Origin: Chalara sp. BL73
Lineage: Eukaryota; Ascomycota; Leotiomycetes; Helotiales
Reading direction: 5' to 3'
Assembly: GCA_918026815.1 (NCBI GenBank)
Contig: CAKJVC010000016.1
Location: 1 to 64,000, forward strand
DNA length: 64,000 nt
Shown: positions 1 through 64,000 of the stretch, piece after piece
Numbering within the stretch: position 1 is the first letter of the stretch
How the letters are laid out: every line of letters begins with the position of its first letter
Notes under the pieces: generated by a model
The model's input: the letters and a program-made list of their open reading frames with translations, nothing else
What the model was told of the DNA's origin: nothing
Database searches by the model: none
Made by a program: the position numbers and the translations under genes

Positions 1-1535
1 GCAACGTTTTGATCAACTACCTGATTTACAACTTCAATATCAGCTGTAGCTTGATTCAACCTGTTTTGAACCTCTGAAACCCGTAAAACACTTCTTTTGC
101 GTACGAATGATTTCTTTACAGCTCTTTTTTTGACTCTTTCATTTGCGGCTCGTAATTGTCGATTCTCAGCCGCAAGAAGAGTAGCGTTGTGCATGGCTAA
201 TTGGCACCTTTTGATAAGTTGATTTACGGCTTGAACTGTAGGACTTAGTGGGCTTTGTGTACGATATCGAATCGATTTTTGAACAAGGTCGGTTTGCAAC
301 TGTAATTCAGCAATATTGTGAAGTGTTTCAAAAACCCAGGCCGTAACAGGCTCCGTTGTAGGTAAAGAATCGGCGTACGCAGTCGTACGTGTAACTGATT
401 TAATACTTGATTTGAATCAAAAAGAACTAATCCAGTAGCTTTAAATCCACTTTGAACAGTAGTAACAGTAAAAGCTTCTTGTCGTACAGATTGATAAAGC
501 CGTAAAACTCGGTTTTATCAATATAGTTAATGCCGACTTGCATTTGCTGTTCTACAGCTTGTTCGTAAAACGCTTTAATCCTGCAAAGCAACTAACATCT
601 AAAGGTTGAAGAAACTGTGAAGAATGCGCAGGCATACACAATGGAACAATGCAGTGTTCTTTGCAAAATCGATCAAATTGAGCTGTAATATAACTTCCGT
701 GGCCGTCAAGTATCAATAATCGATATGTGCTTGTCGTACGATTTCGTGTATGCACTTCGAAAATTTCTTGCAGCCAAGCAAGACCTAATTCGTCTGTAGT
801 CTACCCGTTATTACTAACTCCAACTAACCAGGTTGTCGGCAGATTCTGATACTAGCTGTATTGATGCATTTGACTTTTCAATATAATCAGCGGAGGTAGT
901 ACAAAGCTTGTAGATTGAATCGACTTTATTACAGTAACCTATTCGCGATTTCCAGGCTGTACAGATACCGTACGAAAGTCTGTAGCTGTAACTACTTTTG
1001 AGGTAGATATTACACTTATTTGAAATCCCGTTTCGTCGAAGTTATAAATATCATTCTCCGCAATTCCATATTTCTCAATTGTATTTCGTACGAGTCGAAA
1101 CCAGCCTTGAATTACTTTAGGATCTTCGCATTTTGCTCGCTGATAATCATACTTTCGATTGTACTTCGATTTGAGCTGTGGATGTCGATTTATAAACCGT
1201 GAAACCCAGCGTTGGCCTACAGTTAGCTGCGCAGACGCGTCGCGCGTTGCTCGATCCGCAAGCAATAGATTGGCCGCATCACGTACTAATAGTTGCGTTA
1301 AAGGCATTCCACGCGTATCCATATCCAATATCCAATTAATAAGTGTCGTTTCCTCCGTTGAAGTAAGTTTGCGGTTGGCAGAAGGAATACTAGACTTTGC
1401 GGGCACTCCTTTCAGTCGAAACGTCATTGTCGATCGTGGCGCGCCGTACGCAGACGCGGCGGCCCGTAAGCTTGAAAATCGGCCCAGTCGATAGGCCTGA
1501 ATGCCTAAAAGGATTCTCCCTTCTGTATTAGCCAT
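1..1535 (-). pseudogene. Decayed pogo/Fot1-type DDE transposase
   Basis: Minus-strand relic of a Tc1/mariner-superfamily (pogo/Fot1 branch) transposase, cut by the window edge. The N-terminal 198 codons (939-1535, ATG at 1535) hold a Psq-like helix-turn-helix followed by a CENP-B-type DNA-binding domain and run into the first catalytic Asp region (YNFDETGF). The second catalytic block (LILDGHGSY, then CMPAHSSQFLQPLD) lies at 552-755 in the same general frame. Between them, TAG codons stand where relatives have Trp (after GNRE; after SNNG). A one-base frameshift follows LKRF, and a sequence resembling the usual C-terminal tail continues to base 1. Trp-to-TAG changes fit C-to-T damage of the RIP type. 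The element is therefore inactive. Its outer end should lie somewhere around 1.6-1.7 kb, but the partner terminal repeat is outside the window, so the boundary is not verified. Confidence 0.85.
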
Positions 1536-3434
1536 TTGTAAGGTTGGATGTTGAGCAATTGCAAATCAAAATTGAAAAAAGTGGTGGTTGCAGGGATAGT
1601 GGCCAGGATGATGACATGGCCAGCTAACTGATCAAGTACGTTAGCTCCTTGGCCTACTTACGTAAGCCGATTCCTGACAGTGGAGTATAACTATGGGACG
1701 CGATCAATGAGGCATAAGGGTGCAGATTAGCTTGCAGATATGGAGGACCTACATAGTGGAACGCCTACGAGTTGTATCACCCCCTACGGACCTTACGGCT
1801 TTATGTAAGTCACACTATACATGTCCTGCCTTTACGCTCTCCCCTTTATTGTCTTAGTTCCCAACGAACTCTCTGGTAGATAACATACTGCTTGTAAGCC
1901 ATCCTGATCGATTGATATGCACAACGATGAACAAGGAAAGCACGTCTGACTACTTAGGTCCGTACGACGACGGAGGTGACGATCCTTGCGTGGAGATAAT
2001 CCTTGATAGGCAATGCAAGCTCTCCAAGCTACCCCGGAATGGCCAACATACCAACGTCCATTCGCTTTGGTCTATATCATGAAATAGGTCTGTAGGAGAG
2101 CTTGAGGCTCGAGTCTATGTGTTCGAAGACGTCCCTGATAAGGTACGTCGTTATTGGTTGAGGGTATCGAGATATTGTCGATTTGAATCGTGTTTAAGGT
2201 TGGCCGTGTGGGTGTTAAAATTGGCATGGACACGGACAACATGTCACATGACACGGGCCGTGAGCCAGCAATGCAATGCCATGCCATTCTCTCGAGCCTT
2301 TTTCCTAGCACAACACCAACGGGGTGATAAGTATGGGGAGAGGACGCAGAACGCCAAAGCCTAACAGAAATCTGACCACCGAGTACGGGACGGCGAGGCT
2401 CCGACAGGTAGAGACGAAAGTTGAATCGTCGCAGGGCTCAACAGAAGAAAGCAGAGTCTAATCGGAGCGATAGCAAGTCTGCCACAGACTAGGAGAAGCG
2501 CCATATGTCTGCTGCGGCGCCTAATACCAATCAGCAGTTTATCGGTAGATCCGCCTTGCCATTATGACTAATAACTGCTCCCTAGACGGCTCGGACATTG
2601 CATAGGGTTTGGTGATTGGGCTGCGTTATTGGCAGCCTCGCCAAAGGTAAACAACGAACCGCAGGAATCAGCTGTCTGTGTTTTAGTTAAGGTGTGCTTC
2701 CGAACAACCACCTAATTACATATATACACTGCCAGCATTTCATGAACTATTAGACGCTCGATTTAGTTAACTACAAAAGTATGAGCCCACATGGCATGAC
2801 TTCTTCAGAACAGAGTTTACCAAGTTTTTATATCAGAGCGGAAAGCTCCACTTCCCATCATCCTAACAGCAACGCAATCTTCAAAAAGCCATGAAAACAC
2901 AGCGCGGAAGATAATCTCATATTATTCCGATTTCAAAGATTCAAGACAAGCCATCTCCTAAACCTCCGCTTTATGAAAGAATAATTCTCGAGAATTGACC
3001 ATGATACCTATTACGCTGGCCTTCGATTAGACTGTGAGTCGGATGAGAGAGACAGCTAGATCTACGTTACAGCAAAATGGACCCAAATTCTCCCAAGCAT
3101 GATCTGCTACCCTTGTTGGTAATATGGTTGCAGCAACGAAACCATCCTAATCTTTTATGGACACTTAGTGTTCGCCATTATTGTTAGTGATTGGGAGGAG
3201 CGAAAGGAAGTGGAGGTGCAGTCCAAGTGCCTTGTGAGCGTGGCTCAAATCAATTCGGAAGCGTTGAAGGCGGAAAGCAGATTTCGCTAGCGCCCGCAGC
3301 CCACACTCTTATAGTCGCCTGCAAAATTTGCCTGTAGGTATATTGGAGCGGACAATCAGGTGACCACCTCATACTCAACTATCCTCATCTTGCTGAGTGA
3401 ATATAGGTACGTCTTCCAGGGGCGGCGGACCTTC
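1536..3434. other. Gene-poor intergenic stretch
   Basis: No convincing gene. Short open frames on both strands lack domain-like composition and start contexts. The first 150 bases probably contain the outer end of the adjacent transposon relic. No simple repeat or RNA gene was seen. Confidence 0.5.
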
Positions 3435-6201
3435 TCAGAAGGCAAATTCGACAATCTTGCCAGAGATATCCGCAACATAGAGAAGGGTCTGGTCATTCTG
3501 GGTTACAAAGCGTAAGGACGTTGTTGAACCCGAGGAATTCTGTCGTTCGCAGAGTAGTCGTGTATACGAGTAGCTGCTAGAAGGGCATATACCACCGCCA
3601 GGGTCACCTGTTAGAGGCGTAATTATTAGGTCTCCTGATTGTGCCAGCATAGCTGCCAAGTTTCCCTTAGCTGAGACAGCTCCTGCGACCATTGCTGTAG
3701 AATGGCCAAGAAGCGAAAAGGGGCGCTCCAAAACTCCTGGTACTTCAGCTGGGAATGTCCCGACTGGACTGATAAAGGGCCACTCTCCACCAGTTCGCTC
3801 ACGTCCATGCAGTACTGTAGGTGCGTTGGTACAAAATGCATAAGTACGCTCCGACGGTACTCGAAACAATGAGACCGACTCAATCCCTCGAGCTGAGAAT
3901 CCCTGGACAACACGTTAGCTCCTTATAATGCAACTAAGACATGAAAGGTTACCCCTTGATGTTTTTCCCTCTCCCTAAGTTTGAACGGCTCTTGCTTGAG
4001 ACCTTCAACGGGCCAGATCAAAACATTATTCCCCTTTGCGGTGACACAGACCATTTGCTGGCCCGAGGCATCGAAGCCTACGAATTTTGGTCCGTCCTCG
4101 ACGAAGTATCTTGTCGTCCAATGATTGCATGTTCTTTCTTCATGACGGTATAACCGAAGTTCTGCGTCATTTTCTACGATCTGATAAATCTTCATGACAC
4201 CAACTCCATCAGAATAGCCCCCAATCAAGACAGACGACTCATGCAAGGCTAGGCATGTGGGTCGGAAGTCTTTGATGTCTTCAAAAGTAAAACTTTCAGC
4301 TCTCGAAGATCCTTTATGTCTAAAGACCCACAACTGGTGCCTTTTGCTTGGGGCAGCCTTCTCGGTGTCTCGTTGGGAACTCCCAGAATCAGAACCACTA
4401 TTTTCTCCTTCGACGGTCACCTTGACACCTCTTACAATGACCGCCAGAAATATATCATTTAATGCCGCTTGTGCATTCTCGAGCTTTTCTGAGCATACCA
4501 TTTTTCTTGAAGATTAGTGTTTTGGAGAAAGAAACTTGGTCCAGAGAATAGATTACAAGGTCCTTCTCTCCTAAGAAGAACACGTGGCGACAGCTAGGTG
4601 AGAGACCCACTGAGTAGTACTTCCTCCTAGAATTCCAAAATCGGTTGGGCCATAATCGACCCTTCTTCTGTGCTGGCCTCATGCTAGATGGAGCAGGTAA
4701 ATCTTCCTCCCATTTTTCTGGATTCAGCAGTATCGCTGTGGAAACTGAATTCCGAGGAGTTTTGTGAGATCCATTTCCTAGGTCACCTATGACACTGTCA
4801 ACGAGTTCTTGTTGCCAGTCCAAGTGTCGCTCTTCAGCGAAGCAAGACTTAATGACCACTACCTCCTCGCTAGCTATGTTAAGCCTTGGGCATTGGTCTT
4901 CCAATCGTGGACACGTCAACAGAAGAAATTCAATCTGATAGTTTGCTCGTTAGCATATATTCTACGAGGAATGCGAACAAGGGCAACACGTACGGCTTTC
5001 CATCGTAAACTACGGTCCCCGCTATTTTCGATAATTCGGACCATTCTCTGCTGGAATCGTTCCAATTGCTCGACACAGGACTCCGGTACCATGCCAGGGA
5101 GCAACATCCGGGCCAGCTGAGTGCTGCAATCAAGAAGGCCATAAAGGAAATGGTACCCATTGAAGCTTGGAGCATTGCGACCCACAGCAGCGCAAAGTCC
5201 TTTATCAAGTATGCCGGAGACGATACTTCTTTCTCCATCTCGGTCTTGTTCAGCACCATCAAAATATGCTCGAGTACCCATAATGACAGCCTCTGCGGCG
5301 ACTCAGAATCCACAGTTCCTTCTCGTCTCTCGATTACTTTTGTATGCAAACCGAGTGCAATCGTTCTTCTTGTGAGTCCTTGAAGCGCAAAGAGGTCCTT
5401 CGCGTATTTGTCGGGCCGTGCGCCAAGCTGCTGGAAGCTTTCATCAAGGCTGCGAATCGCATCGGGCACGCTGGTCGAGCCCACACCCTAATATCAATGG
5501 TTAGGGTATCGTTTGGTATCTGCGGAGAAAACTTACTGTTGTGGAGGCTACGGCAAGAAATACACCTGCTGAAATGGCATTGATCACGGTTCTAAAGAGC
5601 GTGGCAGCAAGTGGCTCTGCGCGGATGAAGGTTTTGTTCGCATATTCGCTAATCGCCACTATCAAGAACGAGCTCTGGTACTCTCTAAATATCGCGCTTG
5701 TGAAGTCCCCGGATGGTGGTCGCTGATTCTGCACATCTCTATGTACGTTCTTCAATTGGTACCGTCGTTGGTCGTGATGATCTGCTTGGACAGCCTTGGC
5801 TACTTGAGCCTGTTGCAGGACCAGTCCAGATAGGACCGCTCTAAGTTGGAGCTCGCGTTGATACGGCGTTTCGGGATTTATAGCACTAAACAGGCACTCC
5901 GAAAGTTCTTTCACGATGTTGCTAGTGGCTTCGATCTCCAAACTCGGGATGGAGATCCATTTGGGTTTCTTCTTCTCTGAACACTTAGATGGAGTCCTTC
6001 GTGGTCCAGAACTTGTGCCAAGGACTCGAATGTTTCGTTGCGGAACTGTCTCTGGGTTATGGTATTCACAAGATCGAAAGCTATTTCACTTCTCTGCTTC
6101 AGTTTCTCCTGAGATCCATTTCTATTCTCTGCGCTTTCTTCAACTCCATAAATACTCATCCACCGCAGGTACCAGTCTCTTGACCTGACAAAAGTGCTCA
6201 T
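3435..6201 (-). CDS. Hypothetical multi-exon protein with C-terminal WD40-like repeats
   Basis: Minus-strand coding region of unknown function, starting with ATG at 6201. The N-terminal half is a helical, Arg/Glu/Gln-rich region (blocks such as FDLVNTITQRQFRNETFESL and NIVKELSECLFSAINPETPY). The C-terminal half has beta-propeller-like blades (SPSCRHVFFLGEKDLVIYSL, FDASGQQMVCVTAKGNNVLI, SAKGNLAAMLAQSGDLIITP, LLYVADISGKIVEFAF, then stop). Introns that read well are 5488-5536 (GTAAGT...CTAAC...TAG), 4935-4989 (GTGTTG...GCTAAC...CAG) and 3903-3952 (GTAACC...GCTAAC...CAG). Two other joins, near 5.95-6.0 kb and near 4.47-4.52 kb, change frame without a clean canonical intron. The gene may therefore carry frameshifts or use weak splice sites. 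No NACHT or kinase motif was found. It resembles other fungal N-terminal-domain/WD40 proteins only in layout. Confidence 0.6.
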
Positions 6202-6838
6202 CGCTGGTCTGTGCTGAAGAGGGGTGCCATTTATGGCACCTTGATATCAAAATGGTGTTCTCTTGATCGTCTATGCTGTTGATTTATCTCGATTAATGAA
6301 ACGTTTATGTAAAAATATCAAGCTCCTGCAAGAGAACAAGGACCTCCTAGAACCCAAGAGCCTTAGGACATACAGATATCAGAGATGGGCTCTATAATCG
6401 AGACACTGTGACTGAATCTAGTTGTTTCGCTTTTTCTATCCAAATTAATCACTTCCAAGCTTGTTGGGCGATGTTGTAGGCTGATTTCTAGCACAGCCTC
6501 GTGCTTGCAGCAGTATTTTTTATAAACCCCTCTGGCATCTTCCAGCAGTGGCTTTCTTTCACCATTCACGAGACATGTTTGGACGCTGTGTAACACTGCG
6601 TGGTCCCAACGCCTTATCAAGAGCCTACCCCTCCTTATGCATCAAGTCTCAGTATGCGTTGGCAGACCATAGGCTGAAATATCTCGTGTGTGCTATTTGC
6701 TGTCACGCTGCTGTGGCTTGCAGTTAGGCCCTGTTGAGGTATGTTGATTGTCTTAAAATACCATTCAGCCTCATCCACCTTGATCTCCATTTACTTTCAA
6801 TTATAGTTTTATACTGAGGTCACTATCACTTCTTGACC
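6202..6838. promoter_or_regulatory. Intergenic region between divergent genes
   Basis: About 640 bases separating the divergent WD40-like gene and the permease gene. It should contain both promoters. No specific binding site could be named. No gene seen. Confidence 0.4.
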
Positions 6839-9573
6839 ATGGCTACCATTCAACGAAATAGAAAAGGTTCCGCTTCGCCAAGCGGTGCGCCAGCAGTTGA
6901 TATTGAGAAGGAGAGCGGTTCATCACAAAGCAATTTTGAGGCTGCAAAAATTGTTATGGAGCGGGAGAGGAGATTAGCTAGATTGATTCGCAAGACGTTC
7001 CACTATGGCGAGCTAGATCGCGCTCTTGAGCGACCTCATATTGCTGGTGAGCAACAGTCTTTTTTTTTCTCCGCAGTATTCAACGCTAATCCCTTGCCAG
7101 CTATAGCATTTTCTGGAACCGTAGGGGCTGGAATCTTTGTCACTAGCGGCGAATTGATTGGTATTTCGGGATCTGTTGGATGTGTAATATCTTATACCTG
7201 CGTGGCTTTCATTATTATACCAGTGATGAGAACAATTGCAGAACTTATGGCAATACGGCCCACCAGTGGTGCATTGATGGACTACCCGTATGTCCTACAG
7301 ATGAAGGCTATAAGAAAATTCCTCCTGACTGACTCTGTATCCAAGACATACTTTCGTTGATCCTGCTTTGGGGTTTGCTGTTGGCGTAACATATTGGTGA
7401 AGATTTCTTCTCCCTTAATGATACCCAAACTCGCTAATATGCGAACAGCCTGGCGAATTGCATGAGTATGGCAACGCTAACATCAGCAGCCGCCAGAGCC
7501 GCTGATAATTTCTCTGGCGACTCAGGTATGAGTAGACCAGGCATTATAGGCATCATTATTGGATTCTTTGTTATCACACTACTCTCGAATCTCTGCGGGA
7601 TCACGGTGAATGGCTTTGCTATTTTTTCTCTACGTTTGAAGGAGTGCTGATTATGACACAGCTGTATGCAAATATCGAGCGGGTAGTGTTTCAAATAAAG
7701 GTTGCACTCCTGTTTCTGGTCTGCATTTTGATGGTATTAGTTAAGGCTGGAGGTAAGTGACCTCCAAACCTGTTACCGAAATGTGAGAATACGACTTACC
7801 TTTGTAGTTGGATCCTTAGAAGGCCTCCAGCAAGAAGTTTCGACGAATAGCACCTCCCCAATTCTGAACACCCGGACGGAAGCTGGTAAGTACGTTTCCT
7901 TGAAGAGTGATTTACCTTCCGTCTATTATCCTACGCCCGCCTATCAGGCAGGTATACAGCTCAATTGCTTCCTTGGGTAACAGGCTGCTTGGCCATCGTC
8001 GAACGAGAGTCGTTATACGAACCTCGCTAATTTTCTCTGGTCCATTACAGGTTACGGTCGTAATGCGCTTGTTCCATTCTTCAGATTCGACGGTTTCAAT
8101 GGAACACAGGATAAAGCCGACGGCGGCCACGGGACAGGAGTTCCTGGCGCTTGGGGACAGCTTCTCGCAATACTGTACTCTTGCATTTCCAACTTTCTTT
8201 ATAGAAAATCTTACACGTAGCAGGACCAGCGTAACTTTGGCAATTTTCACCATCATGGGTGGTGAGATAGTTGCGTACGTACAGATCAGCTCTCTTCTAT
8301 ATTCATATATCTTTCGGCTTGAGCTATTCTAACACTTTATGAATCAGGGTAACAGCTGGCGAAGCCAAACGCCCACGGAGAGATTTGCCATCGGTAGCAA
8401 GGCTCATGTATCTGGCACCTCTAGCTTTCTACATTATTGCAGCGTTCTTGGTTGGCCTTTCAATAAATTATATGGATCCCCGACTCTTCCACCCATGGGC
8501 GAAGCCAGCACCAAACGCTCCGAAGATCTCACATTCACCCTTCATCATTGTGCTTAGCGACACCTCGATTAAGGTGTTACCAAAGTTTCTCAACGCTTGT
8601 TTTATGTTGTCAGCATATACAACAGGGTGCGTACAACCAAGCTTTCAATTGAGTTTACACACTAAATACAGCAGAAATACGGCTTTGTTTACTTCCAGCA
8701 GAACACTTTTCTCCCTTTCCCACCTGTACGGAAAGAGATTCAAATGGATCAAGGGTACGTTTGGCACAACGAATGATGGCAATACGCCAATTGCCGCCAT
8801 TCTGGCTTGTTCTCTCTTTAGTCTACTAGCTTTTCTTGGGCTCTGCGACCCGACATTCAACCAAGTGAGTCGATAACCCAAATCCAATTGGCGCAAGCGA
8901 AGCTAACCTGAGTAGCCGATCTTGTCCCTCGCCGCCTTTTACACTGGTGCAGTCTGCTGCGTTTACGCAAGCCAGTGCATAGCCTTTCTCCGATTCAAAT
9001 CAGCGCAAGTTATTGACCCCACCATTTCCCCATGTCAAGTGTCTAACTCGGGTTAATAAAGACTCAAAATTCTAGAAGAGGAAGGCGCCAACGTACCGGG
9101 AAGAGACTCGGATGAATACAAGACGAATTACTACCGAGCACACTGGCAACCAACCTGCGCTATAACAGGCCTCGTCGGCTGTACCCTGGTAGTTCTTTTC
9201 AGCGGCTGGCCTGCCATCTACCTCCTCAAACAAAGAGACACCATGAGCACTGCGTCCAGTCTAAAAGGTACTTTGGACCTGATTGGTGATGTAATCGGTG
9301 CTTATTCTGGCGTACGTCCCAATATCACTTTACCTAATGACACTCCAGCGCCGTGGCTAACTGCGTGATCACCAGCCGGTATTATTTCTAACTCTATTCT
9401 TGCTATTCAAGTTCGGAAAAGGAACGAACTTTCGAAAGTTGAGAGAACTCGAGCATGCGTATCACGTGCCTGATTTTAAAGATGATCACGTTACTAAAAT
9501 GAGCCTCTGGAAGGAGATCATCAGTTTCTTTATTGTTGATAAGAATTTACCTGACTCTGCAGATTCTGGATAG
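6839..9573 (+). CDS. APC-superfamily amino-acid permease
   Basis: Plasma-membrane permease of the amino acid/choline type importing an amino acid or related amine. Translation starts at ATG 6839 (MATIQRN). The spliced product has the signature first membrane segments (IAFSGTVGAGIFVTSGELIG, then SGALMDYP-HTFVDPALGFAVGVTY), the conserved GGEIVAVTAGEAKRPRRDLP loop, and later helices (YLAPLAFYIIAAFLVGLSIN; ACFMLSAYTTG; NTALFTSSRTLFSL; NTPIAAILACSLFSLLAFLG). It ends at TAG 9571-9573 after LPDSADSG. About eleven introns interrupt it. Those read with confidence are 7047-7100, 7288-7345, 7397-7448, 7606-7661 and 7753-7807. The region 7886-8050 is either one long intron or two introns flanking a tiny exon. 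All joins that I could follow keep frame, so the gene looks intact. The substrate cannot be told from sequence; the neighbouring FAD oxidoreductases suggest amino-compound catabolism (inference). Confidence 0.88.
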
Positions 9574-9930
9574 AGTAATGTCTGAGGATTTTCGCCTTCT
9601 GTATATATAAAATTTTGTAAATACCTCGAACATTTTAAGTGCGACTGAAAAGATCACCTCGACACACCTCTAACGTGACTTAGAGTCTGATCCTAATCGA
9701 CATAAACTCTTTACAAGCCTCGACGTTAAGGCATCGGAGGCGCCTAAAATATACATTCTGGTTCTAAAAGTGTATTAATCTTCGACTTTTGACGCTAAGA
9801 TATTAGAAGTAGACCAGCTTAATTCTTATGCGGTATTTCTTTACAACGCCTTATAGTAGCCAGCAATGGAGTGTGATGTGTGATCGCCGACTCTCCTCCT
9901 TAGTTAATAACAAATCTTTGGCACTAATAT
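9574..9930. terminator. AT-rich 3' intergenic region
   Basis: Probable 3' untranslated and polyadenylation region of the permease (TATATATAAAATTTTGTAAATA just after the stop). It lies convergent with the HAD gene and its relic. No gene seen. Confidence 0.4.
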
Positions 9931-10049
9931 TTACATTCTTTTCGCTCCAAACGTTTCTATGGCGAACATTACATCACCGTCAGGTTCCAAGATCTCCCTT
10001 CTGCTGAAGCTAGCGCGGATCTGTCCTACACGGCCTAACCGAAACCCCT

Positions 10050-10134
10050 TCTTTTGAGAACCGAGTCCGAGATATCTAGCTCTCTTTTCTATTGTTACCA
10101 GAGCATCACCCATTACCTCCATCCCTAAGATCAT
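10050..10134 (-). pseudogene. Relic duplicate of the HAD gene tail
   Basis: Immediately downstream of the HAD hydrolase stop, the minus strand reads MEVMGDALVTIEKRA, closely similar to the HAD C-terminus MEVMADDLVTMAQRI. At the DNA level most differences fall at third codon positions, so the duplicate probably evolved as coding sequence before decay. Only the tail is recognisable. The open frame continues to 9931 with no further resemblance. It could be the last piece of a former tandem HAD paralogue, or a former alternative 3' end of the present gene. Confidence 0.45.
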
Positions 10135-10856
10135 TGATTCGAGGCCGCTACAATCCTCTGCGCCATAGTGACTAGATCATCAGCCATGACCTCCATCTTT
10201 TCTGGAAAGATACTCTTGCATGCATCTTGTTCATAAATAGTACAATACGCGCCCCTAAATCCGGTCTTGACAGCTGCGCTCACATCCCACATATGTGCCG
10301 CGGCAAACCACTTCTGATCCTCATCCGCAAACTTCTCGAGCGCAGGCTTATAGCTCGCTAGCGCCGGCTTCGCCACGCCCGACGTATCGCAGGTAATGAA
10401 GTTCTCGCGCGGGAACTCGATGCCGCCGTTGGCAAAGTACCCGAGGACACGCGTCGGGTCGCCGGTCGTGAGAGCCCAGACGGTAAACCCGCCCGCGCGC
10501 AACGTCTCCAGGCATTCCGCGACGCCTGGGCGCAGCTCGAGCTGTGAGTAGCCGGCGATGCAGGCGTCACGCTCGGCATCGGTGAACTCGTTTCGGGGCG
10601 ACGAGACGCCAAGCATGAAGAGCGTGCGGTAGAAGACGGCGGAGAGCACATGGATGTATTGGCGATGGCGCGAGGAGACGGACAAGAAGGTGAATTCGAG
10701 CTCGGCGGCAGTCATCCAGGTGTACCCAAAGGTCTGCGCGGTGATGGTGTGGGAAAGTAGTTTGGGGCCGATGGCCTGGTTGATGCGGGAGAAGTAGGCC
10801 TCGAAGGAGACGAGGGTGCCGACAATATCGAACACGACGTGCTTTAATGGCGACAT
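10131..10856 (-). CDS. HAD-superfamily hydrolase, 2-haloacid dehalogenase-like
   Basis: Single-exon 241-residue cytosolic hydrolase of the haloacid dehalogenase superfamily. All four HAD motifs are visible: motif I VVFDIVGTL with the nucleophile Asp10 (the second acidic residue is replaced, as in type II haloacid dehalogenases), motif II ALTTGD, motif III Lys in KPALASYKPAL, and motif IV MWDVSAAVKTGFRGAYC. The helical cap lies between motifs I and II. ATG at 10856 opens directly onto motif I, which supports the start. Family members hydrolyse C-halogen, phosphate-ester or related bonds. The substrate here is unknown. It points toward the permease gene and away from the FAD oxidoreductase at 11.6 kb. 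A partial duplicate of its tail follows its stop. Confidence 0.88.
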   Translation of the reverse strand: MSPLKHVVFDIVGTLVSFEAYFSRINQAIGPKLLSHTITAQTFGYTWMTAAELEFTFLSVSSRHRQYIHVLSAVFYRTLFMLGVSSPRNEFTDAERDACIAGYSQLELRPGVAECLETLRAGGFTVWALTTGDPTRVLGYFANGGIEFPRENFITCDTSGVAKPALASYKPALEKFADEDQKWFAAAHMWDVSAAVKTGFRGAYCTIYEQDACKSIFPEKMEVMADDLVTMAQRIVAASNQ

Positions 10857-11567
10857 TTGGACGAGTGCATGCAGAGGGGCTGGTAATGCTGTCCCGTATT
10901 GCAGAGTTAAGAGCAGGAGTGGAATATAAAAACAGAGTTCGGATTATATCAAACATTATATTTCGACGACATACGATGAACTTTTTTACCCCTCCAAAGC
11001 CCACGATGGCACTGCACTAGTTGCTGACCCCTCTCCAGGCGTTCGAAAGCCGCAGATAGTGCCACGCTATTCCTGCTCAAAGAAGAATTCACGAATCTCA
11101 GCCTAGCGCGAGACGGTGTCTTGGCATCTGCTGGTGACCGGGCCGGTACATTTGCGGGTCCCTCTAGAAAACAAGCCTTTCCTATTTCGCCTAGACACCG
11201 CTCTTCCACCTTTGTAACCTTCGAGTCCGCTGGTACAATCGGGGCATATAAGGGCCGCTTCCCTCACAGCCAACTAACCAGCTTGAGTAATTCGCTCGTG
11301 TCAAGTAAGGAGAGGAGATAGGAGAGGAGATAGGAGTGGACCATGCACCAGCGGAGATCCCTGAAACCCTGCCCCGAAGCAAACAGGTCTGGTCTTGCTA
11401 ACAGTACCGTGCCGGTCAAAATTGACGAGTCTGTTTGCAAATATGATCGAGAGGCGGATTGGTTGAGGCGAGCTGGTTAAATCTCGACCGTGGTACTGAT
11501 CGGAACTCATAACAGTTTCCTCCCATTGACTGCTCTCCCCCATCCACAAGTCAAGCCAATCGTATTC
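10857..11567. promoter_or_regulatory. Divergent promoter region of HAD and FAD oxidoreductase genes
   Basis: About 700 bases between two divergently transcribed genes. A TATA-like CATATAAGG lies near 11245, and a short tandem GGAGATAGGAGA repeat lies at about 11310-11337. A shared promoter is possible. No named regulator site was recognised. Confidence 0.4.
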
Positions 11568-13066
11568 ATGGCTACAGTTTCTCCGGTTTCAAAAACATTC
11601 AATCTTGTCAGTGGCCATCTCCAGGAGCCAGAACCACACCTTTCAAAGTGTGTCCCAGTTTCAAATCCTGCAGTACCCTTTTGGCAGAAGGATGTGCACA
11701 AGCTCCATGATCATCGTTCAACAGAGCAGATACCAAAGCATAGTGATATTGTGATTATTGGAGCTGGGTATGCTGGTGTCAGCGCCGCATATCATTTAGT
11801 CGGTGAGAAAAGTTGGGGAGATCGTAGCATCACGATTTTGGAGGCCAGAGGCGTCTGTTCTGGTGCCACCGGACGAAATGGTGGCCATCTGAGACCAGAT
11901 TTTTATGGGCACATCCCAACTTATATCGACCGAGCAGGCGCCGAGGCTGGCTTGGAAATTGCAGAATTTGAGATTGCTAATGTCAATGCCATCAAGAAGG
12001 TGATCGAGAAGGAGAAGATTAACTGCGATTTCACACTTACTAGGACAATTGATGTCTGGTGCAACGAAGAATCAGCACAGCAGGCAAAGCAGGTCTACGA
12101 CCAGATGGTGGCTCGGAAATTTGAGTATATGGATGATGTGATCTTTTACACTGGCAAGGCAGCAGAAGGGGTAAGATGCACTCTAGGCAAGCTTTCTTAT
12201 GCTGACATGGGCAGATCTGTGGCGTAAAAGGTGCCAAAGCGTGCGCTTCGTATACCGCTGGAACTATTTGGCCATACAAGTTCATTTTGGCCCTCACCGA
12301 AATTCTCCTTGCTTCGGGTCAAGTCAACCTTCAGACGTACACGCCAGCCACTGTAATTACGCCAGATCCAACAGGCGGTTACATCATTACTACCCCCCGC
12401 GGCAAGACGCACGCGAACAAGATCATCCACGCCAACAATGGCTACGTGTCAGGACTCCTTCCCGAGTATACGCACAACATTATCCCCTGCAAAGGCATCT
12501 GCTGTCAAATTGCCGTCCCAGAAGGCAGAACTGCGCCGCTCCTGAATAATTCCTATATCAACCGTACCACAGACGGCACACTCTCGTATCTCATCCCCCG
12601 CGCCGACGGCAGCATTATCGTGGGCGGCGCCGCCAAACTCTTCAAGCCCTTCAAAGAGCAATGGTACAACAACATTGACGATAGCATCCTGATCGACTCG
12701 GCCAAAGACTACTATGAAAACTACATGCAAGAGACGTACAACGGCTGGGAAAATTCAGGCGCTACGGTCAAAAGCATCTGGACGGGGGTCATGGGATATT
12801 CGTACGACTCAAACCCGCACATCGGCGCAGTTCCGGAGCGGAAGGAGCAGTTCATCCTGGCGGGCTTTAATGGCCACGGAATGCCGGTTATCTGGCTTGC
12901 GGCCAAGGAGCTGGCGTTAATGGTGGCGCAGGGCGGGGAGTTTGAGACTACTTGCCTCCCACGGCTGTACAAGACGACGCAGAAGAGAATGGAGAAGGCT
13001 AGAGAAGGTAAGGAGGAGGATGGGGATATCATCGGGACTGGTGGGTTTTCGGCCACTAAGCAGTAG
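11568..13066 (+). CDS. DAO-family FAD-dependent oxidoreductase (copy 1)
   Basis: Flavoenzyme of the D-amino-acid-oxidase (DAO) fold, 484 residues. It starts at ATG 11568 (MATVSPVSK); the frame opens upstream but only at a GTG. The dinucleotide-binding motif DIVIIGAGYAGVSAAYHL and the FAD-contacting SGATGRNGGHLRPDFY are clear. C-terminal landmarks are DGSIIVGGAAKLF, TGVMGYSYDSNPHIGAVPE and ILAGFNGHGMPVIWLAAKEL. One 44-nt intron, 12171-12214 (GTAAGA...GCTGAC...CAG), joins AAEG to ICGVKGAKACASYTAGTIWP in frame. Relatives oxidise amino acids, sarcosine-like N-methyl compounds or polyamines, giving an imine and hydrogen peroxide; the substrate is not known here. It neighbours transporters and a second enzyme of the same family. 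A relic of a closely related gene lies just downstream in inverted orientation. Confidence 0.9.
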
Positions 13067-13149
13067 GATGGGATCCGTAAATACCTGAGACCTATGTCAA
13101 TTGGGCATTGTGGAAAAGAAGCGTATAGAGGTTATGAAGCAGCCTACAG

Positions 13150-13345
13150 CCAGATGATCCCAGCGATATATAAAGCACATGCTGCAGCACCTTTTACACC
13201 GCAAACTCATAGAAGCCAGTCTAGTTTATCCATTGGGAAGGTATTCACTACTCCTATATCCCTGCTCATATGGCAAACAGCATCATCCATATACTCAACT
13301 TGCGAGCCACCAAGTGATCAAGAACTCTCTTTGCGTTATCTCAAA
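13150..13345 (-). pseudogene. Inverted relic of a DAO oxidoreductase, intron included
   Basis: The minus strand matches the segment of the upstream FAD oxidoreductase at about 12083-12272. It reads EYMDDAV, an intron-like spacer, then VCGVKGAAACALYIAGIIW (the active copy reads EYMDDVI ... ICGVKGAKACASYTAGTIW). The intron position and its AG acceptor are retained, so this is a genomic duplicate and not a processed copy. It is truncated on both sides and interrupted by stops. It shows that a third DAO gene once stood here on the opposite strand. Confidence 0.75.
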
Positions 13346-15165
13346 TTCTACTTTCTCAGCAGCTACTTCTAGTCCGGTTTGGAATGCTGAAATATGCACT
13401 CTTATTCAGATAAAACTCTTCGCTCAAAAGGCCGAATTAAGTTAAGTCGCACGTGCAAACAACAGCCCTTGTCAGTGCTAGTACAACTATTCGTCGCTGT
13501 GCCTTTGTAGAGATAGGCAAATTTGCCTGCTAAGTGGTCCAATGACGACGATTGCATTGCGTAACTGACCGCTGCCATCTACCTGGGCAACTATGACTGG
13601 GTACTTGCCGGCATGCGGAGACACAGGATATGCGGGGGAATGATACATGACATCCCCTCTATAGCTGCAAGGAGGCGGCAAGGGTAAGTTTTTGTCTCGT
13701 CGCTTTCCCACTGATTTTCTACCGGCACATCGCTACAAAATGGCCAATATCATCGCCGGAATCGTAGCAATTGTTGCCTTTACGGCTTAATACTTGGTGA
13801 GTTTTCCATCGGCATCAGTGACGGCTTGCATCCTTTTGAGCATTCTTTCAATAGGCTTCCTAAGGTTCTCTGGAGTAGGTACGGTGTACCAAAGTTTTCC
13901 AAACACGCTTGTTCTGAGTCTTTAGTGTTACAGCGCGCTCCAGAGCATCTATTGGTACCGATAGAAAAGTGGTATTTTACAAGAATCTAAAGATTAATAG
14001 AAGAAAAAAAGGGCTCAAGAAAAGCGTGCCATGTATATACAAATAGCGCTCCCGAAGGAGCTTATCGTATAGATCACGTAGCGTTCAAGGCACTAGGATG
14101 TGTCAGGCACGTGCGACCCGTGGGCCTCTCGCTACACTGAGGACTGCGGGGGAGGTCGCGCGATGGAGTCCAGGGTTCCCCAGAGTGCCGAGGACCCAGG
14201 CCCAAACACCACGAAGGTTCTATATAAGTAGGTAGTTAGTTCTTAGATAGGAGCTTCGCGGCCAACTTAAATAGAATTCTTCTATGCTGATTATCGGGCC
14301 TTACCATATCGTCGTACGTGATACACCTACCTCCCCACCTAACTTACAGCCATAGCAATTCTTCCACCTCAGGGTCGCATAGGGCCGTAACATAAAATCA
14401 CGCTTAAATTAAAGAAAGGCGGCTGTAGGAAACAGCGTAAGTGCTTGCAGCGCGATATTCAATAAAGGTTAAAGTTAATTGTCACGCTTTTTCCAAGATT
14501 CTGAGGTTGTAACGATTCAGCTTGCTGACTCGAAAGTGGGGTATCTATAAGCAGGGCAAAGCTATGCCCAAATAGGTACGCAACTTTGTGATCCCTCAAC
14601 AGTTTCTATTCTATTTTATGTATATGCCTGGCCAGATATCTTTTTAATATAAATTCTCCTTTGGCCCGTCATTTAATTTCGGCGCACCTTCCACTGAAAC
14701 TCGATGGTTAGGGGCAGGAGAACATAAAATATAGGGAGAAGGGGGCGGGGTACATCAATAGTGGGGTGTCCTGTATCGTTCCCCGGATATGCTATGACCA
14801 GCTTGTCGGGCACGATAGGACGTTCCTGTGGCGCCGCGAACAAGACAGGGAGCATGCATTAATACTGTTGTGATATGATTATTGAGCTTGAATTGACTTG
14901 ACCTGTGCGTAGCCGCAGTGATAAGACCGGCCCGGTTACCTCTCTCAAGAAGGCATCTCCCAGTTGTGATACTACTGTACTAGCGCCGATAAGAACGGTA
15001 GACGTTGGTCTGTGTGGGCTCCCCATCTGCAAATCCTCTTTTCTGGCAAAGGCCACCCTCAAATTATATATCCACTCCCGTAGCCGTTGCAATGCCCATC
15101 CTGAACCCCCATCTCTCATCCCATCTCCCAGGACAACTTCATTTCTCAAATTCTCATCCACCGTA
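13346..15165. other. Gene-poor intergenic stretch
   Basis: No intact gene. It contains a tiny frame MANIIAGIVAIVAFTA at 13740 with no continuation, GC-rich sequence at 14100-14220 followed by a TATATAAG box near 14221, and AT-rich sequence up to the transporter start. A 248-bp TG...CA-bounded stretch here was considered as a solo LTR but lacks a matching target duplication. Confidence 0.4.
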
Positions 15166-17026
15166 ATGGCGACTTCGAAGGTTGAAAAGGCCGGCGACCT
15201 CCAGCCTGTCAGAGTCGAGACCAACCCTGGCCATGCTCAGAATACCCAGTGGGGACAGGTCGTTGAAATTGACGAGGCGTATCTGCGCGCGTCGAAAACC
15301 ACGAAATTCTGGCGGAGCGTCTTGTTCCAAATGATCCTCTTCGGGGCGTAAATATATACCTCAACGCGGCTCTCAATGCCCGGCTGACAAAAGCACAGCC
15401 TCTCCTTCGTTGGCCCTGCCATGTCCGATGCCATCTCCAACCTCGGGGGTGGCGGTCTCTCGACTCCTTTTTTAGCCAACCTCGCGACCTCCCTTAATTA
15501 CGCAGCCGGGGTCTTAATAACACTTTTCGGAGGGCCTTTGATCAACAAGTTCGGTATTAAATGGTCTTGTCTCATTGCAGCATTTTCAATGCCTCTGGCC
15601 GGTTCCGGCTATTATGTCAGAGCGAGATACAAGGTGGACTGGTACCTCCTGTTCTCCAGGGTATGTGCAACTGACGTTAAATCCCAATAAGTCCCTTCCA
15701 AATTCTAGCGGACAGCGGTCTGACCGTTTGCCAGATTGTAGGAGGTATGTGCGGCGGTTTTCTCTACGTCGGAGAGACCACCGCCATGCTCTCATACCCA
15801 GACCAAAATGACAGAGGCCTCTTTCTAGGTATGTAAGCTTCAATCCGTGCAAGGGAGACACGCTCATGCGCGCTGGTTAGGCATTTGGTCCGCAATGAGA
15901 AACTCTGGCAGTATCGTTGGTGGTGCGATCAACTTTTCCACAAATTATGCTACCTCCTCAGCAGGCGGCATCGCGTGGTCTACGTATCTCATTTTCGTCG
16001 GCTTTGGTAAGCTTGGCTTAGGCACGTTGAATAGATAAAAGTTTCCTAACTGGGGAAAAAAAAATAGAGTGCACCGGTGTGATTTGGGCATTTATGCTCT
16101 CACCTACCCGAAAAGTTCGACGTGGCGATGGCTCTAAGGTCACCATGTCCGCTGATATTTCCTGGGGAGCGGAGATCGCCGCCTTGTGGAAGCACATGCA
16201 GCGCAAGAAGGCGAGAAATGTTACACGAGAGCTTGATCTCATAGCTGACATTCATTTTAGACCTGGCTCATCTTCATCCCCGCCTTCTACTCCTTCTTCT
16301 ACGGCGGAACCATGGGTACTTACCTCTCTCTGCATTTCTCTGTCCGCGCACGCGCACTGTCATCTTTCATCACCCGTACGTATAATGCGACACAATTGTT
16401 AACGGACCAACTCCTAAACGTGCTGCAGCAACTATTACTATCCCGATGGTCATGGCCTATGGAAAGCTTTTGGACATGAAGCGTTGGTCTCAGATTCAGC
16501 GTGCATGGATGGCCTTCGTCCTCTGGGTCATTCCTCAAGCCGGTTGCTTTATCTGGATTGGCATAGAATACAGTAAATATGGTGCCACTAGAACCGCCTT
16601 TGACTATCGCCTGTAAGATAATTGCCGTGGCCCCAAATCATGGCCAAAGCTGACACTCCATCCCACAGTCAACCGAGGCAGTGGGCCGAAGCATACCTTC
16701 CTTACCTCTTCATCTTCACCACCGGATATCTCTGCCAACTGTCCCTGTATTGGATCCTCGGCACTTTCTCTACCGACGTCAAGTCATCCGCCCGCACCGG
16801 CGGTCTCTTCCGCGCTTTTGAAACCCTCGGTCAAACAGTCTCGTACGCTATCAACTCCAATCCTCGCGCTGATCCCAGGAATGCCTTCTACGTCAACTGC
16901 TCTATGTTGGCCCTCACCATTCCATGCATGGTTCTGCTCATCCGTATGGTTCCAGAGGCTCCAGCTAGTCACGACATCGATGTCGATGGACCAGTCATTG
17001 TAGGTGTCACAGAAAAGGCGGACTAG
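15166..17026 (+). CDS. UNC93-like MFS membrane transporter
   Basis: Integral membrane protein of the UNC93/major facilitator group widespread in ascomycetes, probably a plasma-membrane or vacuolar transporter of unknown substrate. It starts at ATG 15166 (MATSKVEKAG). The soluble N-terminus is followed by FWRSVLFQMILFGALSFVGP and LGGGGLSTPFLANLATSL. Further landmarks are GGMCGGFLYVGETTAMLSYP, GIWSAMRNSGSIVGGAINFS, FVGFECTGVIWAFMLSPT, TWLIFIPAFYSFFYGGTMGT and DVKSSARTGGLFRAFETLG, all family features. Introns are 15348-15398, 15661-15734, 15829-15880, 16007-16067, 16211-16260 (apparent GC-AG donor), one ending before 16430 with donor GTACGT near 16376, and one with donor GTAAGATAAT near 16614. 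All joins restore frame. It ends with TAG 17024-17026. It lies between two DAO-type oxidoreductase genes on the same strand. Confidence 0.88.
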
Positions 17027-18299
17027 GGACAGACTATATAAGAGGGCCAAGATGGTTGGTGGTGACCATATTCTTAGGCAATGTAAAGGGTCTCCGAGCT
17101 GTGACATTTTCGCTGAACGATAGTTCTGTAGCCTTGTTATAATATAAAGTAGCAGAGTGGTGAATTTTCAACCACGAGACCCATGGCCTGTCTTCATGTA
17201 GTCATGTATCTGCGAGTGAAATGATCGGGAGACGTGCAAGCCCTATAGCTCTTAATGGATCATACTACCTTCCAGTTTTCACATGCAGTCCTCCGACAGT
17301 CAGTTCAAAAGCACAGTAAACCCGTCCAACTCAGAAAACAGATTTAAAATCTGCAAGAGAAAACAAAAACCCTGCGACTGCAAAATCTCTCATGTACCCA
17401 TCTCCTCAAGCTCAGAGAACAAAGCCGTTTCAGCTAATAGGAGCAGAGAAGACAACAGATCCATCATCGGCATGGCGAAGTAAAGGCGAACCACGATAGG
17501 AACCGAGATGGTATAGGACGGAATGAGCTTTACTAACTGTCGTGCGCGCGCGGTGGCTCTTAGACAAACAATTCGCATGATTCCTGTCGGCAAAAAGAAA
17601 AAGAGCGCGAATGTTGGCATCTTTCTAGCGCGTGATAGATAGCTTTGAGCCAGGATGAGGAATTGTGTAAGCAAGCTTCTGGGTTGAAGGCGAGGAGAGC
17701 TGGCAACGCAATGTAAATTAGTGCCCAAAATTAGCTGCACGGGGTCTTTTCGTTTTATTTATATAACTCGCATTCTCGATATTGGGTCAAAAGCCGTCGG
17801 GTTCGCGGGAACGAAGTTTGAGGTATTGAGCGATTCTTGGCCATATACCACAACTGCAGATTTATGGATAAAACGAAGAGGATCTAAATGCTTCGTATAC
17901 AATCATTAGACCCCTCTCCCCGGAACCGCCGTCCCTTTGCACACTCTTGCACAGGTCGTTCTTATCTGTTGTGTTGTATATACCAAATACACCGCGTTAT
18001 TGATGCTTCTGATGTTCGTGCGAGAAGCCGTCCGCCGTTGAAACGGCCTATCCGGTGGTCTCGAGTCCGAAATATGCCCTTTTGTGGAACCCCTTGTAGA
18101 GTGGAGGTCCCCACTTCGTCAGGCCAATCGCTGTGTCACCTCTAGCTTATCAAGATATACACTTGCACTAGCGTAAGACCGGGCCGGGTCTACATCGGAG
18201 ACTCGATGCCTGTCGACTCTCCAATGCCAAGATGCTTTTGGTGATAGCAAAAGACGAACAAATAGACTCGCAGTTCTCCTTTGATATTCCCAACTGTTC
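17027..18299. other. Intergenic region
   Basis: About 1.27 kb between two co-directional genes. On the minus strand, 17390-17740 is open and rich in hydrophobic residues (MPTFALFFFLPTGIMRIVC and onward), but it has no recognisable family, no splicing partners and no good start context. It is not called a gene. The rest shows nothing specific. Confidence 0.4.
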
Positions 18300-20156
18300 A
18301 TGATGGTTCTTCCTATTGCTAATCCGACAAAGTCGTACTGGATCGAGGCGGCAGAGTCTCCCTTACGGGATTTCCGCTCCACAGTTGATTTGCCGAAAGA
18401 GACAGATGTGGTAATTGTAGGCAGTGGATATACAGGCGCAACGACTGCATATTGGCTTCATAGGGTAAGATGCCTTGCAAAGCACCCATGTCACGAACCG
18501 CGAAGTTGAATGATGGAATAAGTAGTTCACGGAAAATAATGACTCTCTACCTCGCATGCTCATGCTGGAAGCACGGGATATCTGCGGAGGCGCAACAGGT
18601 CGCAATGGTCAGTTTTCCACCTACAGTTTTTGGGTGCGGAGTCACGCCTTAGAAGGAATGAAAACTGATGAGAGTGCAATGCAGGAGGACAGCTGCGGCC
18701 TCATGCTTACTCGCGCTATCCAAAATGGTCTGGCCTGTTTGGGCCAGATGGAGCGCTTGAGATGATCAAGCATGAGATGGCACATTTGCCTGCTTTCCAA
18801 GAATTATTGGCCTATGAAGGCATTGCTGAAGAGGTGTGCTTCAAGCTCGGTGAAACCTTTGATGCAGCTATGTCAGATAAGGCATGGGCGCGACTAAAGG
18901 ACGCCTATACGACAATGCAGAAGGACCATGGGGAGGATGGCGATGTGATCAGAGATTGCAGGCTTATCGAGGACTCCGAGGCTGCTGAGGAGTTCACCCA
19001 GATGAAGTCATGCATAGGGGCAGTGGTACATCCAGCTGGTCAAGTGTGGGTTCTTCATTCCTCATGTGATGAGAGGTATAAGTGACCTTTAAATAGGTGG
19101 CCGTACAAGTTTGTGCACGCACTGCTCCGCATAGTTAGCCAAAAGGGCAACCTAAATCTCCAAGCAAATACGCCGGCCGTGGAGGTCTCAGAGCGAGACG
19201 CAGATGGTTGGATCACCGTGAAGACGCCACGAGGGGACGTACGGACCAAGGTTGTGGTACATGCCACGAACAGATGGGCTTCGCACCTCCTCCCGGATTT
19301 TGGTAACCTGATTTTCGGATCCCGAGGATCGTTGGCAAGTATCAAAGCCCCAAAAGGTTTTATTAAAAACACTGGTGCCCAACACTGGGATCACATCGTC
19401 AATGTGAGTCTACACCCCAGCCGCGACCAACGGGCTGGCTCACTGAATATCATAGAACTACCACCTCCAACTTCCTCCACCATACAATACTATCATCCTT
19501 GGCGGAGGGAAATCCCTACTTGTACACGACCCGCGCACCTATATCCTCAATGACAGTGAAGACAAGCAATTTGATGGTCTGCCAGAGTTCTACCAATCCT
19601 GGCCAGCCTCGGATGTTGCGCAATGGCCTGGTGAGGGTCCAGCAGAGCTAGGAAAACAGCTCGACGAGGGCGGGGTCTGGTCAGGTGGTGTGTCTCTTCC
19701 CCCCTCTTCTTCCACTGAATATATCCCTACCAGGGGACCAAGCACTGACAACTCTCTAGTCATGTCCTCAAGCATCGATGAATTCCCCTTCGTAGGCGCT
19801 GTCCCGCTCCACGACGGACACTTCCTCGCCGCTGGCTTCACCGGGCACGGTTCGTCATCCCTACCCCAACCGATACAACAAATTAACAATTGTGCCCAGG
19901 CATGCCGCGTATTCTTCTCTCCACCGCCTATATCGTGCCACTCATTCTCACCTCACTAGGCGTCGAGTCCAGGCCACCAGCACTCGTAGCGCCGTATCCT
20001 CCCCTTCCAAAGCCCTTCCACATCACCACCGAGCGCATCGAGCGGTTACAGAAGATAGATGCAAAGGAGAAGTATGAGGCGGACGTGAAGAGCAATTTGG
20101 AGAGTGCAAAGGAGCCGTTTTGTAATGATAGGCGGAGTCGGCCGAAGGCGTTGTGA
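18300..20156 (+). CDS. DAO-family FAD-dependent oxidoreductase (copy 2)
   Basis: Second DAO-fold flavoenzyme, 496 residues after splicing. It starts with two adjacent ATGs (18300 and 18303). The FAD motif VVIVGSGYTGATTAYWLHR leads into MLMLEARDICGGATGRNGG, then QLRPHAYSRYPKW. Later landmarks are GAVVHPAGQVWPYKFVHALL, VVVHATNRWASHLLPDFG, NTIILGGGKSLLV, SSIDEFPFVGAVPL and LAAGFTGHGMPRILLSTAYI. Six introns keep frame throughout: 18465-18525, 18608-18684, 19046-19096, 19404-19455, 19685-19759 and 19850-19899. It is diverged from the copy at 11.6 kb in sequence and intron number, so it is an old paralogue or independent family member, not a recent duplicate. The reaction type is as for that copy; the substrate is unknown. 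The last coding bases (RRSRPKAL) precede TGA at 20154. Confidence 0.88.
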
Positions 20157-22250
20157 TGGAGGTGGGATCCATCTATTTGGTCAATCTATCTGCATAGATA
20201 TAAGAGAGGCGATGCGCTAAAAGCCCACGCTAGGGTGCCAGATACATAGCCAGCAGTAATCTTTAGAGGGCCCGAAAGGACAGGAGCTTGAGTATCTGCA
20301 CCAGCAACTAGGTGGCAGAAAACAAACCAAGGCGGCAATTATCATGATGGGAAGAGTGACTAAATCTTCTATATAAATAAAGAATTTTGCACTATGTGTT
20401 AACCTACCAGCATCCACTCCTGCGTTGTCGGCTGCAGAAGCGCTGTTCTGATCTCGACCAGAACAACGGCTTGGTGAGGAATTCATACCCCCGTGCCTTA
20501 ACCTAGCTTTGAGTAGCTTGAAATGGACCCTCCTTAGAAGGACGTATAGCGAGATGTGGCAGAGCCAGCGCGTCAGACGTGTCGGGTTCTGTAGATCCTA
20601 CTTGCTGTGGTGGTGAGAATAAAGTCTCCGGAAGCTCGGATAAGTCGAGTTGAGTCAATTCAAGGGCTGTATTTGACTTGATTCAGCAAAGATTTATATC
20701 TATTGCTTGAATGCTGTCTCAAAGGCCCCCATCAATGTTGTCACTAGGTTTGTCAGTCAGATCACTGGAACAACAGGTTGAGGACTCGGAATACTATTTA
20801 CCATGCAGCTTCTTGAAGATCAACATACGGCGTGGTCTGATGGTCTCGTTACCGCAAGATCCTATGTTAACTCCGAGATGTTTCATCCTCTTGAATAGCG
20901 GAGCTATTGGCGCTGTGTCAAAGGCTATGTGTGTTCTGCCGAGAAGTATAAGCACGAGTACACAAGAAATCATGCTGGGAGAGAGAAAGTACTTATCCTT
21001 GAGCCTTGCCACGCAGAATTTAGATCGACTTAAGATGCCTACCCGCGAGCTTCTCGAGCTTGGCATACGAGACAGCCTTACGCGTAGTCTGTTCAAAGAA
21101 ACTCTTCTCATATCTCACCAATAGGCGTTGCTGATAATTACACGTGCAGCATCACCCGTCCAGCTCCATGGCGCACTAGCGAGTATACATTTTGGTAGTT
21201 CAAGAAAGAGAGAACTCGCGGGTTAAATGGACAGTATACCTTACCAGATCGAAGCAGCAAAATCACCGATCGACTTGTTACAATTTAGCCGGACGGGAAC
21301 TTTGGTTTGACCTGCAAGTCGGAGCTCCAGCCGCTTGTATCCACTGTCCATCAAGGTGGCAGATGAGACATAGGACACACAATTGGTCAGTCATCACCAA
21401 GCATTCCTTGTTGTGTTTCTCTTACTGGTTCGTCGATGACCAGGCCGGGACATATTTGCGGCTGGAAATCACGTAAACATCACTTTTCGTTTCCGCTTTA
21501 GAGGCGTCAGTGGCCGTTGGCGAAAAAAAATCCCGGAATCTCAATCGGAGTTTAAACGAATTCACAACAGGAGAAGCATTTCAAATGAATTATCTTGGTA
21601 TCGGAGAGAAAGTCGATATTTTAAATTCGCACCAATAACTGTATCGATCGATACCGATTCTCGGCGCTACGAGAAATTTCATCGTGTTACAAGTTCCTTG
21701 TGTCAAGCCGAAATCTGCAGCCACTTCTAAAGATCGTGACGGATCGCTTTAAATGTTGACACTACAGTCAGATCCTTTCTTAGGCATTGCTTCATCGCCT
21801 TGACATTGGGAGGATTTGAGAGTAAAGAGTAAAGAGGCGAAGAGTTGGGAGGTGGAAATAAGCTCCTTGTTAGTGTACCAGCTTCCACAAAATAGGCTAG
21901 CATTCTATAGTTTAATAGTCTTCAAGATATCCAATGGTAAGCATGAGCCAGAATCTTTGTAGGCAGTACCATAAACCCCATATCAAAGGCATGATGTTAA
22001 TCTGATAAGGTTCAGGTGCCTAGATTGGCGGCTGTCACGACTTTAAGCGTAGTACCAACACCTCAATTACGACGCCGTCGCCTGCAACAACAACGATTTA
22101 ATAGATGCTGGTTAGGATACATACGGGTCGGAGCAGATATTACCGTAATATCTTAGGACTAGAAAGTGAAATAACAATGTAAAACTATAACAAGAGCGTG
22201 GTCAGGCAATCATGACTTACAATTAACCAACACTTATAAACTGCTGTAAC
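20157..22250. other. Gene-poor intergenic stretch
   Basis: About 2.1 kb without a supportable gene. A 137-codon open frame at 20711-21124 (plus) is mirrored by a similar-length frame on the other strand, and neither has domain-like features. Near 20.8-21.0 kb one frame reads DGLVTARSYVNSEMFHPL, stop, RSYWRCVKGYVCSAEKY. This may be an eroded gene, but I cannot name it. Confidence 0.4.
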
Positions 22251-22363
22251 TCACTCAGCCCCCGACCCAAACTTATCATTCTGCTCATAGATCTTCCCGC
22301 TGTTCGATAACTCCTCGTACCTTCCTGCACTGGCGATGCTCTTGCCTACCCACTTACAGAGAG
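22251..22363 (-). pseudogene. Orphan C-terminal coding fragment
   Basis: The minus strand from about 22363 down to TGA at 22251-22253 reads CKWVGKSIASAGRYEELSNS and ends GKIYEQNDKFGSGAE. Its composition is protein-like with a natural end, but there is no start and no upstream exon that I can connect. It could be the last exon of a lost gene or of a gene whose 5' part is not recognised. Family not identified. Confidence 0.35.
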
Positions 22364-22816
22364 GGATGGGGGAAACGTGCGTACAGCACCGGCCCGGTGC
22401 ACCAAAACTCACCAAGGCTGCCCACTGGGAAAATCCCGGCGCTTCAAACGAATATTATATAGTACTGTATCTCCAACTTAGGGCAGGGCTAGGGAACCTG
22501 AAACTTGCGCGATATGAAAGGCGACACAAAAGCGTTGAACGGCAACAGTTTTGGTAACTCGACGGGATGATATCCCAGCCTATCCGTACCCTATTTAGCC
22601 ATCGCCAGGTTCGAAAACCGTCTTCCAGCCCTCTCTCCGGTCAGAAGTTCAATTCCAATTATCGCAGCTTGCCCCCTAGAGCGTTTTTCAGCCTAAATCC
22701 CTCATTTACAAAGATACGATCAGACAACTCCTCCATGTTCATGATGTCTAACTAGTTTTGCAATACGATGCCTCCGATTAATTCGGAACGGGGTACAGGG
22801 TTACTCGCATCTGCCG
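22364..22816. other. Intergenic region left of the MITE
   Basis: Nothing supportable. Short frames at 22336-22755 have no domain-like features. Confidence 0.4.
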
Positions 22817-22824
22817 TTTTTACT

Positions 22825-23245
22825 GGGTGCGATTGAAACGGCACACATTAGCGTACCCACATGTTCCCCACTGCTTTCTTTATTGAGGTAGCTAAGCGAA
22901 ACTTACATATACGCTTTTCTACTTTTAGAATTTGGCTTTGCTAGTGTACTAGGCGAGATACACTAAGCCCAATTTTGTTTAATATAAGTATCTTCTTTTT
23001 TAAACAAATCTTGCTACAAAGCATATATAAATATATATTGAAACAATTTGCTTTAACTAGGTTTATTAGATTTAAATAAAGCAAGTTTGATTTTTTTTGG
23101 TTGTTATTTAATGTAAATGTTGTGTTGTAAAGTTGCACAAAATCGCGACACATAATTTTCACTAAATTCCGCGCCAGCGAAATAAAAGCGGCATGTCATA
23201 ATTTTTGGTGTGTTGGCGCTAATTGGTGCCGTTTCAATCGCACCC
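22825..23245. mobile_element. 421-bp MITE with 29-bp terminal inverted repeats
   Basis: The left end (22825-22853) begins GGGTGCGATTGAAACGGCAC. The right end (23217-23245) is its inverted copy; the 29-bp repeats match at 27 positions. The element is flanked by TTTTTACT (22817-22824) and TTTTTACC (23246-23253), a 7-of-8 match that looks like a target-site duplication. The interior is strongly AT-rich with no coding capacity. An 8-bp duplication suggests mobilisation by an hAT-type transposase, which is an inference since the ends do not start with the usual CAG. No related copy was noticed elsewhere in the window. Confidence 0.8.
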
Positions 23246-23336
23246 TTTTTACCGGGTACCACTGTTTGATTAATGGATCAGAATGAAATGAGAGAAATCC
23301 TCGGTTCTGGAGAACATGAACATGGTTTGAGGTGGG

Positions 23337-23357
23337 TATATATATATATATATATAT
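23337..23357. repeat. (TA)10 microsatellite
   Basis: Uninterrupted TA dinucleotide run about 90 bases right of the MITE, in the intergenic region downstream of the HET gene. Confidence 0.9.
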
Positions 23358-23676
23358 TGGGCATGGCGTGGTTAAGGGGGTGTGTTGCGCTTTGTAATGT
23401 TTATGTAATAGGGGAAGGATTGGAATTTTGGAAAGGGAGATAGGGATAGACCGATCCATCGTACTGTATTATGCGAGGCGTGTAAAGTGATCGGACCATG
23501 TTTCGTTCCTAACTAAGACATACGTAAGGGAACGAGAAAAGAAAATAACTTCACCTTCAACACTATACGCTCGAATTCTCAAGTTGATTCCGATCCAGAA
23601 CGCCGCCCCACTTTATCCCACTAGCCCATTACCTACCGGGTGTTGCCCTTACTTAGAGGTATGTGCCAGCTGAATA
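23358..23676. other. 3' intergenic region of the HET gene
   Basis: Nothing further seen between the TA run and the HET stop codon. Confidence 0.4.
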
Positions 23677-25790
23677 TTAAGTCAGTTTTAAGGCGATTTC
23701 GGGTGTAGTTTGAAATATTCCTGTATCTTCCCTGATATCCAAGACGCCAATTCGCTCCAAACTATCTGGAATGGCCAGAGACATTCTCAAAACACAAGTG
23801 CACAGATACGTGACTTGTTCATTAGTAACATAGTCGCTCTCGGCCGTAGATCCGATAATTACGCAATAGACCGTCGTGCCATACTCCACCGGAGGATATT
23901 CTGCTGTGCTTCCTGTAACATCGAGCTTCATTCCTATGGTAGTAATTAAAACTGCGTCGTCGACATCCTGTTCAAATACAAGTATCAGGACATTTTCCCC
24001 ATCGACAGGTTCACAGAGAGCACAAGATATAGCCGTCAAAACAGCACCTTGGATCCAGATTGCTTTATTGGGCGTTCCAAAGTTTGAATCCATTACTACT
24101 ACTGGCATATCTGTATTAACATACGCGAAACGTCGATCTATCTCGAATATCTCATCATGGCTGGCAGGGAAAATGATGCCCGACCCCTCAGCCTCTAGTA
24201 CCATAGATGCCCATGACCAACTTGGCGCGGATGACCGCTTATGACGACGCACAGTCCCTAAGGTGCTTTCATACCTGGTCACATCCCATAAAAGGCCTCT
24301 AGCAATGTCGTTTTCCCACAAGCCGGCTAGATATCCGCATTTCAAGGAGGCCTGGAAGACAGTAGCAACCCCAATGAGCGCTGGCAACCTGTCAGACTCC
24401 CGAGTGAGGCGCAGCCTCGAGAACTCTTCGACAACCTCACACCAATTGTCTAACGTCAGCCGACCGTCGAGGGAATTCAGATCAAGATCGAAAGAGTTTC
24501 GTCTCGACTTTGTAACGAACTTATCGAGCCCTGTACATTCGCAACGAAGCTTAGATTTGCATTCCATCACCATTTCCGAAGGATGGAAGTGGATGGTTCG
24601 CGGTGCAAGATGTCGCTCTTGGAATACCCACGCCCTCGAGAGTAATGGGACAACCTTTGTGTCGGGGAGATCAGTGTCGTACGTGCTGCGAGTGCTATAG
24701 CGGTGATGAATTGATTCGAAAGAAGGACGGACAAAAACAGTGGGCCCAGTGTGATCTGTAGTGATGTCGGGGTTGATGGGAAACGAGCCAATTTCAAACG
24801 TCCTTGAAACGTGCTTCAAACTCCTTGGAGAAAGACAACCTCCACGACTATCAGAAGCTCCTGTGGCAGCGATATTAACGTAGCTATTTGAATAAATTGT
24901 GGCCATGCGGGCCGATTCAATCTTCCAATCCTGGTCATCGTCTTGAATTATGCATAGAGAGTCAATCCAGATGAACCGGATATTGAGGGCTCGAACAATT
25001 GTTATGGCATCCTGAAAGGTCCTGGGCAGGCTCTCCCAGTCTATGCCTCTTATCCTTTGCATGAGAGTCTCCTTGGTCGTCTGTATAACATTCACCGTTC
25101 CCCAACAATGGCTTAGCGTTGCATAAAATGGGGGGCGCAAACAGGTGATGTCGTTCATTTGAGTTTGGATCAAGCGAACTGACGTATGCTGCTGCGGATC
25201 GACGTCGAGCATGCGGGAAGGGAGATCTACCAGCTGAGGTCTTTCAACAGCACAAGCTTTGTGGTGATTCTGACAGTTTGTGATCCAGTCAAGAATAATT
25301 GATGAGCATCGTGCTACAGATGGCACTGAAGGCACATCGTTAGCGGCACCAAACGGCGCCCACTGTGGGCCGCTATCTTGGATTTTACTTCCTAATCAAA
25401 GAAATCAGCTTGCATTTCATCAAAGCAGCGTACCGGCGCAAAGGTATATAATCCAGATTGCAAACCTGTCAGAGTGTAGTACTGAATTCGCACAGGTTCA
25501 TTCTTCTGAGGATCAATGACTTCGACTTCTAAAGGACTGTCTGCCTGCAAAATGAAACGACCTCGATGCGGTTGCCATTCCTCGAAAATGAACGATTTGC
25601 GACTCATGAGCTGCAGACCACTGAGAACCACGAAGCATGTGGCGCATCCGGATTCGGCCGACCGCTTAAGTTGCTGTGATTCGAATTCCAATGAATATTC
25701 CAACGTTAGATCGTCTCGAACATCAACATGCCAGCGGTTGCCATCGTCAAAAAGCCGGTCGAAGTTTAGGCAAATAAGGCACAGCTGCAT
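23677..25790 (-). CDS. HET-domain (heterokaryon incompatibility) protein
   Basis: 680-residue protein of the fungal HET family, implicated in non-self recognition and programmed cell death after hyphal fusion. ATG at 25790 (MQLCLICLNFDRL) opens a Cys-containing N-terminal region. One intron, 25363-25433 (GTACGC...CCCACAG), joins YTFAP to WAPFGAANDVPS in frame. The HET signature follows: FYATLSHCWG, then IRFIWIDSLCIIQDDDQDW, then MATIYSNSYVNIAATGASDS followed by RGGCL. The typical RAWVFQERHLAPRTIHF block and the late SAPSWSWASM block are also present. The length is usual for the family, and no NACHT or repeat domain is attached. Members are highly expanded and variable between strains. No partner gene could be recognised nearby, though a large kinase/pseudokinase gene lies 1.7 kb away. 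Confidence 0.93.
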
Positions 25791-26481
25791 CGTAGTGCCT
25801 GATATGATTTGCTTTTTTTGTCTAGCGCAGGATATATATCGCGACCCCCTCACCTACAGCATATACACGCCAGAACCGCAAGCGATGTGATAATTTCAAG
25901 ACAAGAAGATCGGAAAGAACTGTCTTCCCACGAGCATGAACGATGAAAAGAAAGAGCGAGTGCTCATATTGGATTTACTGGCAGTAGTTACTTTAAAGAA
26001 CTTAAACTGCCTTGACATTTCCTTGGGCAGTATCCTCAGCCTTGGGCTGCGTTGCATTTATTGAGGTGTGTTACACAGAGGAGGGGAGAAATATAAGGCT
26101 CTGACTAAGTAGGAGAGCACATCACAATCTTTATAATTCGCAGCGCTGGAAACCCTTTTTATCCTTTGAAAGAAGGAGAATTTTGCGTCTCCCTTCAGGC
26201 AGTGTTTCAGCGAGAGCTCCTCAACGAGAAGGCGTCATATGTGAACACTGTCGCTCACAGCCAACTAGGGCTGCTTTGTGGAAGAGGGACAAAGTTGTGG
26301 ATTGTGAAACCTATCTTTGCGGTATCCCTCAGCCAAAGAAAGTTTGTACTTTGGTTGATTAACTTTTCTATTAACAACGAATATCGGTGAGACGCGTATT
26401 TGATTTGCTTGTGGTGCTCTACTCTTTTCTTCTCCTATTTGCTACCACTCAGCTTCATCATCTGTTAAGTGTCATGCTAAT
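25791..26481. promoter_or_regulatory. Upstream region of the HET gene
   Basis: About 690 bases, AT-rich, with a TATA-like GATATATATCG near 25828. No coding sequence that I would support. Confidence 0.35.
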
Positions 26482-26649
26482 CTACCTTGAAGTTCTTTTC
26501 CTCCTACATCTATTGCAAATGTCGTGTGATCTTTGTTGCATATGCTCTGAATTATGGCAAGTGCTTTTAGCAGCGTCGCCGAGCTCGCAGAACTTCACTC
26601 CTGGAGTTATGTGGCCACATGACCAAATGTACTGATAAGTTGAGCACAT
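26482..26649 (-). CDS. Possible small Cys-rich protein
   Basis: 55-codon frame on the minus strand starting at ATG 26649: MCSTYQYIWSCGHITPGVKF, then a CEL...C spacing, ending in DICNRCRRKRTSR. Five Cys and two His, arranged as WSCGH...VKFC...C...C..C, recall small fungal zinc-ribbon-like hypothetical proteins. The frame stays open upstream of the ATG without another start. There is no signal peptide. It could be a real small gene, an exon of a larger one, or chance. Confidence 0.35.
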   Translation of the reverse strand: MCSTYQYIWSCGHITPGVKFCELGDAAKSTCHNSEHMQQRSHDICNRCRRKRTSR

Positions 26650-27532
26650 CGCCTTGCTATTCCCAAGGTGTACAAAGTGTGTCTCTCGTATCGAACGGCT
26701 ATTAGTGCTGCTGCATACCAAACTTCTTGAGAATATGAGATCTAGGAGGCTAGGTGCGCCGCTTTGGTGCGCATAAATTGGCAGGATAGACTTGCGAGAC
26801 TCTCTTGATTATGGCCAAAGATAAAGACTTGAAACAGCAATAATTGGATCTCATCTAGCTGCTAATTTTTGTCGTAGAATTGCGGTTATTCGACCAGGTG
26901 TTGGTACGTGATGTATCGCCTCCTCACCTAGGGAAGTGCACGTACCCTTCGGGTTCCTGTTGATATCGTGCCATCATGAAATTATTTGGACCCACTTGAG
27001 TCCATAACAGATTAGGATTAGGATTAGGAATAGGAGAGTAAGAGATGAAAGGAAACGTATGATAAAGAGGAGAAGTTTTGATTTAAGTGTGTCAATTTTC
27101 GTAGGAACCAAGTGGCTATGGCAAGATGTATCGAACTGAAAATCTAAGTTAAAAGTCTGCATAGGCGTCGAAGATTATTTTATTGCAGTTGTTTATTGAA
27201 TTATTGAAGCGGCATTTTGAGGAATGAATTGGAAGTCCGGATCAAAAAAAATTTGCTCCCGAGTCTCATTTGTCTTCTCCTTCTCCTTCTTCTCCTTTTA
27301 CTCCTTATCCTAGTGGGAGGGTGATGTCAGCGCGCCCCGCTGCGGTATAATCCAGGAACATCAACAATTCTTACAATAAAATGCACAACACTCGCTCGCG
27401 CGCACTGAAACACAAGACCAACACCACACGCTCTTCACGGCCAGTGTCCTCCTGTCCCGTCCGATATATTTGAGATTCTGCGGACTCGAAGACTATTGAC
27501 AGCATAAGCGCAGGGCCTCTCATTCGGTCACT
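26650..27532. promoter_or_regulatory. Upstream region of the kinase gene
   Basis: About 880 bases. It contains three tandem GGATTA units near 27011-27030 and a pyrimidine-rich CTTCTCC microsatellite at about 27275-27300, typical of fungal promoters, close before the kinase start. Confidence 0.4.
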
Positions 27533-30500
27533 ATGCCTCCACGAGCCTTGGACCCCTTTATGGGAGTCGAAGGCTCTGGGACCAACGGTCAGCGGTGGGA
27601 TTCGTCGCTAATTGCGCCTCAAGCAGCCTTGCAGCCTCACGAAGTTCTAAGATACAACTCTGCCCTCTCTTGCGAGACATCGGATGAAGAGACATCCCAC
27701 GATGCTGAATGTGGTCAACAACCGTCGGCGGCGAACTCAGCAGACCGCATTGAGGATAATGGTTCATTCGAAGTCCTTCCCCAACCAGAACAATCGAATG
27801 AAGAAACCATGCTAAGTGTACGTCATTCTCTACCACTCCACCCTACGTACATAATTGACATACATATACTGACTGCTTGGTATGTTTCGCAGACTTCTCC
27901 AGCGTATAGCGGAAAGTTGCTTCAATCAAAAGGAGTAGAGCCAGAAGAGAATACTCAAAGAAACGATGGATCGATGTCAGATCACGACTCTATTGATTTG
28001 GGGTCGCAATTGATCAAACACTCGAAGGGATGTGTCTTAGGTCAACGCGAAGTCTACAATAAGCTGTTTCTTCTCGTGAGAGAGGAATTTCAAGATTCTC
28101 AGATGCACTCGGACACTATAGCGTCGTTATTGAGCCACAACATAACAAAATTCTATCAACAGTGGGCGCGACCGCTCAACACACAGTTACATTTACCTGA
28201 CAATAATCAAGTCTGGAAGATAATCATGCCCATACTAAAGAATGATAGCTATGATTCTGATTTCAAAATCAAGGAAGTCGTGGAGAAAGTTGATGAGTTG
28301 TATGGAGGTTCCGGATGGGTTCCGACTCAAGAACCGGCTGCGCACATCAGCTCTGATGATTCAGGATATGCCGACACCGCGGGCAGTACACCTATTTCCA
28401 CGCCCACATCTAAAGCGCGCAAATCAATCGAGAATCACTCACCCTCCACTCCAATACCACAATATAAGCATATGATGACTAGAGGAGAGGAGAGTGAGAC
28501 CATCTCAACCCCACCTCCCAAGCGCCAGAGGACGGGTGCTGACCTTAGTCCATTGCTGGGCGCCCAACCCGAAAGCCAACCTTCTCTGTCTCGAAGCATA
28601 TCGTGCCGTGAACAAGGATGCACACGTTCTACAAACCAGAATAACATGAAGAGGCATTATCAAGATAGACATTGCCCTCCCAAGGTCTGGATCTGTCTGC
28701 ACAAATCTGGTGGTGAGCGTTGTTGTTATTGGAGCTCAAGGAAGAGCAATGTTTCAATCCATTTCATCACGAAGCATGGAATGACAGAGGAAGAAAAAAA
28801 GGAGGCTACGGAAAAGCTTGACGAGAATTCCCTGCAACCCCCTGACTTTGGCCATCGCATATGTCCTTTCTGCCCAGGGGATAACGACGAGTCCTTTGCA
28901 GATAGCGAGAAGTGTTTAGATCATATGATAGATCACTACAAGAACGGATCCTCTAAATATTTGACCTTCCATGACCGGCGACACAAAAAGTACGACGAAA
29001 AGTCTGTCCGCAGCAACATTGACAGTATAGTTCGAAAGAAATTCGGGAGGAAAGAGCCAAAGCCTACCGGCGCGCCGCCTCCCAATAACCGAGACGACGA
29101 CAGTGATGACGATAGTGACCAAGGCGGGCCGCCTCATGGAAGGAGCCCAAATGCCCATGAAAGACACACCAGCAACCCAGGTGGCAACAGTCATGACAAC
29201 CAGAGAAGGGGAGGTGGTTCCAACTTAGGTATAAGAGAAGGTGATGCGGCACCTGAACCATCTGGTGGATGCCATCGAGGTAGAAGTCAATGCCATGTCA
29301 AGACCGAGCCATCTGATGCGATTGTCCCTTCCATTTCGCCCAGTAAGTTAAGATCAAGCTGGCGAGCATACGAAACAGTCTCTAGCTTCCTGATCGTAGA
29401 TGCCTCAGATCGTGGCGATCGAGGGTCCTGCTTGACATATGTTGGTGAACTCGGTCGAGGAGGTTTTGGAGTCGTGGATGAGGTTCGCTGCGAAAGTACC
29501 AATCAGACATATGCTCGAAAGGTTGTGTTATCTCCACGCTCGCCTTCCTCAGTAACCTCTTCAGAAGCCAGGATCCTGAAAAGATTGCATCATTCCCACA
29601 TAATCAAGCTTGTAGACACATGGAAATCTCAACTCGGTCTCTGGCTTCTCATGTCTCCGGTAGCTAAAAGTGACCTCGCTGTCTATCTTCATCGGGCAGG
29701 CTCTGAGCCACGCACCTCTTCCTCGCCCAACAAATCTGTAAAGCAATCGCTTCGTAACTGGGTCGGCTGTCTATCATCAGCCCTTGCATACCTACACGAA
29801 AATGGCGTTATTCACGGGGATATAAAGCCAAAAAACATCCTTATCTCATCAGATCAAATTGTATATGTCGCAGATTTTGGGACGGCGAAATACGTAGAAG
29901 AAATTCCAAAGACAACGCCACACAAGTTTTTAGCCATGACTCCAATGTATTGCGCACCGGAGATATCAAATCATCAAGCGCCCGTCTTTGATTATCCGGC
30001 AGATGTCTTTTCCCTTGGTTGTGTGTGGGCCGAAATGGCCACCGTTTACGCAGGACAATCTGTCCAAGAGTTTGAGAAGTTCCGTCGATTAGATTCGCCT
30101 GATGCTGCCTTTCATGCAACTATCCCAAGGAGTCTCATGTGGATCGACGCTCTCCCGATACCCCGAGGGTTATATGATGGGTGTGCTCACGAGTTCTTAA
30201 AAGCCGTCAAGAGCATGTTGAGTTTCGATCCTCGGAAGAGGCCAACGATGAAGGATCTCATCACACGTTTCCGATGTTCTTGCTCTACTTGGCCATCATC
30301 TAGCTCTCAGGCTCCAATAGCAATCCGCAACCCGCGCTACGGACCTGCAAATGAGACGCTGCTCTCCACTTCTTTACAACCTCTCTATGCCTTTCCAAGT
30401 TGGTTAGGGAGCCATAGCGAAGCGGTTCCGTCTCGCTGCCCTAGCAGCAAGCACATGGCCGACGGAAAAAAGCTTGAGGGTCCTTGGAAGTTCAATAGAA

Positions 30501-32056
30501 TAGGTAGAACCGAAGACTGCCAGCCATTGCCAAATTTTCGTGAGAACGCTACGTTTCTCGAAAAGCGCCTGGAGCTAGGTTTGCTGTGGATCAAATCTGA
30601 TACCGGCTTTAGTGATAGCCCTTTAATGGTACCTATAATTTGTTACCTATCTATGGCAGTGCTAACTTGTTATAGGGTAAGCCTAAGCCTCCCGAGACAT
30701 TTGTCTGTCTCAAAATTGGAGAAGGTGACGAAAGGCTATTCGGGAGTGAAACAGCAGTAATAAAGAGTTGTACAGCAAGAACATGGACTCGGGCCATAGG
30801 CTCGCACAAAGACTTCCAGCAGGATAGAATTCAAAACCTTTACTCGTTGGAAGACTACTTTCGAAACATCCCACCACCTTCTACCACGCAAAACATCTCT
30901 CAACTTTGGAGGAACGTTCTAGGACTTGCCGTCGCTTTGAAATTTTTGCACAAAGACTTACACAAGAAACCGCCAAAGTATGGATCAAAAGCTACCAAAT
31001 TTATTCAAGACTGACTGCCTCAACTAGATTTCGATCTGACTTATCCCTCAAGCCCGCAAATATCCTCATATCTGAGACAAAGGGAGACTCTCCCTACTCG
31101 TGGCGCTTCGGGATCTCTAATTTTGGAGTTTCCCAGCTGGACGCCATGAAAGCAGAAGTGGAAATCGGCGAGATTTCTACAGAGATAACGCATGGTCAGT
31201 TTGCATTCTCTTCAAGAAGGACTGCTTAGCTTATCAATCATACAAAGACTATGGAGATGATTATCCAACCGAGTGTAATCCTCACAGATGCAGCCAATCG
31301 GCTGAAAGCACAACTCTCGCAGCATCCCTTGGTTGCATTTACTTAAAGTTCGCGACTTGGATCGTTGATCCGAAAGTAAAACCTGACGGTCGCGGTCGAT
31401 CGTGCACGCCTGCCTCGAATCTATTTTCCAGTATTCAGGATACTCGCAAGCCTCGGGCCGACGAAGAACTGATGCCAAGTCATACTCGTAGCCCATGGAA
31501 ATTAAAGGAGTGCCTCAGCAACCTTGGGGAGTTTTCAGATCCCATCACCAAAGCTGTTTCCAATGACCTGATTTCGAAGTTGTTGGGTGTGACAAGCGAT
31601 AAAATGAGTCTAGAACGGCTATTGCAAAAAGCCGATTTGATGAGGCAAGACTGGTCGCAGAATTTTGTTGGGATTTCCCAAAAGCGGAGCAATTTGAGCA
31701 TAAGTAAAAAGATACCACTGGTCTGGTCGACACCTACACGTCAACAACATTCGAGCACTGCGACTACTGACACCGAATCTTCTAACAAGCGCTCGAATGA
31801 GCAAGGTGGTCTGAAATATGCGATGGGCCGCGAAACAGGCATTGATGTAGGTTCAAATAGCACACCCCGAACAACTTTCATCGACCAAGGAATGAAGCAC
31901 TACCTTCGAGACAGACCCGGGCTCGAAAGTTGGCTCCGAGATGAAAGGGACTTTAAGTCGTTTTCGGTTATCGAGTATGACCCTTTCCAGACAGCCAGGA
32001 GAGAGCTGCATGAGCAGCTGGTCATGAACGCGGTGAACGGCTTTTCAGTAGGTTGA
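27533..32056 (+). CDS. Zinc-finger protein kinase with C-terminal pseudokinase-like region
   Basis: Predicted 1438-residue protein. Introns are 27818-27892 (75 nt, in frame, so easily missed), 30629-30675, 30978-31027 and 31195-31229; an alternative acceptor at 31248 keeps the same frame. Domains in order: a disordered N-terminus; C2H2-type fingers at about residues 333-450 (CREQGCTRSTNQNNMKRHYQ; ICPFCPGDNDESFADSEKCL); a Ser/Thr kinase at about 600-900 with the Gly loop LGRGGFGVV, Lys in YARKVV, catalytic loop IHGDIKPKNIL, DFGTAK and the CAPE motif. The HGD in place of HRD marks a non-RD kinase. From about residue 1008 a second kinase-like segment appears (TFVCLKIGEGDE; VALKFLHKDLH; SLKPANILI; FGISNFGVS). 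It lacks the catalytic HxD Asp and has NFG for DFG, so it is probably inactive. The substrate is unknown. Nuclear or signalling roles are inference. Confidence 0.85.
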
Positions 32057-33594
32057 ATACTAATTAAATGTTGAGTATGTCAAAGCACCCATAATCATGT
32101 CTCGCCTTGTGAGACCCCATCTCTCAATGTCCAATAGGACCTATATAACACGCCAGTGCGATATCTTCAAAATTTATCCAATTACCGAATCGAGTTCCAA
32201 AAACAAAATCTACTTCCCGCCACTTTGTTGAATTTTAATAACAAGACTTACCATTATCTAGTAAGCCTTAGTATAGTCTAGTAAGCCTTGCGATAATCCA
32301 GCTCCAAGCATACACTGTAATCAATATTCGTAATGTAAAAAGTTGGCAAGGTCTCAAATGTAGCTAGTCATGTACTGACATTAAGTAGCCGGTACGGTGT
32401 AACCAGCCTTCTAAAAGACAAAAAACCTGTAACGAGTCCCCATAACTAATATTCAGCTTGTATAATTCCCAGATGTAGCCAGTTATGTACTAGCATTAAG
32501 CAGCCTGCGCGGTGTAATAAACGCTCCGAAAAGCGAAATACCTCATCTCACTCTGCATGACCTCTGACAAACGGCAAAAATCACATGCTTCTTGCCGAAG
32601 TACTATTGCGCCTTATATATCGTTCAACAACTCCCGAACCCACCAGTAAATGTCAGGCAGTTACAACGGTTTGATCAGCGTTTAAAACGTGGAGCGCCTG
32701 GCAAGAAAACTACACATGGAATTGAGCTCTATGAAATTCCGAGAGAGCTCAAGGCCGTAGTAGCATGTCACTTTCGGGAAAGTAGCCAATTATCGACGAA
32801 TGTGGGAAAGCTGCTTATTTGAGTATATGGCGGGATAAGCCTGTGCTTTGCGTTTTTGTTAGTGTAGTTTAATTGTCAAACGTATTAAAGTGATAGTACA
32901 AACAAACCAGAAACCACCAAGCAATTACTAAGGTCTAAATCACAAAACTGAATAATAGAATTCTACAAAATTTAACTGCCAGTAGTAAAAGCGACTCAGG
33001 ATAAACTGAAAACAAACTCCGCTCCCGCAATATTCGACAAGCCAAACAGCGACAAAGTGTCAGTTCGGTGTGTTAAAGCAAAGAAGTATACAAAGATAAC
33101 AAGCTTCAAGAATGTTCAAACACAAATAATGATAATAATAATAATAATAGAAAGTGTTGCTTTTAAGCTTTTCCGAGCTCCGGTCACTAAACCAACCTTC
33201 AAGTAGTTAATATGAAACTAGCAGCGAACAGCCAAGGTTTTAAGCATCGATAAACTTCGAAAATAATAATGTATAACTTGCCAAAAAAAGACACATTCCG
33301 AAAATTTTCCATAGAAGCAATAGTCAACTATTATGTTTTGTGCCTTTGAAACGGCCACAAATTGCGAGTCAAAAAAAAAAAAGCAAAAAGTCCGGTCCAA
33401 AAATCAAGAAATAAACATCATAAGTATCAAAAAAGAGGTATAAAGAAATAGAGAATCGAAAAAAAAAGGGGATAAAGAAATGTGTATCAAGAAAATAAAA
33501 TAATGTTGACTATCGCTTGGTGGATACGTACGAGATTTGTTCAGGGACAATACAGTATAATATTAAGATTGAATAAAACATCAAATACGTAGCC
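32057..33594. other. AT-rich gene-poor stretch with degenerate repeats
   Basis: No supportable gene; a 76-codon frame at 32592-32822 has no recognised relatives. It holds a 20-bp tandem duplication at about 32257-32296, an imperfect 80-bp direct repeat (separate entry), a (AAT)n run near 33125-33150 and several poly-A tracts at 33370-33470. The base composition contrasts with the genes on both sides. Confidence 0.5.
32356..32550. repeat. Imperfect direct repeat with transition-type differences
   Basis: Two copies of about 80 bases (32356-32435 and 32471-32550) offset by 115 bases, both containing ATGTAGC-AGT-ATGTACT and ATTAAG-AGCC. Most differences are C/T or G/A, which is compatible with RIP-like decay of a duplicated sequence. 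Confidence 0.6.
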
Positions 33595-33666
33595 GGGCTT
33601 GTGGTTTAGTGGTATAATACTCCCTTAGCATGGGAGTGGTCCGGGGTTCGATTCCCCGCGAGTCCA
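33595..33666 (+). tRNA. tRNA-Ala (AGC)
   Basis: 72-nt cloverleaf. The acceptor stem GGGCTTG/CGAGTCC includes the G3-U70 wobble pair that identifies alanine tRNA. The D arm is TGGTTTAGTGGTATAATAC. The anticodon stem-loop CTCCC-TTAGCAT-GGGAG has anticodon AGC. The T arm CGGGG-TTCGATT-CCCCG is standard, and the discriminator is A. There is no intron. The A and B boxes (GTGGTTTAGTGG; GGGTTCGATTC) form the internal promoter. Confidence 0.95.
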
Positions 33667-33943
33667 GAAAGATCGTTCAAATCGGTCATTATACCTTGCC
33701 TTTTATCTTTTTTGTTGATGTTGATGGAAGATTTGAGGGCTGGATTGTTGAGTGTTTTTGCTTTTGCGGTTATGCTTGGGGGCGAAACACTTGGCGTATC
33801 TCGGAAAATGAGCATTGTGGATCCAGAGTGGATAGCGAGATGGCTTATGCGGCTGTAGCTAAAGTGGAAAACTCAGGTACAAAGCGGATATATTTTTACA
33901 TCGTAGCTATTTCATATACAATTACAATTGGAGGATATCCTCA

Positions 33944-35018
33944 TTAGAGCCCGACAAGTTTCAACGAATCCTCCCACAGTTGCTTCTCATTCTCCTTATC
34001 GAAAGCATACTTCGCAAACCCATCCCCTGCTAACGGAATATCACTTTGCGTCAAAGTCGCCTCTTCCGCATCCTCCAAAAACAGCCTCCCCCTTCCTTCA
34101 AACTCCTTCCCCATAGCAGCTACGATAGTGGTCGCAGCACCCTGCTCCGTGCTCTTCATCATCGCCTCGACGCCAGGCGTGCTCTTCCACCCTTGCATTT
34201 GCTCCTCGGAGACGAATTTCTGCAAACCCGTCCAGATTCCACCAGGATGCAAACTCAACCCATGAAGACCCTGCGAGCCATACCGGTTCTCGATCTCGTT
34301 CGCCATATAGATATTTGCCGTCTTCGCTTGACCGTAGCCTAACCAAGGCGCATACTCAGTCTTCTCATAGCCATAATCTCCGAAATTGACGCCGCATACA
34401 CGATGCGCGGACGATGAGACGTTCACTACCCGGGAGTGGAAGTCTGGCGTCGAGGACGCCAGCAGGGTGTCCTTAAGGAGGTTGAAGAAAAGGAAATGCG
34501 CTAGATGGTTGATGCCAAACTGTGTCTCGAAACCGTCGGCTGTCTTGCCTTTGGGGGTGGCCATCACACCTGCGTTGTTGACGAGGACGTTGAGGGTGGA
34601 ACTTTTGCTGAGGAATGTCTTGGCTGCTTGCCTAACCGAGGCGAGGGAGTTGTTATCCATCTCTAGGAGCTCGACGCGGCCGGGCTCAAGGAAGGAAGCA
34701 CAGGCTTCTTCACCCTTTTTTAGGTCGCGAACCGTGAGGAATACCTTACCGCCTGTTGCGGCGAGGGCCCGGCCTGTTTCGACACCGATTCCTGCTGAGC
34801 CGCCTGTTACGATGAAGACCTTGATTTAAATTAGTACATAGTTCATAGTTCATTTACGGATGGCGATCTCTTTGGATTGTTGGTATGTGATGAAAGCGTA
34901 CCTTGTCGGTCAGCTTGCCTTCGAGTCCATTGTCTTTGATGATTTGAAGAGCAGTAGGACGAGCGTCACCAGGACCTTTCAAATTTTCTGTCTTATGAGA
35001 TTCGGTATATCTTCCCAT
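33944..35018 (-). CDS. Short-chain dehydrogenase/reductase
   Basis: 330-residue NAD(P)-dependent oxidoreductase of the SDR family, closest in style to retinol-dehydrogenase/WW-oxidoreductase-like fungal SDRs. ATG at 35018 (MGRYTESHKTEN). One 82-nt intron, 34820-34901, joins KLTDK to VFIVTGGSAGIGVETG in frame. The cofactor motif TGGSAGIG, the NVLVNNAGVMATPKG block, the catalytic Ser in VVNVSSSAHR and the YGQAK (YxxxK) pair are present, followed by LHPGGIWTGL. It ends WEDSLKLVGL at 33944. The substrate is not predictable. It is transcribed convergently toward the tRNA gene, whose 3' end lies about 280 bases from the SDR stop. Confidence 0.93.
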
Positions 35019-35980
35019 TTTGATGATATTGATGAAGGCTATTTGGTTTGTCTATGGAATTCTGTGGGATTGGTTTGTAAGGATTGAGCAGGTTGCTCAG
35101 ATGAGATGTCAGTCAGTAAACTATCCATCTTCATATGAAATTGCATTGTTTATATATGTCATGTTGAGCTCAAACCCGGACGTCCTCTAGAACGGACGTA
35201 GACGGCTTTGAAGTAGTCTCCGCTTAAGGTCCGTGGCTTGATAAATAATTGGATACTGAATCAAAGGTGGGGATTGGTGCCATATGTGGGGCTGGAGTTT
35301 GGAACGGATGGTCATGTCAATCATGAACCATGCACCACACAGCGCAACTCGAGGTTCTGAAACCAGAGGCTAGTCTCGGAATTAAGGCGTCTATATCCAT
35401 CTGCCATGAGGAAGGGAGGGATGGGCCATGAAGTCACCAATGCATCGCTCACCTCTAAGCATGCAAACAACAGCCTTTGGATGGAAGACAATTGTTCCTA
35501 CCATGTTAATGCAAGAATTTGGCGGGGTCAAACATCCGGACTGTGGCGGAAGATAAATCTTGCACGACATGATTGACAAACGTGCCACTCGAAATCAGCA
35601 CCGGGAAAAACCAAAGTCGCAGTCTATAACGCGTCCACAAATCCTCCAGAGTGATTAGAATACTTGCCGACAAAAAAAGGGCCTCAAGCTTTGTTGACAC
35701 AAAAGATATCTAAGCAGGAAGCCATGTAGGCAGAAGGTCGTCTGGCGGTCGTGATGTCGGAACCCAGATATGGTTTTGGTACTTGCCAATAGTTACCTAA
35801 CTATGTAGGCCACATCCTATTGATTGTCATCATATCGATGACACTGTGGCGAAGCAATTTATTATATCCGTAGGACCCCTTATCTATTAAAGGGCTTAAA
35901 GACAGCCATTCACGGCTTTTCTAAGCCTGATCTATGATATATCCCCCTGCAAAGCACAACCTTCCATTCCAAGACATTCC
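35019..35980. other. Intergenic region
   Basis: Upstream region of the dehydrogenase and 3' region of the next minus-strand gene. No gene or repeat seen. Confidence 0.4.
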
Positions 35981-37212
35981 TTAGGCATTCTCCTCTGCAA
36001 CCTTCCTTGCAGCCCTCAAAATCACCCCCTCCAAGCCCTGCGCATCTCTGGCGCACCTCTCCCCTTCTCCGGCTGCGACCGCTAGTCCATCCCCTCCCTT
36101 ATTTCCTCGCAAGAATGCCATTGCCTTCGTTCTCATGGTATGTATCTCCAAAACCGGCCACAAGACCCCCCCTTGATCTCTCAACACTCGCTGTGTATAC
36201 CCCCTCAACGTCCGCTCGCTCTTCTCATCCAGCAAGCAACACCGAATCTCATTGCATACTTCAGCTTTCTCATCGCCATGAGGAATATGTTGTAGCTGGT
36301 CCTCGATTGAATGTCGAATGTCGGCTTTCTGCTTGTTTTCAAGCATGGCCATGGCACCTTTGACACGAGCAATATCTCTGAAGCGTTCCGTACACTCCGG
36401 GTACTTTGTCGAGAAGACTCTTATCCCCTCAAAGCTGTTCGGACCCCAGGTGCTGGCTGTGCTCATAGCACGAAATGCTCCGATTTTTACATCGATGGAC
36501 AATCCGTGTGTTACATGTCTGAGGTAACTGCCCGCAAGGATATCAAAAGCGGAGAGCTGGAGAGCTTTCAGATTCTCGATGAACTTGTTGTATTCGCGTG
36601 TATACTCCCAGAGTGGGACTTCGTGTTGTGCCTCAAACGGTGATTTGGCGAGCGAGAACAAAACGTCCATATTGAAGGATCGCGCTTCCAGCAATTCCTG
36701 TTTCGTCATTAGCATGGAAAGAGAATAAAAGTAGAGATTCGTACAAAAAGCTTCAACTTATGCTCTGCCCACAAGCCCTTCAAAATCTCGAACCTCTCCT
36801 CTGCTCTCAGATGTCTAACCATCTTTACAACATCCTCGCCCATCTCCTTGAAGACCTTCTCTAGAGGCGTGAGATTTGGCAGAGATTGGGCTAATGGCAA
36901 TGCCTTTCCTCCCACTCCACTGCTGACAATAACAGCGAACTTCTGTCGAGCCTCGGGCGGAATCTGAAAAGTCACAATTTTCTGCTTCTTGGGCCGTCCT
37001 TTCTTCTTGATCGCACTTCCAAATCTAGGCTTTGTTGGGGTGTCCTGAATCTTGACTGCCCTGTTATTTTTGTTCATTTTCGGTGCTGCAGGAACTTCAT
37101 TTCGTCCATTTCGTGAACCTCGAGTAGGGGTTTCTGGGCCTGTGATGCTGGGTGCGTAGGAGCTGCATGAAGAGCGACGACGCTTCTTAAATTCAAGTGA
37201 TAAGGAGAGCAT
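35981..37212 (-). CDS. Hypothetical basic, helical protein
   Basis: 394-residue protein of unknown function, ATG at 37212 (MLSLSLEFKKRRRSS). One 47-nt intron, 36698-36744 (GTACGA...GCTAATGAC...CAG), joins AEHKLKLF to ELLEARSFNMDVLF. The N-terminal 90 residues are disordered and rich in Lys, Arg, Ser and Pro, with basic clusters KKRRRSS and IKKKGRPKKQK. The latter resembles an AT-hook core and a nuclear localisation signal. The remainder is predicted helical (EKVFKEMGEDVVKMVRHLR; FRDIARVKGAMAMLENKQK). Lineage-specific fungal proteins of this style are common. A nuclear location is an inference. Confidence 0.75.
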
Positions 37213-39269
37213 GGTTACGTTGGCGTTGCGTTATTGTGAGATTGAAGGAGTTCTTAGAGGTAGCTGTTGATAAGAAAGAGGAGAGGGATCAAAAAAGTCT
37301 TGGTGGAGTCGTGGTTTGAGACATTCACCTTTGAGAGGGTGTTTATTCCTTTCCTAATTCGGCCAAATTTTCACCTCTTATAGCTGAGCTGAATAATATC
37401 TCTGAGATAGGGCTGGAGTCTCACGCACCTTCAGTCCCAAGCTGAGGAGTTTATCGGAAGACTCGACGGATACTGTCGATGGGAGATGCAAATCCAGCTT
37501 CAAGGGTTTGTTTGCTTCTTGTACTACGCGAATACGACTAATCAATATCTACAGCCCAGCCGGTTTGTGGCAGATGTTTGTATGTCATATGCATGTGAGT
37601 TGTCAGAAGCCTCTTTTAGGGCCAGATGTAGAGCGGATCGAATCGTGGTTGTCTATTATTAGCAGGCTATATGTCTACAGGAAGAATTTATCAATGGTAA
37701 TCAGCATTTTACTCTCAACCGAAGTTAAGTTTTATACGCATTTTTCGCACGCCGAACTCTGTGCTATAATGTGTATATATCTGTAACTTTTTTGCTGCTC
37801 GTAAAATTCTTATTAAGATGCAGTAAATTGGCCTAAATTTGCGCTGGTGTTGCTCACCGGCCTTGCGCAACTTAACATTTAGTTGCCTCGCCAAGGCGCT
37901 CATGGAAGAAGGGAAGATATCTCTAGGTATGAAACCTCATTCTTTGGGTTGTATACTGGGAAACTCCATGGATCGCTCCGGGAATTTCGTCTTCCTAGTG
38001 ACCAGTCAATATTAGTCGACATTTGTTTAGACTCTGTTCACGACTTTGTCGAAAATGATTTAGACTGATCAGCATGTTCAACACAGTTCTGCCATGGTAG
38101 GCAAGGCTCGGAAAGCTGGCTATTCCGGCACCTTCAAATTGTGCAAGGCAGAGTGTGTGCAGATTCAATGTAGCATTTCGTACTGACATATTAGAAATCT
38201 GTTCCCAGTAGGACTCGCCCGCCGAGCTGCAGCAAGCATTGTATGGTGGACTTTTCACGTTCAATGTTTAAAAATATTAGTATCTTGGAAAGGTGAGTCC
38301 CCTCACATGATTCGTTCTAGGGATGACGTAAAGCATTGTATGTGGGAATTTTAATGTAAATGTTGATACGTTTTGATACATTGAAATGCGTCCTCCCATG
38401 ATTCAATCCACCAACGGTGCCAAGGAGTGAATGTAGATATTATTGTGTTAATGCCACCAATTGATGCATTGAGAGTGTAGTCCCTTTAAGGATTCCATTT
38501 CTTAGACATGCAGAAGCACTATATGTCAGACCTCTCATGTTCGATTTTCATAATTTTCGACGCACCAGAAATTCGCCTTCTCTGGTCTCAAGGAAACTAT
38601 ATTATCATTCGCCTAGAGTGTCACTCCATGTTGCATCGCTACAAAGTCCCGTGCCTCACGCCCGCTCGTTTCTTGGAGCATAGATAGATTCACAGTATCC
38701 TGCTACCTATCCTGTTAGGTGTACTTAAGACACATCTGGAGATATTATGAGAGCTTTTGGTCCTCATAGACAAGTAGTACTATTGCAGGCAGTGGTCAGT
38801 GATAAATGCATGATTCAAGTTTGACGAGGCAGCTTGCAGCCATGCTTCAAAGTTGGCCTTAATTCGAAAGGAAAGCTGGATATGAGGATGCCAAGAAAAC
38901 CACGAATAGATTCTACTCTAATCAAGTCCTCCCGCTGTGTGGTAAATGTTGCAAAGTGTGATGGATTTGTTACACACTTCTGTTCAATTTTTTCTGGAAA
39001 TTGAAGACTGATAAGTATATCTTGTGCTTTACGTCTCTGCTGGTCTGGCGTTTGCCCAAGATGGCATCATGTGCGGCTGGAATAAGCTGAAAGAAAAATT
39101 GACCCGACACCGAATCAGGACAAGACAACTAACACGAATCCGAATGGTCGCATGATACCTTAGCTCAGAATAGAAATTCGATCCGGCCGTTGCTCAATCT
39201 ATTATAAAGTCTCTGTACACCCTTGCGGTCCGAGTTCCCCAGCTCAGCAACAGCTCCAGCAAATCCACC
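37213..39269. other. Gene-poor intergenic stretch
   Basis: About 2 kb without a convincing gene. Two degenerate units about 95 bases apart (38235 and 38332, both beginning AGCATTGTATG and later containing CCTC-CATGATTC) suggest an old local duplication. A TATA-like ATTATAAAG near 39202 precedes the repeat-protein gene. Confidence 0.4.
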
Positions 39270-40235
39270 ATGAAGCTCTTCCATGTCCTAGCCCTTACGA
39301 CCTTTGCCTATGCCCTTCCTTCTGCAGGGCCAGCATACGGTAGTGCTCGAGTTACTCGCAATGAGGATGATATAGAGCGCGCCAATAGATTAGCAAGAGA
39401 TCCGAACGATGGTGGACTTGTTTTGGACAAACGATCGCTCCCTGTCATAGCGGCTCTAATCAAACGTGATGGCCACGACGCCAAGAAGCGGGAGACCAAT
39501 TTAGAGACCGAGAACTCGAAGATGTGGGGAAGAGATGGATCGAAGTCAAGTAGTGGTGCTCATATTTCTAAGGACTTGCAAGACAGGGCGGACGAATCTG
39601 ACAACCGGGATTGGAGACGCAGTGTGCAAGACAGGGCGGGCGAATCTGACAACCGGGACTGGAGACGCAGTGTGCAAGACAGGGCAGACGAATCTGACAA
39701 CCGGGACTGGAGACGCAGTGTGCAAGACAGGGCAGACGAATCTGACAACCGGGACTGGAGACGCAGTGTGCAAGACAGGGCGGACGAATCTGACAACCGG
39801 GATTGGAGACGCAGTGTATTTGTGCATATTAGGAATGTGGAGGCTCGCACTGAGAGTTCGATACAATCTAGTGGAAAAAGAGATCTGGAGGCGAATGTTG
39901 CGAAGACACGGGCACGAGAAGCGAAGCCGCCGGCAAGGTTCGAAAAAGATGCTTCTACTGATGCTCCAAACGGCTCCTGGAGGAGAGAAGAGGTGGCGAG
40001 GGGAGCGGGGCCGCCTGAGTTCGCTCATAAGGATAGTCCGATTAACCGTGTTGTGAGAGAAGTTGACGAACGTGAGAGTCTGGCTTTTGGGAATGGCGCG
40101 TACGGCGTGTACGATGCACAGGAGCAGACTAAACGGGGCAATCAAGAGAGACGCACCGAAGACGGAGGAGGAGGTGTTGCAGGCACAGGTGACTATGTTA
40201 TTTGGTACAAGTCCTCTGGCTCGTCGAAAGAATAA
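39270..40235 (+). CDS. Secreted Kex2-processed repeat protein (peptide precursor candidate)
   Basis: 321-residue single-exon secreted protein, ATG at 39270. The N-terminus MKLFHVLALTTFAYALPSAG is a signal peptide. Dibasic Kex2-type sites follow (LDKR, LIKR, AKKR). Residues 103-182 are five tandem 16-residue units VQDRA(D/G)ESDNRDWRRS. Cleavage after each Arg-Arg would release four copies of a 14-residue peptide, SVQDRADESDNRDW (three) or its Gly variant (one), plus a longer piece from the first unit. More dibasic sites lie downstream (SGKRDLE, SWRREE, TKRGN, ERRTED). The tail is Gly-rich, ending DYVIWYKSSGSSKE. The layout matches fungal kexin-processed repeat precursors such as pheromone, repellent and dikaritin-type precursors, but the peptide matches none that I know. 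No UstYa/DUF3328 gene or tyrosinase is visible in the window. Confidence 0.85.
   Translation: MKLFHVLALTTFAYALPSAGPAYGSARVTRNEDDIERANRLARDPNDGGLVLDKRSLPVIAALIKRDGHDAKKRETNLETENSKMWGRDGSKSSSGAHISKDLQDRADESDNRDWRRSVQDRAGESDNRDWRRSVQDRADESDNRDWRRSVQDRADESDNRDWRRSVQDRADESDNRDWRRSVFVHIRNVEARTESSIQSSGKRDLEANVAKTRAREAKPPARFEKDASTDAPNGSWRREEVARGAGPPEFAHKDSPINRVVREVDERESLAFGNGAYGVYDAQEQTKRGNQERRTEDGGGGVAGTGDYVIWYKSSGSSKE
39576..39815 (+). repeat. Five 48-bp tandem units within the repeat-protein gene
   Basis: Exactly 5 x 48 bases, each coding 16 residues. Units differ only at a few sites: GCG/GCA, GAT/GAC, one GAC-to-GGC (Asp to Gly), and TTG for GTG at the first codon of unit 1. The outer units 1 and 5 share GAT-TGG while the inner ones have GAC-TGG. 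Near-identity at synonymous sites points to recent expansion or gene conversion. Confidence 0.95.
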
Positions 40236-40661
40236 GCTTCCGTGTTTGCTTTGTAGTAGTAATGTGATTTATTATTTAGCAAACTGGCACGCTTTAGCTT
40301 GAACTTTCGATTCAAATAATTTTAAAGCTTGTCCAAAAGCATTAACTTTAGTTTTTATTCTTTGCACTCGACGTATAACCGAGCTCTTTAATAGATAATT
40401 GAAGATAATTAACCTATATATCTATATCTATATCTATATATGTAGTACAAGACCCCCAAGCCTTTGCCAAGCATTTCCTTAAATATCCTGGCGACATGAC
40501 GCTCAGCGGCATGTTGAGTACGAGGAATAACTTCGGAAAATTAAAGTTTTTGAACACCGTTTAGAATAAAAACTGAAATCAAAGGTTCAATTAAAGCTTT
40601 TTTCGAGGAACGAGAAGGCGGAACCTCTTAAGATTAAATTATCAGACGGACTATCTGGTGT
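40236..40661. terminator. Convergent 3' intergenic region
   Basis: AT-rich spacer between the repeat-protein gene and the convergent AFG2 gene. It contains a (TATATC)n microsatellite at about 40412-40442. No gene. Confidence 0.5.
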
Positions 40662-43010
40662 TCATATATCGTATCCATCAGCCCAAGCTTTGTATTTCTG
40701 CACCATTGCAAGCGTGACCTGCTTCTTGACCTTCGGTATCGCATCCAAAAGATCATTCATCTGCACAACTGCATTCTCGAATTCGCCTAATGCTACACAT
40801 CGATCGATCACAGTATCAGCTGCCACTTGACAGATATTCACGATTTCTGCACCAGTGTATCCATCTGTCTCTTGGGCCAACCTGGTTACATCGACGTCTT
40901 CCGCACAAGCCATCTTGCGCTGCCGAAGTTTGAGGATGGCCTCACGACCTTCTAGATCTGGTGGTGAAACATATATCAGATCATCAAATCGACCTGGTCT
41001 CAAGAGTGCCAAATCAAGCGACTCAGGCTTGTTTGTAGCAGCCAGCACAGTGACACCTTCCAAGGTTTCAATACCATCCATCTCATTAAGTAGTGTTGTC
41101 AAGACATGAACACCACTATTTCTGGCTTCTCGCTTTGCACCTATCGCCTCAATCTCATCAAAGAAGATGATGCTCGGGCTTGCTGCTCGTGCACGAGCAA
41201 AAATATCGCGCACAGCTCGTTCAGATTCACCTACATACATGTTGAGAAGTTCGGCACCTTTTACGGCGAAGAAATTAAAGCCTGCTTCTGTGGCCATGGC
41301 CTGTGCGGAGAGAGTTTTGGAGCATCCTGGTGGCCCATATAAAAGAATGCCCTTCTTAGGCGTTGTGCCAAGGCGTCGTAACAGTTCAGGATGCTGCGGC
41401 TGTTAGTATTGGTGCAGAAAGGATGGATTTCCAGCCTAAGCTTACTTTCATCGGAATCTCTACTGCACGTTTTAATGCCCTCTTCGTGTGTTCTTGTCCA
41501 CCAATATCGTCCCACCTAATCTTCGGTGGCTGTAGTGTGACATCGTGCATGGCTGTTGGACGCACAGCAAGAAGAGCTCTCTCCAGATCCTCATAAGTAA
41601 TCTCTCCTTTGATGGGTTCCTCATTAGGGTTGCGCTGATAAACTCGGCTCTGCATAACTCTACAAGCTTTTTCTAGCAAAAGACGAAGATCCTTTCCCGT
41701 ATAAGCATGGGTACGTTCTGAGATGTCTTTTATGATGGCTGGGTCAGCCTCCAGATCGGAAGCTGCTATGATAGACTGCAAAATCTGATGCCGAGCTGTA
41801 GAATCAGGAACGGGAAGCACAATTCTTTCACCAAATGCACCAGGTGTATACAGAGATTGAGGAAAGCTACTGGGAGTTTTAGCAGTCGCAATAACCACAA
41901 CTCTGGCATTTGAGCCCTTCTCATACGACAGTTGTCGCATCTCTTTGAGTAACGACTTCGCAAATACTCCACTCTTGCTCAGTTCAGGAGCGATCATGGT
42001 TTCAAGATCATCGAGTACAATAATACTTGGCTCAGCAATGACGGCGTTCATAAATATTGCACTTAGACCGTTGGGCTTTGTTTCTTCTGTCACCTCAAAG
42101 ACTGACCATTGGGAGTCACGAATAATTTTCTCGACTAGATAAGTCTTGCCAGTTCCTGCCGCTCCGTGAATGGCTATGCCTTTGCTGTAGAGTAATGGCG
42201 GGCTCCATGGCTGACCAAAAGGTCGCAGGAAGTCATTGAGCTTCGAAAGAGCTTCATCAATACCAGCAATACCAGCAATTTTGAGATCTTTTCGCGGTTT
42301 CGGTTCATCAGTAACAATATCCTCGCCTTTTATGATGATTTTGACTGATGATGATGTATCGAACTTCATCAATGAAGCTGTAGAAGCGTCGTCACTAATA
42401 GATGATACCACAAAGCGTCGTTTGTATGGAGCATCACCAGACAGAAACTCCAAAGACATGCCTTCAAAAACAGTATTGGCTCTTTCTATAATGCATCAGC
42501 ACTATGCTTAGAACATAAATAGAGCTGGAGTAATAATATATCATGTATTAAAATGTACATAGAGATTCGCCCTATAATGACTGACTCACCAAGTTTGTAC
42601 TTTGCCAACACCTCCCACATCTCCTTGTGGCTCTCTAAGGCGGCAACAGTGCTCTCAACTTCTGTCAAAAGCACTGTCTTGGCCACGCGAAGCTCTCCTG
42701 CTGGTGCAACAGAAAGTTTATCTTCGAGTTTGAAACCACACACATCTTTGAAAGACGGCCACATTTGTAAGGCGGTCTTTCCAAGATTTTGAGAGACTGC
42801 AGCATTCCAAGCGATGCCCATTCGCCTCTCAGCCCCATCTTCGCCATTGGGCTTCCATATGAAGCATGGCTTCCCGATCGATAATCTCAAGCTTTGTATT
42901 GCATCACTTGAGAATAAAACACGTGGTGTGTCTTGTTGATCTTCTCGAGGTTTCCCATTTACAGGACGAACCTTGAATTCCTGGGACTTGGCTCCAGTAG
43001 TAGACGACAT
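40662..43010 (-). CDS. AFG2: AAA ATPase AFG2/Drg1 (60S ribosome maturation)
   Basis: 732-residue type II AAA ATPase of the CDC48 clan. In yeast, Afg2/Drg1 is a cytoplasmic hexamer that strips shuttling factors such as Rlp24 from pre-60S ribosomes. ATG at 43010 (MSSTTGAKSQEF). Introns are 42486-42589 (104 nt) and 41400-41445; both keep frame. The N-domain (residues 1-150, with IQSLRLSIGKPCFIWK) is followed by D1 with Walker A GAAGTGKT and Walker B IIVLDD, then D2 with Walker A GPPGCSKT, Walker B IIFFDEIEAI, ATNKPESLD and the arginine-finger region LLRPGRFDDLIYV. It lies slightly below yeast length (780). The D1-D2 linker DIGGQEHTKRALKRAVE is typical. The assignment over CDC48 or PEX1/6 rests on the short N-domain and the lack of a long tail. 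Confidence 0.88.
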
Positions 43011-43927
43011 GTAGGGGATGAATCACAGACTAGTGATAGGTGTATAAAGAAACGATAATTATGGCTTTCATGCATCCTTCGCTATAGGGAGTAATAATTT
43101 CTTCCGCCTGTTCTAAATTTTCACAGAAGTGGATAGCAGGCCCAAACAAGGCTCGCTTAGGCATCTCGGGTCAGCCCGCAAACTAGACCTCGTCGGGAAT
43201 AGCTCCTGTTCTTCCGGAACTTAAGTGGGTCCCAATTGCATGCCATGAAGTATATACTGTATACGCCATAATCTGGATGGTCGATGAACATTGATGTATT
43301 GGGAAATGAAGAAAGCCTAAGGTGTATTGCCGTGCTTTGGCTTAAACTCAAGTCTGTAGCCTTCTCCCTGTTACTGCTTTGACAGCATTGTGGCCTGGAA
43401 CTTCAGTGCAACAGGGAAAGCAACGCATTTAGTATGGTCTTTACATTAAGTATTATAGGACTTATAATAGAGACACCAGTTTCAGCTTCCTCATATTCAA
43501 ATTCCAATAGGTAGAAGGTTGGTTTGACATTTTATACTGATGGAGCTATCAAGGGACATCAAGAAAGGGTCGTGGAATAAATGGGAAATTGTCCAAGATG
43601 CAAATTTCACAGGAAATGCTCGAGGGACTAGACCCATTTTAATTATGTGTATTTCACCCACAAGTACCTCCATGAGTTCTGGTCTCTCCTTTTGTAAATA
43701 TATATCTGAAGTGTCTATATCCTTGGAATTGAGCGTCCTTGGGAATGGAAAATCTGCTTATGACGCTGCTCCATAGATATATATAATCGAATGATGGAAT
43801 AACCCAAATATCTGTGCTAGTGCTGGCACCCCTTTTATTAAGTTGTGAGATGTATGTGAAGAAATGAACTGATAGTAGAGATATTCTTTTAGCACCACAA
43901 GTCCATAAAATGATTAGCTGTGCACTT
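43011..43927. other. Intergenic region
   Basis: AFG2 upstream region and the 3' region of the helicase gene. A 78-codon plus-strand frame at 43540 has no features supporting a gene. Confidence 0.4.
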
Positions 43928-46900
43928 TCATACTTCGTCGTCGTCCTCGGCTTTAGGGATGTCAGTATTTACACCTATGAATGACCATCTGGTAATCTTA
44001 CTTGTCGGATTCCATTCAAGAATCTTTTCAAGTTCCTGAGAAGTCAAAATTCTTGCATTACTTTGAGCAAGCATCTTGTTCTTCTTTCTCTGCACTACGT
44101 ACATCATTAGAATGGTAGACCAGAAACAGGATTGATTAAGTTATACCTCGAAGAAGTTTATCGTCGACACCTCCACAGAGGTATAGCTTAATAAAGTGTG
44201 TCTGCTTTTCTTGACCAATTCGATGGGTGCGACAAAAGGCTTGAAGCTCGCTAGGTTTTATTTAGCTAAATAACTTGTGCACAAGGACCGGCTATTGCAC
44301 TTACACACACTCGTTCCACCACGGGTCGCTATAGACTTGTTAGTTTGATTAGCATAAGTCTCGGGCATACGTACATGATGAGAACATGGTTTGCCCACAC
44401 CCAGTTCAAACCAAGGCTTCCACACTTTAGCCCACAGATCATGAACCTCACATCTGGGTCCTGCTCTATCAATGATACTGCCTTATTTCGCTGTTGAGCT
44501 GACATAGTCCCCTAATATACATTAATCATGTTCGTTAACTATTCCAAGTGCTAATCTCGGACTTACATCAAAATAAACAAATCGATGGCCATCCTCTTGG
44601 AGCATCGTACCAATAGCTATAGCCGACTGTGCAAATTGTACGAAAATTATCTTTTTATCTTCGGGAAAACCTCTCGCATGGCTATACAGTTCGTCTCTTG
44701 TTGCTTTTAGTTTTGGGCTGCGCGGAACCTTCCCTTGCTTGGCGTCATGTTTATGAATCCATTCCCAAGCAGAGGCTTTATATGTGTGTGGTATGAATCT
44801 ATGTCCACAAGAGTCAACTCCTTTTCTTTGATAGTGTGAGGGCTTCTCCCAATCATATTTGGCTTGGCTATTCTTCGATTTCCGCTTTTTGGGTTGTGGA
44901 ACGATATCTTCGAAATCATCGAAAGGAGCATTACATGCTGGACAATAAAGATACTATATAAGTAAGCATAAGGGAAGGAACTATAATGTAGTGCACTGAC
45001 CGAATTCCCTTTAGATATTATCTCGGCAATGTGTTCATTAATGCATGACCTGCAGAACATCGCATCACAATGCTTGGTTTTGATGACTTGAGCATCCACA
45101 AGGGCGTCACAGCATATACCGCATTGCTCGTAATCTTCATCATAATCGTCATCTTGAATTCCCATTCCCGCCAGCTGGCGTTTTCTGGCGGCTACTTTCG
45201 CCTCCTCAACTTTCTCCTTTCTTAACTTTTTGAATTCTGTAAATTGTGTCAACATCAGCTCCGCAACGAGAATGGACCACTGTACCTTTATATATATAAT
45301 TTGACTCATTTGTGACCTTCAGCAAATCTTTTAAGATGGTTTCAAAATGACAGTCGTCAAATAGTATCTGGAAAGCATTGTCAGAGACTGTAGAATAGCA
45401 GAGATGACGGAGGTGCTTAAGACCTTGGTTTCTCTTGGAATAGCTAAAATGTCAAAGGTTAATCTATATGTGTTAGTGGAAAGTGAGTTCTCGAACATAA
45501 TAAGAAACTTACTGTCGGAGACGGGTAAGTTGGTTTAGTGGATTTTTAAATTTGGCAGCAGGATGACCCTTCTGAACAGTATCCTTCAGCCCCCTAAATC
45601 GCATATGAAATGCTCCATATATAACTGTTGCAGCTCCTGTAGATCTAACAGGTATCGTGTGTGGAGTAGGCTTAGGAAGCGAAAGAAGCGGCCTTCCAAG
45701 TAGCATGCTCTGGGTTGTACGGCTAAATCGAGAATGTGAGAACTAATCAGAGACAAGGGAAACTTCAATCATCTGTGCATGTTCATACCGGAGCAGAAAT
45801 TTTTCATTGATCTCCTTCAACCTTTTCATTCCCTATATGCTTCAGTCATTCAAGCCCAAAATATATGTCACAAGGGCGTACCTGGTCCGAGTTGCAGAAC
45901 TTGTCTCTAAACCTGGGGTGTAATTAGTTCAAATTACTGAAGCAGCGATGAATTGAACGAACTCTGGGTAAGATCTGCCGGTAGGTAATTTTAAAAATCG
46001 ATGGTACGCGAAGTATTCTAAACATTAGCTCAATATTGGACTTTGAAATGAACAGAGAAAGCAACATACCCTCGAGACGATTCATGATAGGTGTCTAATC
46101 ATTTCAGTCAGTCTAGTAAGACATGCAAACCAGGATGACTCACACCACTCGCTGCCCATCTATATGTAGCTAGTAGATTATCCACGGCAAGGCTACCCCT
46201 GCCCAGGTGATTCTTGATCCAATGCTACTTGATGGTCAGCAGTCAGAATATCAAAATGGAAAGATAATCTCACGCTCTCGTCTAAAATAACCTGAATTTT
46301 TTATATTAGCCATCATAGTATGAGAATAGAATAGCCGTTGTACACTTACCCGATGCCACTTAATAAGGTGAAGTGTTCCTCCAAGACCTACATCGAGAAG
46401 ACTTTGGATAAACTTCTGGATGGGCTGTGGGTCATCATCTGCTGGATCTTCCCCTCTCTTTCTGTTTTCGTTTCGAATGCCTTCAATTACGAGGTTATTC
46501 CAGGGGAGGCTTTTAGTGACTTGTGAGTATGAGGTGAGCACAACATTATTGCTCGCAACAGCTTCTGTTGGTTTGTTCTCTGATGCTCTGAAAATATGGA
46601 TCGACATCAAAAACATGCTATCTCTATGCTTGATGATTTCTCTTTCCCACTGGTCAAGCTAGACTTGTATTAACAATAATGAAAATGCTAGTGATTTCCT
46701 GTATACTTACGACAACCGCCGGGACGACGATCAAAGTCGCCCCCTTGTAATTCATAATTTGTTCGAATGATGGTGGATTTGCAGCGCAGGTCTTATTTGT
46801 TTGTAAGCAATTATCAGTCTGTAGAGAATATGCATAAGGAGTTATATAAATACCGCGATAAGTTCCAGAGTTTTCCCTAGACCCATGGCATCTGCCAATA

Positions 46901-48343
46901 TGCCACCACGAGGTCCATCATCATCATTGAGTTCTCTGCCATGCATCCATGCTGCGGCCATAATTTGATGGTGGTATAGTGCTGGAAAGGCGTTAACATC
47001 AGAAGAGATGCTATCATAAAGAACTTACCAGTACGCATTCCATCCAAGCGCCAAGCCCCGTTTACTGCACGTACCATTCGATTGTGGAAACTTTTGGAGG
47101 CTCTATGAATTGTTGCTCTGTCTCTTCTGTTCTGAGGCATGTGGCTGTCTGATGGACACCCAGCTAACATTGCCTCTAATTGTACTTTCTTGGTGCTGGC
47201 CTCAATGCTAGGTGCGGCATCAAATTCCAGGCCGGATTCATTCCCAAAAAGTGACTCGAAGTTGACATATTCCTCGTCATCTCCCATGGCCACATTATGT
47301 TTATACTTCTTTTGCTTAGGCTTAGATGTTGATGATCTGTCCTTTCTACTCTTTTTGGGACTTTTCTTGGGCTTTTCTAGGCTTGAGCTTCCCTTGCGCT
47401 TTGGTCGCTTTCCTCTTAATGTCATTAAGAGAAGTCCGAGATCACGCTCACTCATTTCCTCTTGGGCCGACTGTTGCTGGTGGGGCATAATACCCAAATA
47501 AGGCCCACCGCCATTACCATCGGCATCTTGATTAGTGTTGTTAGTTTGTTTTATGTTTCTTTCTGTAGTATCCAGCTCAAATTTTGTACTAGGCTCATTC
47601 TGTTCGCCGGAAGACTGACGAAATATAGATGGTATCCGAGATCTAAAAGGCGTTGTTGCCTCTAGCTTGACAGTTAGCTCCTCTTCAGTAGGTTGCCTTC
47701 TAAATCCCATGTTTTTCTGGTTCCTGGCGTCAGCAGTATCTTCATGCTTGACACTGGTATTTTCATCGTCCAAAAGTATGAGATTCGAATAAGTATTTGA
47801 GAATGAAGGTCCGAAGGGGTCATGCTTAATCTCAGCCTTGTCATTAGTAAGATTGATGATCTCACTAGGCTTGCCATCCACGTGCATGTCGAATGGGGGC
47901 GGTGACTTTTGGGTGATATTAGGCATAGTGTGTATTGCTGTATCTTGAGGAAATTTTGGCATTTTGGTTGTGTTTTGGATAGGGCGAGTTGCGGTCTCAT
48001 CAGAAATCAAACTGTTCTGTAAGACCTTGTCCAATTCATATTCGATAACTGCGCTCTCATCACCAGAATCCCCCGGGCTGCGGCCGACGTCAACCTGAGG
48101 AAGCTCTGTGACTGCGGCAGATAGATCATATGATGTCTCAGGATGTGGCTCTGATGACAAGACCGGAGCTGGCATAGCAGAAGACTCCTTCACTGTATGT
48201 GTTAAGAAAGAAACGTTTAAAGTTGTTTCTTGGGAGGTGTCTTGCTCGACTTCAACAACTCCTAATGTGAGTGATTCTTTGCTGGAGGAGTCTCCAAATG
48301 GATCAAATGTGTCGATATCTGATCTCTCCAGTGGCCCGTCCAT
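43928..48343 (-). CDS. SNF2-family helicase with embedded RING finger (Rad5/Rad16 type)
   Basis: Large multi-exon nuclear ATPase of the SNF2 group with a RING inserted between helicase lobes, as in Rad5, Rad16, Uls1 and HLTF, which act in DNA repair or SUMO-targeted chromatin remodelling. The start is taken at ATG 48343 (MDGPLERSDIDTFDPFG). A disordered acidic N-terminus has a Lys-rich stretch. Motif I is GGILADAMGLGKT (near 46.88 kb). The next exons give ATLIVVPAVV and, across an intron, DESHWIKNHLGRG (motif II, DESH) and RWAASGTPIMNRLE (motif III). The RING is CGICCDALVDAQVIKTKHCD followed by AMFCRSCINEH (about 45.0-45.15 kb). Lobe 2 includes KIIFVQFAQSAIAIG, GLKCGSLGLNWVWA and THRIGQEKQTHFIKLYLCGG. 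It ends AEDDDEV with TGA at 43928-43930. More than ten short introns are present; exact exon ends were not all resolved. Confidence 0.87.
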
Positions 48344-49856
48344 GATTGCCAAGACAAAGGTGAGTGGTCTAGATGACCCGAAGGAAGTTAGTAGATGTTT
48401 CACGATCTCTGAGGAATTAAATTTGATAATTTGTTATAGTGAAACGGCTTAAATGCAGTGAGTCAGTGAGTGAGTGAGGAGTGGTAGTCTGTCCATGAAT
48501 TGTGGCACAGATGAGATGGATTACTGTGACTTACTTGGCGGTGGTACGGTGGTATCGAAATCAAAACTATCTTGAAGAGCAATAAGAATTCTGTGTCTGG
48601 AAATATATTCTGATTATGGACTATAATAGTTGATTAATAGCTGAGGATAGATGTTTGTTGAGGGAAAGTTGATGTGAGAAGAGGTTAGTATATGGATGTT
48701 TCAGATCTTAAGAGGCAAATTGAAAACCGAGATCGATCAGGGCTAGGCTGATCTTCATGGCTCAAAGATAGCACGCACATGGAGTTAAGGTGGAAGGTGA
48801 ACAGAATAACATGAAAGGAGGGAGTTGCTTACTCTCTATTAGTCACCTAGATACTCGTCCGAAGATACAGTCGAAGATCCCGCGCAGTGTATGTTATTCT
48901 TGATCTTAGAGAGATTTCAGCGAGTAGTTGATGTGATTGTGATGTATGTATGTGAGACTGAGCAATGATTTGATTAATGGAAATCCTTGAGTCGGGATGG
49001 CAAGATTATCCTCTGAAAGGCATGGACTAAGGGGTTTACTCTGGCTCTGAGGTTGACAAATGGTAAGGTAATGTTCAGCTCTATATTTTTAGAGACCAGG
49101 TAAGTGAAGTACAGTTGCAAGAAAAAAACGGCAACTGAGCAAGAGCAATAATAGAAAGCAATTTCGAGGAGGGATGCCAAAGTATTGAGCAACTTCATGT
49201 ATATGATCTCAAACATGTTATTCGCTTCAAAAATTGTGGTTTGTAGTAGCTTTCTTGTTCCGAAAGTATTCTGAAGATGAATTGGAAGCCTGGTACAATG
49301 GGGTAAAGACCTAAGGCTTCTTGGCTAAGTCCAAGACAGATGAGGGTTGGTAAGCCTAGGCTGCTTGAGTTTCGCAGCTGAGCCCTATATAAGCAAGCAG
49401 GGCTCAGATCACCACAAGTAGATGCTCATAGTTTGATTTTGATGCCACATATCAATATCACGTAATGAACAGAGCAAGGAGCATTCAGTTGAGATTCCTA
49501 GTAAGAGTCTGAGTTGGTAAGGCTTATGGGGATTATATTATCTATCGAAGCCTAACTCCCGTGATTATATTTGATACTTGGAGCCAGTGTCTGAGGGTTA
49601 TGAAAATATCTCTCTCTGTACTTACATCACGAGAGGCTGAAAATTTCTTGGGATTGGCTTAATCAAATCTAAGGAAAGTTAAAACCATACACTAGATTCA
49701 GTGTTGCTCCTTCTGTCTTGAAACATTCAACATAAGCGTAGCTTCCCTCTCCACGAAGTAGAACGACGCTTGAGCCTCAAATCCTCATTCCTCACAAGAA
49801 ATTTCAAGACACACAACCTTTCTTGAACACGACTAACCATAGCGATAGCATGCCAG
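48344..49856. promoter_or_regulatory. Divergent intergenic region
   Basis: About 1.5 kb between the helicase start and the next plus-strand gene, with a GTGAGTCA(GTGA)n microsatellite near 48458-48478. A first exon of the downstream gene is probably hidden here: a branch-site-like ACTAAC at about 49831 and CAG at 49854-49856 form a convincing acceptor. Confidence 0.4.
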
Positions 49857-50988
49857 TTCCAGCCAAGAGAATTCTACGAGAAAAGTTTTGCCGGCCCTTG
49901 CGATGAAAGTGTTATCATTCGAGGAGATATTTTGCTTGCCGGGCTAGGAATTGACAAAATAGAAAGAAAAAAAAAAGTCTGCGGAATGATTAGAGCCGCT
50001 CTCATCGACGAACGGAAGGACCATCCAACTAAGTGGTTTGGAGGAACGTCCCCTGAGGCAAGGTCACGTCGACAAACAATCATTGATGAGCTCAGGAAAA
50101 TTTTGAATACAAAATTTCATTGGCCAAACGTGGATAGCCTGCATCGTTATTGGGTTAACTTTGCCATGCATTTGATGGTCAAGCGGATTAACAGCATGAT
50201 CATCCAATCAACATACCCAAGGTGGGTGGTCAGTGAACAAGTGACAACACAATTCAATAGCGATCCTGATGATGGCCAGGGACAAAAAGACTCTACTAAG
50301 AGGATGGCATCGGAGCTTGCGAGTGAAAACCTGAAAAAGGCCAAGAGTCGCGACTGCTGCAGCGTTCAATGTGATCCATGGCTCGAGAACATCGACGACT
50401 TAGATGGTGATGAAGAAGACCGTTTCAAGAATATGCGAACCTCAGAGGCAGAAGAAGGAACAAGAGCCTGGGAGTTCGAAAATAGAGAGGCGATGAACGT
50501 GATAAGAAGTGAGGAGAGAATGCAGGGAACAAAGCCCAAAAGGGATCAATCTACTAACATCCCTTTCAACAAGGAGGAGGGATCGCCTGCGTTAACACAA
50601 TCGCCCAAGGGACAGGCACCACCGCCACAACTTGAAATTTTAACCCAGAAGACCCTAGAAGCCCATAAGGACAATGCCACCTCTCCAGCGATAATCCCAC
50701 ATGCGCAGGAAGTGATGGCGGACGGCGAGGTAAGGAGTGGACCGCTTTGGAAGCTCGAAGTATTGATTGGCTAGGTCAAGGCGATGTAACATTCCCATCA
50801 CATTCTCAGGCGACTATCAGTAAGTATCCTCCACATGGCTCTTCACTCTTGAATTCTTGGTTATCATTAACTCGTCTCACTACAGTTACTACTACGAGTA
50901 AGTTAATTACCTGGCAGATCCTTTGGGACGTGACTGTTGGTGGAGTGGAATCTTGGACGCAGATGAATATTTATGGGCTTTGATTTGA
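49857..50988 (+). CDS. Hypothetical protein, 5' end unresolved, microexons at 3' end
   Basis: Unknown protein. The main exon, read from a likely acceptor at 49856 to 50729, gives FQPREFYEKSFAGPCDE and a long charged sequence (HWPNVDSLHRYWVNFAMHLM; then acidic and Lys/Gln-rich low-complexity sequence). No ATG lies in this frame before 49986, so a small upstream exon is likely. At the 3' end, three introns with strong donors (50730-50809, 50820-50885, 50898-50962) define two microexons of 10 and 12 nt (50810-50819 and 50886-50897) and a last exon ending NEYLWALI with TGA at 50986. The phases agree (0, 1, 1). Without the microexons the frame would stop at 50774. No domain recognised. Confidence 0.6.
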
Positions 50989-52076
50989 GGATCGTGACAA
51001 CTAGCTTTGAACCTTGTAAAGCCGTTGTCAAATTCACACATGTAACGACTACCTTGATCGAGGGTGGCAAGTCCACTAGCACCACCACTACCACGAAGAA
51101 GACGATGGTTCTACCATCCACCATTGAAGTCAGCAAGCGAATGTGCACAGAGACCCATGACACATGTCACAAGTCGCTACACACTCTTCGTAGGTATTAC
51201 CTCAGCACTTATTGAAAGCCTTAAGAGGTGCTGACTACGCAGTGAAGGAGCACGGCCATGAACACAATGGTGTCACCTGCCTATTATCTCATATAGGTTG
51301 GTATTGGCATCTATTCCCGCATTTGCCAAACATAATTGTTAGTTCCCAGCTACGACGTCGCACCAGCCAGTTGACTGCATGCTAACCGCAAGTAAATTTC
51401 AGACGTTCATACTTACGAGAGGTGAAAGGATGCGTGTGGCTATTGCTCTACACGCTATATACATTCTCACATGCCAAAGCAAATATGACATTGATCTTCT
51501 GACAATTGACCATTCACACCTGTGTGGTCGTCAAGAGTGCATGCTTATGATAATTGTTTGACGCATTGGACGCAAAATACATGTATTGACATACTTGAAG
51601 CAAATTTGCCATCTTAATATATCCCATAACCAGTCATTTCATTCTCCAAAGCCAGGCAAAACAGGCCCGAATTTCTTTGCGTCCTTTGAATTGATATCTT
51701 GTTATGTTTATAGTAAAAACCCCATAAGCCCGTAAGTAGTGCTTTCTTATCTATATCATCAGAAGGCCACACCATAAGAATACAAACTCGATGAAACCGA
51801 GGATAGAAAATAAGATGATATAAAGGTATTGCAAATTCTTGGAGGAGAGGTACATATTGATGATCTACGACTAGGTGTCGAAAATGAATGGGTATCAGCC
51901 TCCCAGCCTCTTGTAGTCTAGGCTGGACTTCTATTGGATCGGGAGCTCCCGCTCTGCTTCCTGGCTCCACCAAAAATTCAAGCGGCAGAATCCATGTCTT
52001 CAAGCTCCTAACTCGACTATCAAGACCTCTCACACACACTCTCTCTATTCTCAATTTGACACTCACAATCTCAAAT
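50989..52076. other. Intergenic region
   Basis: About 1.1 kb. A short plus-strand frame at 50973-51215 is Thr-rich (KSTSTTTTTKK) and ends with three Cys, but it overlaps the preceding gene end and has no clear start or signal peptide. Not called a gene. Confidence 0.4.
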
Positions 52077-53126
52077 ATGGCGACGCAACAGCCAACCCTT
52101 TCCTTCCCTCGTCAAATTTTTGCAAAACTTTCTCCCCATCCTTACCTCCTCGCGCACCTCTCACCTCCATCCTCCGCCCCTCAAAGCACTACCCCTCCTC
52201 TCTCAAAACGTCCCAATGGCCGCACCCCCACTACCACCCGTCCTCTGAACATCAACACAGGCTCGCTCTCCCACTGCGCCGGCAGCGCCGTCACCAGAAT
52301 CGGCGACACGACCGTCGTGTGTGGCGTACGCGCCGAGATCCTCCTCGCTACTAATGCACCGGCCTTCAGACACGACAACGCAAGGCTACGGCCGGGAAAG
52401 GAATATAATGAGGCGAAGGAATTAGATCTTCTGGTGCCGAATATTGAGTTGGCCACGGGATGTAGCCCTTTATTTATGCCAGGCCAGCCACCTAGCACAC
52501 TTGCGCAGACGCTCTCGACGCGAATCTATTCTTTAATACACGCCAGCAATATCATCGATGGTGAGGAATTGAGGATCTGGTACCAACCGCCGGGTTTCGA
52601 AGACGAGGAGATGGGTGACGGAGAGGTCGAAAGGGCGGAGCCGGAAGGAGAAATCAAGGCCTTCTGGACGTTATACATCGATATTCTCTTCATCTCCCTC
52701 GACGGCAACCCTTTCGACGCGGCTTGGCTCGCCGTGCTCGCCGCTCTCAAAGATGTGCGCCTTCCGCAGGCGTCCTGGGATCCTGATCTTCAATCTATCT
52801 TATGCTCCGATGTCACCTCCCAGTCTAAACGCCTAACTCTCAATGGCCTCCCGATATCGACGACGGCGTTGGTGTTCAGGGCGAAAGAGGGGATAGAAGG
52901 GAAGGGAGGGGATAAGAGAAGTTGGATATTCTTGGATCCGGATGCGTTTGAGGAGGGGCTTTGTAGTGAGACTGTGAGTGTTGTGGTGGACTGCTCACTA
53001 GGGACAAGGGTATTGGGCATCGAGAAGCATGGCGGTGTGATCGTCGGCAAAGAGGAGATGGCCGAAATTGTAAGGCTGGCGGAGGCCAGATGGAGGGAGT
53101 TGGGGGTGGTTTTGACGAAGGGTTGA
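52077..53126 (+). CDS. RRP43: Exosome ring subunit RRP43 (RNase PH-like)
   Basis: 349-residue, single-exon protein of the RNase PH fold, matching the Rrp43/EXOSC8 subunit of the nuclear and cytoplasmic RNA exosome ring. It starts at ATG 52077 (MATQQPTLSFPRQIF); the frame is open further upstream but without a better context. Landmarks are LNINTGSLSHCAGSAVTRIG followed by DTTVVCGVRAEI (RNase PH core strand), LDLLVPNIELATGCSPLFMP, TLYIDILFISLDGNPFDAAW and a second half ending GGVIVGKEEMAEIVRLAEAR. Phosphorolytic active-site residues are not expected, since eukaryotic ring subunits are catalytically inert. The acidic insertion EDEEMGDGEVERAEPEGE is typical of filamentous fungal versions. Confidence 0.88.
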   Translation: MATQQPTLSFPRQIFAKLSPHPYLLAHLSPPSSAPQSTTPPLSKRPNGRTPTTTRPLNINTGSLSHCAGSAVTRIGDTTVVCGVRAEILLATNAPAFRHDNARLRPGKEYNEAKELDLLVPNIELATGCSPLFMPGQPPSTLAQTLSTRIYSLIHASNIIDGEELRIWYQPPGFEDEEMGDGEVERAEPEGEIKAFWTLYIDILFISLDGNPFDAAWLAVLAALKDVRLPQASWDPDLQSILCSDVTSQSKRLTLNGLPISTTALVFRAKEGIEGKGGDKRSWIFLDPDAFEEGLCSETVSVVVDCSLGTRVLGIEKHGGVIVGKEEMAEIVRLAEARWRELGVVLTKG

Positions 53127-54143
53127 AACAACACGGTGATTTGAGAACGTGGAATAGTGTCAAGCGTGTTTTGATGAAAGGTCAGGACACCAATGCGTCT
53201 CTCAGAGGCGGGAGGTAGTGATGCCCATGCTGATGATGCTTACGCCGAAGGCGATCCGCTGAAGGAAACGGATAGCTGAATAACACAGGATCCAGGATGC
53301 GAAGTTGGCATTTTAGAAGGGTCCTTGGGGTAGGGTAGCTGCACATTTATGAATAGATACCTCATAGTCCTACGAGCTACGAGCGTCATTTTGACGTTAT
53401 TACTAAACATTTACACTGCACACAAATTTCACGCATGACGAATACACATCCAGTGGAAGGGGATCATATTTATTCATCCGCTGCTACCGAACCCATTCAA
53501 ATACCCCTACACTCCCCTTAATAGTATGTGTCATCTATTCCATCACTTGATCGTCAAAGATAACCCAGATATCCACTTCCTCTCCGCATCCTCTATGATC
53601 CCTCGTCCTCATCTCTCACATATCTAGCCACTGCCCAGCCATCCCTTCATGGGAATAAGCGGGCTTACATTACTTTCTCCCAAGCTCCCACAAGTCCTTC
53701 CGGTTGCGGGGGCTGAGAATACATCATTGGCGACATGGCCTCTCGTCTCTTCGTCTCGATAATAAAAAATCATGGCATAGCTGGGGTATTGGTAGGACGG
53801 CGCGGTGACAAAACAGGGGTCGTGACTTTTATACAAGTGGTGTTATAAGTGCTGTTGGTGGTTGATCTATAAGCGGGCAAACTTTTCGATAGACTCCTTT
53901 GATGTAAAAGATATTCGCGTACGACTTCGCCGAGAATGTTTCTATCGATGTATCCGCATGATCCGTCTGCTGGGGAATAGTGTAAGATGAACGCCGATGA
54001 TTGCGATTCGAGGACAGGCCCCTCGTTTTGACCACCTGATAAGCAAGAAAAGTTGTAGGGAAAGAGATTGCGATCCTGGTGCTCTGTATCTTTAGAGGGA
54101 ACACATCAGGAAATGTGGTATGCGACATATCGTGAGAGGACAA
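53127..54143. terminator. Convergent 3' intergenic region
   Basis: About 1 kb between RRP43 and KAP95, which point toward each other. The open frames at 53624-54143 look like untranslated sequence; nothing supportable seen. Confidence 0.45.
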
Positions 54144-57100
54144 TCAGGTCTGTTGGAAACCCTGGGTTCCGCCGATTTGGCGCTTGACTTGCTCGCGTGC
54201 CCAACGTGCTGTCTCAATAGTACGTTGTTGGAAGTCACGATTTTGGCGAGTGTCCTTGATCATGGCCGTTAACCATTCAGAACGGTAGAAGTTTTGATAT
54301 TCTCCGTTAGGGAAAGCATCAGCAAGATCACTGCCGCTGTTAGTCCATGATGCCGTCAAAAGTAGGGAATCACATACCCAATCACACCCATGGAAGAGCG
54401 CATTAGAGCATCACTCTTGTTTGGATCGGTCCAAACAGTATTGAGAAGCTGGAAGACAGACTCCACTAATGGCTGAAGTAAATTGGTCTTGTTGCCAGCT
54501 TTCATTGCGCCAATAATACCGCCCCATGCATCCATGATACCCTCACGTAAAGAGATGACGTAGTCGAACATCTCGTACGATCCATCTGGGCCTAAAGTTT
54601 CCATCAGTATGATTGTCGGAGGTCAAAGTATTTCTTCAGTGCTTACCTGCTTGGACGTTTGCTGCTTGCTGAAGCACTTGAGCAACGACGGATAGATATG
54701 TCTCAAAATGACCACCGATGGCACTAGCGATATCACCGAAGCATTGCAGGATGGCAGGCTTGAATTGGTTAGCAAGGGCGGGGCTCTACAGAAGATGTTA
54801 GCATGTTTCACTTTATATCGAAGGATCGATGAAGCCTAGAATGGCTAGGCTTATCTAGAGCAAGATCTAAGTCTAGGAAATTACATACCCTAAGATTGTT
54901 CAACAAATAGTTCATGAATGTGTCACAGTACGGCTGGCAGGGCTCGCCCATAGAACGTGTGATGTCACTAACGAGCCCAATAGCCATAGAGCAAAGACTT
55001 GGCTCTTCTTGATTACCGAGAGCATTGTAAAGATATGGGGCGAAGGATTCCATGTATTTTGCGAACGCCTCTTCCAAAGCATTGGCCAAGCTGCTGACTG
55101 TGGCAAAGATCGCATCTGGAACACTTGATTTGGGACCCTAAAATTTCGGTTAGATAAATCAAATTCTTGGAGAATTGGGCCGTGTCACTTACTGCTGTGC
55201 TGAGCATTTGTAACAAGATAGTCATGATCTGATCTGCTTGAGGCTGAATCTCCTTCTCAAGGCGCTGTACAATGGCCAACAGCACGGTGCACAGACTTGT
55301 TTGCATCTCCTCTAATGTGATCTTGTCCTCAACGCTAATGACCTGTTGCTGAAGTGGGATAGTTCTCTCTAGACGCTTGATGATGACATCAGAAAGCTGA
55401 GCAACGGCAGAAAGACTGTTGCTTGCTGAGTTCTGGACGAAAGTGTTCAGGACTTCGTAGGCTGCGGTTCGTAGCTGGTTGTCAGCATCGCCCCTCTCGG
55501 TGACTTGAAGAAGTCGGGAAATGCTCTCATTGAAATGAGGTGAAAGGGCATTCTCCTGGCATCCAATATCTCCAGCAAACCGCTCGGCAAGGTTCATCAA
55601 AGCCCAACAGCAAGATCCAGCCATCTTAGGGCTGCTGACCAATCCGGCGAAAAGAGAGCCGATAAGCTGTGGAAGGTGAATTTGGGGATCAATGGCTTCG
55701 GAGCATGCTTCGGTAATTCGTCCTAAAGCATACGCAGTAGAATCCTTTACGTGAACGACCTTGTCCTCCATCATACCGATAACAACTGGTAGAGCTTGCT
55801 TGACGATTGGCAAGAGGCTCTCCTCTTCGGGTCCCTCCATGATAGCACCAAAAGCAGAGACGGCAGCATCACGATTGTGCCAGTCTTCTGATCGTAAGTT
55901 GGCCTCTACAAATGCCAAAACTGGTTGGATGATACCACCACGGACAGTTTGTGCGTAGAGTTGAAGGCATTGGTAAGCTGCCCGGGAAAGATTGTATTCA
56001 TCATCACCGGCATCCTCGTCCTGCTTGGTCAAAAGGTGCAAAAGAACTGGGACAACTTCGTTGGTTGCAACCCGGCAGAAGTTAAAGAACGGGCGCATTT
56101 GATCTTCTCTCTCAACCTAGAATATTCATTAGCGAGACCTTCAGCACGTATCCTAAGGTGTCTATACCTGTGCATTGTCGTCCTCGATCGCAATTTCCTC
56201 CTCGCAAACTGTGCTCCAGAACTCAACAGCAAGCTTGGCAACATCTTCCTCCTCGCTCTTCATACCCATAATTGTGAGACCAAACAACGCCTTCTCCATA
56301 TAGAAACGCATCAGATCATAATAAAGGGCCATAATTCTGTTCAGACATCCAAATGCGCCTTGCTGTATCCGGGTATCTGGGGCCTGCGTAGCCTCGCAGA
56401 CAACCTGCATGATATAATTTCGCTCGCCCTCCGTCTTAAAGTTCTCTTGCACAAACGCCAAAGAATCCGACAGAGCCGTGATAGCAGCCAGACGGACTTC
56501 AGTATTCGGCTCCTCCTTCCTTGCGCCTTGGACAACAGCGGTAAGGATAGCATTTGAATGCTGTACCAAACTAGATCTAAGATCGGTATCTTCGCTCTCA
56601 CAGATGAAACCAATAGCCGTCAAAGAGGACTGCTTCAGGCTATCAGAGCCCTCTCCCACATTACGAACTAAAGTGGCCATCAGCTCCGGCCATTGATCTC
56701 TGGGCAGCTCAATCGTGGCTATCGATACAACAACCTGCGCCGATGCAGCACTGGCTTGACTATTCGTAGATGCAAGGGCCTGGAGAACCAGGTCTTTGAT
56801 CTGCTTCTTGACATCCTGACCCAGCTGCAGCCATTTCTCTTGTAAATCCCGTAACCGTGCGAACTCGCGGGCTGTGAAGGCGTTCTTAAGGGCAAGACCG
56901 GCGGCTTGTCGGACGGAACCTGTGGCTTGTTCGTTCACAAGGACTTGAACGAGTATGACCAGATAGCCGGCCTGAGGGAGCGGGTTAGCGGACAATTTTG
57001 AGCGGAGGTGAAGCGGTCAAGGGGTGGACTTACAAAATCTGACTCTTGGGCTTGCGTGAGCTGCTGTTCGGCATTTCCTCTGGTAGTAGCATCTGCGAAG

Positions 57101-57196
57101 CGTTAATACGGTTGCTGCAAGGCATATAGCTCTCTAGTAGTTTGAAGAAGGCTCACCTGGAGAAAGGGAATCTATGAGAACTTGATTGACGTCCAT
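54144..57196 (-). CDS. KAP95: Importin subunit beta-1 (karyopherin Kap95)
   Basis: HEAT-repeat nuclear import receptor that carries importin-alpha/NLS cargo through the pore and releases it on Ran-GTP. ATG at 57196 ([13 protein letters not shown]); the first coding exon is 40 nt (57157-57196), followed by an intron 57093-57156 and a short second exon ending QESDF. The large exons carry the N-terminal Ran-binding HEAT repeats ([35 protein letters not shown]), the acidic [12 protein letters not shown] segment, and the conserved [20 protein letters not shown] and [20 protein letters not shown] blocks. The C-terminal exons end [12 protein letters not shown]. Eight or so exons; the total is close to the usual 860-880 residues. 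Internal joins at about 56.1, 55.1-55.2, 54.8-54.9, 54.6 and 54.3 kb are short introns. Confidence 0.93.
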
Positions 57197-58080
57197 GATT
57201 GCGGTGTCTCGTGTTTACACGAGCAGTCTATTTCAACGATTTCACGAGTATGCAAAAGATGTAGGCTCCCAGTTAGCTCTACACCGCGACCGTAGTTTCT
57301 AGGATGTGTTGGGCGTTGTGGTAAAGAATGCAGTCAAAGATTTGTGACGCGCAAAGTAGCGAGTGAGCGAAGTTGGGGTTAACAAGGCTCCAAGAGGCTC
57401 CCGAGGCTGTCTTAGTGGCAGGAACACAACTCTAGATTCGTTTCAGGTCGTTAACAAATGGGTATTCACTCGTCTAAAAGGTAAATTTAAGAATTACAAG
57501 GTATAGTGGTATGGCAGAATGTGAGTTGGGGATTTCAGGAGCTGTTTTCACTCAAATTGAAGTTGGATCTCCTTGTGATAGAGCCTAGCCTGATTCGTCA
57601 GGTTAATGTGGGTCACGTGGAGAATCAAATAAACAATCTCAATTTAGCCAATCATCATGACCATTGAACAATAGATCATGGGGAGATTGAGCTGCTCTAA
57701 TTACTTGGAAGATAACTGAGCTACGTCGATGTTCAGTGAAGTACTTTTTATGTAGTTGTTATAACGTTGTCCGCACAATAATGATTGTTGCTCCTTCATT
57801 CGAGTCCGCAGTTATTTACTTTCTCTACCCTGAAATACCAATTTGTATGTCTCCTATTTTTTCAATGCCCTAGAACGAGCGCGGTGGCCCAGATTCCCCA
57901 TTTCAAGAATCAGATAGAATCCAGGATTCCAAGCACCTTAAATTTTCTCCTTTTGATATCCGTTGTTGCAAATGCCAAGCATAAACCAAAGCTAAACACG
58001 ACCCCTCAGAATCTGCCCCTCCAACCCCTCTCCCGCACACACGAGCATGGGTTTGTTCATATTTCCAAATATATACTTGT
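57197..58080. promoter_or_regulatory. KAP95 upstream / LEU4 downstream region
   Basis: About 880 bases separating two co-directional minus-strand genes. No gene, repeat or named site seen. Confidence 0.4.
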
Positions 58081-60157
58081 CTACAGTCCATTTGCCTTAG
58101 CTTCCAAAACACTAACAGAATCGGGGCCACTCTTTGGAGCGCCGTTAGGTTTCGGTATCGAGAGGATCCCGTTCTCCTTTCCGCTTAACGGACTGCCCCC
58201 AAGCTGGCTAAGAGTTCGTCCGCGGCCCTTGCGGAGAAGAGGTGTATTGGGTCGGGAAGATACGAACTGATTTTCTGTTAATCATCATATATTGAAAGTA
58301 TTGTTGGTACACTCACGTTGCTAGCAGCGCTCAAGAGAGCGATCAATGCACTCTGGTTGACATCCTGGTGGATACCAACTCCCCAAACCTTCTGGTTAGA
58401 GCCGGCTGCTGTACACTCGATATAACTGGCGGCCTTGACATCTTTGCCGCCACCAATAGAATGCTGGTCATAGTGTACAACATCAATATCAACTCCCAAT
58501 GATCCCAAAGCATTTGCAAGACTGGAGATAGGACCATTTCCAACACCCTTAAGCTCCACCTCTTCGCCATCTACGTTGATGACACCTTGGAATCGTCTGT
58601 TGAGATTCGTCGTGTCCTGTGCCTTGCCAGGAGCGGGAGGAGCAGGTGATGCTGATCGATCCGTAGAAATCGAGTAATCAACAAGAGTAAATCTTGGGTT
58701 TTCTCTGAGGAAGTAGCTCCTTTCAAAGAGGTCAGAGATCTCATTCGAGAGAAGCTCTCGCCCAACCTCCTCCGTCTTTGTCTGCACAATCTTACTGAAT
58801 GCAATCTGAAGACCGCGCGGTAAGTCAAGCTCGAGATTCCGGAGAATGATCCAGGCAGCTCCTCCCTTGCCACTTTGTGAGTTGACCCTGATAATGGCCT
58901 CATATGTACGCCCAATATCCGCGGGATCGAGAGGAAGGTAGGGCATCTGCCAGTGATCTTCATGTGTAGCTCCAGATTTCGTCCTTGCCTCGAATCCCTT
59001 CTTGATAGCATCTTGATGAGAGCCACTGAAGGCACAGACAACAAGTTGCCCTCCGTATGGCGCTCGAGGGTGGACTGGGATCTTATTGCTAACTTCCACC
59101 ACATCGATAACCCTGTTAAGATCAGAAAAATCAATCTTGGGATGTATACCTTGTGTATAAAGGTTCAAAGCAAGCGTAACAAGATCCACATTTCCAGTTC
59201 TCTCCCCATTGCCGAAGAGGCAGCCCTCCACTCTATCCGCACCAGCCATCTGCGCCAATTCTGCTGCAGCCACCGCACATCCGCGATCATTATGTGGATG
59301 AAGAGAGACACAGATCTTCTCCCGTTCAGTCATATGCGTGCAGAAGTACTCAATCTGATCCGCGTAAACATTTGGCGTGCTCATCTCCACCGTTGCTGGC
59401 AAATTGAAAATAATCGGGTTCTCCTCGCTGGCCCCCCAAGCCTCCTTGACCGCCTCACATATCCTAATCACAAACTCTGGTCTTGAATCCGAAAACGTCT
59501 CTGGGCTGAACTCGAAAGCCCATTCCGTGCCCGCCTGCGCAGGATCATCCTTCGTGATCGAGCGCGCATATTTTGTGCACCGAACTGCCAACTCAAGGCT
59601 CTGGTCCTCGTTCATGCCAAACACTATCCGCTGGAAACATTCCGATGTCGCAAGGTAGATATGGAGGAGAGCTTTCTTGGCGCCTTTGAGAGATTCAACT
59701 GTGCGCTTTATGAACTCTTCACGGCAGGGGGAAAGAACCTGAAGCCAGACATCGTCGGGGACCGCGCCAGGAGTTTCGACAAGGCGTCTGGTAAAGTCGA
59801 AGTCGACTTGGGAGGCGGAGGGGAAGGAGACTTCAATTTCTTTGTATCCGAGCTCGACTAACATCTTGAAGTATTTCCATTTTTGATCACCATCCTGGAC
59901 GAAGATCCTATTAGTTTATGCCATCGTAGTTCCGTAGGGAAAAGTGTAAAGTACCATGGGGTCAACCAGGCTCTGGTTTCCATCACGCAAATCTGTAGCG
60001 AGCCACCGGGGCGGCTTGTCAATGGTCTTATTTGGCCATTGTCTGTTGTCCAACTTCAACGGAGGAAACTTCTTGTACTTCTTCGAGGGATCTGCAAGCC
60101 TGTACCTCAATGTCAGTGTTGTTGCGCATATAGAAGAATGCTGTCTCACATAGGCAT
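58081..60157 (-). CDS. LEU4: 2-isopropylmalate synthase (leucine biosynthesis)
   Basis: 638-residue enzyme condensing acetyl-CoA with 2-ketoisovalerate, the first committed step of leucine synthesis, usually mitochondrial in fungi. Four exons: 60150-60157 (only 8 nt, ATG CCT AT), 59955-60099, 58317-59894 and 58081-58266; introns 60100-60149, 59895-59954 and 58267-58316. The product begins [20 protein letters not shown]. Catalytic features are the [14 protein letters not shown] substrate loop, [17 protein letters not shown] and the metal-binding HPHND in [20 protein letters not shown]. The C-terminal LeuA regulatory domain ([35 protein letters not shown]) should mediate leucine feedback. A 60-residue Ser/Pro-rich tail follows the last intron. 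A Gcn4/CpcA-type site lies about 180 bases upstream. Confidence 0.95.
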
Positions 60158-61018
60158 CTTGAAGATGGTGGGGTAAAGTCAATGCCTCCACAAGGTATTC
60201 AGCAAGTTTTGAAAAGAAGTTGCTTTGCAGTTCCGTAGCAAAAAGATTAGTCGCAGGCGCCCAGATGTATTCAAAGAATTAAGAGTACGAAGAAAGAATA
60301 ATTCCAGATCAGCTTGCCTGTGATATATGATTTAGCAATTGAGTCATACCACACGAAATTTTTGGGGCAAGGCCCTTGTGGTTCCCCCGCCCACTTTTTG
60401 TATAGCGGTTGCGGGGCAAAAGGGCGTTTCCTATGTCTTATGGCGGGGGCGCTTTCGTAGTCTTTGCATCAGGTTCACTTCAGATTGTATGATCATCTTT
60501 CTCTTTCTTGGCCCCCTACGCTTCCTATAAATCGTACTAATTGGGTGGATAAATTGAATTATATTGAGCAGAAGCATTGTGACAAGGTGGCTCACAGATT
60601 GAAGGCGGAATGCACATTTTCGGAATAGGACTAACCGGATTAGGCCATCACCGCTTAAATGAAGCATTCCACTACAAAGGTACGCAGTCTTCGTAGGAGA
60701 TAGGAAGTTGAGCGTTGCTTGGCGCGCAGAAGATATTTGTGACGCCTCGATCTGCAGTGTTTGGTGCAATAATCACAATTGTAACAAAGGAGATATAGAA
60801 ATAATATGAAAGTGGATGCATAGAATTGAAACATGCATAAAATATAAGTGTTTTTCAAAATGGTATCATTCGAAGCCTGTCCCAGATAACTCCGCCCAAT
60901 GCTGCACATCTATGCCTTTATACAATACGCTATGCTTTTAAGTTCAATGAGTTCAAATATGTTCAAGAAGCCAACCCCATCTCTTTCTTTCTTGGTCCAT
61001 TCACTTTCTCGAATCACC
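60158..61018. promoter_or_regulatory. LEU4 promoter region
   Basis: About 860 bases with the general-control site at 60340-60346 and a GC-rich segment (CCCCCGCCCACTTTTTG) near 60390. No canonical Leu3 element CCGGNNNNCCGG was found by eye. No gene. Confidence 0.5.
60340..60346. promoter_or_regulatory. Gcn4/CpcA (general amino-acid control) site
   Basis: TGAGTCA, followed by T (TTGAGTCAT in context), a match to the palindromic bZIP recognition sequence. It sits 183 bases before the LEU4 ATG, a usual distance, and LEU4 is a classic target of this regulator. Confidence 0.6.
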
Positions 61019-62866
61019 CTACCAAGTAAAGCTCTCTTCAACAAAGTCGATAACCCCCTGATCCTGCACCTTCCTCACCGCATCCCTAATATTATCTGCT
61101 AGACCGCCGGGTCCACAAACTGTGACAGCCATCGCCCCGACCTGCTGACTAACCTCCTGCTCCAACAACAGCGGAATATTGGGCCGTCCAGCAAACATTT
61201 GCACTTTCTCGCTTGCCGAGTGTATAGCGCGAGGACTTTTGGGGCGCGTGATGTAGACCTTGACATGTAGAATAGAGCGACGGTTCGGCATACGCAGAAT
61301 TGCGTCCATCCAAGGGCGTACCCACTCTAGGTGCTCCGGCTCACGAATGATCCAGACAAGTGTTACTCGTCGAGTGGCGACCGTTTCGTCGCCGTAGCCT
61401 TCGATCAGGCGTCTAACGTACGGAATCTGGTGAGAGATACCGCTGGAGCCGGCGAAGAGGACGGCGTGCCCGTAGGAGTCAAGAGAATGATGTCCTCCGT
61501 AAGGCCCTTCAAGTGCTGCGCGAATTGTCAAGTTTCTGCTGGGACCCAAAGCTGCCGCCCGATCGTACAAGCGCTTCGTTAGGCCGGTGTGGGCATGGAT
61601 AACAAAGGAAACGTCTGTTGTTGACTTTTCTTTGTCAAGAATCTGCTTATTATCTTCTGCTAACTTCTCTGACTTTGGTACATAAACCGAATTGTGTTCG
61701 ACCCAGGCAATAGAGAAAGGATGTGATTCCCAGGCGTTCAGGAGAGCGAATCGGAGATAAGCGTGTGTTCCAGGCTTGATCTCGGCGTAGCGTGGAAGAT
61801 GCAGAGTCACTCTTGTAGCTTCTCCTGGGAGCGCGACGACGGTGGCATCAGTGAATTTTCCCTTAGAGTAGTTGAAGTAGACAAGCCTGCCGAAACGCCA
61901 TAAGCGATCTCCCACCCAGAGACCGGCGACAACGACCACGTATGCTGCGACATTGTGAAGACCTGCGAGCCTGACATGAATGTACGTAGCAATAAAGATT
62001 GTTGCTGCCAGAAAGATGTGGCATACAAGGAAGGTCTCATAGAAGGCGTGTCTGATCGGAGAAGGAGAGTGGAGGAATATGATGATTAGAGCGACGGTTC
62101 CTACCGTGCCCAAGCCAATGAAAGGATCTTCTTTGACCATCTTTCCAATGCCACTCCAGCCAGTGGCTGCGAATTTCACATAACCCCACGCGAGCGTATG
62201 CACGACTGCTTCCCATACCACGATTCGGCCCATTGATCTATGGATGAGGTTATACGTGTCGAAGCTGATCTGGAGCCACGAAATCAACGGGTTGTTTCGG
62301 CCGGCGAGGATAATCAGAGGAATCATGTTGATGAGAGATAGGTAACCAGATCTTCCTCGTAGCTCTGCTACAACCTCATATTTGTTCCTCTTGCGATAAT
62401 CCATGATAACGCAAGCTATAATGTTGCTCAGTATGTACAAGCTGAGCATGATTGAATGCAATCTGGAGGGTAGAGTCCCGATGTTGACAACACCAGAGAG
62501 TTGGATCTCTCGGTTATGACGCTTGTTCCAGAGAGGAGCATAGATAATGTGCTTCTTGAATTTCCACCAGCTTGTCGTGTTCTTAGACCAATACTTCTGG
62601 TTCGCGGCAGGTAAAGACATTGCTGCAAGATGTCTATAGTGTTTTGATGCTCTTTCGGCAAATCTAGTGATGAAGAGAGCTGCGGTCAGAACACCCAGGC
62701 TTCCCCACAAGATAGTCATGAACAATTCATTTCGTCCTTGGTTGACCCCATTGAGTGCGGTTGCGAATGGCGCTATCGTCGAAGCGGCGTCAGCTGCTGA
62801 GGCTTTAGATGAGCTTGGAATGGTCTCCATGCGCCGAAGCAGCACGTTGAATGTAGGAGTTGGCAT
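61019..62866 (-). CDS. Ferric reductase-like transmembrane NADPH oxidoreductase
   Basis: 615-residue, single-exon membrane flavocytochrome of the FRE/NOX superfamily. ATG at 62866 (MPTPTFNVLLRRM). A first membrane segment (FMTILWGSLGVLTAALFIT) precedes the ferric-reductase core of several helices. Candidate heme His are in LIHRSMGRIVVWEAVVHTLAW and FLVCHIFLAATIFIATYIHV. The FAD motif HPFSIAW and the NADPH-binding FAGSSGISHQIPYVR and CGPGGLADNIRDAVR complete the cytosolic half. It ends FVEESFTW. Family members reduce Fe(III) or Cu(II) at the cell surface before uptake. No permease or multicopper oxidase lies next to it within the window, so a role in iron uptake is family-based. Confidence 0.93.
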   Translation of the reverse strand: MPTPTFNVLLRRMETIPSSSKASAADAASTIAPFATALNGVNQGRNELFMTILWGSLGVLTAALFITRFAERASKHYRHLAAMSLPAANQKYWSKNTTSWWKFKKHIIYAPLWNKRHNREIQLSGVVNIGTLPSRLHSIMLSLYILSNIIACVIMDYRKRNKYEVVAELRGRSGYLSLINMIPLIILAGRNNPLISWLQISFDTYNLIHRSMGRIVVWEAVVHTLAWGYVKFAATGWSGIGKMVKEDPFIGLGTVGTVALIIIFLHSPSPIRHAFYETFLVCHIFLAATIFIATYIHVRLAGLHNVAAYVVVVAGLWVGDRLWRFGRLVYFNYSKGKFTDATVVALPGEATRVTLHLPRYAEIKPGTHAYLRFALLNAWESHPFSIAWVEHNSVYVPKSEKLAEDNKQILDKEKSTTDVSFVIHAHTGLTKRLYDRAAALGPSRNLTIRAALEGPYGGHHSLDSYGHAVLFAGSSGISHQIPYVRRLIEGYGDETVATRRVTLVWIIREPEHLEWVRPWMDAILRMPNRRSILHVKVYITRPKSPRAIHSASEKVQMFAGRPNIPLLLEQEVSQQVGAMAVTVCGPGGLADNIRDAVRKVQDQGVIDFVEESFTW

Positions 62867-64000
62867 CGCCGTGGTAGATGTGTAGGTATAGCAGTAGATA
62901 GTTTGAAAGAATGTAGTTGATGCCCGAGATGACAGTTCTAAAAACGCGTAAGAATGTACGCCTTAAAAACTAAACAGAATATTCACGGGATGTTTTGGTG
63001 TTAATTTTATGGGGATGGCGAAACTTACGTTTCGAGGACAATAGCTTTATTTCAATAATCTCGATTCTATTGTTCGGTTTGGCAGAACAACAAGTTGATA
63101 ATGTGACCCAAGCGCATCGTCGGCGAAATCTTTGTGTTTGTTGTAAGCGAATGTTTGTTTGATAGCTCGTCAAAGACTGAAATGAATGGAATTGTCTCCA
63201 GGACGTTTGTTGTCTGGTTGTTGTAGTCAATAGGGAGTGTGTGAGGTTGTGACTGGTATTTTCCTAGCAAGGGAGAAATGCAGTATTGAGATCCTGGGCG
63301 AGGAATTTGACTCTAACTAATACTGCTGGACGCTGACTCCGCTGGCTATGATGAAGTGAATGAATAATACCACTTCACGCCTATCTCTCTATTCACTCAA
63401 ATAACCTCGTGAAGGGTGAAAAATCTACGGTTTGATGTCCGGGGGGGCAGAAAGAGGGCGGGGACGAATAATTCTTGACGAATCTTAGATGTATCAAAGC
63501 AATCACAATACTGGCTGACCAGAACCAGTATAAGAATAGTAACGAATGTGAAAGGCTCAACTTTCAGGACAGAGAAGCATAAGCGTAAAATGATGATTGA
63601 CAAGAAGACAGTGAAATGGGATGCCGATCGTGGAGTATTATGTGCCCAGCACGCCAGCAACCACCAACGCAGCCAGGTCCCGACCTCTCCCCAATGGTCG
63701 GATCATGGCTTGCCCCCTGACCAGCGTACCTCTGGACGAACCACTGTGAGCCAATCCGTCGGTTTGTTGTTCATGTACAAAGTGGGTGCTGAGGCCAAAA
63801 ATTGGTGAGGGGCAGGAAAGATATCAGGGGCCGTGGCTGATGATAGGCTTTCAATCACGCACACTTGGTGGCGTTGACGGGCGGTGGATCTCACAAATGC
63901 TGGGCAACAGCTGTTTCCAGCGATATCACTGGGTGCATGGTGGTTCGTTGTTTCGAAACGCTGACAATCACAGGGGTCTCGCTGGGATTTACAGGTCAGA
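62867..64000. other. Upstream region of the ferric reductase to window end
   Basis: About 1.1 kb. No gene supported; frames at 63.4-63.9 kb are short and lack features. No clear SreA-type GATA pair was recognised. Confidence 0.4.

What the first reader, a model, noticed from the sequence alone, without database searches (positions are those of the whole stretch)
39270..40235. Unrecognised secreted peptide precursor with five Kex2-bounded 16-residue repeats
Seen directly: a signal peptide, several Lys-Arg sites, and five tandem 48-bp units coding VQDRA(D/G)ESDNRDWRRS, each closing with Arg-Arg. Known: fungal kexin-processed repeat proteins use this plan for alpha-type pheromones, hyphal repellents and dikaritin RiPPs. 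Inferred: release of SVQDRADESDNRDW, a highly charged 14-mer with one terminal Trp. It lacks the Tyr of ustiloxin-like cores and the Cys/Trp pattern of Pezizomycotina pheromones, so it would be a new peptide type. Near-identical units suggest the repeated peptide sequence is conserved by conversion or selection.
Basis: partly seen in the sequence, partly recalled or inferred. Interest (0 to 1): 0.82.

Follow-up and report, generated by a model that had tools for sequence, protein, structure and literature searches.

The report
Fungal secreted repeat-peptide precursor gene
A mould gene appears to encode a secreted protein that is cut into small tryptophan-ending peptides, one of them repeated five times; such genes are common in fungi, and the one relative found, in another fungus, has that repeat only once.

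Summary
The reading frame, the secretion-signal-like start and the 48-bp x 5 array are real. Two corrections: unit 1 begins LQDR, not VQDR, and no dibasic site opens it, so only four 14-residue pieces are bounded on both sides (three SVQDRADESDNRDW, one SVQDRAGESDNRDW). By two published definitions it is a Kex2-processed repeat protein (KEP), a large, diverse known class. Three searches of 5.8 billion proteins gave one relative, B0O99DRAFT_684443 of Bisporella sp. PMI_857. With the array collapsed, 212 of 241 aligned residues agree, but the relative has ONE unit plus a different Trp-ending core. So the array is a young lineage-specific amplification or homogenisation. It is not the canonical alpha-pheromone, which is encoded elsewhere with 13 CG[KR]PGQPC cores. 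None of 89 UstYa matches lies on its contig or the overlapping one, so a dikaritin-type cyclic peptide is unlikely. Best reading: an orphan KEP releasing linear, acidic, Trp-ending peptides. Processing, expression and activity are inferred. Against: dibasic sites are not above composition shuffles, Trp zones are not better conserved, and the Asn-before-Trp pattern fails a corrected test.

The parts
39270..40235 (+). Single open frame, 321 aa plus stop; predicted secreted peptide precursor
   Evidence: relative P0002 aligns from the first to the last residue
39270..39314 (+). Putative signal peptide, residues 1-15 (MKLFHVLALTTFAYA), AxA-type cleavage site before LP
   Evidence: inspection; 14 of 15 residues kept in P0002; no predictor run
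39429..39491 (+). Pro-region dibasic sites KR54-55, KR65-66, KKR72-74, all kept in the relative
39492..39527 (+). ETNLETENSKMW, a single Trp-ending stretch followed by GRD; identical in P0002
39576..39623 (+). Unit 1, LQDRADESDNRDWRRS; closed by RR but not opened by a dibasic site
39624..39671 (+). Unit 2, VQDRAGESDNRDWRRS
39672..39719 (+). Unit 3, VQDRADESDNRDWRRS
39720..39767 (+). Unit 4, VQDRADESDNRDWRRS
39768..39815 (+). Unit 5, VQDRADESDNRDWRRS
39876..39881 (+). KR203-204; its Lys lies in a 7-residue stretch absent from P0002
39966..39986 (+). PNGSW-RR, another Trp-ending stretch with dibasic site RR238-239; identical in P0002
40131..40154 (+). KR288-289 (kept in P0002) and RR294-295 (RG in P0002)
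40188..40205 (+). C-terminal GDYVIW, kept in P0002; not closed by a dibasic site

Best explanation
An orphan Kex2-processed repeat protein (KEP) of a probably helotialean fungus. Inferred route: the signal peptide takes the chain into the secretory pathway; Kex2 cuts after KR/RR; a Kex1-type carboxypeptidase trims the basic residues; and linear, unmodified, acidic peptides ending in Trp are secreted, mainly SVQDRADESDNRDW (three copies) and SVQDRAGESDNRDW (one), with single longer Trp-ending pieces from the flanks. One ancestral unit was recently amplified to five by tandem duplication in this lineage (or five were homogenised here and reduced to one in the other). The likely role is an extracellular signal or a lineage-specific effector or antagonistic peptide; nothing here separates these. 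Shown: sequence, array, one relative with one unit, a Kex2-type domain in the genome, a separate alpha-pheromone gene, no UstYa match on the two contigs that carry the locus. Inferred: expression, secretion, cutting, trimming, peptide activity.
For: Signal-like start, no other membrane-like stretch, no Pfam family. Four RR-bounded pieces of 14 residues plus RR, 17-20% of 321 residues, against published thresholds of at least 3 repeats of at least 8 aa (PMC7329392) and at least 15% of the length (PMC6339444). A relative conserved along its whole length (E 3.1e-112; 212 of 241 aligned residues identical after collapsing the array), with 5 of 7 non-array dibasic sites and the unit's RR kept. Every Trp is followed within two residues by K or R: 8 of 8 in P0001 (shuffle P 0.0001) and 5 of 5 in P0002 (P 0.003); with residue and offset left free, the best pattern in P0002 is Arg 2-3 residues after Trp, 5 of 5, P 0.013 and 0.009 in two shuffle runs. 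A P_proprotein (PF01483) domain, typical of Kex2, at C63. AlphaFold2 gives no confident fold (mean pLDDT 38.7; two rows only, so weak).
Against: No expression, secretion or peptide data. [KR]R sites are not enriched over composition (P 0.10 in P0001, 0.12 in P0002). Trp zones are not better conserved than the rest: 56 of 63 against 142 of 163 identical, Fisher P 0.82. P0002, with one unit, would fail the KEP repeat criterion. Two of seven non-array dibasic sites are not kept. The Asn-x2-3-Trp pattern was noticed after the fact: P 0.0002 as chosen in P0002, but about 0.23-0.25 when residue and offset are left free, so not significant; in collapsed P0001 the best pattern of any kind is 3 of 4, P 0.73. 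No Ste13-type XA/XP signature follows the cuts of the array.
Confidence: 0.66

Rival explanations
1. A secreted, intrinsically disordered protein that is not cut into bioactive peptides; the array is a selectively near-neutral coding minisatellite of a young orphan gene.
For: One relative found in three searches; one unit in it; dibasic count not above composition; Trp zones not better conserved; Asn pattern not significant when corrected.
Against: Reading frame, signal-like start and most dibasic sites are kept at 88% identity outside the array; every Trp lies within two residues of a following K or R in both proteins.
Confidence: 0.22
2. A dikaritin-type RiPP precursor whose cores are cross-linked by UstYa (DUF3328) enzymes.
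For: KEP layout; the genome has 89 UstYa matches, counted exon by exon; cross-links need not use Tyr (victorin uses a C-terminal Phe, passages of PMC9233826); the conserved tail GDYVIW resembles the EDYXI core quoted in PMC6339444.
Against: None of the 89 matches is on C13 or on the overlapping C90, while in KEPs that have DUF3328 companions these lie on average 3.09 genes away (PMC7329392); the repeated core has no Tyr; GDYVIW occurs once.
Confidence: 0.07
3. The alpha-type mating pheromone precursor of this fungus.
For: Kex2 layout; an STE2-type receptor gene is present (C122).
Against: A canonical precursor with 13 CG[KR]PGQPC cores is encoded elsewhere (C8); this core has no Cys, no GQP and no Ste13 spacers.
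Confidence: 0.02

Closest known systems
Kex2-processed repeat proteins (KEPs) as defined in PMC6339444 and PMC7329392
   Same: Secretion-signal-like start, several dibasic sites, at least three near-identical short pieces between them, no Pfam domain, narrow distribution in the searches made
   Different: The only relative found has a single unit, so the repeat itself is not conserved; 7 dibasic sites lie outside the array
Basidiomycete KEPs with Trp-ending cores (C. cinerea KEP 490115, PMC9769878; XSDW motif, PMC6339444)
   Same: Cores end in Trp; in KEP 490115 the RR site is cut (PMC9769878, section read)
   Different: KEP 490115 carries Ste13 XA/XP motifs and short cores (QYKAPSW); no basidiomycete protein came up
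Dikaritin precursors (ustiloxin, phomopsin, asperipin, victorin)
   Same: Signal peptide plus Kex2-bounded multicore layout
   Different: No UstYa match on the two contigs that carry the locus, no Tyr in the repeated core
Pezizomycotina alpha-pheromone precursor
   Same: Multicore secreted precursor; one is present in this genome
   Different: This gene lacks the CGxPGQPC core; the canonical one is on contig C8

Membership tests
KEP (PMC7329392, PMC6339444) | N-terminal signal peptide | tested here: inconclusive
   By inspection and hydropathy only; no SignalP available
KEP (PMC7329392, PMC6339444) | At least 3 tandem repeats of at least 8 aa between dibasic sites | tested here: met
   Four 14-residue pieces plus RR in the window gene; the relative P0002 has one and would not meet it
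KEP (PMC7329392, PMC6339444) | Repeats at least 15% of the protein; no transmembrane segment | tested here: met
   4 x 14 to 4 x 16 of 321 = 17-20%; Kyte-Doolittle maximum 0.74 after residue 25; TMHMM not run
KEP (PMC7329392, PMC6339444) | Peptides released by Kex2 in vivo | not testable with these tools
   Needs peptidomics; a P_proprotein domain is in the genome
Dikaritin RiPP | UstYa/DUF3328 gene in the cluster | tested here: not met
   89 matches genome-wide, none on C13 or C90
Dikaritin RiPP | Cross-linkable Tyr (ustiloxin/phomopsin type) in the repeated core | tested here: not met
   SVQDRADESDNRDW has no Tyr
Pezizomycotina alpha-pheromone | Cys-bounded GQPC-type core | tested here: not met
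   No Cys after the signal peptide; canonical precursor on C8
Pezizomycotina alpha-pheromone | Ste13 XA/XP spacers after the Kex2 sites | tested here: not met
   Array pieces begin SV directly after RR

The most novel reading that the evidence does not exclude
A multi-peptide pro-hormone-like precursor caught in the act of becoming a repeat precursor: it carries several different single peptides that end in Trp before a basic site (ENSKMW-GR, GNYNW-DKR, DNRDW-RR, PNGSW-RR, possibly sharing Asn-x2-3-Trp), whole core modules are gained or lost between related species, and one core has just been amplified fivefold in this lineage.
Probability: 0.2. Interest if true: 0.45.

Novelty: new member of a known kind. 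Interest (0 to 1): 0.26.

Why it matters
If the peptides are made, this is a two-genome example of how KEP repeats may arise: one unit in one fungus and five near-identical units in a related one, with the rest of the precursor kept at 88% identity. It predicts copy-number variation among strains and gives exact masses to look for. On its own it adds one orphan to a class already surveyed as 7878 proteins, 2560 of them without homologues (PMC7329392, abstract).

Tried and rejected
Paralogues in the genome: P0001 (4 matches) and P0002 at E up to 10 (12 matches) match only this locus, its near-copy on C90, and C27:1293800-1293949 (E 0.3). The C27 locus has no tandem array and its frames do not look like a secreted precursor: rejected as chance.

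The C90 match was first read as a possible broken paralogue. C13:32833-40459 matches C90:381386-388950, running to the very end of C90. In the 6.0-kb part aligned base by base there are 7 mismatches and 54 positions missing from C90, 32 of them within one 500-bp bin, and none missing from C13; the other 1.6 kb has 0 mismatches and 8 gap positions. Inside the reading frame there are three one-base deletions. That looks like an assembly redundancy with uncorrected read errors, but the upstream flanks of the two contigs disagree, so a real recent duplication is not excluded.

Distant relatives: three protein searches gave P0002 only. One search scored just the 7994 candidates that shared most words, so a distant relative could be missed there; searches had 49 and 133 candidates. 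Solved structures: one match, a lysozyme at E 1.4, taken as chance. Alpha-pheromone patterns: none at 0 mismatches; one looser match in no frame that looks like a secreted precursor; 14 matches at 2 mismatches against 6 for the reversed control, two of the 14 lying 0.5 kb apart on C8, which proved to be the canonical precursor.

Tests against the reading: dibasic enrichment, conservation of Trp zones, and the free-choice motif test. I first took the P of 0.013 as the corrected value for the Asn pattern; one search showed that it belongs to Arg after Trp, and that the Asn pattern has about 0.23 (0.25 from the counts). The odds of the best reading and of the novel case were lowered slightly for that.

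Papers: the strings DNRDW, ADESDNR and VQDRADES were searched as free text (listing only): 4 papers hold DNRDW, none on a fungal peptide by title; none holds the other two. Bisporella occurs 0 times in the main text of either KEP survey; their supplementary tables were not read. A search for the strain gave one paper, on other gene clusters (PMC10734572, passages).

Full report
What is there. The + strand frame 39270-40235 encodes 321 residues with a signal-like start, 12 [KR]R pairs and an in-frame 48-bp array of five units at 39576-39815. In the TRF register the units differ at three nucleotide positions, one of them replacing Asp by Gly; unit 1 also starts with Leu where the others have Val. 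Cutting after KR/RR, with 15 residues removed as signal, yields thirteen pieces; four are 16-residue array pieces (SVQDRA[D/G]ESDNRDWRR), because unit 1 is the end of a 43-residue piece. So the finding stands, with four rather than five doubly bounded repeats.

Host genome. The window is contig C13:1-64000 of a 58.66-Mb assembly in 199 contigs. The only relative found is from Bisporella sp. PMI_857 (Leotiomycetes, Helotiales), so the host is probably a helotialean fungus; its species was not established. A second, near-identical stretch ends contig C90 (381386-388950) and matches C13:32833-40459. It also carries five units. In the 6.0-kb part aligned there are 7 mismatches and 54 positions missing from C90. 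I take it as assembly redundancy, with the caveat that the upstream flanks of the two contigs disagree.

The relative. P0002 (276 aa) aligns end to end. With four units of P0001 removed, 212 of 241 aligned residues are identical (88%). P0002 has a single unit (DLQERADESDNRDWRRG) and, before it, a 31-residue stretch missing from the window gene that contains the core DKQLNGNYNW-DKR. The window gene has stretches of 7 and 9 residues missing from P0002, the first supplying the Lys of KR203-204; P0002 has four further residues near its C-terminus. Of seven non-array dibasic sites in P0001, five are kept in P0002 and two are not (read). The five units agree with one another at 14-16 of 16 residues and with the P0002 unit at 12-14 of 16, as expected if they coalesce after the two lineages split, though so few residues prove little. 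Recent expansion here is the simplest account; contraction in the other lineage plus homogenisation here cannot be excluded without an outgroup.

A shared ending. All Trp residues (8 of 8 in P0001; 5 of 5 in P0002) are followed within two positions by K or R (shuffle P 0.0001 and 0.003), and 7 of 8 and 4 of 5 have Asn three or four positions before. Because these patterns were noticed after the fact I also let residue and offset vary freely. In P0002 the strongest pattern is Arg 2-3 positions after Trp, 5 of 5, P 0.013 and 0.009 in two runs; the Asn pattern, 4 of 5, has P about 0.23-0.25 and is not significant; in collapsed P0001 the best is 3 of 4, P 0.73. The Trp-containing zones are not more conserved than the rest (56 of 63 against 142 of 163; Fisher P 0.82). 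So 'Trp just before a basic site' has modest support, and the idea of several related Trp-ending peptides is a lead, not a result.

What it is not. Pfam gives no family and AlphaFold2 no confident fold (mean pLDDT 38.7 on two rows). The canonical alpha-pheromone precursor of this genome is another gene: on C8, 375 aa, 13 CG[KR]PGQPC cores, with an STE2-type receptor on C122. UstYa (PF11807) has 89 matches in the assembly, counted exon by exon and so not a number of genes; none is on C13 or C90. In the survey of 7878 KEPs 22% had such a companion, on average 3.09 genes away (PMC7329392, section read).

What it most likely does. By the published definitions (PMC7329392 Methods section on detection; PMC6339444 Methods section on the pipeline) the window protein is a KEP, with the signal peptide judged by eye only. 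The inferred route is signal peptidase, Kex2 (a P_proprotein domain is on C63), Kex1 trimming (Kex1 was not searched for), and release of linear acidic 14-mers ending in Trp (net charge -3 or -2, masses). Trp-ending KEP peptides have been detected by mass spectrometry after expression of a Coprinopsis KEP in Pichia (QYKAPSW; PMC9769878, section read), so the product type has a precedent, although no sequence relation was found. The biological role is open; narrow distribution and rapid module turnover fit a lineage-specific signal or antagonistic peptide, and equally fit weak constraint.

Verdict. A real gene architecture, correctly spotted, belonging to a known and very diverse class; new as a sequence family of two known members, not as a kind.

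Noticed in passing
window 32833-40459: The same stretch forms the end of contig C90 (381386-388950), but the upstream flanks of the two contigs disagree (no match of C90:343000-381385 to the window at E 1e-5): an assembly conflict, a heterozygous rearrangement or a recent duplication.
   Followed up: partly
L027 699-1826 (-), contig C8: Alpha-pheromone precursor with 13 CG[KR]PGQPC cores; each of the 13 is followed by G[KR], and 7 of 13 by GRDA rather than a dibasic site. The window gene has a similar GRD after ENSKMW, a hint that GR(D) may be a processing site in this lineage.
   Followed up: partly
window 40188-40205: The C-terminal GDYVIW is kept in both proteins and resembles the EDYXI core quoted for ustiloxins and phomopsins, but occurs once and is not closed by a dibasic site.
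   Followed up: no
whole genome G000: 89 UstYa (PF11807) matches, counted exon by exon, spread over many contigs: this fungus may have several cyclic-peptide clusters.
   Followed up: no
window 40662-42459 (-): Two frames with AAA ATPase domains, probably exons of one AAA protein; the downstream neighbour of the precursor gene.
   Followed up: no
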